From Siniperca chuatsi (Eukaryota; Chordata; Actinopteri; Centrarchiformes; Sinipercidae), in assembly GCF_020085105.1 (NCBI RefSeq), contig NC_058051.1:125001-189000 (forward strand): DNA of 64,000 bases, read 5' to 3'. The position numbers and the translations under genes were made by a program. The first letter of the stretch is position 1. Every line of letters begins with the position of its first letter. Below are positions 1 through 64,000 of the stretch, piece after piece. The notes beneath the pieces were generated by a model, which saw only the letters and a list, made by a program, of their open reading frames with translations, ran no database searches and was not told the origin of the DNA.

Positions 1-600
1 TATGTAAAAGCAACATAAGGCAATATAAAAATACATTTAAATAAATTTACAAGAAGTAAAAAGAGTAGAAATAGAAATATATAAAACAGTAGAGAAACGT
101 TACAGTGCAGTGTAAGAAATTAATCAAAAGCCTCAAATTTGACTGAATAAAAGGCAGCATCTTCAGCCTATATTTAAAAGAACAGTTTTCTGGGAGTTTG
201 TTTCAGATATGTGGTGCATAAAAACTGAACACTGCTACTCTATTATCATTAATCCATCACATTATATTATATAATATAATCATATTATATAATCATATAA
301 TATTCAGACAAACAAGATTGACATGACAGCCTGAGTGAGTGCTGTTGAAAAAGCTAGTAACGTAACTGATCCATCACAGTGTCTTCTCACGTCTTCCTGT
401 GTGCTGAATGGGCTTCATTGTAAAGCTATAAATGGAAAGAGGGAAACATCGAGACCAATGAAAGCCCACTTATTGAGCACATTTGGTCTTGTCACTGAAA
501 CTCAGACTGAATACGGCAGAACATATACTTTTACAAAATACACAGAATGTGCTTAAAGAAATAAAAACTGTGGGGTTTTTTTATGTAAACTATTAGGTCA
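1..600. other. A/T-rich intergenic DNA, no gene seen
   Basis: Low-complexity A/T-rich sequence with TATAA/ATATT runs near 260-300. The single modest reading frame at 335-556 has no recognisable similarity or splice context. Confidence 0.5.
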
Positions 601-660
601 GTAATAGTTTCCAAGATGGCCCAGTAATCTGATTACTGGGCCATCTTGAAACTATTAGGT
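598..660. repeat. Short near-perfect inverted repeat (hairpin)
   Basis: AGTTTCCAAGATGGCCCAGT and its reverse complement face each other around a few bases near 632 (arms about 21 bp with one base inserted), and AAACTATTAGGTCAG occurs on both sides. Looks like a small hairpin or the junction of an inverted duplication. Confidence 0.7.
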
Positions 661-750
661 CAGTTTCAGGTGAAACTAGCTATTAACAGATACTCAGGCA
701 GATTCCTTCCTGAGGGCAGGGCTTATGTAACTCAGAGTAGCTTAAATTTC

Positions 751-862
751 CAGTTCCCGTCCAATTTTTTCACAATTGAAAATGACTTCCGGATGGGAGC
801 CGAAACGTCTTGATTCTGAAAACAGTGTCCAGATGACTACGACTGAAACCTTTTCTACGACA
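751..862 (+). repeat. Single arm of a dispersed palindromic element (pair at 45.9-46.1 kb)
   Basis: The sequence from TTCCCGTCCAATTTTTT through GGATGGGAGCCGAAACGTCT to about 860 is nearly identical to the centre and right arm of the palindrome at 45895-46088. It is here without the opposite arm. Unclassified MITE-like family. Confidence 0.8.
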
Positions 863-1179
863 ATATCGTTACAATAATATAATAAAATAATATGATAATA
901 ATATAATATTATAATAGTTACCATATACAGAACAGTATAATATATTAATAACCATTATTATAATTACAACAATATAGCAATGAGGACTGAGGCCAGTCCG
1001 GGACACCAGAGGGAGAGGGAGGCACAATGCAAATACCACCTAGAATTTTTTAAATAGTAGAAATGTAATTGTAGTGTTAATATTAATAAATTAGTAATAA
1101 TAGGAATGACAGCTATAGGAAAAATAATGTCAGCATCAGTAACAGAGCCAAGAACAACAACTGTAGTAGCAGTTGTCGA

Positions 1180-1475
1180 GCAGGAACACGGGGCAGCAGG
1201 TGGCCCACAACCACAGATCCAGACTCTGCAGGAACACGGGGGCAGCAGGTGGCCCACAACCACAGATCCAGACTCTGCAGGAACACGGGGGCAGCAGGTG
1301 GCCCACAACCACAGATCCAGACTCTGCAGGAACACGGGGGCAGCAGGTGGCCCACAACCACAGATCCAGACTCTGCAGGAACACGGGGGCAGCAGGTGGC
1401 CCACAACCACAGACCCAGACTCTGCAGGAACACGGGGGCAGCAGGTGGCCCACAACCACAGATCCAGACTCTGCA
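1180..1475. repeat. 49-bp minisatellite, about six copies
   Basis: Tandem copies of a unit beginning GAACACGGGGGCAGCAGGTG and ending CAGATCCAGACTCTGCAG, about 49 bp each and nearly identical. Because 49 is not a multiple of 3, each copy shifts frame; the unit has no stop in several frames, which produces overlapping artificial reading frames on both strands. Confidence 0.9.
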
Positions 1476-1729
1476 GCTCCGGAGGCAGAAATACCTGCTG
1501 AAAGTGACAGAAGGAGAGAGGAGAGAAACGAGAAAGCACAGAACTACGGGAGAGAGAAGATGTCGAGTTAGTTAAAGGCATTAATGGGATAAAAATGCAT
1601 ACAGATGGAGAGGGAGAGGAGGAGAGAGGTGCATCATGGGAAGTCCCCCGGCAGTCTAGGCCTAGCAGCATAACTAAGGGATGGTTCACGACTCACCCGA
1701 GCCAGCCCTAACTATAAGCTTTATCAAAG

Positions 1730-4155
1730 AGGAAAGTCTTAAGCCTGCTCTTATATATATGGCACTGAAAATGAACATTTAATTGAAATTGAACATCTAA
1801 TAGTCTTTCCACAGAATCCTTCATTATCGGACCATTATTTAAAAACTTTTGAAGTCCTATTACTGGACTACACACCATTAGGCAAAAACCTCTACTCTAG
1901 ATGTCTATCTGATAGTGCTGTAGCTAAATTTAAGGAAGTGATTCCATCTGCATTTCGGTGCTATGTCTCCATATAACAGAGGACTCCTATGCAAATCACA
2001 GTCCCTCCCAAATTGACCATCTAGTTGATAGCGCTGCAGGTTCACTGCGAACAACACTCGATTCTATCGCCCCTCTAAAAAAGAAGATAATAAAACAAAG
2101 AAGGTTCGCTCCATGGTATAACCCCCAAACCCACAAATTAAAGCAAACATCATGAAAACTTGAAAGGAAATGGCGTTCCAACAACCTGGAAGAATCTCGT
2201 TTAGTCTGGCAAGATAGTCTTAAAACATATAGGAAGGCCCTCCGTAATGCCAGAGCAGCTTACTGCTCATCATTAATAGAGGAAGATAAGAACAACCCCA
2301 GGTTTCTTTTCAGCACTGTAGCCAGGCGGACAGAGAGTCACAGCTCTATTGAACCACGTATTCCTATAGCCTTTAGTGGTAACGACTTCATGAGTTTCTT
2401 TAATGATAAAATTTTAACTATTAGAGAAAAAATTCATCAAGTCCTGCCTTCAACCGGTGTCAACTTGTCTATAAACACAGGAACCTTAGAAACAACTTTA
2501 AAACCCGATATATATTTAGACTGCTTTTCTCCTATCGACCTCCTTCAACTAACTTCAATGATTTCTTCATCTAAGCCATCAACCTCTCTCTTAGACCCCA
2601 TTCCAACTAGGCTGCTTAAAGACGTTTTACCCTTAGTTAGCACTTCTTTACTGGATATGATAACTCTGTGTTTATTAACAGGCTATATCAGAATCAGAAT
2701 CAGAAATACTTTATTGATCCCCGTAGGGAAACTCTTTGTTACAGTAGCTCGTCTTTACGTCAGTGCACACAGGAGAAAGTACTAGAAAACGATATAATAC
2801 ACTATAAACACTATAAAACAGGTCAGAAATAAATTAAGTATCATGTCGATATAAGTATAAGATAAACTAAGTGTCAAGTACCAAGTGGGTTTACTGGTTG
2901 ATGATGAAAGTCTAATACAATGTAACTCCTTATGTAATAAATAATATTAATAAGCGGGGGTGCATGTACTGTTGAAGAGTAATTGAGGTATATCGTATCA
3001 GTAGCAATAGATAAGGAAAACTAACAAGGGAAAACTAATATTGCACGTAAGTAGAACACAGAATATTGCACAATTATTATTAATTATGGCCGAGATGTAA
3101 TGCTCAATGTCCAGTTTAGTGACCTAATATACCATAATCCTTTAAAGTAGCTGTAATTAAACCGCTTCTTAAAAAGCCCACTCTTGATCCAGGGGTTTTA
3201 GCCAACTATAGACCTATATCTAACCTTCCCTTTCTCTCTAACATCCTTGAGAAAGCAGTCACCAATCAGTTGTGTGACTTTCTACATAATATTTATTTGA
3301 GGATTTTCAGTCAGGATTTAGAGTGCATCATAGCACAGAGACAGCACTGGTGAAAATTACAAATGACCCTCTAATTGCATCAGACAACGGACTTGTCTCT
3401 GTACTTGTCTTGTTAGATCTTAGTGCTGCATTCGACACCATTGACCATCACATCCTATTACAGAGACTGGAACATGTGATTGGCATTAAAGGAGCCGCAC
3501 TAAGCTGGTTTAAATCCCATCTATCAGATCAATCTCAGTTTGTACATGTTAACGGTGAGTCCTCCGTGCACGCCAAAGTTAGTCATGGAGTTCCACAAGG
3601 TTCTGTGCTTGGACCGGTTCTGTTCACCTTATATATGCTTCCTCTAGGCAATATTATTAGGAAACACATAACTTTCATTGTTATGCAGATGATACTCAAT
3701 TATATCTATCATTCAAGCCAGATGAAACTAACCAGTTAGCTAAACTTCAAGCATGCCTTAAGGACATAAAGACCTGGATGACCTGCAACTTTCTGATGTT
3801 AAACTCTGACAAGACTGAAGTTATTGTACTTGGCCCCAAACACCTCAGAAACACATTATCTAAAGATATAGTTACTCTAGATGGCATTGCCCTGGCCTCC
3901 AGCAGCACCGTAAGGAACCTCGGAGTTATCTTTGATCAGGATTTATCCTTTAACTCCCACATGAAACAAACTTCAAGGTCTGCCTTCTTTCACGTCACAC
4001 AACATTGCAAAAATCAGGCCCATCCTGTCACAAAATTATGTATGATTTTTGTTGGGGATTTTTGTTGGGATGTAGACACCACCAGAATCTGAAGCCATTA
4101 TCAAAGAATTATTTTATTATCAGAAATACATTTTTTTTTTTTTTTTTTTTAAACA
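1730..4155 (+). mobile_element. Decayed L2-clade non-LTR retrotransposon (LINE), 5'-truncated
   Basis: Pieces of one element in order. The C-terminal endonuclease end is near 1800-1870 (SLSDHYLK-like). The linker is at about 1980-2690 (APWYNPQTHKLK, LDPIPTRLLKDVLP). The reverse transcriptase is at about 3140-4030, with [40 protein letters not shown], a [14 protein letters not shown] block, a YADDTQLY-like box in another frame, and LNSDKTEVIVLGPK. Frameshifts (for example near 3670) and stops break it throughout. A block at about 2687-3135 interrupts the frame. It ends before a poly-T run at 4132-4150. Confidence 0.88.
2687..3135. repeat. Dispersed repeat inserted into the LINE
   Basis: Starts with AGAATCAGAATCAGAAATAC followed by TTTATTGATCCCCGTAGGGAAA, a motif common in teleost interspersed repeats, and separates two LINE segments whose coding sense continues on either side. 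No clear target-site duplication was found; class not determined. Confidence 0.6.
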
Positions 4156-4309
4156 CAATGTCTAACGTAAATGTTTTTATTAAAGATCCCTTAAACTTGG
4201 TTGTTTAAGGACTGAGACCAGGTCCTGGTGCTTCACAGAGTTCTTCAGATTATAATGATGATAATTTGACACGAGTCTGGATCTGTTGGTTCTTTAAAGC
4301 TGGTTAAAA

Positions 4310-5440
4310 ATGAATCTGGAACTGTTGTCATAGCGACAAGTCCTTCAGCCCAAACCTGCAGAAGTGCAGTTTGTTGACAGTTAAGACGTTTCAGACTGAA
4401 CTACAAACAGGAAGTTTTCAGATACAAATGTTTCGCTTTCTTAGATTTATAATGAAAGTGTTGATATAACTATGATTTTATTTTGTTTCACATCTGTGCG
4501 CATATTTTGATATTGCCTTTTATTATATCATTGTGATTTATTATCATTAATGTGCCTTATCACTCTGAGTGAAAGTGCTTGTGTGTCTTTTTGCTACTGA
4601 TGCCATTCTACTCGCTATTGTTGTGCTGTTGACTTTAATTTGTACAACACTTTGGTTGTTTTTAAATGTGCTAATTATTTGATTTAGATGCAAACATGCA
4701 GCTTTTTGAGAAATCATCATGATCGGTTGGTGTAATTATCACAATTTAATTTTAATAATGAAGAGTTACCTGTACATGATCAAATATCCAAAATAAAAGT
4801 TTGTGCACTGAAAAAGAAGCAAAAGCAGTTCTCCTTTAAAACTCGACTAAAACTGACAAATAGACATTAAAATGGGAATTTGTCATTTGAACAACTTACA
4901 AAATGGACTCACTTTGCTGAATATTGTTTATACAATTTAAGCTGCTTTTGAAGATATTTGTTTCATTTTCACAGCAGACTGATGATGATCACTGAAAAGT
5001 CTGTGCACGTCCATCAGAGAGAACCTCACCCATCCTGTGTTGTTACTGATGTCATTTTGTTCTCCACAATGTTTCCACACTTTGATCTCTGTTAAACTTC
5101 AGATATTAATATTAATCATGTTGGTGCGTGATTGGTGAGGTTCTCATCATCAGTCTGCTGTGAAAATGAAACTTTACTAAAATCTCTTAAAAAGCAGCTT
5201 TAATTGTATGTAAAAACTGTTATTTTGTTGTATATTTGATCATATATACTTAAGAATGTTAATAACTTCATTATTAAAATTAAATTGTGATAACTGCACT
5301 AACAGATCATAATGATCTCAATAAGCTGCATGTTTCATCTAAAACCAACTCTTTCATTCAAGAAAGTGAAACGTTTGTATCTGAAAATGACTTCCTGTTC
5401 CCGGTTTGGGCTTAAGGACTCGTTGCTATGTCAGTTCCAA
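4310..5440. repeat. Long imperfect foldback (inverted-repeat) element
   Basis: Left arm (about 4310-5010) and right arm (about 5125-5440) are reverse complements over several blocks: the outer AGTCCTT-AGCCCAAACC and CAGATACAAAnGTTTC blocks, the TAATTTTAATAATGAAGTTA-like block, and the innermost TTTCATTTTCACAGCAGACTGATGATGA. The left arm has about 240 bp extra (4440-4680). No coding sequence. Non-autonomous DNA element by structure. Confidence 0.75.
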
Positions 5441-6933
5441 AAAAAGTACAAACTGTGTTCAATCACTAACCTACTAATGTCAGTGTAGCTCAAGGTCCAC
5501 TTACTAGCTTTCAACAGCATCTCACAGTCTTCATTTCTGGTTTGACCTTTGATGATTTTGTAATATTACAGAGGTTGACTGATGTGAGGCCACTGTGTTG
5601 ACACACAGTAGAAGTACACATATCCTTTACTTCAGTAAAAGTAATATTACAACAATGTAAAAATACTGTGTTACAAGTAAAACAGCCGCATTCAAAATTT
5701 TAAGTTATAGTACAGAAGTATTTTCAGATAATTTAAGTAAAAGTATTGTAGAATGACCCCTGTCATAGTGCTAGTGTAGCTTATTTTATTATTATTACTT
5801 ATTAATTAGCAGCATTGTAGCTGGTGAATGTGCAGCTAATTTTGACTACCTTGTGTTCTGTTGGACAGTTCAGTTTTTAACAGTGAAAAAGCCTCAATTT
5901 TAATTAGCGTAGCTCTTAAAGTTGGTAAATACCTGGAATTAATTAGTAGTTGTACTGAGACACAGCCTTCAATAAAGAGGCCACAACAGTCAGTGTGGGT
6001 TATCTGCCATAACTGGCTATTTATTAAGAACATTTACTAAAACTCTAATAGAAAAGAAAGGGAGAGGACAGACAGTTGCACCATGTTGTACCTGCTGGTG
6101 GAGCACTGGGAGTATCCTACCTGTGAAACAAATAACACAGACCAAAGTCCGCACTAATAAAATGTGCCACCACAAACCACCAGCAGCGGCCCGACCACAC
6201 CTGTGACCGGAGGCCACTAGAAACAAAGACACCTAAACTATATCAAAGACTTTAAAGAATAGCCGGTGCTAAAATAATACTCAAATAAACAGCAGTCAGC
6301 GCTCTGCCCTAATATGTTTCATTTCATAGTTTCTCCTTACAAACTCAAATTAATTAGGAGATTAATTAGGAGGTTCTTTATGACATTTTTTATTTCACTG
6401 TGACAGAATAACAGAATGACATGGTTCAGTCCTTAACTACGTATAAACCTCTTTCTGGGACCGTTTGAGGAAAGGGGCCCTGAAATGCTGTCAACTTTAG
6501 TTTGTTACAAACTGGCTGCATGAATTTGAATGAAGGCCGTGGTGGTCAGTGGTATCATACTGCCACCTGCTGGCCACACGCAGATATGCAAACCCTGTTT
6601 GGAAAAGCTGCATGCTAATAAAATGTGCTGGAAGGTCACAGAGAGGAGGAGGAGGAGGAGGAGGAGGAGGAGGAGGAGGAGGAGGAGGTGGTGGTGGAGG
6701 GTTGGCTTCCATCATCGCTTTCTATAGAACATTTAAATCTGAACAGCAAATATTTGCCTAACCCTTATCATCAATCTGTGATGACAATCTGTGATTTCAT
6801 TGTGTTTAATCTAAAAAACATTTGTTAAAAAAACTAAACTGTCTACAAAACAGCAGAAAAATGTCGAGTTAAAACAAAAGTTATGATTCAAACAGATCTG
6901 CATGAATTATGCCAACAAGACTCTCACCCATTA

Positions 6934-6967
<34 letters not shown>

Positions 6968-9300
6968 GTATCATTTAATGAACTAAACTGAAGGCCAGTG
7001 TTTCCGTGTCATCATGAACACAAAGTTATTTAACACTGTAAATTATTTTGGATATTGTTACATAATAACATTTCAACCATTTTTCTGTTACTTTGATGTA
7101 TGTCGAAGTCTCTGCTAACGATCATGATTGATGAATTTAATCCTCTGAGCTACTCTACAATCTTTCCAGGTACGTACCCCCCAGGTGTGCATGTACACTG
7201 CTGAGGTCCACGACCATCTGCGTCGGCCATGTTTGATCGGGTCAGTTAATGTTCTCAGATGTGAGCTCGCGCACAGAGAAGGTACAATGAACTCATAGGT
7301 AGTTACCCAGAGTTAGCCAATCAGCAGCCTAGGTGGACACACACAGGGGTGGTCAAAATAATGGAGACATTACATATACATATAAATAAATATAAATAAT
7401 CACGAGCCGCTCCTCCATATGAGAACTGAACTGAGTGCAGCAGAGTACAGGAAGAAAAACCTGGAACGTGTGCGTGCTCACCTGCGAGTTCGCTCTGCGA
7501 GTTCACCTGCGTGCTCGCCTGTGAAGGAGCTGTCCTGTGTCCCGGCCCTCTGTATAGAAGTCAAGCTGACAACAGTTCAGTTACAGCTTTTATCAACATA
7601 GACCTCGCTGGTTTCATCGGGCCTCTCTCTTCAGGACGCGGTTCTGGAGACTGTTGACAGCGAGGTCACTAAAGATGTGGGCTCATCTAGTTTAGGTCAG
7701 CTTTCACCTGTGATTTGCCAAGTGCAGCAGAGTGACAGTGAACGCAGCAGAGCAGACGCCATGTGAGCAGGTATGACCTTGGACACCCGGGAAGTTGAAA
7801 TATTCTTCAGCTACGGTGATCATTGGATGAGAGGAAAGCCTGCGACCAGAACCCGGTGAAATCATTGGATAACAGCTGAGGGGCGGAGCCTCAGCGTGAT
7901 GACTGTCGCTTCCTGCTTGAACTCTGTTCAACACGTTCGTCTTTCTCAACCAGCAGCAGACTGACCTGATCGTCATGACGACTGTAAGTGACTGTCCCCC
8001 GCCGACCTTTCCTCTCATATCAGGCCACAGTTTACATTTGGACACAAACTGTATGGAAGTCTAATGGGTCGACTGCCATGATATTTACTCCATGTATGTT
8101 ATATGATATATATCGACCAATAATTAATTTGTTTTAAATAAACACACACACACGACCACTTGTTTTCACAAGCCTCAGTTAGCGACTGTGGTTGAAAGCT
8201 CCAGAACAAACTAAAGTGAACGTGCAGTCGTGCGGACGAACAGCTGCAGCCTCTACAGTCACAACTGCTCCACAAATGTTCAATATACTGAAATAAAGCG
8301 GATTAGCATTGTGTCACCTTTATTTTTTACATACATACAGATGTTTTAACATTTCAACAGGACACACAGCATGCAGGTACTCTCACCGCCCTGAAGCCGA
8401 ACATCTATTGTGGTTTATATTTCCAAAAACAAACAAAAATCAAAAAGCAGCAAATCGATAAAGTGCATGTCTTCGCTCTGACGGACGTGTTGTACGACAG
8501 CCTTGCTGCTCACTTGGCAACACGCAGTGTATGGCTTTCATTTACAGCACGGCCCAATCAAACAAGACTTCTACATACTGGACTAATCCAGGCACATCCA
8601 CAGCATTTCCCCGCTGTTTCCAATTGAAAGGCAAATTATTAAATGACATTATATACACATTTTAGAAACCAAAAAGTAGAATTTCATTTGAAAAGGGGCC
8701 TTCTGCTGGAACTGGCCACTCTCACATACTCCATCATATGCAGGACAAACATACACAGGACTCTCACATCAAACACACTGTTCTCTAAAACTACGTTCGT
8801 ACGGAAGAGAATTAGGGCAACGTGAAAGAAGTTCATTTGTGAATAGTGAGAAAAGTCTGGATTCTGAAAACTAGAAATAAAGTTGTGCCGCAGGGTTTTA
8901 TAGGCTCATACTGATATCGATACCGGACAGTTTAAAGAATCTGATCATGTGTTTATGGGAAACAATGGTTCTGCTGAGATATCGTTAATATTTCTGATAA
9001 TAATCTCTTAAATGTGGTTATTAAAGAATAGCGACCAGGATATGTGCCGAGTGGGACATTTTACAGTGTAAACTTCGGTTCTGGTGGACAAACGCGTCTT
9101 TGGCATTTCTCTACTGACATGAGTTACTTAATAGAGGACACAGCTGATATGGACCGGTTCATCAGACTCCAGTCTGGAGAATCCAGAGGAAATAATCTGA
9201 ATTATTTAACAATTAGCATTTGGTCCTAATCATCTTCCGTAGCTATGCGAAACATTGCAACTGAATAAAATCATTTACAGAGTCGGTCTGCTGATATTCT
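5441..9300. other. Intergenic DNA with simple repeats and MITE fragments, no gene seen
   Basis: Contains a teleost dispersed repeat at about 5600-5760 (TACTTCAGTAAAAGTAATAT type), a (GGA)n run at 6642-6688 followed by GGT repeats, a (CA)n at about 6937-6964, and a fragment at about 5490-5545 (CTCAAGGTCCACTTACTAGC) also found near 12475-12535 and 42165-42230. Short frames lack splice context or similarity. Confidence 0.5.
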
Positions 9301-9315
9301 CTGTTTTTCTTCTCG

Positions 9316-9701
9316 TCAATAAATCCTAATGTTCAGACTCAACCAGCAGTGAAAGTGTGTGTTGCTTCATCACCACGAACACACACACACTGTAGTTTAT
9401 TCTGCCTCCGCCCCACACACACCGTCCTGCTGCCCCAAACACTCACTACAGCACCACACGTGGATTCATCCGCCGCTGGAAATAGTCCCCAACAGACGCA
9501 CTGTTTCCTCCTGTTGGTCTGATAAAAACTACAAAATGGCTGATCCTTTTTAAACATCAAACTATATATTTGTGTTGTTAAAGATTCACGTCTTCAGCAG
9601 GAGCCAATGGGCTCGCAGCTGAGAGCCGCAGACAGGAAGTGAGACGGTACTGAGAGACGGACCGGCGTGTTGCTGGTTTGAGTCTGAACGTGAGATTTGA
9701 T
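9316..9701 (+). mobile_element. Non-autonomous DNA transposon (MITE), copy A
   Basis: Ends are inverted: the left TCAATAAATCCTAATGTTCA and the right TGAACGTGAGATTTGATGA match in opposite sense, with TCAGACTCAAnCCAGCA inside. The body (CAACAGACGCACTGTTTCCT, AAAATGGCTGATCCTTTTTA) recurs in opposite orientation at 37515-38011. No transposase. hAT-like is a guess. Confidence 0.75.
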
Positions 9702-10476
9702 GAAAATAATATAAATATAGAATAACTGTAGCCTTGTCCTTTACGTTATAAAATACAGGAATCTAAACAAACTAAAATCTATTCAATTACTTCACAGGCC
9801 AAACAATTTATCCTCACAAAAATTAAGATGTATGTTTACTGTCAGAAGGAACAATAAAGGAAACGCACTCAGTAAAAGCAGACGTTATTTAGGGTGAATG
9901 GGTCATAGCAAGTTTAGATGCCATCAAAGTGAACAGTTTGAATAACCACCCATCAGTACGTGAAGTCTCAGGTGCACAGGTGAGATCACTTTGACTTAGC
10001 GCTCAGAGAACTAAGAGTGAATAGTCGTTTTCTTTCTTGTGAGCAACAGTTTCTTTGCCATTTCACAACCAACTCAACCACGATCATTTCAGAGCTTCGC
10101 CCTCTGAAAAAAGGAATAAATTCACTATTTTACACGTCTTCAGTTCACTGCATTATCCTACTAACATACAGCACTTTCTCCCCCCCTCACGTGCACTGCC
10201 TTTTACTTCAGCACAGTCTTCAAAATGTATAAATACAAAATCAAATCTACACAAGTTCAATGTGGCCGAGTGAACTGGAATCAAATCTAAAGGACAGAAG
10301 CTGGAAGAGTCACTCAACGGTGGTCATAAGGATGCAAGGAGAGGGCAGACTTCTGTTCTGGAGTCAGATCCATCAGCCACATGGAGACCTGAGGTTCATG
10401 AGCATCGGTTCTGGAGTCTGTGGTTAACCCTTTCATGTTGTGGCTTCTATCTAACAGCTGATCCTGTTTTTAACTT

Positions 10477-10482
10477 TTTATT
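10477..10482 (-). terminator. mfn2: Candidate poly(A) signal for mfn2
   Basis: AATAAA on the minus strand about 245 nt after the mfn2 stop codon, giving a short 3'UTR (10726 to about 10460). A second AATAAA at 8319-8324 would give a 2.4-kb 3'UTR, but that stretch includes a dispersed MITE (9316-9701), so the proximal site is preferred. Motif match only. Confidence 0.4.
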
Positions 10483-10726
10483 TCTGTGTGACGGGTCACC
10501 AGCTGACCACAGGACAGAGCTCATGTCCTCGTCTCCATATCACAACTACCCAGCGACTCCGTCCACTCCAAACTTCCCTTCTATTTGTCCTCTTCTGTTG
10601 AGAACATTGTTGAGTATTTCCTCTCATTAAAATACAGAAGTGTGTCAACTAGAGGGGAACCTTCAGCAGCTGTAGCAGCTGCTCCTCAGGTGTTCCTCAG
10701 TCTCTCAGGGTGGTGCTCAGTGTGGT

Positions 10727-13700
10727 TTACTTGCTGTGGTGGAGGTACTGCTGCGTGAACATGTTGAGCTCGCTGTCCAGCCAGCCCGCCTTGTTCCTAA
10801 CACAACCAAACACACACACACACACACGTCAGTAATATCCACACAGACAAATGACAACAGCTGTACTGTCTCAGCAGGCACACGTCAGGTTTTCATGTTA
10901 AACTAAAACCTGAGGCCAGCTTCTTCAGATGTATCCACCCTTCCCTCCGTTTTTACAAAGCTCCATTTTTAGGAGTTGTTGTTTTAGCTCAGTGTGGACG
11001 GAGAGAAGATATATTTTCTAATGTATCTGGTTTAAGGCCGTGACACACTGTGATTTAGAGCATAAGCATAGTGAAGTCTTTGGTCGTCAATCCACAACAG
11101 TGGTCACAGAGTCAAAACTTTAGCACCAAAATCCCACTGTGACTGCTGCGACGAGCCACCAATCAGAATAAACCACAGTTGTGAATGAAGTCAGAAAACA
11201 GCGCCGGGGTTTTGGCCAAAGCCTGTTTTTTGCTGCATTTCTAAACTTTCTAGAGTGGTGCGGGTGTACGATGTGTCTCTTCTTCCATATTTTACCTTCT
11301 TCCATTGTGGCAACTACGTACTATTGACCAGACATTAATCACACCATGTGACGTGCCTCAAACACTGATGTCATACAGTCTGACACAGACCTGGAGGATC
11401 CCACAGTGTCAGTCTGAACACCACACACAGGTGGAGCTCCTCTTCACGGCTCTGGGGTTCATATGTTTACAGTGAATTACAGCCGTCCGAACTGCCTCTG
11501 TGCTACATAAATAAACTTGCCTTACAGTACGGGAGCTGGTGTACGTTACAGAGCAGGAGGAAACCCGGTGACTTCAAACCTTTAACAGTTAACGTGTTCT
11601 TTTATGTCGTCCCACCGCAGAGCTTTTACAGGCATGATGCTCCGCCACCACTCAAACACGTAGTTCTTGCACACTCGTCCTGCTGTCTGGTTGTTTGTAT
11701 ATGTACAGTACGCTGAGTGTGGTGAGGGTCTTACCGCAGCAGCTTAGCTTTGCTCTGCAGGCTGTCCAGCAGCTCGATCTTGCTGTTCATGTCAGTGATT
11801 TCGTCCTCCAGGTTCTGACGGGTGACGTCCACCTGCTGGCAGAGCTGAGCAAACACACCGGCCAACTCCCTGATAACCAGAGACAGCAGGGACACAAACG
11901 GGTTGGAAAACATTAGAGCAACGAAGAGTTCACTGGTTGGCATTTCATGTTAAAATAAAGTTGTGTTGTTCACTGTCTTCTTTCACATCACTCATGAAAC
12001 TGACACGAGTGCGCTGCGGTGCAGAGTAACGCCTGTGTAACTGTAACTGTGTGTGTGGTGAACATGCTCACTGCTGGACTTGGTGGCTGCAGTTGGATCC
12101 GGTGTAGCTGACGATGAGCTGCAGCTTCTCGCTGGCGTAGTCCACAAACTGTCTCTTGAAGGCTCTCTCCTTGGCCTTGGTGGTCCAGGTGAGTCGCTCG
12201 TAGATGTAGAGGAGCCCGTACAGACCCACTGACAGGGCGATCAGACGCCAGCCCACTGCCTTCCAGATCTGCACAGACCAACACACCTTTAAGTTATCTA
12301 GTCTGGAGTCTTCATGATGTCGGAAGACGCAATAAAAACATACAGGATCAAATTCACATCAACAAATCTACAGTCAGGACTCCTGTATCATATATATATA
12401 TAAAATTCTTATTTATATCCTGTTTTCTTTGCTGAATCATTATTTTGATCAGTGAATATCTAAACAAAAAATGTAACTCAAGGTCCACTCACAAGCTTTT
12501 GCCAGGACTTTCAACCACATCTCACTTTTTGATAAATGGTAAATGGTTATATTCATATACAAGGTCTTTGCCACGCAGGGTGCTGGCCAACCATCGGGAG
12601 CAATTTGGGGTTCAGTGTCTTGCCCAAGGACACTGCGACACGTGGACTGGATTGAACCGCCAACCCTGTGATCAGCAGACGATCCGCTCTACCTGCTGAG
12701 CCACAGCCACAGACGCCTTTCGCCTTTCACCAAAATGCTTTATTCTTTATTATTCACATTTCATTCACATCTGATCGTGTGTGTGTGTGTGTGTGTGTGT
12801 CCTTACCACGCCGCCAACCACGAGGACGCCCATGGAAGTACGGGAGGTAAGGGAGGCAAGACCGGTCACCATGGAGACCATCAGCTCCTCCTGGGTCATG
12901 GAGCTTTGTGGGAACGGAGGCATGCTGGTGCTGACCGGAGTCAGGGCCAGGGGCCGGGGGACCTGCAGGGACAGCACAGAGACCGGCACGACTGTTATCG
13001 CCGGCGTCACCTCGTCGTACGTTAGGTCATTTAGTTACATGATAATTAGGCTGCTAATATGAAAAGCATCTGACGAGTGATTTACGAGTACAGAACATTC
13101 AAAGGGACGACTGTACAGAAACGTACAGAGGAACATAAATATATACTATATACTAGGGATGAGCGAGTACACCATTATCTGTATCCGTTCAATCAACTAA
13201 ACTATCTGTATCCATACTCAGAAAGGGCGGGCTTACACGGGACATGGGTGGGGCTTACACCTGAAGTGGGCGGGGTTAACCTGACCACATTAATTTAAGC
13301 CTGAAATTGATATGGGTTGATCAGAAATTGCTATATTTATTAGAAAACTATTTACACGACAGCCACAGTTTTAAATAAAAGTTGCTATATTTACGAGTAC
13401 AGACCGGATACTCGCTCAACCCTACTATAGACTATTACTGTTTATTCTTTCTCAGGCCAAAAAGAGTGAGACCTGACAACTAAGATGTTCACAGATCAGA
13501 AAGGAATAAACAAGGCTTCAAATACTGACTCGAGAGATTCAACAAATAGACAAAGAAAATGTAATAAATACATGAATATTTCACCTCAGCCCTAATGGTT
13601 TACTGAGGAAATCTAAGTGTTTTATGTACTGTTCTCCATTACACAACGACCTCATGCAAAAAACTAATTTACAATTTGTGATTCATTCCTAAATAACATG

Positions 13701-16700
13701 TACAAGTGATTTAAAGGTGCAGCGTGGAGGATTTAGCAGCCTCTAGTGGTGAAACTGCAGTTTGCAGCCATGTGAACACCGCTCGCCTCGCCCTCCCCTT
13801 CCAAGTGTGGAGGAGAAACTACGGTGGCCGCGAAACTCATGAAAAACGCTAACGGCCCTCTGTAGAGCCGGTGTTTGGTTTGTCCGTTCTGGGCTACTGT
13901 AGAAACATGGCGGTGCAACATGGCGGTCTCCGTGGAAGCGGACCCGCTCCCTCTGTAGATATAAAGGCTGATTCTAAGGTGACGAAAACACAACAGTTCT
14001 TATTTTCAGGTGATTAAACACTGATGAAAACATACTAACAAATATTATATTCCATTTCTGGCGATAGATCCTCCCAAATGTTTCATACTGGACCTTTAAG
14101 AGAACTTGTCTCATTCGCCAATTTCGTCATATTTAACAAAATTCAGGACCGGGTCTGTCACACAAGTCACATACAGGAGGAAAAAGTCCTGTTTGTGACA
14201 TATGAGACTTCATAATAATTAATAATGCCTTAAAAGGTTCTTCTAGTAGCGCTTTGGAGCACTTTATTTATGATTATGTGTTTGTCTACGTGCACAATGC
14301 ACATTCCTGCCAATGGTGTCCCACTATTCCTCTGTCCTACAGGTGTGCCAGCAAAGGCAGGAGAGAAGAAGACTGCTAGCTAGTCAACACTGATGTAAAC
14401 AATGCAGGTTTCAAACTTTGAAGAAAAATGCATTCAACACGTTTGTTAGAGCTCAAGGATTCACACAATGACTTTTGATGACACTCAATGTTAACTTTTG
14501 TTTGTTTACAATAAAACTCTGTATCAAAGCTTTAATAAGAATGAATTTGGAGATTAAAAAGTTGCAAATATCAACTAGAATAAAAACATAAAACAAAACA
14601 AATTAATGTAATGTGCTGCCAGTTTACTGAGAGGTTCGACAGCAGGTTTATTGTGCAGCAGCTGCCGCAGGTCTGTTATAACGCCGAGCAGTGTAACAAC
14701 AGCCGATAGGGGCATGTATTGTGTAATCCACATCCTCTTGACCCTAACCCACTTAAGTGGTGGACCACCTTTTCTTGGGACCACTATGGGATTTAGAGAG
14801 TTCGGTCGAGACCTGCTCTGTTTGAAAAGTGCAATGAGATAACTTCTGTTATGAATTGACGCTATATAAATAAAACTGAATTGAATTGAATTCTTTAGAG
14901 ACATTCTTTGTCATCTAATGAGACAACTGTAAAAACATTTATTTCTGTCACAGTGGCGGCTGGTGGAAAATCTTCTAGGTAGGGCTGTGCCACATCCGGT
15001 CAATTTCAGCAAACATCCCAGAATGATTTAATGCAAAAAAGTGAAGGTATCAAAAAGGAATTCCTACTTTGCACTTGTATAAATATTTAACAATTGTTTT
15101 ATTCCAACATAAAATAAAGTAACGCCTTGACAAACACATCAGTGCATCTTATTTTGGTCACCCACACAGGCGAATTCAGTATAATATAAAACATATAATA
15201 GAAAATGGTTATTTCTTGAGATTTCTTGTTTTGTTGGGGAAACCAACTGGGAGGCAAAGATCAGGAGAAGTAAACATGAAGTGCAGTTAGTGGTGTTAAG
15301 TTGGTATTCAGACACTTGAAAGGTCAGAAGCATGGGAGTCCGGTGCTCTGAGGTGTAGAGATAGTAAACTCCAGCAAACTTCTGCTCTAAAACTCTCTCA
15401 CAAGTGAATTAAATTGAATTATACTCAATTACTGTGTTTCCTCACGGCGATCCTGTGGCCGCCGTCCAGCTGCGTAGCGATGTTCACTCTGCATCGCATA
15501 CGCTGCTTCCCTTTCTCGCTAACCTGCCGTCTGACTGTGAGGTCAGGTTGATCTGGGAGATAAAACAATCTCCCTTTTCGGATTAGATTTGAGGGCGCTG
15601 ATTGGCAAAATTTTATGTCATACGTTCATATCTTTAGCTAAACTGCTGCTCAGACCCGCCTCCTGTGGGCGATTTCTCCATCGCCCCAGAGCTGCTGAGA
15701 CCTGCAGACAGGCGGAGGGGGCGTGTAGGAAAAGCATTTATGTTGGCAAATGATTTTCTATCATATTTTACACATATTACTGGGTGCACCCCGTATTTCA
15801 AACACACAAATATTGACAATGTTTATTATTATTATTATTATTATTATTAAGGGTTTTTTTGTGGCTCAGGGAGGGCGGGACCCTAGCGCCCTCTATTGGC
15901 CAGCTGCCACCGAGTGCGGCTTTGTGATAACAAGCCACTGACAGATTTCCAACAGCAGGGCTTGAAGCTCCTCAGTGTGGAGGTTTCTTTTATGAATGAA
16001 ACTTGACCACAAAGTGGAGTGGAACAGGCAGCCTTATGTGGTAATTTAGGGACTATGAATATGAAAACGATTCAGCAAGTGGCATTCATCAAACTGAAAC
16101 GAGAGATTTACGTCAAGTTTGTGCAGTTTAAAGGGTTTGCTGAATCTAACTTGAAACATTTGTACGAGCACACCTCACAGAAAATAAGAGGTTTAGGAGA
16201 AGAATATGAAAATGTTCCTGCATAAGGCCCACTGTGTTTTGAGTCCATTATGGATGCCATCTGCCAAAATAAGCTCTTCAGGGACAAATATTCTTCATCT
16301 AGACCCTTTCAGCATACTATAAATCTGCTCAGTCTCAGTCACACTGGTCTGGAAGAGGGGGTTTATGTTCCTGAAGGTGTTACCTGGTCGTTGTAGCCCA
16401 TGAGGGCCCGCCGGGTGTTCTTGGGCCCCAGGAAGCGGTTGACCAGCATGGTCCAGCCCAGAGAGAAGTGGAAGCCGATGTCCTCCTGAAAGTCACTGCA
16501 GAGCTTGTCACAGGCCAGGTCATAACTGAGGCTGAAGCACTGACGAGGAACCAGCTTGTCTACCTGCTCTCTGACCGGGCTGGGCAGCAGAGGCTTCAGA
16601 CCCTCTGCACACACACAGCAAACAGTTCAGTGTGTGTGTGTCAAGATAATATATTCAGTCACAGTTTACCACAGATGTCAGTAACACACAGCGTGGCTAC

Positions 16701-19700
16701 ATACGGAAACTACAGTCATAGTAAACAGTGTAACACGCATGTAGCCAGTGGCATTATGCAGTACATGCAGTACATTAAAGCCAGTGATAACAGTAGACAG
16801 GTGGGTGTTTGTGGTCAGCTGTCTCAGGTATGTAAACAGGAGGAGTGTTACCGATCATGTCTGTCTGTGTGGCCTGCAGGGCACCGGTGATGGAGGTGGA
16901 GCACCTCTCTGACATGTTCTTGCCCAGACCCTCCTCAATGTGCCGGTGGAGCTCCTTCAACACAAGAAAAACAACCACAACAAAGAAACAGTCAAAAACA
17001 CAACCGCTGCCGTTTAGCTTCCTTACATGTACATCCACACTACCACACACTGGGCCTCATGCAAGAACAAGTTTGTCTTTTTATCCTAAACCTCTCGTAC
17101 CTTTTTCTGTCAGATTCACCAAACTCTTTTACCTGCGCAAACTTGTCATTAATCTCTGGTTTCAGCCTGATGAACACCACCTGTTCGTGACGAGGTGCGC
17201 GTTCGGGAGATTTCTTCATTACCATAATCGATGCCCCTAAAACGTCCACATACGGCTGCCTGATCTGCTCTGTTTGTGGGCAAGTTTCATTCATAAAAAT
17301 GTTCCTAAAGAATAAGAAGAAGTGTTTCCGCTGCTGGAAATCAGCAGAGAGATTTAGCGTCTAGTGTCAGAGGACCCAAAACAATTAGGAAATATTAATG
17401 ATAGAGCTGCCAACGACACGTCATCAGAGCAGAGCTGCACTGTGGCAGAAACCCAGAGGGAACCATGTAACATGCAGTTAGACGCTACAAATCGCTTCAA
17501 AGTGGTCCGTGACTTAGATGGGCTGAGGTTTAGTCTAAAAAATAAACATTAAAAATAATAAAGTAAATTTGCAGCCATGATGATGATTATATGGTGGACA
17601 AAATATTAATTTAGCATTAAGTTTCTTTTAGTTATACATTTTATTTTAGTTAATTTCAGTATTCAGAATAAGGTGTTATGACTTCAGGTCTGAGTGTCCC
17701 CGCCCCCCCGGGGGAGAGAGTCCGACTGTCTGTACACGAAACAGTACGAGAAAATTGGCGAATGCCACAAATTCTCTTAAATCGCTCGTCGAACAAATGT
17801 TTGTACGACTGGTTCCTGCACGAGGCCCAGTGACTCTAGATTAATGTGACCTGTCAGCATTGGCATTCCAACTAATAGCCTCAAGAGGGTGAATATAACA
17901 ACTGTAGGAGAGTAAGTGAAAGAATGAATGCAGAAACGAATAATCATGACAGTTGCTCAGTTGCTTCGGTCATCCATGGATCCAAGTGCTTTGTATCTCA
18001 AATACTAACCATGTAGATATAGTGCTCGAGTCGGGTTCAGGGTTAAAGTGAAAGGAGAACCGTTTTCTGTGCTTCCACTCGTCACAGATGTTAATAGAAA
18101 GGCTTAGACAGGAGCAGCATTTACATCCGGACTGCTCTTACATAACACAGATTACATGGGCTTTATACAGGTTCAGTGAGCCAACAGGAGGCCAGGGATG
18201 AGCTGTGCACTGTGCTGCATGTAGATACCAGACTGACTGTAGGAGGGTGGAAAACATTTCTGAGTGATCCTGTTGGAAGCAGGAATACTTCAGGATCACA
18301 CACATCAGAGTCATTACATTCAGGATTACACTTGTATCCTTTTTGATCTCAGACGGTCATATTTCAAGCTGATATAAATGTGACGTATCAAACCAGCTCA
18401 GGAGGTGGTCAGAACACCAAAGGAGAAATCTGGGGGAAACCGGGAGCCTCGACAGCTACGTGGACTGTGAGGAACAAACCGAGTCTAAGAGACTGAGAGG
18501 AGCAAGGATCATCTCCAACAGTTAGTGACAGATCTGTCTGGGAAATATTTACGTGTGTGTATTCAGCCATCCACTACACAGTACAGGCTCAGCTGTGTTT
18601 GTAAATCAGCTAGTGAGGGCACTTGTGCTTGAGTGTGTGTACAGGCCCCGACACAGAGTCCACAACAGATCGCCACAAACACAACAGCTGACAGACAGCT
18701 AACTGCTGACATGTTCGTACATCCTGCACCTGTGTGAGAGGAGAGGTTGTAGTGAGAACAGGGACTCCCTGTCATGGACCAGTATCAGTACTGTTCCCCC
18801 CAACAGTTTGGACTAAAGGTGCCTTTCGGACTCGAGGGTCTGAGGATAGAGGGAGTCACATGTTATAAAGCATTGTAAAGCCCCCAGAGTCAAATTTGTG
18901 ATATTAGACTATATAAATAAAAGTGGATAGTACGGACAGCACAGCAGCTGTGTGCACACTCACAGCTGGATGTGCAGAATAAAAAGTGGCAGGTGTAGTC
19001 AGCCAGAAGGCTTGGCCAAGATGTTAAACTCACGTTCTTGTAGACCTTGAGTACCACTGGTGATGGGTGGAAGTCCATGTGGAAGTCGTCCACCAGCACA
19101 TGGAGCTTCCTGATCTCCTCTGCCATGGCATTAGACACCTGAACACGAGTAGAGAGCAGGCGTGAAAACTACTTCCTGTTGAAGAGTTCCCTTCAGCTCC
19201 GTTAGAACTGAACCAGGACTGTCAGCATCTGCTAACACTTCTTTTGTGACACATGTTGAACTTTTATTTGATAAGTGAGGAAATAATTTGATCCCACGAG
19301 TCCATCGCTTCACAAATCATCACTGACATTCAGGAAGGAACTTAAAGCCCAGCTGTCCCACTGCTGAGAAGGCAGGTATGTTATGATGTCATGTTGGGGT
19401 TCACCTGTCTCTCCACCTCCTCAGTAATCTTCTTGATCTTGGCCTTACAGTCCATGGTCAACAGGTCCAACTGCTTGTCTATAAACTCCAATCGGTCCTG
19501 CCGGTCCTCTTTGGTGTCAAGGCAGTAGACCCTACACACACACACACACACACACACACAGTCTGTGCAGGGTCTGTGGGAAGGTCATGGTGCAGGTGTA
19601 GTACACCACACACACCTGACTGATATTTGATAACACTGTAAATTGTAGATGGTGTCTTTGTCACAATAAAAAAAACATTTATGTAAATTCTGTCTCCAAT

Positions 19701-22700
19701 ATTTCCACCACTGGATGAAGAGTGCTTACAGTCCTGCAGCCCAGATATGTACCAGTGTAAAGCTAACACATATGATCATCTGCCCTCAGTCTCTGGTTCA
19801 CTTACAGTCTCTGTCCATACACATGTACAATCTGCTTTTAATACCGGACTCACCTCTGCTCTTGTGCAGCGATGTGTACAGAATCCATAATGCGGCGCAG
19901 GGCTTCAGAGATCTGTTTGGCCCTCACTGTGTGCTGCTCAAACTTGGTCTTCACTGCTGACTGTGAGATACACTCCTACACACAGCAGCCACATCAGCAG
20001 ACAGGCCAACAGTCCACAACAATCCTCACATCAACTCAACAAGGAGAGATGGGCATCAATCACTGGAAACTTCACTACTTACTTAGTTACTTTGCACAGT
20101 CATTAACACACATCTATCACTCTCACCTAGAGCGTTTAGTCTAATAAGCCTAAGTTACAATAGTTATTTTTGAAAAGAAAATATGCTTGTTTGCCACGTC
20201 AGCCAAGTTACCTCTGTGTGTCCTGTACAGAGAAAGGCCCAGGACGTGTTTAGCCTAGCTTAGCACAAATACTGGAAGCAGGGAGAAACTGCGAGCCTGC
20301 CTCCATCAATGCTGGAGTGTTACTGAAGTCACAGTGATAAATAAAATGGATACCCAATTAGACCATAACTGATAGATGACCTCACTAGTATTTAAATCTG
20401 TGACCCATTAAAACCCATTAAAGTCTTATTCCTGGTTGTTACACGTACGAGGATCTTACCTCGAATCGCCTCTCGAAGTTCTGGAACTCAAACATTCGGG
20501 CTTGAAAACCTTCTGCGAGCGCTCCACCTGAAACAGGACAACACCACGTTGATACTGCAGAAACCTGCTCTCTCTGTTCGGGCTGGCTGATCATCAGTGA
20601 CCTGAGTGATCGTTTGTCTGCTCCAGCATTGTGAGATTTAATACACAGGCCATGTTATTCTGATATTCATTGAACTGCTTTACTGATTTCACACTGAATA
20701 CCGTCCCCACCTGCTTCAGGCATTCCTTGAGCCTTCTGCACACGAGCCTGGAGTACTTCCTTGGCAGAGACGAAGAAGATGCGGTCACTGGCCTGGGCTC
20801 GGTCCACCACACCCAGCTCATCCACCAGGAAATTGGTGCAGCGGTCCATATGCTGCCTGCGGACCTGACACAGCAACAACACACTTTACTGAACATGAAG
20901 TGCACCAACTATTGCAGAAGGGGAAAAAACCCACAAGGACACAGCTTCTTCATTGACAGTGCTGTCAGCTGATGTCTCTGGACAGCAGCACAAGAAGCAA
21001 TGCCACCGTCTGGATTAGTCCAGTAGTCGAGTACTTAAGCTGACCACTATCATTCAGCGCCGCAGCTGAGAGCAGCAGAGGGGCTGGAGCCTATACTCAC
21101 ATTAGGCAAGAGGCAGGGTACGCCATGGACAGGTTGCCAGGCTATCACAGGCTGACACATCAAGACAATCTAGAGTTTCCGATTACCCTGACGAACCCAG
21201 TCTTTGGACTGTGGGTTGAAAGCCACACAGGCAAAACTCTGCAGACAATGAATCCAGCCAGCCACTGTTGCCGTAACGCCACAGTGGTAACAACTGAGCC
21301 ACCAAGCTGCTGGCATAAATTTTCATTTGTGGAAAAATGAGAATCTGGGTGTAGCTGTTGGAGTATTGTGTTGCTTTCGGCCTATTCGTTCAACAACCTG
21401 TGAACGAAGCACAAACAAAATTCGGCGTCACGTCTCAGCCACAGATTGTTCTAAACCTGAGCAAATAAAACCTGACTACAGTATCAACACGGCTAGATAA
21501 CACCAGGGGACCTGAGCAGGCTTTAAACGGGCACACGGGATATTAGTCAGGGAGTGCAGAGAACTGTGGAGCAGTTCACTTCCAGCAGACCACATGGAGC
21601 GATGGGAATGGTAATACCAGTTAAGCTGTTCACGTACCTAATCTGAGGATACCGCTGAGTCAGCAGCAGGTTGATAGTGTATTACACCTCAGCACACGCA
21701 CACACACACAGGCTTTGCTCGCTCTGGGTACCAATGAACACTTTAACAAGGTCCTCTCCTCATCTTGAAGCCCAGAAAATGCTTCTCACGGGGGCCAGGA
21801 GGCAGCGGACAGCCCCGCTGTTACCCGCAGCATGGTTTTAGTTTCCGTGTGTGTTTCCAGGTGTAGGTGTGGACAGATGAAACTGACTGACCTCCTCCAT
21901 GTACTCAGGTTCTGAGGCTGAGGCGTCCCAGCGGTTGTTGAGGATGAAAATGTTGGGACTGGAGAGCCGCTCATTGACCTTGTGAAAGAAGGACTTCTCC
22001 TGTAGAAACACATCATTTACAACAGTTTGAAAGTGGAACGTACATTTAAAACATTAGCATTGCATTGGCATTTACGACAACAGTCCTGCACATTATTCCA
22101 CTTTTATCTCGACATCAACGGTTCAGTCGGTTCGAGAGCTGACTGACGGCTTCTGTCTCAAACTACAGGTCCTTCACAGACCATTAAACCTACCGACTCA
22201 ACTTAAAATGCAATCTCGGAACCCATCGGCTATCGTCTGACGACAATTTAGCCTCGGAGATCCGGATAACGGATCTCCAGGCCAAGACTTCCGTGCGGCG
22301 GCCATCGTTTACAGCCGATTAGCCATCTCGAAGCACAGCGGCTTGAATGCGGATACATTTTAAAAAAGCTAATAAAAAGCTAATCTCTAGGCTTCCGAGA
22401 CTGCATTTGCTCTCCACACGGACCGGCATGCAACCAAAGCCCGCTCAAACACGACTGGTCAATACTACGCGCACTACATACGGAAACCAGAGCGCCTACA
22501 GACTCTGCATTCATACGCAGATATCTGTTTACAGAGATGACTTGACAGCGGTCACGTCTCACCGTCTGCATCAGTGTGGACTCAGAGTTCGCCACCAGAA
22601 CAAACACATCGGCATCCAGGCAGAACTTGTCGATCCAGCTGTCCAGTTCTGTGGTAACATCGATACCTGGGCTGGAGGGCGAAACAAGAAGCAGAATAAG

Positions 22701-25160
22701 CAAACTGCCGTCTTCGGCAAGTGAGCATGGCAGCTTTTAGGCAAGAGAAAAATGAAATGAAATATTCTCCTTTTACAAACATAGAGGTATCTGTATTTCA
22801 TTCAGTTCAGTCTGACCACTTTAAAAATAGCTACCACTACATACGGGGTCCCCACCTCAGCCTCGGTATAATCTGCTGTGACCTCTCTATGATAAAGCAA
22901 ACATACAGGCTCAGGCCTCCGTGTAGAAACCTAAAAACTCCTCATGTGTTCACAAAGTTCATCAAGTGGTCAGCAATTGGGGCGGATGATACGTTTGCTA
23001 AATTCCTGTCATGTTAAGTGTGAAGGGATCAATGTCCCTGTGATATTCCTGCTACTATTAACTCCTGGTTAATTGTCAAACATATAATTGCGAATTTGCA
23101 ACTGTTATTCCACCATTATAGTATAATAAGAGTGTAATAATCGCATACACATACCAGCTTAGTAAGAGTCATTTGTTTGACATTCAACATTTTACCACAG
23201 AAAAAGCTTAAAGGGACAGTTCACCCCAAAATCAAAAATACATATTTTTCCTCGCACTTGTAGCGCTGTTGATCCATCTAGACTGTTTTGGTGCGAGCTG
23301 CCGAGTTTTGGAGATATCGGTCGTAGAGATGTCTGCCTTATTTGGATGTAATGGGACTATATGGCGCTCGGCTTGTGGAGCTCAAGGCGCCAAAAAAATA
23401 CATTTGAAAAACTCAACAGCGACGTCTCTTTCCAGAAATCAGGACCCGGTTACTGGAGATAATCCCAGATAATTCACACTGCCTAGTTTGATCTGAGGTT
23501 CGGGAGCCTGGTGCCTTGTGCTGTATCAACCAATCAGAGCAAATCTGGACCGGTGACGCTACTCAGTCATCGTATCAAAGCGGCCCCACGTTAGACAAAC
23601 GTCTGTGATTGGCCCGACCGAATCCAGGGCGAGTGGAAATGTATTTGGATGGGAGAGGGGCCAGACTCGTCTGGTTCCCAGGCTACTGAACTGTCCCTTT
23701 AGTGAAATAGTGTTAACTTGTGTCCGACCTGTCCACCAACACCAGGTCATCCCTGAGCAGAGCACACTTGGCTTTAGGCCACATGACACAGACCAAGCTG
23801 CCGGCGTCCAGGTCCTCATCCTGGTGGAGAGCGTGAGCCAGCTGGTTCACTGTCTGTAAACACACACAACGTCAGCATCAGACACATTGCACCTCCACAG
23901 ACTGGACTCGTTTTCACCTGCATAGTCGAGTAAAGGCACTCAGTGAGCTCTGCTGACCTTTATGCTCTTCCTCTCCTCCGAGCCTTCGGTGAGGAGGAAG
24001 GCCTCGTTGCCATCGGTGCCCTCCACCCTCAGGAAGCAGTTGGTGGTGTGTCCTATTCCAGACGGCAGCACCTTGTCACACAGCATGGCATTGATCACTG
24101 AGCTCTTTCCATTACTGGTCCTGCAGAACAAAATACATGTCTGTCAGCATTTAACCTGCAGCCTTTGCACAGCTTTACTTTTAGTGGTTTAATCCTCTAG
24201 CTTCAGGTCAAATTTAACATTTGTAGATTTTTTATGGCTACACAGAATTGGGCTTGAAACTAGTTTAATAAACTAAAAATGAAGAAACAAAGGCCGCTTT
24301 AATCAAATCAAGTAATTCTGATTCAGTGTTGACAAAGGAAGTTCTAAAACTAGAGAGAAACAGATTTAGCCTACATACCTCCCGAAGAAGACCACCTTCA
24401 TGTGCCTGCGGGCGAGCACTTCTCCAATCCCTGCCACCTTGGCGAGGTAACCCCGGACCTCTTGGACCTGCTCCTCCGTGGTGACCGGGTCCAGATCATC
24501 ATTTTTGTGAGTATCTAACATGTGGAGGGCAGACAGAGGTCAATCATTCCTGTCATACTTGGAGTTTCCACAGATAGGCTCTGTATTAGCTTGGCAGTAT
24601 TACACCAAACTACATGATATTTGGCATGTTGTCAGACTGCTCCTGTCGCACCGTGAGAGGAAAATAGTTTTTATAGACTGATCCGATGTGAGAAGATCGG
24701 TCTCCTTAACAACTTAAGATTGGCTCTTTCACTGTTTCCTGCTTTAGCAAACTGATACTGAGCATAAGAGATGAAGATTGAGACAATAACCAGATGTTGG
24801 AAGGTGGAATGAGACGAGCGAGTCTTTACGTTAATCTGACTGAATTTAGACTTGAATCGTGTTGAAATGGTAACTACAGGTCCAACCTAGTAACATTCAG
24901 ACATGTTAAATTGCCTTCAGACTATCATAAAGTGGGTGCATGTCTGTAAGGCGCTAGAGAACAAATGGCAGGCGGGAGGTACCTTCCAGAAAGGAAGAGC
25001 TCTCCTTGATGTAGGCCCCCAACTGTTCAAAGATCCCGTTGATCTTCTTCTTTGCCGTGACAAAATGCTTGAGCGGCGATGCATTCACTTCCGCCATCAG
25101 TCTCTTATCCTTCTTGCTGTGGACGGCGTTGGTGTTGGGTCGTGGGAAAACCAGAGACAT
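10727..25160 (-). CDS. mfn2: Mitofusin-2, complete, 17 coding exons
   Basis: Dynamin-like GTPase of the mitochondrial outer membrane that drives outer-membrane fusion and ER-mitochondria tethering (family knowledge). Coding exons, high to low: 25160-24983, 24514-24379, 24120-23958, 23853-23729, 22671-22563, 21999-21892, 20864-20711, 20527-20460, 19975-19854, 19531-19405, 19138-19034, 16954-16852, 16604-16384, 12962-12807, 12268-12072, 11869-11735, 10796-10727. All have GT/AG borders and compatible phases, summing to 2277 nt (758 aa; human 757). Visible motifs: P-loop GRTSNGKS at about 104-111, switch I TT at 130-131, DSPG at 200-203, NRWD at 259-262, heptad region HR1 about 390-430, paired membrane segments about 607-648, C-terminal HR2 about 690-757. 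The N-terminal [20 protein letters not shown] favours MFN2 over MFN1. The start at 25160 aligns with the human start and lies 4 nt inside its exon. Oddity: residue 119 is Cys where human MFN1 and MFN2 have Trp. Confidence 0.97.
12530..12712 (-). repeat. tRNA-derived SINE fragment in mfn2 intron
   Basis: On the minus strand the sequence reads GGCTGTGGCTCAGCAGGTAG (A-box-like) followed by a GGTTCAATCC (B-box-like) and the tail CTTGGGCAAGACACTGAACC. A second copy lies at 62515-62670. Type of Pol III-derived SINE common in teleosts. Confidence 0.75.
13154..13424. mobile_element. hAT-type MITE in mfn2 intron
   Basis: Terminal inverted repeats TAGGGATGAGCGAGTA and TACTCGCTCAACCCTA; flanked by near-identical 8-bp direct repeats (CTATATAC and CTATAGAC), the target-site length of the hAT superfamily. 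271 bp, no coding capacity. Confidence 0.75.
13711..14099. mobile_element. MITE in mfn2 intron (TTAAAGGTGCAG ends)
   Basis: Starts TTAAAGGTGCAGCGTGGAGG and ends with the inverse (CATACTGGACCTTTAA), about 389 bp; the interior has GGATTTAGCAGCCTCTAGTG. A related end (GTTAAAGCTCCAGTGTG) is at the window's right edge, 63970-64000. Confidence 0.7.
14755..14895. repeat. Dispersed repeat related to 45.78-45.85 and 63.85-63.95 kb
   Basis: Minus-strand text (TTTATTTATATAGCG, GTTATCTCATTGCACTTTTC, AGACCGAACTCT-like) recurs on the plus strand at about 45780-45850 and 63855-63950. Unclassified teleost repeat. Confidence 0.65.
14900..16350. other. mfn2 intronic DNA, no gene seen
   Basis: Part of the 3.4-kb intron between coding exons 13 and 14. 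Includes an (ATT)n run at about 15822-15850 and a decayed repeat at about 16030-16200 whose conceptual peptide ([13 protein letters not shown]) resembles one inside the element at 17048-17832. Confidence 0.5.
17048..17832. mobile_element. Decayed DNA transposon in mfn2 intron
   Basis: Inverted ends CACTGGGCCTCATGCAAGAA and its counterpart TTCCTGCACGAGGCCCAGTG delimit about 785 bp. The interior minus strand has a broken frame with [20 protein letters not shown], similar to the piece near 16100. Superfamily not assigned. Confidence 0.65.
18000..19000. other. mfn2 intronic DNA, no gene seen
   Basis: Part of the 2.1-kb intron between coding exons 11 and 12. Holds a common teleost repeat tail at about 18865-18925 (TAAAGCCCCCAGAGTCAAAT). 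Nothing else recognised. Confidence 0.5.
21065..21310. repeat. Teleost dispersed repeat in mfn2 intron
   Basis: Contains AGAGGGGCTGGAGCCTATAC, GAGGCAGGGTACGCCATGGA, TCTTTGGACTGTGGGTTGAA and ACAACTGAGCCACCAAGCTG, a string of motifs familiar from a very common fish interspersed repeat (SINE or LINE 3' end). Class not resolved from sequence alone. Confidence 0.65.
23211..23700. mobile_element. MITE in mfn2 intron (AAGGGACAGTTCA ends)
   Basis: Inverted ends AAGGGACAGTTCA at the left and TGAACTGTCCCTTT at the right, 490 bp. The interior has GTTTTGGTGCGAGCTGCCGA and GAGATATCGGTCGTAGAGAT, typical of an abundant fish MITE. No coding capacity; no clear target duplication. Confidence 0.75.
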
Positions 25161-25309
25161 GGCACTGGACAGGAGATCAAACATCAAAGACATCCTTATA
25201 AACATTTCTGACTAAAGTGTCCCTGAAATCCACTTGAAGTGAAAGAAGATGAGCCACAGACATTTACAGCAGGGTAGTACAAATGTGATTTCTATTTCAA
25301 ATACGTTCA

Positions 25310-25420
25310 CCTTGTCTCTGAGTCCAAACTGCGGCCCACGGGCCACGTGCGGCCGGACACCTTCATTTATCTGGCTCGTGAGTTATTTCAAAATGATATG
25401 TGGCCTGCTGACTATATTAA
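25310..25420. repeat. Repeat fragment with CGGCCCACGGGCC core in mfn2 intron 1
   Basis: GTCCAAACTGCGGCCCACGG followed by GCCACGTGCGGCC resembles the ends of hAT-derived repeats known in vertebrates. Weak evidence. Confidence 0.35.
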
Positions 25421-26059
25421 AATGCAGTTCCTATTGTGAACACTAGGTGTCACTATCACTATATGGGAATATCAGTTACAGGAAACACTCGCCGCCCATC
25501 TGAACCAAAGTGTAAATGGATGCACACATGAAATCGAAAGCAGTTGTTGTGAAGCTTTGACTTTTTCAGACAAATCAGTGCTGCACACTTCCAAACTCTC
25601 CGGTTTCCCAAACAACATTTCTGTGGAAACGGGGAAGTATTTGATCTCACAGCCTCTCTGCTGATGTGGGAAGACAACAGGAGGAAATGTAATGTGATGA
25701 TGCTCTCTGCAGTCTCTTCAGGGGAAATGTTGATAATAAAACAACAAAATATAATAAATAAAGTATTTATGAATCTGAAATACTGCCAGCTTTACCGTTG
25801 TATAATTCAACAGCTTGTATTGGTTTGCAATTTAAATATCAAATATTTAATATAGAAGTTTTTCGTGTTAGCTTCCTCCTCGGGAATCTGCAGGGTCTGG
25901 TTCCTGCAGTTCTTCAGTAGTCTTCAGTAGACCTTCCCCGGCCTTTAATGCACTGAAACATTTACTGAGTGGACAAAATAACAGCACAGCGCCACAAACT
26001 GGGCCTGGGAAGTGACCGTAGAGTTTAATCACCACTTACAGCAGTACTGACAGCAGATA

Positions 26060-26480
26060 CCGGCCTCACCGGGCTGCTGCAGACCTCCACCGGCCTGCGG
26101 CAGACCTCCACCGGCCTGAGGCAGACCTCCACCGGCCTGAAGCAGACCTCCACCGGGCTGCGGCAGACCTTCACCGGCCTGAGGCAGACCTCCACCGGGC
26201 TGCGGCAGACCTCCACCGGGCTGCTGCAGACCTCCACCGGGCTGAGGCAGACCTCCACCGGGCTGCTGCAGACCTCCACCGGGCTGCTGCAGACCTCCAC
26301 CGGGCTGCTGCAGACCTCCACCGGGCTGCTGCAGACCTCCACCGGGCTGCTGCAGACCTCCACCGGGCTGCTGCAGACCTCCACCGGCCTGCTGCTGACC
26401 TCCACCGGGCTGCTGCAGACCTCCACCGGGCTGCTGCAGACCTCCACCGGCCTGCTGCAGACCTTCACCGGGCTGCGTGC
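26060..26480. repeat. 21-bp minisatellite in mfn2 intron 1, about 20 copies
   Basis: Tandem unit GGGCTGCTGCAGACCTCCACC with variants (GGCCTGCGG, GGCCTGAGG). 21 bp is a whole number of codons, so the minus strand stays open as repeated PVEVCSS heptapeptides within a 171-codon frame (26025-26540). It lies between the untranslated first exon and the coding exon of mfn2; no evidence it is translated. Confidence 0.88.
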
Positions 26481-26914
26481 TGAAGCAGCGGCCTGTGACC
26501 TTTCACACAGTTTGAAGGTAACACTGCGGCCATGGTCCAAACGTCTTATTTTACTCTTTTAAAAACCGGGCCATGTACTAAATGTGACACTAACACAAAG
26601 CCAAGCTGAAATCTATGACGTTAGATAGCATCAGCGCAAGCTAGCCTCTGTTGGGAAACATGTCACCAAGCTGTCAAACGTTACATGTCCAGCTCAGGTC
26701 TCTCACATCAGTCAGCTGTCTGCCAGTCCTCGTCCTGAAGTTATTAAGGCCACTTTAACTTCCCTGGTGGTCCTGCCTGGACGAACCCAAGCTAAATTAC
26801 AAGCTAACTAGCCTTCCAGTGAAGTTCACTTAGCTCGGCAGCTAGCTACTAACGTCACGTTAGCCTGCTGAGTAACGTTAACGCACCGTCAACTGTCTCG
26901 GTTTCCCGACTTAC

Positions 26915-27005
26915 CGTGGATGGGGGTCGTTCCTCACCAATAATCCTCTTGCATCCTGGCCCGTCGGCTTGTGAAACTCTACAGGCTAACTAGCTGCTAG
27001 CGTTA
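26915..27005 (-). promoter_or_regulatory. mfn2: mfn2 non-coding first exon and promoter region (approximate)
   Basis: On the minus strand a good donor (CACG, then GTAAGT) ends a probable 5'UTR exon at 26915, about 1.75 kb upstream of the exon carrying the mfn2 start codon. That coding exon has its own acceptor at 25165-25166 (pyrimidine-rich, ending TCCAG), so an upstream leader exon is required. The 5' limit of the exon is a guess; no TATA box was seen. Placement is inferred from the donor and from the known presence of untranslated leader exons in vertebrate MFN2. Confidence 0.5.
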
Positions 27006-27059
27006 CTACTGAATGCTAGTAATTAGCGTTAGCTATCTATGCTACGTGAAGGGGCGTCA

Positions 27060-29440
27060 CTGAATGTTTCAGGCGGGCGCAGATTTAACAAGCTTCTCCC
27101 GTTTAATTAGCGGCACTGTCAGTAACTGGGTGAGAGGTTTGATGAGAATCCTAACAGATAACAGCAGTTATAATAATAACGTAGTAATAGTTAATGTTTT
27201 CCAAAGCACGATACACCTCCTGCTGTTGCCCGCAGATGTTGCGCTTGAAGGAGGCGACTCGACGTTTCAAAGTATCGCGATGTTTCGATGAAGCGGAACC
27301 GCTGAGAGTCTGCGCAGACCCCCCAAACTCCCAGGCCTCCACCTCCAGAGTCTGCTCCTGTTCTGCAGACTTCAGATGTTCACCTGCAATCTGCAACACA
27401 GGGCGGTTTCATACTACAAGCTTTACAGAACTAAATAACAATCATTAAAAAGCAGTAAGACCTCTTGTATTCTGACTGTTTCACCATGGTCTCACATTTA
27501 ACCCATTTATACAAACATAGCAAGGCCTTGGCCGGCAGATGTCGCCATTTTGACTGTATGAAATGCTTCGAAACATCTTCAACACTTAATAATTCAGTGC
27601 TTCAGGCAGCTTCGTGTCCCACGACACTTCTGTTTCTCTCTGAGCTGCTGTCGACCCTTTTCTTCTTTGTGTGTTTGTGGATTGCAAACCAACACGGTGC
27701 ACACCGCCTCCTACTGTATTGGTGTATATTCAGGACATTAAATCACCTGAATATTGATTGGTTAAAGAAAAACAACCATTCCACACCACTTCCTGATCCT
27801 GTCTCCATAACGTAACACATCGACCCCCTTCTGAGGTCCTTGGACTCACTAATACTTTAAACTCCACCCCTGCCCCGCCTCAGGTACTAGGCTACATCTG
27901 TTGTGGACAGACCCGTCGGCTTCATGGTCTGGCCCAGCTCCTTCTGTCCACATGCCCATGAACGCAGTCCTGAAGCCCAGCTTGCCCAGTGTGTCGGGAC
28001 TGAACGATGCCTCAAACTGTGAGCAGTGAAAAGCCTCTTTAAACTTGATTCAGTAATAAAGGACCGAGTGCTTGATGCAACGAGGACGAGACTGTGGAAC
28101 GCACAGACATATTTACAGTATTTGTGGATAGTGTAACTAGGGTTAGGGGTTACAGGAGCAGCGGGGCTGTTGTTTGGTAGTAGCCCTGATAAAACAACTG
28201 TTTTGTGTTATTTGTATTATTCTTGGAGTGGGCGGATGTGTCTGTGGTGGAGATAGTGTTCGCTTTGCTCTGTGTAGTAACGTTTGAGCAACATATGAAG
28301 ACTTGTTGGTCCACAGTTTGTCTCTGGAACACATCACACATCAAAGTCTTACTCACCTGCTGTCCCAGGTAAACCCGTCTGCGGAGGACTTCAGTCATAG
28401 TTAGCGAGCAGAATTTAAAGGCCCACTCCAGTGATGAGGAGGCCAATATATCCCGACCGTTGTCGTTCCGGGCAACTCGGAACTCGAACATTCCCGACCT
28501 CCTACTAGAAAAAGCCCAGCGGGACGCCACTCCAAGTCGGGGCTCCTACTCGTGAACTCGGGGCGAATCCACCTGCCCCGACTCGTGAAGAAGCAGCTGT
28601 GTGACGTCACAACAATGGCAGCACCATGGAAGCTCGCATTGTACACTAAATGGTAGCTACCATCAACAGAAAGGCAACCTAAAGCATATCTGCCTGTATT
28701 TAATTAAAATAATGCATACTATCATATCATAAAGCCTGTTCTGCATGTTAACTGATGTCACCAATGTTTCATTGTTGCTCACTTTCAATGAGAGGCGAGC
28801 GGGCAGGTAGGGAGGCGCGGGCAATCGGGCAGGCGGAGCGACAAGCGGGCGCGGTCCCGTGAAACTGTCGTGGTCGTCTCACTCACACGCGAAGCGCCGT
28901 GCGAATCGGTGGACGAGGGGCTGATCCCTGCCGTTCGTGAGTTCCCTGAGATATACAGGCCTCATAAACAGGAGGGCCTGCGCATGGCGGAGCATCGGGC
29001 CGTGACGTTGTGAATAGCTTTAAGCTAGCCTATAATGACAGTCGTACCGGCAGGGATGCAGTAGTGCACAGAGGCCGTTTCCATGGTTACCACGCACAGA
29101 GCCTTCGTCTGCCTGTCTGTTCACATGACGAGCGCGGTGAAAACACCTTTAGTCCCCAGTATGGGTCGAGCTCATTGAACCCCGATGACATCGCTGTGAC
29201 ATCATCAGGGTTACGTTCTCCTACAGAGACACGAAGATATTATACAGCTGGTCTTTGCGTGTGGATGCTGTGGACTCTTTACTGGTTTTGAATCCAAGTA
29301 TTTTGTTAAAGCTCGCAGGTACACGGATGTTAATCAGAGTGATTTATTAACAGATTCTTAATATCTGTTGAACTTCCTCACTGGTGGTTTGGTCCAATCA
29401 GCCGTCAGGAGGGTACAGGCTGTCTGGATTTACTGGTTCC
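27060..29440. other. Intergenic region between mfn2 and the PLAG gene, no gene seen
   Basis: Includes a GC-rich patch at about 28780-28990 and a palindrome-rich GTTCCGGGCAACTCGGAACT patch near 28460-28560, probably repeat-derived. A minus-strand frame at 27151-27399 (EAWEFGGSAQTLSGSAS) is not a recognised family. No splice-linked exons found. Confidence 0.45.
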
Positions 29441-29449
29441 CTCCTCCTG

Positions 29450-30608
29450 TACAGTGCATCCGGAAAGTTTTCACAGCGCTTCACTTTTCCACATTTAGTT
29501 ATGTTACAGCCTTTTTCCAAAACGGATTCAGTTCATTATTTTCCTCAATATTCTACAAACAAAACCCCGTAATGACAACGTGAAACAAGTTTGTTTGAAA
29601 TCTTTGCAAATTTATTACAAATAAAAAACAAAGAAATCACATGTGCATAAGTATTCACAGCCTTTGCCATGAGCTCAGGTGCTTCCTGTTTCCACTGATC
29701 ATCCTGGAGATGTTTCTGCAGCTTGATCGGACTCCACCTGTGGTAAACTCAGCTGATTGACCTGATCTGGAAAGGCACACACACCTGTCTATATAAGGTC
29801 CCACAGTTACCAGTGCAGAGCACAAACTAAGCCATCAAGTCCAAGGACTTGTCTGTAGACCTCCGAGACAGGCTTGTATCGAGGCACAGATCTGGGGAAG
29901 GGTACAGAAACATTTCTTCAGTTGAAGGTCCCAGTGAGCACAGTGGCCTCCATCAGAAGTTTGGATCCACCAGGACTCTTCCTGGAGCCGGCCCACCCGG
30001 TCAGACTGAGCCATCGGGGAGAAGGGCCTCAGTCAGGGAGGTGACCAAGAACCCGATGGTCTCTCTGACAGAGCGCCAGCGTTTCTCTGTGGAGAGGAGA
30101 ACCTTCCAGAAGAACCACCATCTCTGCAGCACCAGTCAGGCCTGTATGGTGGAGGGGCGAGACGGAGGCCCCTCCTCAGTAAAAGGCACATGACCGCCCA
30201 CCTGGAGTTTGCCAAAAGGCACCTGAAGGACTCTGACCATGAGAAACACAATGCTCTGGTCTGATGAAACAAAGATTGAACACCGTCCCTACAGTGAAGC
30301 ATGGCGGCGGCAGCATCACGCTGTGAGGAGAAACTGCCCAAACACAGGTGCCAAGCCTGTAGCATCGTACTCCGAAAGCTAGAGAGCCAAAGCTGCTTCA
30401 AAGTACTGAGCAAAGGCCGTGAATACTTATGCACATGTGACCTTTCGTTTATTAAGATTTCAAACAAACTTGTTTCACGTTGTCATTACGCGGTTTTGTT
30501 TGTAGAATATCGAGGAAACTAATGACTTGAATCCGTTTTGGAAAAAGGCTGCAGCATAACAAAACGTGGAAAAGTGAAGCACTGTGAATACTTTCCGGAT
30601 GCACTGTA
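29450..30608. mobile_element. Dead Tc1/mariner transposon
   Basis: Terminal inverted repeats of roughly 200 bp: TACAGTGCATCCGGAAAGTT at the left and CTTTCCGGATGCACTGTA at the right, both with GTGAATACTTATGCACATGT-type inner ends, and TA dinucleotides at the borders. About 1.16 kb. The interior is a decayed transposase (a SVDLRDRLVSRHRSGEGYRN-like start near 29850) with many stops and frameshifts, so non-functional. A solitary end of the same family is at 51140-51325. Confidence 0.88.
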
Positions 30609-30690
30609 TGTTAGTCTGGTTAATCAAACCACCTTCCAACTTGTCAACTCCACCTTAGTGAGACACAGGGACACAGTGGAAATCTAAAGA

Positions 30691-32529
30691 TTTATTTATT
30701 TTGTATTACTTTATGTTCAGACAATCAGAAAATGACAACTCCTTTTCTTTTCACTGTCTTCTAATCTAGTAAGTGATAATACAAACACCTAATGCAAAAC
30801 TCATCTAAGTTAAAGGAGGTGAAACCTGCACTGCAGTGCTTCTCAGAGCGACCCACGTGCAGGCAACACGACGGTACTGAACCATCCTTTAGTGAAACGG
30901 ATCCAGGTGTCCTCAGCGTCCTCTGCACCTTCAGTCTGGAACGATCCCACCCATCTTCAGACACGTACCAGTCTGAGTAACCTCCGAGGGGGCTTAAATT
31001 TACACTGATAGAAAATCAAAGCCGCAAACCCTCACAGTGTCCAGCGTCACTCAGAGCAGGACCGTGAAGGTGGGATGGTGTTGCGTTCAGGTGACGTGCT
31101 CAGAGTAGGTATCCTCAGTACCAAAGTGTTGCCTGAACATTTCTTCAGGCCGATGACTCGGAGTAAAGCTTCCAGACTGAAGCGGCAGAGACACGTGAGA
31201 ACAGAGGCAGTGTGGACTGTGAGCTAATCTCAGTAACTATGGAGCTACAAAGTACATGTGCTTCTTCTGACAAAAATAAAAGTCTAAGACATTTTCTCTG
31301 CAGTTAGGTGGACAGTCGCCTGTCTCTTCTCTGAGGTAGTAAATAAGTAGACATATCATAATAGGCAAGAATGGAGAACAATGCTGAGTCTGGAATACAC
31401 CACTAGATGTTGAACCTCTTCAACAGTGGTACAAAACTGCCCAATTGTTACAGGTTAAAACTATTTCTATTCATTTTTGCAGAAAGATATAGGACAAGGT
31501 AGAGGTAGAAAGTTTGACTGAATTATAATGTCAATGTCTGCTGCTAGATAAAGAGTTTAGATTCATAAAATCTACCTTTATAGTTTCAATCTAATGGCAC
31601 AAGTAAGAGCCAAAATAACTAGAAGCAAATACAAATAAAAACAGAAAGCCACAGTTCTGCGTGTTTGAGGTACAGATCAAATTCATCTTTTTTAGAAATG
31701 TCGTAAGTGCTTAAACCCAGTCAAGAGGTTAGACACTCTCAGAGGCACAACAGTAGCATTTTAAGACATTGGTGCAACACTTGGAGGCTGGTTACAACGC
31801 TAGTGAGAGACGTCCTACTACATGCAGTTCATGGAATTAAGGCAGAAGAGAGAGCGCATCGTCTGAATCTCTCTAAATCTCTTCTTTCCAATATCTCATC
31901 AATCACTCAACATCCAGCTGGAGGGCTCCTCCGTCTCCACTACACTTGACCAATTTCACGAGTAGAACAGGAAGGCTGCTGGTTAGGGTCCCTTATTGTT
32001 GACCAACCGATCCTCAACCGCTTCGCCTCTCTGGCTTCCCTGAGCCTCTGCGGGGGCTTTAGTCCTAATTACATCAGAAACTCCACAGCCGTGGAGGAGT
32101 GGCTGTCAACACCAGCAGTGACATAGTAAAAAGGTAGGAAACAGGAAGAAGTGCTCTGGAAGGCCTTTGTAGAACTGATGCTGTTTTCTATTCACGAATA
32201 AAGTCTGAAACTCAGTTACGACCTGCTCGCATCAGTTCAGTTTAACAGGGAGCAATGCTGTTCCCAAGTGCCCCGGGTCACACGGTGTAGCCAGGGCTGC
32301 CACCTTCCACTGAGCAAAACATGGATATGGGGGGAGAGGGCTGGATGACCTCTGCTTCAGACACAAATACAGACAACGTGCTGAAAAGCGCTTTTATGTT
32401 CCTCACTGTGCCATTACATCCATACCACGACTTTATTTTAGATTCGCCACAGGCTGAGAAATGGTTTGCAGTGAGCTTTCCATCTGCTCTGCACGCAGGA
32501 GGAACGCTCGGCAGCCAATCAGAGATGCA

Positions 32530-32567
<38 letters not shown>

Positions 32568-34338
32568 AATGCTAAAACTTCTAACGATTAAGGAGAAGTT
32601 CCACAGATTACTGTCGGAGATGTGGAAACATTTAAATCTGCCAAATCTCAGCTACACAACCATGTTTTAATGTCCCACGTTGATCCAGGACTATCATAGT
32701 CACAGTTCTGGATGGCCATCTCCTGCAACACTGACATTCAGTCCCTCAGCAGCTCATAAAAAATGTCCATTACTTGTTTTTGTTACTTTTCACCTTAAAA
32801 GTCACTAAACAGTTTGGCAGCAGGTGAGTCTCGACATTATTCCACCTGAGTGCGAGTTCTGCGGGACCAGGGCCAACTTCTCTCGTGCCTCGGAAAGCAA
32901 CACATGCTTTTATGTGTTTGAAGGGACGGGCAGCAACCCTGACACCGGTGACCTGGTTAGCACAGAGCGTGGGCGTTGGAGCTGTGAACGCAGCGGATTC
33001 ATACAACGAAGCGCTGCTGCTCTCTGAGGCCCGTTCAGACAGACGCGCTGCGGCTGCTGGTTAACAGATGAGGAGTCGTGACAGAGTCGGCAGAAATTTC
33101 TGATTGGTTCACCCATTGTTCGAGTTCAAGAACATTTATTCTAAGCAACACTTGTCTGTCTGAACGGTACCTGTTGGGTCTGATGTTCTGGCCCACAGGT
33201 GAGAACATTTAAAAAAAAGGTTCTGCAGTTGGACCCGCAGACATCAGCAGAGCAGCAGCTGGCCACCTCGTGGGATTTGGCAAGACCTCAATGTCGAGAG
33301 GTCTGCCGTGTTGAAAATGAAACGAAGTGCATTTCAATCTAGTGACGGTACGTAACAGAGCAAAAAAATAATAATTAAAAATGAAAAAGTAGCTATGTAG
33401 CATTAGAGTTTGTCACCATGCTGATGTGACCTCGGATAACTGAAGACCTTCAGGGCTTCAAACACCGGCCGTCAGAATTTCAGGCTGACGTTACTCAAAT
33501 GCTTCTGCAGTTCAATTCCAGTAACAGTGCGAGACATTTGTGATCCGCTTAACTGATAACAGATGACATGTACGGGTTTACAGGATCCTTAAAATTCAGT
33601 AGGTGCAGTCTAGCTTTACAGTTATTGTTAGCTGTAACTGTTTTTCACTCCACTTTCAGACGCTAATTCTGAATTCCACAGAAAAGGGTTAAATTTACAA
33701 AACTTGAAACAATGATTGATGATAAAATTTGGTTATTTCACATTTGATATTTCCGTGTGTTGATGCACTCGGACACATCAGTTGGTGTAATGCTGGATGG
33801 GAAGCTTACTGCGTATTTTAGTGAGTTAACCACCAGATGTTATATACACACGGTTAGGTTTCTAACGGAGTACATCTTTCACCGACTGTGTGGGACCGTT
33901 TATGCTCCAATATTGTAAAAGGAGAAAGTCTCAAGTCAGCTCCAGTAAGGGAGGGGACATTTTCTTAAACACGAAACATTACTGGATAAAATATTCCCGA
34001 ACACTGTGGCATTTTAAACTGGATGACATGTGACGAGTGTGTTAAGTGCATCCGCTGTTGGTAACAGGTCTGACAAAAAGAAGTACTTCTCTATTTTGGT
34101 TGTAGTGACAACATCTACATTTCCTACAGTTCAAGCTTCCTTTTTTAAATAATGAGGTAATACTGATGAGGTGATTTGTTGTGTTCAACAAAAAACAACT
34201 AAGGTTAGCATCATTAGCACTGACAGGCTAAAGTTACACATTTGTTTTACAATAAAGATGCCCTTCTCATGTTTTACCCTTTTCATGAAACATCCATGAG
34301 CTCGTGTGAAGGCGACACTTGTGGGGACACAGAGCTGC
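30691..34338 (-). other. plagl2: Probable long 3'UTR of the PLAG-family gene
   Basis: No credible coding exon was seen between the PLAG stop codon and 30691-30700, where the minus strand carries two overlapping AATAAA signals. Vertebrate PLAGL2 mRNAs have multi-kilobase 3'UTRs, so this 3.6-kb A/T-moderate stretch is interpreted as 3'UTR. It contains a CA microsatellite at about 32534-32562. Inference from position and signal only; part could be intergenic. Confidence 0.45.
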
Positions 34339-35637
34339 TTACTGCTGAAAGGCCTGGTAGTAGTGAGGTAGGGAGCTGGAAGTGCTCATAGCAGGACTGC
34401 TGTATGCCTGAGGTAGCTGGCTGTGGTTGTGGGCCCTGGGGCCCTGGGGTACATGTGCCTGGGGAGGCTGGAAGAAGGTGAAGGGCCCTGGAGCCTGGGA
34501 GGACAGCCCAGTGGAAGAGGATGGAGAGGTGGTGGTGGTAGTGGCGGCGGGTGGATAGCTCATCACTAACCCCCCCATCCCCATGTGAGGGCTGTAGGGC
34601 GGCAGGCTGAAAGGCAAGAAGCCCAGCAGGGGCCCGAGGTCCATGTTAGCGGTGCAGGACAGCTCGGTGGAGGAGATGGCGGGGCTCCTGGACAGCAAGT
34701 GGGGGTCGCCGCCAGCACCCACCCCTTCACCCAGCACCTCCCTCTGAGGGGAGGCAGAAGTAGAGGTAGAGGAGTTGACTGCACTCAGGTGAGGTGGGGG
34801 GGCGCTCTGCAGGTCCAGCAGAAAACTGTCCACGTCGGCGCGAGGATATGAGGTAGATCCATGCTGGTACCTGGCCATGTTGCTGTAGGGCTGCTGCTGC
34901 TGAGCCGCCGGGGGCTGCAGGTGGTGGTGGTGGGGGTGAGAAGACTGGGAGGGCATGTGGCGGGCGACGCCCATGCTCGAGGACAAGGAGCCCTGCATGA
35001 GCCCATGGGGGTGGCCCAACCCGGGGACAGGATTGGCCATGGGGTAGGAGTTGTACATGTCCCTGGAGTAAGTCTCCATGGGCTCCTTGGAGACGGAGCC
35101 CATATCAGACGCCACGGGGCTGGGCTCCTCCTTCACCGGGCACTGGGTGGCGGGGGTCGGTGTGGCCACAGGAGTGCTGGGTGTACCGGGTGGCATCAAC
35201 CCCGACTCCTGGGCGTGGCTCTTCTTCAAGTGGCGGGTCAGGTGGTCCCTGCGGCCAAAGCGCTGCGCACAGCGCGGGCACAGGAAGTCACGGCGCCCAG
35301 TGTGCACCACAGCGTGACGCCGTACGTCCTTGCGAGTGTAAAAACGGCGATCGCATCGCTCACACGAGTACTTCCTCTCTCTCACTGGCACGGCGGCGTT
35401 AGTGTTGCCCTCTGACGGTGGCGGCCTGTCAATATGGCTGCCCAGGTGCTCCAGTAGGGAAGGCGCCCCCTCTGGGCAGGGCAGGCCCGCTGCAGTGCCG
35501 TGGGCTGCCACCAGGTGGCGTCTATAACCCAGCTGGGTGTTGTACTGCTTGCCGCAGTCCTGGCAGTGGAAGAGCTGCCTGCTGGCTGCGTGGCTCTCCT
35601 GCAGCTGGCTCTTCAGATGGTCCTGCTGGTGGAACAT
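34339..35637 (-). CDS. plagl2: PLAG-family zinc-finger transcription factor (plagl2-like, possibly teleost plagx), large 3' coding exon
   Basis: Nuclear C2H2 zinc-finger activator of the PLAG1/PLAGL1/PLAGL2 family. The open exon gives 432 residues from an ATG with a good context (ACCATG). Visible: remnant of finger 3 (residues 1-16), a finger with Cys25/Cys28 and His41/His46, a finger-5 remnant (52-68), then two well-preserved fingers at 92-112 and 120-141 with the family signature DRRFYTRKDVRRH. The rest is a Ser/Pro/His-rich activation region. LLGFLPFSLPPYSP and a terminal YYQAFQQ match PLAGL2 better than PLAG1. An acceptor (TTCCTTCTGTTAG) lies 3 nt before the ATG, with an in-frame stop just upstream of it, so either an upstream exon splices in phase 0 or translation starts here. 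Fingers 1-2 of human PLAGL2 (496 aa) were not found upstream. Neighbour asxl1 also lies near PLAGL2 in human 20q11. Assignment to plagl2 versus its divergent teleost relative plagx is not settled. Confidence 0.85.
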   Translation of the reverse strand: MFHQQDHLKSQLQESHAASRQLFHCQDCGKQYNTQLGYRRHLVAAHGTAAGLPCPEGAPSLLEHLGSHIDRPPPSEGNTNAAVPVRERKYSCERCDRRFYTRKDVRRHAVVHTGRRDFLCPRCAQRFGRRDHLTRHLKKSHAQESGLMPPGTPSTPVATPTPATQCPVKEEPSPVASDMGSVSKEPMETYSRDMYNSYPMANPVPGLGHPHGLMQGSLSSSMGVARHMPSQSSHPHHHHLQPPAAQQQQPYSNMARYQHGSTSYPRADVDSFLLDLQSAPPPHLSAVNSSTSTSASPQREVLGEGVGAGGDPHLLSRSPAISSTELSCTANMDLGPLLGFLPFSLPPYSPHMGMGGLVMSYPPAATTTTTSPSSSTGLSSQAPGPFTFFQPPQAHVPQGPRAHNHSQLPQAYSSPAMSTSSSLPHYYQAFQQ

Positions 35638-35863
35638 GGTCTAACAGAAGGAACGGTACTGGCTCTGCTGCTGCACAGGGACTCTGGCCAAGAGCCGGAG
35701 CAGACACAGACAAGACTCATGAGGATTCTCCAGAGAGCTGACCATCAGCCTACAGACCTGCGGTCGTTTTGTTAACTTAGAGTGCTAGAATTAATGCTAA
35801 GTGCTGTTTGTTGACTGTTTGATGGTCTCTTGTGGCAATGACTAGTGGTCTGTCCTGCCTTAC

Positions 35864-36083
35864 TGGGGCAAGCCTGTGTCCAGCACTTGGTCTCTGTGAC
35901 AGCAGCTGCCATAGCAACCCCAAAAGGGCTGCGGTGAGGAGGAGCTCTGGAAGCTCTGACTGGGCCTGTGTGTTTCCTGAGAAGAGCTCTTGTGTTGGCC
36001 TGCAGTCTATTTTAGTATTCAGCAGCCCCGAACGCCACAGTCACACAGCTGAATCACAGAAGCAGATCAGCATCTCCACAGAC
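35864..36083 (-). other. Candidate alternative 5' exon of the PLAG gene
   Basis: On the minus strand a pyrimidine-rich acceptor (CTTCCTGTCTTGCAG) precedes 36083 and a good donor (GTAAGG) follows 35864, delimiting 220 bp. It contains stops in the first ATG frame; a second ATG frame (begins MAAAVTETK) is open to the donor but ends in the wrong phase for the large exon. If real, it is probably untranslated. No zinc-finger sequence is present. Confidence 0.2.
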
Positions 36084-36249
36084 CTGCAAGACAGGAAGCG
36101 ACAGTGTCACTTTGGGCAAATGATAGCTTTTGGTTTACATGGTTATGAGGCAGAGAGAGGCACGCTGGAGGAGCGGACTTTAAGTAACTATGTAAGAGCA
36201 ACAGGTCTGTGTAGTTTAGAGTCTCGAGAGATTTATCGTTGCTCCTTTT

Positions 36250-37510
36250 AAACCCACTTTAACGCGTTTCAATATAAACCACTCACCTTTCGAACTTATC
36301 GCAGCCTTTGTATTCTTTAGCGTCACTGACATCGTCTACACCTACGTTTAGCTTCTGGTGTCATCACAGTCTTATACATTAGAACATTTATTACCAGCCA
36401 ATGTGTACCATTATTGTTCTTTTTCTGATACCTGGATTCGCTAAGCTCTTTATTTCCCTTGGCTATTGGTACCAAAGAGCAATGTAGAAAGCATTAGTGA
36501 CGCCCCCTAGACGCTGAGGACTTGAATCGTCAGTGGAGAAACCCCCCGAGACTAATTTGTTTGTCAGTCGAATCGCTGCTCTTCTTGCGTTTCCGAACAC
36601 GACCGACGTCACAGACGGAAACTGAGAGCAGAGCGCCTGAACGTTGGTGAAGTCCACTAAACTACTCTGAACCCGACGCCGGTGCAACCCCCTCTACTGC
36701 CGGCCAGTGTGCCGGCGCTGTCAGCAGCCAATCAGGGGAGAGGATTTTACAACTGACCTATGACCAGGACCCATAGTTTGTGTTTCTCTGACTGATAAGA
36801 AATCACATCACAGACGACGAAGAAAGACATTAAAAGGTGAGTCTGACAGTTTCAGAAGTCAGACGCTCCCACTTTAACTTACATGCAAATCATATTAACA
36901 TTGTAATCTTAGAAACTTAACAGTTCTGCGTAAGGATCACGAAAAACAAGGTGCGAGGTAACGCTGCGTCACTTCTGAGGCCGGTACTGACACTGACATT
37001 ACTGATAAACAATCATGATCGGGATTTTGTTGTTGTTTTTGAATTGTTTACAGAGTCAAAGTCAACGTGTCTCGCTGGTGGACAAACGCTGCGATGGAGA
37101 CACTCGAGATGACTCGACCAACAGGTACGGCCAATCTTTCGGTCTAGCTCCATTACTGGGTATTTCAATGTGTCAGATACATGTTTAATCAACATTTCAC
37201 ATCTTCTTTATTTATTGGTTTATTGAACAGAGACAGTGCACAGTAATTCAGTTTTCTGAACATATTAAAGATGATATTAATGAAACGTTTAGAGGTGGAT
37301 GTTCCTTATAAACCAGGACACTTTATATTTAAAACTAAATGACGCCAGACTCGGGGGGGTGACTGCTGGTGCTGGCTCAGGGTCGTTGCTTCGGCATCTG
37401 TATGAAACACCGAAGATCCTGCCAGATTCACCACCAGAGATCACTTTTGTTTCATCTGTCCAAAGTGTCATATCTATATCTATATTCTATATTTATTCTG
37501 TATTTTTCTG
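36250..37510. other. PLAG upstream/intronic DNA, no gene seen
   Basis: Between the candidate 5' exons of the PLAG gene. No zinc-finger coding block was found on the minus strand, although human PLAGL2 has fingers 1-2 in an upstream exon. Contains a poly-pyrimidine-rich stretch only. Confidence 0.45.
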
Positions 37511-37514
37511 ATTG

Positions 37515-37934
37515 TCAACAAATCTCATGTTCAGACTCAAACCAGCAACACGTCGGTGCGTCTCTCAGTACCGTCTGACTTCCTGTCTGCGGCTCTCAGC
37601 TGCGAGCCCATTGGCTCCTGCTGAAGACGTGAATCTTTAAAACACAGATTTATAGTTTGATGTTTAAAAAGGATCAGCCATTTTGTAGTTTTTATCAGAC
37701 TAACAGGAGGAAACAGAGCGTCTGTTGGGGACTATTTCCAGCGGCGGATGAATCCACATGTGGTGCTGTAGTGAGTGTTTGGGGCAGCAGGACGGTGTGT
37801 GTGGGGCGGAGGCAGAATAAACTACAGTGAGTGTGTGTTCGTGGTGATGAAGGTGCAGCAGAGCGGCTCGCTGATGTGTTTTAATAACAGCAGTGGAGCT
37901 CAGAGGCTCCGAGGAAGGAGATGCATCCGGCTGT

Positions 37935-37973
<39 letters not shown>

Positions 37974-38011
37974 TCACTGCTGGTCTGAGTCTGAACGTGA
38001 GATTTATTGAT
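37515..38011 (-). mobile_element. Non-autonomous DNA transposon (MITE), copy B
   Basis: Opposite-orientation copy of the element at 9316-9701 with the same inverted ends (AAATCTCATGTTCAGACTCA and its inverse), about 497 bp. It holds about 110 bp more than copy A, including a (CA)n tract at about 37937-37972. Confidence 0.75.
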
Positions 38012-38931
38012 GAGGAGAAATATTGAGAGGATCAGCAGACTGATCCTACAGCCTCGCTGCATTTTAGGGGACCGTCCTGCACCTGTTCCAGAAGTACCTG
38101 ACAACGGTCCAAAATACAAACTAAGCTGATCAATTTAAAATGTTACATATTTTCAACTGCTCAAGAGCATCCATCAAGGATTAAGAGCTGCCAGGACCCG
38201 GATCCTCACTGAACCGGCCCGCGGTTCGGAAGGAGCAGCCTGCAGTAAGATCTGCATGAGACCTTAACTTTAATGTTCTTCTCCGGTCCAGCCGCCGCTT
38301 CCTCTCAGAGCTGAAACGCGTCTTTATGCAGGCGGAAACCTCGCTAACAGGTCTACATGAAGACTGCGTCCCGAGTGCTGAGCTGGTGGAGCTGGTGGAG
38401 CTGGTGGAGCCGGTGGTGCCATCTTGTGGGTCCTCAGCATGGAGCTGCCATGAAGCTTTGATCCGCACACTTTTTAAAGCCTGTGCGTCCTGCCGGACTC
38501 GGTGCGGACGTGCTCGTCCTGCTGGACGCAAAAGAAACGAAAACGTCCAGCAGGGCTGATGGGAGCCGGACTGAAGGTCTGCACTGGTAGAGATCGGTGG
38601 GACGGGGTCGGTCCCAGACCGGGGCTAACTTTGCCTGCTAGCCTGGCTGCGTTCACGAAATTCGGCGGCGGGGGTGAAATGAGGTTTCGTGTTCGGGGCT
38701 TGCGGGAGTTTCCCACCGGGTTTCTACCGAGGGAGGCCGCCGACTCGCGGCGGGGCGGCTGCGGACGGACGGGGAGAGTCCGCCGGGCCAGCGTGCAGGT
38801 TAAAAAACAAAAGAGCAGCGCTTCACTAAGTTGTGTCGGAGTTTGTCTTGCGGGAGCTAACTCCTCTCCGTTTCACCGAGGAGCGGTAAACTCCGGCTCC
38901 GGTGGACACACACGGACACGACGCTACTTAC

Positions 38932-39005
38932 CGGCTGCGCCTCCGTCCCGCTCTCCGTCCGGCCTCCGTCCCGCCTCCACATCGACATTTTGGAACAAGT
39001 TTTAA
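38932..39005 (-). promoter_or_regulatory. plagl2: Candidate first exon and GC-rich promoter of the PLAG gene
   Basis: The minus strand has a strong donor (CAGCCG, then GTAAGT) ending an exon at 38932 within a GC-rich, CpG-containing stretch at about 38.2-39.1 kb, typical of a vertebrate promoter. The exon carries ATGs whose frame is open to the donor and ends in phase 0, the phase required by the acceptor before the large PLAG exon. It could therefore be untranslated leader or supply about 19 extra N-terminal residues. The 5' limit is approximate. Confidence 0.4.
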
Positions 39006-39494
39006 AGATGTTTGTCAGAGTCCGGGCCTGGACTGCTGGGCGCCGCGCTGCGAGCCGTGCATTGTGGGAGAGTGACGTCACACCCCGGGCTCAGAGGAAC
39101 TCCAGCAGGAACCAGATCTGCGTGCCCCCCGACCCCCCCACTCATATGTGCGCCTGTTATTGATATCACTGTCTGTTTAGTTCATATTGACAAGTCGGTT
39201 ATTAATTGTTAACACAGGCTTTTTCTTTGCCTTGTTATCCCACAACAAGTGCCTGCGCACATAAATGTAATATAAAACACAAATCTTTAAAAGATGGCCT
39301 CAGTCCCACAGTTCCAGTTCCCCTCTGGTCTTAAACCGAGTCCTGGAAGCAGATCCCTGACGGGGACTCAGACTGCCTGCGGGCTGACAAGTGAGGCGTA
39401 ATCAATAAGTGCTGAATGGTAATGAGCAGGTTCTCAAAGTCAGCCGGCAGCAGCTATATGTTCTCTCCTGGGTGTCTGTAAGGAGTCCGGTTTT

Positions 39495-41439
39495 ATTAAC
39501 TGACTGACTAACTAACTGACTAACTGACTGACAAACTAACTCTCTGACTAACTCACTGACTAACTAATTAACTGACTAACTAACTGACTAACTCACTGAC
39601 TAACTAATTAACTGACTAACTAACTGACTAACTCACTGACTAACTAATTAACTGACTAACTAACTAACTAACTAACTGACTAACTAATTAACTGACTAAC
39701 TGACTGACTAACTCACTGACTAACTAATTAACTGACTAACTAATTAACTAACTGACTAATTAACTGACTAACTGACTAATTAACTAACTAACTGACTGAC
39801 TAATTAACTAACTTACTGACTAACTAACTGACTGACTAATTAACTAACTGACTAACTAACTAACTGACTGACTAATTAACTAACTTACTGACTAACTAAC
39901 TGAATAATTAACTAACTAACTGACTGACCAACTAATTAACTGACTGACTGACTGACTAACTGACTAATTAACTAACTGACTGACCAACTAACTGACTGAC
40001 TAATTGACTGACTGACTAACTGACTGACTAATTAACTGACTAATTAACTAACTGACTAACTAATTAACTAAGTGACTAACTGACTGACAAATTAACTAAC
40101 TAATTAACTGACTGACTAACTAATTAACTAACTGACTAACTGACTAATTAACTAGCTAACTAATTAAGTACTGACTAACTGACTAACTAACTGACTAATT
40201 AACTAGCTAACTAATTAAGTACTGACTAACTAATTAACTGACTGACTGACTAATTAACAAATTAATTAACTAATTAACTGACTAACTAACAAATTAACTA
40301 ACTGACTAACTAATTAACTAACTGACTAACTAACTGACTGACTAACTGACTGACTAATTAACTAGCTAACTAATTAAGTACTGACTAACTAACTAACTGA
40401 CTAATTAACTAGCTAACTAATTAAGTACTGACTAACTAACTAACTGACTAACTAATTAACTGACTGACTAATTAACAAATTAACTAACTGACTAACTAAT
40501 TAACTAACTAACTGACTAACTAACTGACTGACTAACTGATTGACTAATTAACTAGCTAACTAATTAAGTACTGACTAACAAATTAACTAACTGACTAACT
40601 AACTAATTAACTAACTAACTAACTGACTGACTAATTAACTAAGTAACTGACTAACTAACTCACTGACTAACTGACTAACTAATTAACTGACTAACTGACT
40701 GACTAACTAACTGACTAACTAACTCTCTGACTAACTAATTAACTGACTAACTGACTGACTAACTCACTGACTAACTAATTAACTGACTAACTAATTAACT
40801 AACTGACTAATTAACTGACTAACTGACTAATTAACTAACTAACTGACTGACTAATTAACTAACTTACTGACTAACTAACTGACTGACTAATTAACTAACT
40901 GACTAACTAACTGACTGACTGACTAATTAACTAACTTACTGACTAACTAACTGAATAATTAACTAACTAACTGACTGACCAACTAATTAACTGACTGACT
41001 GACTAACTGACTAACTGACTAATTAACTAACTGACTGACCAACTAACTGACTAACTAACTGACTGACTAATTGACTGACTGACTAACTGACTGACTAATT
41101 AACTGACTAATTAACTAACTGACTAACTAATTAACTAAGTGACTAACTGACTGACAAATTAACTAACTAATTAACTGACTGACTAACTAATTAACTAACT
41201 GACTAACTGACTAATTAACTAGCTAACTAATTAAGTACTGACTAACTGACTAACTAACTGACTAATTAACTAGCTAACTAATTAAGTACTGACTAACTAA
41301 TTAACTGACTGACTGACTAACTGACTGACTGACTGACTAACTGACTGACTAATTAACTAGCTAACTAATTAACTGACTGACTGACTAATTAACAAATTAA
41401 TTAACTAATTAACTGACTAACTAACAAATTAACTAACTG

Positions 41440-41474
<35 letters not shown>

Positions 41475-42085
41475 GACTGACTAATTGACTGACTAATTAA
41501 CTAGCTAACTAATTAAGTACTGACTAACTAATGAACTAACTGACTAACTAACTGACTGACTAATTAACTAGCTAACTAATTAAGTACTGACTAACTAATT
41601 AACTAACTAACTAATTAACTAACTGACTGACTAATTAACTAGCTAACTAATTAAGTACTGACTAACTAATTAACTAACTGACTAACTAACTAACTGACTA
41701 ACTGACTAATTAACAAATTAACTAACTGACTAACTAACTAATTAACTGACTAACTAACTAACAAATTAACTAACTGACTAACTAATTAACTAACTGACTA
41801 ACTAACTGACTGACTAACTAACTGACTGACTAACTGACTGACTAATTAACAAATTAACTAACTGACTAACTAATTAACTGACTAACTAATTAACTGACTG
41901 ACTGACTAATTAACAAATTAACTAACTGACTAACTAATTAACTAACTAACTGACTAACTAACTGACTGACTAACTGATTGACTAATTAACTAGCTAACAA
42001 ATTAACTAACTGACTAACTAATTAACTAACTGACTAACTAATTAACTGACTGACTAATTAACTAAGTAACTGACTAACTAACTGG
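39495..42085. repeat. 2.6-kb AACT/GACT tetranucleotide array with higher-order duplication
   Basis: Almost entirely mixtures of GACT, AACT and AATT tetramers (GACTAACTGACTAACTAATT). Variant words such as TAGCTAACTAATTAAGTACT, AACTTACTGAC and AACTGAATAATT recur in the same order about 1051-1067 bp apart (39810 with 40861, 39902 with 40953, 40071 with 41138, 40167 with 41234), showing a large internal duplication. No coding potential. It lies between the divergent PLAG and asxl1 promoters. Confidence 0.92.
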
Positions 42086-42089
42086 TTCA

Positions 42090-42900
42090 TCTATGTGACT
42101 GGCTTGCTGGTGGATCTCCTTTGTCAAAGGATCAGCTGATACAGAAATTGATGGAAATAAAAAACAACTTCACTCAAGGTCTACTTACTGGCTTTTCCCG
42201 CAGCTTTCAAACGCATCTCACAGCCTTCATCAACGAAAGATTTGCTGTCCCCGGCCATGTTGTTTTATCACACGGGGTTAAATATTGTATTAAAGCAAAG
42301 TTACTGAGTCGAACATACTTCATTTAGTTAATGTTTACAGTGGAGGGGCTGCTGACAGCAGGGTGCCCGTCCCGGTGTCCCGGTGTCCCGGTGTCCCGGT
42401 CCCTCTGAACAATCCGGACCTCAGAAATGTCGTTGACCTGGACAAATAAACCCGAAACTGTCTGCCTGTATTAATACCTCACATCTGCACAACCTGGCGC
42501 ACTGACCCCGCAGGTAACGCAGGTAACGCAGGTGAAGCAGCGCTGCTGGCCGCAGTCCAGAGGAAGCGTCTGATGTGTGCAGAGAAGAAGTAGATCCTCC
42601 AGCCGGGCCGCCGTGCTGCAGCCGGGCATCACCTTGTATATTCTTGTGAATGAGGACACATTTAGCTGCTCCAACAGGCGGCCTCGTCACACGTGCTGTG
42701 CTTAATGTGTAGCGTCTGCGTGCTCCATCAAAACCGGACTCTTCGGGTATCAAACGTGGTTATTTGTAAGCAGCATCTGTTCAAATGCACGACTTGCGTG
42801 CGGAGGGCTGGCCGTTGTTTTGTTGCATTCCTGCGGAGGGTTTGACCTTTGACCTGGTTGTTGCATTCCTCAGAGGCTTGTCCTGCAGCAGCCCTGCACT
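42090..42900. other. Spacer between array and asxl1 promoter
   Basis: Contains a piece of the CTCAAGGTCTACTTACTGGC repeat (about 42165-42230) and a short (CCCGGTGT)n run near 42370-42400. No gene seen. Confidence 0.45.
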
Positions 42901-43159
42901 CAGCAGCTCAGCCAGCCGACTCTCTGCTCCGGTGCTACATGACGGTGTGCGCTGAGCTCCTCTAGACGAGGCAGTGGACACGCTAGCGACTCTTCTCACG
43001 GATCACCATCGTCCCGAGCGCAAAGGAACATCTTGTTTTGGGTCAACACAGCCAGCGCAGAGTGTAGTTAGCCGTTTTGCTAAGCAGCTAAATCGCCATC
43101 GCGTTGAGGTTGCTTTGTAGACTCTCAGCAGGCTAGCCGCAGACAGCAGCGCAGAGGAA
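42900..43159 (+). promoter_or_regulatory. asxl1: asxl1 5'UTR and promoter-proximal region (approximate)
   Basis: Sequence directly upstream of the asxl1 ATG with scattered CpGs and no credible reading frame. The start codon context is GGAAATGA. The transcription start cannot be placed from sequence alone. The PLAG gene is transcribed in the opposite direction from about 4 kb to the left, with the AACT/GACT array between them. Confidence 0.35.
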
Positions 43160-46100
43160 ATGAAGGACAAACAAAAGAGAAAGAAGGAGCGGACCTGGGC
43201 TGAGGCGGCTCGCATGGTAAACTCCCTATTTTAAACATTTAACTAGCTGCATGTAAACGATGTATGAATTAATGTGGAGGGATGGATCCAGGTGTGTTGT
43301 TGTGTTTGGGCATTCTCCTCACGACCACAGCCTGGCTCTGCTAACCTTATAATATCAGCTAGCTGTTAGCTAGCAGGCAGGTTGTGTTTGGTTTAAATGT
43401 AACTGGGGGGGGGGCACATTTTACATGTGCTGCATCTTTCTGGCTGCTGACATAAAAAGCTACGCAGCGCAACATGCTAACGCTGGCTAGCACGCTAACG
43501 TCCACCTCGGATTTTAGGCTCTTTGTTTGCTAGGCAGCAAGCTAGCTAGCTAGCTCTACGCTAACTAATTACCATCTGAGCACCCTGCTTACCTCAAAAG
43601 AAAGGCTGCGACAAGTTTATAGGCTTCATGTCGTCAAAGCAGCCAGTAAAACGTGACCTTGATTAACTCGCAATGTTCATGTAACGCCTAACTCGGTGTA
43701 ATAGCAGCTAATGTTGTTGACCATAATGCACGCTAACGTTAGCGAAGCTAACAGCTAACGCTGCCCACAAGCTCAGCTGTCTTGTGATCCACAGCGGCAG
43801 GAAAATAAAAGAAGTCCGTTAAATCAGCCAGACTGTCGGCAGATCGACGAGGAGCAACGTTAATGTTTAGGAAGGAGGTCAAACGGAACAGCTGAGAGAC
43901 AAACGCTAAACACTGGCGAGCTGGGCCTCTCTTCCTATTAAATGCACTTTATTTGTTAATTAAAATGCACAGTGACAGCGGAGCAGCTGGCCACATGTCG
44001 GACAGCGTCTGGCAGCGGTCAGGTGTGGTCCTCCACCGTGGCCTCCGTGTGAGGGCAGTGGGTCCACGGGCTGCTCGGCTCTGCTCAGGCCGGGTAGGCC
44101 TCTGCTTTCTGCCCGCAGAGCTGCTGTGTACAGCACACAAGTGAAATCTGAATTACCAGATTTAGTTCCAGATGGACACAGAACCACTTTCACTGTCTCT
44201 TAGCAGTGCACACTCACACCAGTTCCAGACCACGGGTGTGATGCTGCTTACTGCTTTTGTTTAAAGGAGACGGTCAGCTAAAGGAGGAGTCGGGACTCTT
44301 TGAAAGCATGTCCCTGTTTTATACTGACTGCAGATGAAGTACACGGGAAGGATCCAGTGTCACGTTCTTTGTTCCTGTTCCTCATGTGAACGCACAGCTG
44401 CAGCTCGCCATGCAGCCTGCACTCCTGCCCGCTTCACTCGGTGCACCTATACAATCCAGCACAGCAGCCCCGCCACACACTCTGCTTTCACGCAGCTCAG
44501 GACGGGTAGTGTTTGTTAAAACGTCCCGAGACGTATTCATTTAACTGCATTACATTGTGTTTCTAATATTCTTCCCCCTTCATGTTGGTAAATGGGGGGC
44601 GAAACATTAGAGACGCCTCGGTATAATGCATCCAGTCCTCAGTAATAAACAGCTAAATTACACAGTGTCAGTCAAAAATGGACATTATTGTCCTCGTAAT
44701 GGTAGAGTTCGTGGCTGAGCTGTTGTATTGGACTGCATTAGAGTTTACATGTGTAACGTTACCTGGTCAAGTGGCCGCCGAGCGTAGTTCGGTACATTAG
44801 CAACAAAACCAAATCTAAACATTCATGTCCGAGCTGTACTCAAAGTTTAAGCCATGTCTCAACTATATGTTCAGTATATCCATAAGACATATTGACGGGA
44901 AAATATTAATATGTTATATTTAATATAATTAATGTTTATTAATATTATAACAACTTCCACATTTATTCATCTGCATGTAGTCTTGAGCCACGAAACAACG
45001 AGGAGATTCTTCTCTTCGCTGGTGCTGCGGAGAAAAAGAGGCAAGAAAACAACCTGTACAAATATCGGCCCAGCACTTCCTCCTTAACTTCAATTTATGA
45101 ATATCAGTCGCTTTACTTGCGTCCTGTGAGCTAAGAGGAATTAATGAGAGTCCCATACTTAATGTCTTGTCATACTGTGCTTGTGCGCTGTCGGACAATA
45201 TTCAGTCAGGGATTCACTTGTAAGAAGCGAGGCGAGCGTCCTGCTCACTCACGATTGTCATTAATTAGGGTTTTAGTGGCAAAACAAGATTTCAATCCAT
45301 AAATATCATTACCTTTCTGCGCGCTGCTGTTCTCAGGCACCAAATGTCCCGTTTCTGTAACGGCCCTGTCACGGCTGAATAACAAAAAGCCCGTCCCGTA
45401 ACGAATAAATGAAGCCAGCGTATTAGACACTTCGTGTCTGAAAGGGGCTTGTGGTGACCCTGACGCTCACTGCCTAACCCCGAGGAACGAGCCAGAGGTG
45501 GACACGGTTTTTAAACGCCGCGCTTCACGACTGATGCTGAAATTGTTGGGCTGGTTTCTGCAGCTAACATTGTTTCAAAAACGTCTGTTTCTGTGGCAGA
45601 AAAACACACTTAGTGTGGACGGAGGCTGAGACAGAAGATCTCTGTCTCACCTCACCTGTCTCACCTCACCTGTCCAACAGCGACCACATGTTCTGTTTCT
45701 TCTGTCTGCCAGGGTTGCTTGTCTTCCTGTTTGGATGTCCAGTTTGTGGTCACTGAGCCTGTCTGTCTCTCTATTCACTTCAGTTTTATTTATAAAGCAT
45801 CTCACTGCACTTTTCCTACAGAGCAGGTCTCGACCGAACTCTTTATAATATTAAGACGGTGTCGTCCCTCATTCGTCCAGGAGTGTTCTACAGTAGGAAA
45901 GGTTTCAGTCGTAGTCGTCTGGACACTGTTTTCAGAATCAAGACGTTTCGGCTCCCATCCGGAAGTCATTCTCAATTGTGAAAAATTCCCGTCCGATTTT
46001 TTTACAATTGAGAATGACTTCCGGATGGGAGCCGAAACGTCTTGATTCTGAAAACAGCGTCCAGACGACGACGACTGAAATCTTTTCTTCTTTATAATAT

Positions 46101-46171
46101 TATTTACAGAGACCCAACAAATCCCACCATGAGCAAGCACTTGGCCACAGCGGCGGGGGGGTCACAATGCA

Positions 46172-46246
<75 letters not shown>

Positions 46247-49200
46247 GTCTGTCTCGCCCCGTCTGTCTCTCTCTGTCTGTCTCGCCCCTGCTTCCTCTGA
46301 TAGACTTATTGGTGCCCTAAAGACTCTGTAGGTCTCCAGTTTGTGATGCAGGTGCCGTACCAGACCTGTACCAGCGTCCTTTCTATGCTTTTAAGAGCCT
46401 CAATAAATGATTTTAAAATAGTTTAGTTTGTTGTTTTTGGCAAAGAATTGCTTCTTTAAAATAGCTGTAAGACCATTTTGAGATAGTCGATCATGTTGAA
46501 TGATTAGGATAAGTCTGTATTGATCGTGATCTGTTTTGTATTCAGGGTTTTTTCTCAACAGCGCAGAAGTGTCCGTCAGTCCGTGTGGTAAAAACAATGT
46601 GGATGTTTTCCAGGTGTTGGAGAACTTCTCTGATGCACCAATGACTCCCAAACAAATCCTCCATGTGATCCAGACCAAGGGGCTGAAGGAAATGAGGTCA
46701 CACACACACACACACACACACGCACACACACAGTGTTATGATGCTGATTTCAGTGTAGAGCTTCAGGACGTCAGTCATTTGTCCGAGTGCATCATTGCTT
46801 CCTAAAACCTGTAGAAACCTTGTTGACTGTTAAACTGTGTAAGTTGAGGAACACTGTCCTCTCGGCCTCTTGTGTTTGTCCAGTATTTGTAGCGGTCAGT
46901 GAACTGCTCACGCAGGGACTGAACATGTCAGTCAGTGTGATTTATAACTGAGGTGTTTTCTTTCCTTCTGCATGGACTCCTCGGCCTGCTGCTGACCTAA
47001 ACAGGAGGTAGGTTGGAGGACCGCTATTACTTCTGTAACCTGTTTCCTGCTCCGTCATATTCTCTAAGGCCTCTGCTGACTCTCGCTCAGTACTCATCAT
47101 TACTGTAACTGTGGAGAACATCGCACCATTTCACCTGACGGATGCACTCAGTGATTTGATTGATTTGTCAATTGGAAGGAAGCATTGGCTTCCCTTGTCA
47201 ATCCAAACCGCAGACTGTATTTAAAGATGGACGACACACGTCTTCGCTTCCTCCCGCTGTACTAAATGAAGCCAAAATATCCGGATACGGGAGCTGCCAT
47301 CTTGTGCTGGTGACGTCATTTGGAGCCGGAGTCTGCGCAGTAGTGATCGGGGTCGGAGCCGCGGCGTCGAGGTCCCGCCCACACACCGGGCCGACCCAAT
47401 CGCGAGCAGAGCTCAGCTGTGAAACCCCCCTTTTAAAGCATCAAATAACTAATTAAATCCAAACTTAGGGGGCGGGGTTTATGAGCTGTACTGCAGCCCG
47501 CCAGCAGGGGGCGATCCGGATGTTCTGGCTGCACTTCTGGGGAGCTGTCATGGCGTCCATCTTTATACACAGTCTGTGATCCAAAGTAATGTCTATTTTT
47601 AAGTTAATACGAATGATACTGCTTTAACATTTAACTGGAAGATTTCTGCTCTTCACCAGTTGCTAGCTGCTAAATACGTCAGAAAATGAAGTGACGTGAT
47701 CATCATTTACTTTGACAAAGATTTCCCACACAGTCACACAAACCATCTCTGCTTGAGAAAAAATAGTACACAGTACTTTATAGTACCGTTAAGTTTAATT
47801 CTGTAGTTTTCTAAGTGATGGATGCAACATCAGTTAGCTACAGCTGGTGAAAGCAATCAAATCAATAGGTCGTCTTTCAGGCAAAAATAACAATTGCACT
47901 AGAATGTGAAACTGTAATGTGGATTGCAGTATCTGCAGGAAACCAGCAGCCATGAGAGTAAACGTTAAAAAGTACCAAATGGAGCGTTAGGGTTAACTGT
48001 AATAGCTCCAGCTGTCGGGCGTCATCGCAGCGCTGTTTGTGACGACGTAGTAAACGTATGGCTGAGCTGTCAAAGTGAATGAAATCATCGCAGGAACTGT
48101 ACCGCCACGCTTGTTTTGCAAAGTGAGTGAACAAACGGGGTTCCAACATTAATGCTGCAGCAAAAGATTATTTTCATTAGTGATTAATCTGTCGGTGATT
48201 TTCTCGATTTCTCGATTAGTTGTTTGGTCCATAAAATGTCAGAAAACGGTGAAAAATGACTCTTTTCCCAAAGCCCAAGGTGACGTCCTTTAAATGTCTT
48301 TCAGTTTACTGTTGCAGAGGACGAAAGAGACCAGAACATATTCGCATTTTAGAAGATGAAATCAGAGAATTTGGAAATTTCTTCTTAATCGATTAATCGT
48401 TCTGAGTCATTATCAAAATAGTTGGCGATTAATTTAATAGTCGACAACTGATCCATTAATCGACTAATCGCTGCAGCTCTGTCCAACATTGGTCGTAGAA
48501 ACAACCAGAAGTGACAACAGATTCCCAGAAATGACTTAAGAGCGAGGGATTATTTAGTTGTGTGTCCTCCTCCGGGATGTTGACAGGTCTTCGGTGGCGC
48601 GTCCCGGGACCCTCAGGGTCATTTGAGTGGGAAAAGAATAAATCCAGGACATGATTAGAATTTAATATTTTAAATATAACTAAATGTTGTTTCTAGAGCA
48701 GCAACAGTAATGTTTAAAACAACAAAGTCACTAAATAAACCCAGTAATATGTCAGTGTGAGCGGAGGAGCTCAGCCCCGACACGGAGAGCAGGGGAGCGG
48801 CTGCAGCGCGATAATAAATTACACCAGAACGTTAAGAAGTACACATAAGGAACCCGCGGCCCGTTTAATACCAGGTTTTGGTGCCCGTCCCTAGTGACTG
48901 GAGGGTTTTATTTCATTAATTTATTTTGGACAGCGAGGTTTCTTTTGTTTATTTCTATGAGGTCAACACGGATTCGTTGTTCACAACGTGGCATTGTCAG
49001 GGAAATAGGGTGCGTCCCCCGGACGCGTCAATAGTGGCTTTACTGCAACATCACGGCCTTCTTATCAGACTGATGAAATGTCAAAGAAAAAAACAATACT
49101 AATAATTATCTGAAATGATATTCTGAAAAGGCAGGAAAGGGAGCCTGAAGCTTTAGGAGCCTTGCGCTACTTTCTTACGCCATCACACGTCATTTTTTGT

Positions 49201-52200
49201 TGAAAGTTCTGACATTCTTGTAGTTGAGGACGATTTAAGGGCTTTAGAAATATGAAGTTGAAGCAGAGTAGTTACAGTAACAAGCGAGTTTCTTGTGCTG
49301 ATTGATCAGGACTGTATTTTATTATGTTGCTCGCTTATAGTTCCAAATATAGTGGTTTCATTATCTTTTATTAGGGTGGGAGATATATAGATAAACTCCT
49401 TTTTGTCAAGGTGTTTGTAACTTTACATCATGGTATCATATACAGTAAAGTTTATGCAAAAGCTATTAAGAAACTGTCAGGAATGTCTGATTCGTCAGGT
49501 ATTTAACAACTGCAACACACTGGACCAAAACAAACTGTTTGATCACGTTGATTCAAATATACAATATTGCCATTAAAAGGTCCTGCTCATTGACCCGATG
49601 CACCCAGAAGTATGAAAGGGATACACACCACAGTATGACAGGTGACCTCAGCTGCTTGCATTAGTCTTGTTCACACAGGGATGTACTGTTGTGGCAAGCT
49701 TCGAGTCGTAACGTGTGTGTGTGCGTGTGTGTGTGTGTGCGCAGTGGCACAGCTCCTTTGGCCTGCCTGGTCACCATGCTGCACTCCCAGGTGAGGGGAG
49801 ACCGAGTCAAGAACAGCATCTTCTTCAAGCTGCCGGGACGGATGAGCCTGTTCACTCTCAAGGTACTCTTCACTCTGAACGCTGATAAAACTTATAATAA
49901 AACTCGTTCATGTCGTTTTGACGTCATAATTGGTGTCATAGAAAATTGCTCCAAAAAGTTGCGTCCGAAAACAATTTGACAGATTTACTGGAGATAATCC
50001 ACAAGTTCATGGTGAATATCTTTACTGGGAACTGCTGACCAGCTTATTGATGAGGCTCTACTTAATGATGCCACTAACAGCATGCAGACAAACGCAGGTA
50101 GGCCGGCTGTGTCAGCTAATCTGTTGCTTTTATGAGTTTCACAATGTCCTATAATCCAGTGACGTCGCTATGGACACCGCAGGAAGCCAGTACTGACGGG
50201 TGGCTGTAATTGCTTGTAGGCCGAACCGTCAGTGTAGCAGTGGATTTGATGCATGAGCTCGAAGTCAGTCTAATGTGCGCTGCTCGTGCAGAAAACAGTT
50301 TTTCTCCAGATGATAACTCTGCGCTGTTTACACTCTGTAGAAGAACGCCCTCCAGTGGACAAAGACAACATCGGAGTCGGAGACATCAACAGAGCCGGCC
50401 GGCAGCACGCCCACCCCGTCTTCCAGCAGCAGCACCCCTGCGGCAGGCTCGGCCGTGGCCCCGGTCGGCCCCACCGAGGCCACTGAGCAGGAGAGCTGCG
50501 ACTCCACTGAGACCACCGCTGCTGCCAGCGGAGACAATGACGGTAGCACCGCACACCAGTAACCCGTCACTGTGTACACCGTTATGGGGGCTAGTCTCAC
50601 TGAGCACCATTTGACTGGTTTCTCCATTACAGTACGGGGCGGTCTAGCTGCTGACGTAACCAGGGCGACGCTTTTGTCCTCGCGTTGAGCATTGCGCTCA
50701 GCATGGAGCTCCCGGTGCTTGCCGTTGTTTCTATCAGTTTAGCTGTATTGACCAGGTGATCGCGGACTCCATTTTCTTTTTTAAAGCTTCCAAACAACAA
50801 AAAAATGCCAGAAACAGACCCGCTGACGCCGATGTTGCGACTCTTCATACACACACGAGAGTGACATGGCTCTGAGGGGGGTTGCGGCCCTGCTACCAAC
50901 CACTCAAAGTGGTTGCCAAGCTGGCAACCAGGTATCAGCTTTTGGTTGCCGAAACAGAAAATATGGTTGCCATTTATAGACACCTTTTTATATTATGTAG
51001 TTATGTCAGCTTAATGGAAATGTGACATAAAAGAATGTTTAGAAGCTTTATTACAGTAACCGAACCGAAGTTCGTTTTATCTGATACTTTACAGAATTTG
51101 AATCTTGAGTTATCGTTAACGTGTCCACCCTCTAAAAGGTACAGCGCTTCACTTTTCCACATTTAGTTATGCTGCAGCCTTTTTCCAAAACTGATTCAAT
51201 TCATTAATTTCCTCAATATTCCACAAACAAAACCCCGTAATGACAGCGTGAAACAAGTTTGTTTGAAATCTTTGCAAATTTATTACAAATAAAAAATCAC
51301 ATGTACATAAGTATTCACAGCCTTTGCTCAATACGTCTCTCTCTCTGTCTCACGCACACACACCTTAGCTACCTTTCGGACTTTAACTCCTTGCCTCATC
51401 CTCTCTCCTCCTTCCTGTCTCTCCTCCTTCCTGTCTCTCCTCCTTCCTGTCTCTCCTCCTTCCTGTCTCCGTTCTGTCTTTTCAGCCAGGAACATAAACC
51501 ACACTTGAGCAAAGTTGGGTGTCAAAAACATTACATTTTATTTACACATAATCTAGCATATTATGTTGAAGGTTAATCTATATAACCAATATTTCCCACT
51601 TTATTTGGCCTAGCTTACAAACAACAAGAAAATACAAATTTAAAATAAATTGAATAGCTAATTTTAAAATATTTTTGCATTAAATCTCATTTAATGTTTC
51701 AATGTTTTTTTGTTTGTTTTTTTTAAAAGCTGCATTTGCTACGTGCTTTGCTCGTCTTTCCCGCTGGCCTCCAACTCGACTACAGATTGTCACACAAGAT
51801 CCTATATTTTCATTGGCAAGACAAAGCAATGTAAAGCTAGCGGCGATATGCACTCATGAGTGTGTTTAAGCAGCACAGTGAAAATACAGACACGCGGGGA
51901 GGAGCATCGCCCAAGCACGATCTAAGCCTTCTCTGCTCTTTTTACTTCCCCTTCAGTTTTGTAATGCCAGTGTGGCTAATTCTTGCACTGAATGTCTTGG
52001 TGATTTCAGTCTGTACCGCCTTCCTCTCATTTGTGCATACAAGTAGCAAAAAAATGTGCATAAGCATTAAAGCCACCAGCGAGATTGCCAACATGCCTGT
52101 ATCAGTGTGTATTTGCACAAACATTGTAAACATTCATAAAGTCAAAAATGGCATTTCATTAACTCGTCTAGAAATATTGAGCTTAATCATTCCCGAGGTT

Positions 52201-55200
52201 CTAGCGATGACCACATACGCAGCAGCAGCGGTTCTGTTAGACCGGCACTCGATCGGTGGCGCTCGGTGTCCTTGTTGCTTCCACAGTTTGTGTGTAGCAC
52301 TGAGCTTGGCCGAAAGCACGGTGGAATAATGGTGGCAGTAATACAGATTCAGCCACGCCACTCTTAGTGAATGTTGCCCCGTGTTAGTAGAAGCCAAAAC
52401 ACGAGGAAAGCCGCTTCAGCTCAGATAGAAGCTGCTGTTTTATGATCTCTGCTAAGACGTCAATTTAAACTATGTGAAAATTTTCACTGCAGTGTTTGTC
52501 AGAGTCAAAGTTGGGACATGAAGGTGAATTTCAGGAAGAGCGTCATGTGTCTATAATGTTTTATGTTGCACACCCATCTTGTAAATGTTTAGAGTATCTC
52601 CGCTGTTGAGAAAAGCGTGAGACAGAGTGGAGTTGTAAATGTTTTTTTCGCTGACCTGCAGCCTCGGTGGACGAGAGCTCGTCCAGCGCCTCCTGCTCCG
52701 CGGAGCTGCCGGCTCCCAGCAGCCAGCCTCAGACCCGCCTCAGCAGGGCAGCAGGACAGCAGGGACGTTCAGACCCACAGCAGACCCAGCATGCTCAACA
52801 CGCCCAGACCAGACTGAGCCGCTCAAGACAGGTCAGCACCCTGCATGATGCCACTGGCTGCTCCGTGTTTACAATGGCAATTATAACGTGCTCATTAATA
52901 AAGGATTTGAGAGCAGTTCTACAGTGTTTGTCTTAGAGTTGGATGTGAGTAGTGTTACCTCCTGAAGGACTATATCATAACAAGTTTAAGTCATTAGCCA
53001 TGTTTTTGGACTAGATCTGTAGAGGGACAGGAAAACAGTGCTGCTGAACATACTGACTGTAGAACTGTCTGCTGTCTCCACCTGTCCATCCCACCATTTG
53101 TGTTACTGCAGTCAGGGAGGCAGAGGAAGAAAGCAGTCATGATGCCTCGCGTTGTCCTCACCCCTCTGAAGGTGAACGGAGAGCACGTCCCCTCAGGTAA
53201 GAAACACTCTCTTGTCCTGGGAATAACGGCATTAACTACACAGCGGTAATTAGAGTCAGAATTCAGAATGCTGATGGGCCTGACAGGTCAGACGCCAACA
53301 TTATACTGAAGATGAAGAAGATGGAAAGCATTCAGAGAAAACAACCCCCCCAGGGTGCCAAGGAAAATGTCACTGTGCGAGTTTGTGTGTGGTATTTGGT
53401 GCTCAGCTGCACAATCCTGCAGATAGCTTCAGCATCAGGCAGAGCGGCTCAGTTAAACGTTTGGTTTCTGCTGTGGCAGGGCCCATGAAGAGGAGTCGAG
53501 GAGGGGTGGATGTAGACTTTGAAACACCGGGCTCCATCCTGGTCAACACTAACATCAGAGCCCTAATCAATGTGCGGACCTTCTCAGCCTTCCCCACACA
53601 CTCGCAGCAGCAGCTGCTGCAGTTGCTGCCAGAGGTGGACCGACAGGTGTGTTGTTTTTCTGTCCTTAGTTTATCCCCAGCTTTTATGTCCGTGGTGATG
53701 TTGCATCCACTAATATAACTATCGCACTTAGAATTAGAAATGAGAAAAGAATAAAACCAGTGTTTTGGACATTTAGTGCACCAGCAGAAGTCAACATCAC
53801 AGACAATTGCAGGCCCAAACGTGGAACAATGCTCTACCTGGGCATCGCCTTTGATGCATGATTGACAGACATTAGTCTAATTAGTGTTGACAGAATGCTG
53901 ACCTGCAATCTGTGATTTGTTGGACAATGCAAATATTATTACCAGAGAAACGTGTACATTTTGTCAGATTTTGTTTTTTGACCATGAAACGTACAAGGAG
54001 TGTATTCCATGTGACAAAGAAAAGGTTATTTGTGCTGCACACAAATATTGGCAGTCAGGTCGGAGTTGGATACAACAAACTGCACTAGTGTGTAATTTAG
54101 GGCAGGTTGCAGTATAGCTAGCTCAATTCTATTTTGTTGGACGTTTTGTGAAGCTCAGTCACACACACTGAAATACAGGACTTGTTTTGTCATTTTTAGG
54201 GTCAATTTGCTGTGTGTGAGGCATGAGCCACTCTATTCCTCAGGTGTTTTCATTGTTTTACTGCTATTTGTACATTGTGTCCTCACTCCTTGCAGATTGG
54301 ACCTGATGGTATGGCCAGACTGAGTAGTTCAGCTCTCAACAATGAGTTCTTCACCCATGCCTCCCAGAGCTGGAAAGAGAGGCTGGCTGAGGGTAAGTGA
54401 TTGGTCAATCATGGACAAGCTTCCACATTTTACTGAGACCTGATGGGAATGTTTTGATTACTGTCGGGAATGAACTAGTGATAGCACCAAAAGCTTGTTA
54501 TGAAGAAGGTGAGGAAATCTTAAATACCAGCAGTGAAATCCCAACAGGAACTGCACACATGGTGTGAATGAAAAGGAGGCTGTGCAGTATAGAAATACAC
54601 AACAAAAAACACTTCCGGTCTGATCTTTATGCTTCTGTTGGAAGCACCGTACTGGAACATTTCTACAACTGAACGCCAGCTGCTTATTTTAACAAGTGAA
54701 AGGCAGCTAAGTCAGGTTCATACTGAAAATAATACTGGTTTACACTTCAAGTTCAGTTGTGGAGCTACTCATTTAAACCTTCACATGTGTTTGACCCGTT
54801 TAGGTGAGTTCACCCACGAGATGCAGGTGCGTTTCCGGCAGGAAATGGAGAAAGAGAAGAAGGTAGAGGCGTGGAAGGAAAAGTTTTTTGAAGAGTACCA
54901 TGGGCAAAAGTAAGAGCCAACCAATTTCATCCAAGTCTGAATTCACTGTTCACACAGCAGCCATATTAGGTCATATTTGGGGTGGTTCATTTGAAGTTAG
55001 AATATTGTTAACATTTATTAGTTGACTGAACATAATTGGCAGCAAGTATCAATCGTGTTATTTAGAAAAACCTTGACGTAGATATTTATTTTTGACCGCA
55101 TGTTTTAAGCCATTTATTTCCATCTCCTTTGCTGTCCCTCATGTAGTTTAGACAACTGGGGTATGACCTTCATCAGTGATGGCCACTGTGATATGCAGAC

Positions 55201-58200
55201 AAACGTCGGTGTTTTCACAATGTGCTAAAACTTAGTTTGTTTACCTGCAGGTCCGGCCTGACGCAAGAGGAGTCCCTAAAGCTTACCATGAGTGAAGCCA
55301 GTGAAGTTGCAGCCAGTGTGCTGGACAGTGATGTGGCTGTGGTTGCAACTGGTGCCCCCAAGAGACGCAGCGTGGGTCGGCGGAGGAGAGATGGAAGGAT
55401 GAGGAGACGCACGAGAGCAGACCTGCGCCGCAGGGCCCGCAGGACCCTCTGCAAGGCCACCCCTCCAGCCCTGCAGTCTGCAGACGCAGCTGAGGCCAGC
55501 GCCGGACTGGACATCTCAGCAGTCTCTATTGGCTCTCCCATGTCCGACAACACGGTGGTTCAAGGCGAGGTGGTGCTGCAGGCTGAGTGTGGCGTGGAGC
55601 TCCCAGCTGAGAGTGCCTCCATGGAGCCAAAGCCTTCTCCCACTCCAGAGCCAGTCTCATTTCCAGCCCCCACTCCCACTCCTACTGCCACTCCCACTCC
55701 CACTCCTACTCCTACTCCCACTCCTACTCCTACTCCCACTCCCACTCCCACTCCCACTCCCAGCCCCAGCCCCAGCCCGGCCTCCACCAGCGCAAACGAA
55801 GAGCCCGAAGTTACGGCCCGGTTGCTCCCAGAGGAGGCTGCTCCTGTACTGGCTTCCACCTCCTCCCCTTCCTCCTCCTCCTCTTCTTCTTCGTCTGCCT
55901 CTTCACCCGCCTCCTCACCCTCCTCACCTTCTGATAGACAGGGAGCTTTTGCCGCAGGCCTGGACTCTTCTTCATCCTCCTCAGCGTCCTCCAGTGCCGC
56001 AGTCGCCGCTGATCCCCTGGATGACACTGCCTCAGTGGTCACCTCCATCACAGGGGGTACCGCCACCAGCAGCCGTGAGAGCAGCCCCTCAGCCAGCCCA
56101 GCCACCACCCCTGTACCCAGCGCCCAGCTCAAGGAGCAGAAGAGAAGGCCAGATGAGGCTCAGGCCTTTTCCAGCTTCCCCGAAAAGAGGCCGCGGCTTG
56201 ACGACCGTCAGTCCTTTCGTACCACAATTGACAGTGTCCGTTCGGAGAAGCCGCAGCCGACCACAGAGGAGCCCAAGGTGCCGCCTATCCGGGTAAGACT
56301 TTGTTGCATAAACCTAAAGGCTCCTTATCTGTTCACAGGATTTGTGCACAAACATAATTTGCTTGTTCAGAAATGAGTCGTTATCCAGGTAAAGTTTGAC
56401 CCACTGTCCTTGTGTCTCTGTCCCAGATTCAACTGTCCAGAATCAAACCTCCCTGGGTCAAAGGGCACCCCACCTACCAGATCTGCCCCCGGATCGTGCC
56501 CCCCGGCGAGGGCTCGCGGCGGTCGGGGACGGGGGGCGCGCGCACCCTGGCGGACATCAAAGCCCGCGCCCAGCAAGCCCGGGCCCAACGCGAGGCCGCT
56601 GCTGCTGTTGCAGCCACTTGCGACGGGGCAGGGCCGGCCGGGGTCAGGCTGCGGCCTGCTGCTGGGCTACCGGATAGCAGCAATGGAAGACGAGCGCGAG
56701 AGCATCCAGGACCTATCGAGCCCGGAGGAGGAGGAGGAGGAGGAGGAGGAAGTGGAAGAAGGGGAGGTGGTGGGATGGAGGAGCAGGGATCGTCTTCTGG
56801 CGCTAATTCGTCTGGAACACAACTACAGCTTCTCAATGTAGAACCCCAGCCTTCCCCTTCCCTGTCCACTACGTCAACCTCCATGTCCTTGGAGCTCCCA
56901 CAGACCCCAAGCCCTCCTCGAGAAGAGGGAGCTGGGGGGCCAGAGGCTGGAGAGGAAATAGAAGCAACATCAGCCAGTGCCCAGAGCTCCTCCAATGGGC
57001 TTACAGACAAGGCAGCTGACTCACCAGCTCCAGAGCCTGACACTGTATCTGAGTCTTTAGCCACCCAGCGGGCCAGGCAAAGCCAGGTTCCTGAGTCTGC
57101 TGCTGCCCCCTCAGAGAGGGCAGGTCAGGGTTGTGAAAAACCCTCACTGGCCCCAACCTCCATTCCAGATTCCCTTCCCAGGTTCGGGGCTCAGGGTGTG
57201 GACGTTATTCAGACATTGGCCAGCTCCTGTCAGCCCAAAGAGCAGGTACAAGGGAAGGAGGCTGGACTGGGTGGTGTTATCCAGCATGGTTCCCACCATG
57301 TAGACACCCAAGACGTATTCTCTCACTCGGCTACAGAGAGACAGCAAACAGACGCATCCTCTCCCCAACATGTGGACTCCTCTGTTGGAGAGAAAGATGA
57401 CGAGGCTGGGACACATAGCGACTCCACGGAAACCGCTTCGGACTGTGAGAACGAGAGCCAGGAGGATGAGCAGCAGCAGCCTGACCAGGACTGGTGCCCC
57501 CAACTGAGCACCCAGAGAAACGGCCAGCTGGTCATCTGCAGCCCTCCTCCTCAGAACCAGCAGCCAGTCATCCAGGCCCACGTGTCCAGCCGTCAAGGTC
57601 AGACTGTCATTCAGCCTTGTTTCCCCAATGGCCTGCTTCACCCTCAGCACAGCCACTCCCATTCCCAGGACCACCAGTCTCTCCCCACAGCCCACCCGCA
57701 GGGGCTCAGGGACACCAACGTTGTGGTCAAAATGGAGCCTGCAGATGATTGTAGAGTCTCCAGACAGAGCTCTGTTGAAGAGGAGTGTCATGGAGGTTTA
57801 AAGCCCTCTGTCACTCACCCAACTGCTGCAGCTGCCTCCAAGAGATTGGCAAGCTCAGCCAGACCAGTGTCCAGTGTGGAGGCCAACAACCCTTTGGTCA
57901 CTCAGCTACTACAGGGCAGCCTGCCCCTGGAGAAAGTTCTGCCCTCGCACTCTGCCAACAGGCTGGAGATCAACCGAGTGCCAGGACCCCAACCCAGACC
58001 ACCAGTGGCAAGGACCCCAGGGCCACGCAACAGGCCTGAGGTCTCAGCCCAGTCTCCTAGCCCAGAACTGACTGCAGCTTCTCAGATCCACAACAAGTCT
58101 CCAACAAGCCGCCCGGTCTCCTGTCTGATGGAGGCCCCAGCCGCATCGCAGTATCAGTCCCAGCAGGCCCCCGGGGCTGTCCCGGTCATCACCTCTCTGC

Positions 58201-59066
58201 CACCCTCCTCGTCCTCCTCCAGTTCTTTGTCCTACAGAAGTAAGTCAGACCTTAGCTCTCTGGTAACTGCAGACTCCACAGTGGTCAAAGACTCTCATGG
58301 TCCTCAACCCTCACAGGGGGCGACTCCAGACAGGCCCCAGCCATCCCACCGGACCATGCCTAATGGCCCCTCTCCTCCTCATGCCGACCCCTGTCCCACA
58401 GAGGTGGTGCCTACTATTAAGATCAACTGGCGGCCCCCACAGTCTCAGCTCCCCCACCCTCACCAACAGCAGCTGTCTCCTGCACCCGCCGTAAAGAATG
58501 AAGTCGGTGCACGGCCCTCTTGCCAGGCTCTTTCCAAGTCCTCCCCCATTAAACCCATGAGAGTTACCAAAAAGGAGCCTGGGAGCTCTGTGGATGGCTA
58601 CCTGAGCGGAGGGGCGATGGAGGGACTCCTCAACATGGAGATGACTTTAGCCAGGATGGCAAAGAAGGAGTACAGCAAAGCTCCCTACTCCTCTGGCTCT
58701 CCCTCCTCCTCCTCCCCCTCCCCCTCCTCCTCTGCCTCCTCCCTTCCCTTCCAGCTGTATGGGAAGTTCCCCAAGCAAGGTGGAGGTGTTGGAGGAGTAA
58801 GCTACACAGCCAATGTGTCAGTGATGGACAATGGCGGTTTCTCCCGGAGCATGGCGGATGGCGTGCTCCAGCTGCGCCCCCGCTTGGCCTCCAGCCAGAC
58901 CACCCTGAGCATCCAGGCCTTTACTGACAGTACGGCCGAGGAGGTGGCGCTCAAGTGCTCGTGCCGCCTCAAAGCCATGATCATGTGCCAAGGCTGCGGT
59001 GCCTTCTGCCATGACGATTGCATCGGGCCCTCCAAACTGTGCGTGTCATGTCTGGTGGTCAGATAG
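43160..59066 (+). CDS. asxl1: Additional sex combs-like 1, complete, 12 coding exons including a 3-nt microexon
   Basis: Nuclear Polycomb-group cofactor; the family binds and activates the BAP1 deubiquitinase acting on H2AK119ub and interacts with nuclear receptors and PRC2. Exons: 43160-43216, 46614-46696, 47005-47007, 49745-49862, 50341-50542, 52662-52831, 53112-53196, 53480-53646, 54296-54392, 54804-54909, 55251-56292, 56427-59066; GT/AG borders and phases agree, total 4770 nt (1589 aa; human 1541). Domains: HARE-HTH at about 12-88 ([20 protein letters not shown]), DEUBAD at about 253-369 (begins [12 protein letters not shown]), Arg-rich segment at about 400-430, Pro-Thr and Ser low-complexity tracts, [18 protein letters not shown] after 711, the conserved [19 protein letters not shown] near 1197-1215, and a C-terminal atypical PHD finger (about 1553-1589, [12 protein letters not shown]). 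The start MKDKQK matches human. C-terminal divergence from human is large outside the motifs. ASXL2 and ASXL3 are less likely from the N-terminal match and the 20q-type neighbours. Confidence 0.96.
45895..46088. repeat. Perfect-type palindromic element with about 90-bp arms in asxl1 intron 1
   Basis: Left arm runs GTTTCAGTCGTAGTCGTCTG through GACGTTTCGGCTCCCATCC to CATTCTCAATTGTGAAAAA; the right arm is its reverse complement with only a few differences; the spacer is about 13 bp (TTCCCGTCCGATT). A single arm is at 751-862. MITE or foldback. Confidence 0.88.
46174..46250. repeat. (CT)n microsatellite
   Basis: About 60 bp of CT repeats followed by CTCTGTCTGTCT variants, within asxl1 intron 1. 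Confidence 0.9.
46697..46732 (+). repeat. asxl1: (CA)n tract overlapping the asxl1 exon-2 donor
   Basis: The donor GTCACA itself is the first unit of a (CA)n run that continues to about 46732. A complementary (GT)n run sits immediately upstream of the acceptor of the exon at 49745. Confidence 0.9.
47005..47007 (+). other. asxl1: Predicted 3-nt microexon of asxl1 (GAG)
   Basis: GAG flanked by a branch-point-like CTGACCTAA, an ACAG acceptor, and a GTAGGT donor. Exon 46614-46696 ends in phase 2 (..ATG AG) and exon 49745 begins with T; inserting GAG yields AGG AGT (Arg-Ser), restoring the Arg-Ser found at this point in human ASXL1. Skipping it gives Ser alone, still in frame. Human ASXL1 is, from memory, also described with a 3-bp third exon. 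Confidence 0.7.
47211..47576. mobile_element. MITE in asxl1 intron (CAGACTGTATTTAAAGATGG ends)
   Basis: Left end CAGACTGTATTTAAAGATGG and right end CCATCTTTATACACAGTCTG are inverse copies; the interior has CGGATACGGGAGCTGCCATC, a motif of an abundant percomorph MITE. 366 bp. Confidence 0.75.
48150..48482. mobile_element. MITE in asxl1 intron (GCTGCAGC ends)
   Basis: GCTGCAGCAAAAGATTATTT at the left and TTAATCGACTAATCGCTGCA at the right are inverse, and the interior has GGTCCATAAAATGTCAGAAA and CAAAGCCCAAGGTGACGTCC, typical of a very common fish hAT-like MITE. Confidence 0.75.
49712..49740 (+). repeat. asxl1: (GT)n tract at the asxl1 intron 3' end
   Basis: ACGTGTGTGTGTGCGTGTGT and onward, directly before GCGCAG and the exon at 49745. 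It replaces a normal polypyrimidine tract and is complementary to the (CA)n at 46697-46732. Confidence 0.9.
51140..51325. repeat. Solitary terminal repeat of the Tc1 element
   Basis: GCGCTTCACTTTTCCACATT, CAAACAAAACCCCGTAATGA and CATAAGTATTCACAGCCTTT match the left end of the Tc1 element at 29450-30608; the outermost bases and the other end are missing. Confidence 0.85.
51327..52600. other. asxl1 intronic DNA with a pyrimidine repeat
   Basis: A 16-bp unit CTCTCCTCCTTCCTGT is repeated about four times at 51402-51470. A 157-codon frame at 51856-52329 with hydrophobic stretches has no recognised similarity or splice context and is not called a gene. Confidence 0.5.
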
Positions 59067-59610
59067 TATGTTGACGTCCCTGTGCACTGTAGAACTGCTC
59101 TCTGTACAGTATCAGCAGCAGGACTGAGGGGCTCCACAGTGTACAGAAGCCTGATTAGGGTGGAGCACACAGGAGGAGCCTGACAGGCAAGATTTGCCTT
59201 GTATAATATAATTGGTCTGTATTTTTTTTGTTGTTGCAGATTTTCAGATTTTTTTTTTAGCTGTACTGATATATTATTATTATTATTGTTATTATAATTA
59301 TTATTATTATTATTCTTGTGAATTTGGGGCATGATTGATTGTAAATTGTGCCTTTTTTGTTTTCTCTCCTCAAAAACATTTACCTCATCTTATCTTGCTC
59401 AACCTGTCATCATTTGGTGGCCATCATTGTTTCAGTCCCTCGTTTCCTCAGCAAACAGGGACTAATTGTTGTCTCTTTGCGCAAAGAAGTATTTTTTTAA
59501 CCATTAAAATGAGTAAATGACGTTTCACTGGTTGTGTTTTGACTTATTTCTTCTGTCTGTACTTAAAGTTCAGTACAATGAACAAATAAAGTGTATCACT
59601 GAGCGGTGAT
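59067..59610 (+). terminator. asxl1: asxl1 3'UTR with poly(A) signals
   Basis: Following the stop codon TAG (59064-59066), an A/T-rich stretch with poly-T and TTA-rich runs leads to ATTAAA at 59503-59508 and AATAAA at 59585-59590, giving a 3'UTR of roughly 0.45-0.55 kb. No coding potential seen. Longer isoforms cannot be excluded, because human ASXL1 has a longer 3'UTR. Confidence 0.55.
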
Positions 59611-60993
<1,383 letters not shown>

Positions 60994-60999
60994 AATAAC

Positions 61000-62036
61000 A
61001 GTATGTAAGACTTTGAACTTTGGGGGGAGGGTTTTTCCACAGCAACAAATAATGGAAAGTGCTGTTGTTTCTATCAGTCCCACATCTAAAAGTAATTGTA
61101 TGTAAAAGTTTGAGTCAATGCAAAAATCCAGTCAGTCCAGTCCACATTTACTGCGGGTTAACCTTTACTTCAAGAGCAACTTAAAGACTAATCCATACAC
61201 AGCCATCATTAACACATAGACAATACAAAATAAATATTCACCATCACTTTGTTCTTCATCACCAAATAAATACCAAATATGTGCAGCTCAATATTCCCAG
61301 TGTATTGCAATGTACTCAAAATAGTTTGTGAAAATAAAGAGGGAAATCATATAAACAGAAGCACCAAAAAAAAACCTTTAGAAAATTATTAAAAAACTTT
61401 CAGTTACAAAATATTTGCACTTAAAAAGATCCCAGTATTTTAAATAAATAATAAGCTATATAAAACAATTCATAGTTGATATCTTAAAATATTTCCTCTT
61501 TGTTCAACAATGCAGAGGAAATGATTCCCTTCTCTTGGTTACTGTTTAAAATCTTTTCAGGTAGCATTTTGAAATAAGAAACAAACTTAATAAATAGATA
61601 ATGATAATAAATAGGCCAACATAAAAAATAATACAGCAGACATGAATAAATAAGTTGTTATTAAACCAACATTTGCAGAGGACTTAAATAGTTACACAGC
61701 AATATTAAGAATGAATCTACAAACTAGTCCTGGAGGTGCAACATCACAATGCTCATATAGAATACTATCAACATTATTGAGTGGAGACGGGATATGTTCA
61801 CTAACTAAGAGACTCTGCTCAGCTCGGGCTGTATACTGCACTCTGTCACACCTTCGGGTGCTCACAGTATCCACACCCTAATCTGTCCACGCTCGTCGTA
61901 AAGCAACATGCAAACAGCAAACAAACGCAAAGAACAGATGACAAAGTTCCAAATGAGAAGAATTAATTACATACAGTATCTAAAGGGTTTGGAAAGAAAC
62001 ATTGGTGTTGTCACTGTGATGGCCGCCCCCTGTCCG
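61000..62036 (-). other. myt1: Probable 3'UTR of the myt1 gene
   Basis: A/T-rich, gene-free stretch downstream of the myt1 stop codon, running to the (TA)n block. No clear AATAAA on the minus strand was identified, so the cleavage site is not placed. Assigned by position. Confidence 0.4.
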
Positions 62037-63471
62037 TCACACCTCGATGCCCTTCACCGCCTGGTTGATGGACTCGAGCAGAGCCCGGTTCTCTGGGTTC
62101 TGGTAGCAGTCTTTATTAGTGAACATGTGGGTCAGGGTTTCCACGTAGCTGTCGAAGTTCTGCTCTGACAGCGGCTCCTGCTGAACACACACAAGCCCAA
62201 AGTTACAAATCCTGTCCACAAAGTTTCAGTCAAGTCTTTTCAGAGTACGAGTTTGAGTAGTAAACTTCTACTCATTACTCTTCACACGGAATAAAACAAT
62301 ACAGCTGAGCACATAATGTGCTGCTGGACGTTTTCACCTCAGAATCTGTCACAGTGAAGGAAACCAGCTGAGATGTTTGTGTGCACAAGAATGTCTGAAG
62401 ACGTCCTCGGGAAAAATAAAGCTCTGAACTCGAAGCGTCTTTTCCCTACATTTCTTTAGCTCTTTTATCCAAAAACACAATTTCTGCCTCATTCACGCAC
62501 ACGCTGATGGCAGCGAGCTGCCACACGGGGTGCTGGTCAACCATCGGGGGCGTTTTGGGGTTCAGTGTCTCTCCCAAGGACACACGTGGACAGGCGGAGC
62601 TGGGGATCGAACCGTGATCGGTGATCAGTGGATGACCCGCTCTACCTGCTGAGCCACGGCCGCCCGTCCATTTGAGGATGTTTTTACTCTGTAAGTTCAG
62701 TAAGTGTCAAGTCTTTTCAGAGTCTTTAAGAGTCGAGTCTCAAGTGAAAAGTATTGGCTGAAACTCTTAAATGTAAAACTACTAAATCAGGTCACGTGGC
62801 ACCAACACCCGAAGTGGGGAAGGGGCAGGAGGGAATTATTTCCTCCTAGTTTGTCCTCTTTTAAAACAAACCAGAAAACACTGTGTATAGTCACCATGGT
62901 GGGCAGGCGGATGTTGGCCAGGCTGCGGATCAGGGCCTGACTCAGGCCCGAGAGCTCCAGGAACAAGGCCTCGTTCCTCTCCTCGATCTGTTTGTTCTCC
63001 TCCTCCATGCTCTGCAGGTTCTTCTCCATTGAAGAGATCTGAAGCAGAGACAGACACACAGCACAGCCCTGAAGCAGAGAGCGGGACAGTACCAGCACAA
63101 GTGTTCACTGTCAGCGGAGCTCACCTGAGTGTGCAGGTTCATCATGTCGGCCTCCATCTCCGAGTTGGACTCGTGCAGCTCGTTGATCTCAGTGTTGAGC
63201 TGCTTGATGTCCTCGTCGTTGTCCAGAACTGAGTGAGAGCAACGACAACAACAACACAGGTAACAGTTGCTCTGGCTGTCACTGATGCATGTACAGGTGC
63301 GCTCCTGTCTCTTAGTCTTAGTAATAATAGTTTAGGAGACATGTGGGACATACTGTTAGGCAGAAGTAGTTTCTCTTACCGTCACTGGCTCTGAACTTTG
63401 CAGTGATGTACTCGTCTCCGGGGAACTTGGCTCTCTTCTTATTGGCCGACGCTCTGGGACAACCTGACAGA
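62037..63471 (-). CDS. myt1: MYT1-family zinc-finger transcription factor, C-terminal four exons (partial)
   Basis: C-terminal part of a neural CCHHC zinc-finger factor (MYT1/MYT1L/ST18 family; nuclear, neuronal and oligodendrocyte differentiation). Exons 63471-63380, 63228-63125, 63038-62895 and 62177-62037 join in phase to about 160 residues. The first carries the end of the last CCHHC finger ([21 protein letters not shown]); the next two encode the family coiled coil ([18 protein letters not shown], then [20 protein letters not shown] and [10 protein letters not shown]). The last encodes [17 protein letters not shown] and ends NQAVKGIEV followed by TGA, the family C-terminus. Splice borders are all GT/AG. 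Nearby asxl1 and a plagl2-like gene suggest MYT1 (human 20q13) rather than MYT1L (2p25) or ST18 (8q11). The rest of the gene lies beyond the right edge. A NAGNAG acceptor precedes 62177, so one extra Gln is possible. Whether this is the a or b teleost copy is unknown. Confidence 0.88.
62515..62670 (-). repeat. tRNA-derived SINE fragment in myt1 intron
   Basis: Minus strand has GTGGCTCAGCAGGTAGAGCG (A box), GGTTCGATCCCC (B box) and CTTGGGAGAGACACTGAACC. Same family as the copy at 12530-12712; it lies in the intron before the last myt1 exon. Confidence 0.8.
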
Positions 63472-64000
63472 CTGAGAGGGGCAGCTGATCAGGATCAGGC
63501 TCATGAGGGATAAAACCCCTCAAACTACACTGCTTTCAGCTAGAGAGTATATGAGTTAGAAAATAGTGGACGCAACAAACAAGTTGTCCTGATGTACAAA
63601 GATAAGGAGCCAAGTGGGGGAGTCTATTATTTTATATATCAGAAAACTGAGGATTAACCCAACAGAGGGCCCCAGGGCACAAATGGGGCCCCGTCATTAT
63701 TTACTGACCAGTCTGGAATCTATCTGGCTCAGGATTAGCTAATAATCACCGTAAGACCCTCATTATTTCTGTTGACGTTGTGTTTCACTGAGGTCCCGGA
63801 TGACCCTGCCGTTTCTCTGCTGGGGCCCGTGTGTCGGCTGTGCAGCACTCGGTCCAATTCAGTCTTATTTATACAGCGCCAGTTCATAACAGAAGTTATC
63901 TCATTGCACTTTTCCTACAGAGCAGGTCCAGACCGAACTCTTTTAACTCGGGTAACTTAGTTTCAGCAGTTAAAGCTCCAGTGTGCAACATGTCGGAGCA
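63472..64000. other. myt1 intronic DNA to the window edge
   Basis: No further myt1 exon found. Contains the repeat copy at 63855-63950 and a MITE end at 63970-64000. Confidence 0.5.

Follow-up and report, generated by a model that had tools for sequence, protein, structure and literature searches.

Each of the human ASXL transcripts has 13 exons, and in the figure that depicts them 'exon 3 (3 nt) is not visible' (PMC5644247, 2017); that article also states that the ASXL splice junctions had been experimentally confirmed in an earlier paper. A literature search on ASXL1 exon 3 of 3 nt matched PMC5644247 only, and nowhere in the literature searched was ASXL exon 3 described as a microexon or micro-exon. 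Extremely short exons in other genes offer further parallels, including those of plant APC11 and VPS55, which carry conserved 1-nt microexons that had been absent from the reference annotation (excerpts of PMC8831610). In a survey of zebrafish brain (PMC7821500), Ensembl annotation lacked 23.8% of the 1882 microexons detected and 16.1% of the 402 conserved with mouse, which indicates that the loss of a microexon from an annotation is possible, but not a general rule. A separate point of comparison is provided by the neural microexons dependent on SRRM3/4, which possess weak 3′ splice sites and UGC motifs situated between the polypyrimidine tract and the exon (passages of PMC10551640 and PMC5247714).

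The window, the whole 64-kb stretch of Siniperca chuatsi DNA that was analysed, carries asxl1 on its + strand, as determined from PDB matches, Pfam, and tblastn. The spliced protein matched two PDB chains named Polycomb group protein ASXL1 (8h1t_N, E = 3.9e-25; 8svf_L, E = 2.8e-24), both of which we take to be human, while the remaining two of the four PDB matches listed were designed proteins (E > 0.5). A profile search matched the same protein to Pfam HARE-HTH, and pieces of the gene were traced as far as the C-terminal PHD using tblastn with a human ASXL1 query. Coding exon 1 (43160–43216, +; 57 nt, 19 residues, donor GTAAAC) was placed by that tblastn search and by translation. Exon 2 (46614–46696, +; 83 nt, 27 residues plus AG) matched PDB ASXL1 and ends in GAA ATG AG/gtcaca, a weak GTCACA donor that is followed by a CA repeat. 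Exon 4 (49745–49862, +; 118 nt, 40 residues listed), likewise matched to PDB ASXL1, begins at gtgcgcag/T GGC ACA GCT. The intron between exons 2 and 4 spans 3048 nt. Elsewhere in the window, a zinc-finger frame on the − strand (34339–35640), inspected for synteny, matched generic C2H2 proteins only.

Within this intron, a 3-nt exon, GAG, was assigned at 47005–47007 (+; acag/GAG/gtaggt) from the ASXL1 protein, the human gene structure in print, and an asxl2-like paralogue, dividing the intron into 308 nt upstream and 2737 nt downstream. Exons 1 and 2 together contribute 140 nt of coding sequence, placing the triplet at c.141–143 as the third exon, where its first base closes an Arg codon and its other two open a Ser codon (AG/GAG/T = AGG AGT; Arg47, Ser48). 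Translation yields KEMRSGT with the triplet and KEMSGT without it, and KEMRSGT is present in both PDB chains of ASXL1. The first-pass annotation had proposed this 3-nt exon with its ACAG acceptor and GTAGGT donor, together with a change from Met-Ser-Gly to Met-Arg-Ser-Gly upon inclusion; both proposals were confirmed in the sequence, the second also agreeing with PDB ASXL1, and the microexon with its Arg is well supported by that protein, by the published human 3-nt exon 3, and by an equivalent AAG in the paralogue. The annotation did not mention that the family is already known to have such an exon; it further predicted that fish asxl1 gene models probably lack the Arg, an omission that the zebrafish annotation figures make possible. 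The splice sites of GAG are canonical (AG/GT), with a good donor (score, 2.8) and an acceptor whose part next to the AG is weak (score, −1.1), all triplet scores having been calculated with splice-site weights. The reading frame stays open when GAG is skipped, making the exon dispensable for the ORF.

Overall, GAG at 47005–47007 is very probably (probability of about 0.93) exon 3 of fish asxl1, corresponding to the 3-nt exon 3 found in human ASXL. The two share a length of 3 nt, the third position (among 13 exons in human, according to the accessible part of PMC5644247), and an Arg at the same ASXL1 residue; the host differs, and the likeness rests on length, position, and protein rather than on the letters of the human exon. 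The plant APC11 and VPS55 microexons are alike in being conserved and extremely short, but are even smaller, and their omission leads to shorter or different N-termini (excerpts of PMC8831610), whereas omission of the asxl1 exon loses one residue. For the human ASXL genes the 3-nt exon is already on record, and the fish case is a conserved oddity, not a discovery. The last exon of ASXL1 is numbered 12 in some of the literature and 13 in other. To our knowledge, human ASXL3 is without the Arg. That absence fits badly with the 13 exons per transcript given in PMC5644247.

A spliced-protein search of the same assembly (719 Mb, 65 contigs) recovered asxl1 and a second gene, asxl2-like, on contig C15 (locus L003), presumably asxl2 judging from the wording of human ASXL2. 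Its exon 1 is MRERQKKKKGRTWAEAAKT; its exon 2 (27 residues) ends at L003:344 with ATAAG/gtaaat, a candidate microexon AAG lies at L003:558–560 (ctcatccag/AAG/gtaagaaaa), and exon 4 (37 residues listed) begins at L003:1506. With AAG included, the junction reads AGA AGT (Arg-Ser) and the protein EIRSGTS. Where the asxl2-like intron was scanned, three AG-NNN-GT triplets were present and this one was the best; in 1000 random introns, any triplet as good occurred in 10 and one restoring Arg-Ser in none, and none of the 893 triplets on both strands of the window scored as well. The microexon lies 308 nt past exon 2 in asxl1 and 213 nt past it in asxl2-like, in identical phase, and is followed by introns of 2737 nt and 945 nt, respectively. 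The two are therefore alike in length (3 nt), phase, flanking exons, and Arg-Ser outcome, though AAG has the stronger acceptor and donor and is preceded by 60 nt that contain no TGC. Whole-genome searches with the N-termini of human ASXL1 and ASXL3 as queries recovered asxl1 and the asxl2-like gene but no asxl3 at that sensitivity. A place on contig C18, considered as an asxl3 candidate, was dismissed as a weak match (E = 0.6) with four in-frame stops. As the microexon is common to the asxl1 and asxl2-like genes of one fish, it probably predates the split between them.

Arg47 falls inside the N-terminal HARE-HTH of asxl1. In ASXL1–3 this is a putative DNA-binding domain, and Drosophila Asx is without it (available text of PMC7660087), which means that the age of the exon cannot be read from the fly gene. 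In both fish genes, the Arg-less form scores 1 bit higher than the Arg form against the Pfam HARE-HTH profile (76 vs 75 for asxl1; 66.4 vs 65.4 for asxl2-like). Set against the domain family at large, the Arg therefore resembles an insertion, and a protein that skips it would retain a good HARE-HTH domain. Sub-threshold scores for WH_GDS1 were 14.6 for the Arg form vs 13.2 for the Arg-less form of asxl1, and 16.4 vs 14.8 for asxl2-like.

The sequence upstream of GAG suggests a different arrangement of acceptor elements from that first proposed. The branch point had been placed in CTGACCTAA, where the A of CTGAC is separated from the exon by 10 nt; branch points usually lie farther than this, which makes the placement improbable. 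A polypyrimidine tract at 46956–46969 (+; ttttctttccttct), paired with a branch A near 46947, is the likelier arrangement: the candidate A at 46947 is 58 nt upstream of the microexon and precedes the tract, and an AG-exclusion scan found no AG from 46953 up to the microexon acceptor. We infer both the splicing of the GAG exon in Siniperca chuatsi and its manner. Ordinary exon definition requires more than 3 nt, and the introns flanking GAG would therefore probably be removed stepwise. Two routes may be envisaged, one in which the short 308-nt intron is removed first and the weak GTCACA donor is thereby replaced by the better GTAGGT for the 2737-nt intron, and another in which the long intron is removed first and GAG is fused to exon 4. 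In each gene the microexon has a higher donor score than exon 2 (2.8 vs −4.4 in asxl1; 3.9 vs 2.0 in asxl2-like), and removal of the short intron first would thus upgrade the donor of the longer intron in each.

The local splice signal of asxl1 by itself is weak to modest, and homology carries the case for the microexon. Several counts speak for the rival reading of GAG as a chance splice-like triplet, with exon 2 joined directly to exon 4 to give Met-Ser-Gly. The motif AGGAGGTA occurs twice in the 64-kb window against an expectation of 1.95, and in a scan of the 3048-nt intron for AG-NNN-GT, omitting the first 20 and last 40 nt, GAG ranked second among 11 triplets, below an unrelated TCT. Across the whole window, 49 of 893 triplets scored at least as high as GAG (8/237 on the + strand; 41/656 on the − strand). 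Introns generated from a first-order Markov model held some triplet scoring at least as well in 397 of 1000 cases, and an Arg-Ser-restoring triplet as good as GAG in 30 of 1000. When site quality is ignored, 17% of introns this long would by chance hold an exact GAG between AG and GT, and 52% would hold at least one of the four triplets that restore Arg-Ser. The weak acceptor, the frame that is kept on skipping, and the slight preference of the HARE-HTH profile for the Arg-less form point in the same direction. Such a coincidence is nevertheless very unlikely, given that PDB ASXL1 has an Arg at the same place, that a 3-nt exon 3 has been published (accessible part of PMC5644247), and that an independent and strong equivalent, AAG, is present in the asxl2-like gene elsewhere in this genome. 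An Arg codon that is present in the mRNA but drawn from elsewhere in the intron is more improbable still. The scanned part does offer 11 triplets, but among the best eight GAG alone restores Arg-Ser, and the other three score no better than −3.6. Slippage at the neighbouring splice sites was also considered as a source of the codon and was ruled out by the sequence at the exon 2 and exon 4 edges, since no canonical donor lies 1–3 nt beyond exon 2 and no AG lies 1–3 nt ahead of the exon 4 acceptor, and thus no shifted canonical site that adds three bases. No processed asxl1 copy, a natural cDNA, was found in the spliced-protein search of the assembly, which returned separate exons only (four candidates scored).

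With GAG read as exon 3 of asxl1, its inclusion might further be alternative, neural srrm3/4 acting via UGC motifs to toggle Arg47 by tissue while the asxl2-like exon is constitutive, a special case that appears unlikely, if less so than a chance triplet. Three TGC motifs, candidates for SRRM3/4-type UGC elements, lie in the stretch 46969–46992 (+), at −36, −18, and −15 from the asxl1 microexon; at least three TGC occur in 1.4% of 40-nt windows of the asxl1 intron, TGC being a short motif and the count having been made post hoc. This stretch accompanies a weak proximal acceptor in asxl1, whereas the asxl2-like microexon has a strong acceptor and no TGC within 60 nt upstream. Vertebrate microexons dependent on SRRM3/4 share the weak 3′ site and upstream UGC (passages of PMC10551640 and PMC5247714) and, like GAG, are very short and in frame, a likeness of asxl1 that consists of sequence features only and from which the asxl2-like copy departs by having no UGC motifs. 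Further, the reading frame is kept in either form of asxl1, and either form fits the HARE-HTH profile. The post hoc count comes from one fish, however, and the word asxl does not occur in the main texts, as distinct from the supplementary tables, of two papers on zebrafish or mouse microexons (PMC7821500 and PMC12626424). Taken together, the weak acceptor and the TGC motifs of asxl1 permit tissue-regulated inclusion.

With its 3 nt, the asxl1 microexon neatly exemplifies exons at the bottom of the size range, and its position and phase fit the exon described in human. The 3-nt ASXL exon could serve as a test both of gene annotation and of the splicing of 3-nt exons. If its inclusion is regulated, the outcome would be the addition of one Arg to the putatively DNA-binding domain of a chromatin factor associated with leukaemia, and one that could be studied in zebrafish. 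If the srrm3/4 switch is true, asxl1 would possess a one-residue toggle in the HARE-HTH of a Polycomb deubiquitinase cofactor, while asxl2 would keep the Arg fixed.

The ASXL1 +1 ribosomal frameshift region was located at 56212–56841 from a sequence match to the published site and from translation. At the level of nucleotide sequence, the published site, TCC_TTT_CGT, is found at position 56212, and on translation the post-shift +1 frame is 162 codons long, remaining open through the exon 12/13 junction (56292 to 56427) and ending at the C-terminus in EHNYSFSM. One published analysis gives a median of 163 codons for teleosts and describes EH[N/S]Y as a conserved motif (PMC5644247).

Elsewhere in the window, translation of the reverse strand identified an open frame of 433 amino acids with C2H2 zinc fingers (34339–35640), for which homology matches were to generic C2H2 proteins only. 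The frame presumably resembles PLAGL2, a gene neighboring ASXL1 in human. Repetitive open frames occur on both strands at 26022–26562, apparently a minisatellite array. At 60265–61000, roughly 700 bases consist of a dinucleotide array rich in TA, which reads through as YIYIYI in several frames.

Within asxl1, exon 4 (49745–49862; 118 nt) adds three residues (around RVKN) within the HARE-HTH domain, the putative DNA-binding N-terminal domain, compared to the ASXL1 chains in the PDB (8h1t_N and 8svf_L). The intron separating exons 2 and 4 carries a dinucleotide repeat at each end: a CA repeat into which the weak exon 2 donor leads without a break (GTCACA, score −4.4; 46697–46732) and a GT repeat 5′ of the exon 4 acceptor (about 49717–49744). 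Being complementary, the two repeats could pair, which would draw exons 2 and 4 close together.
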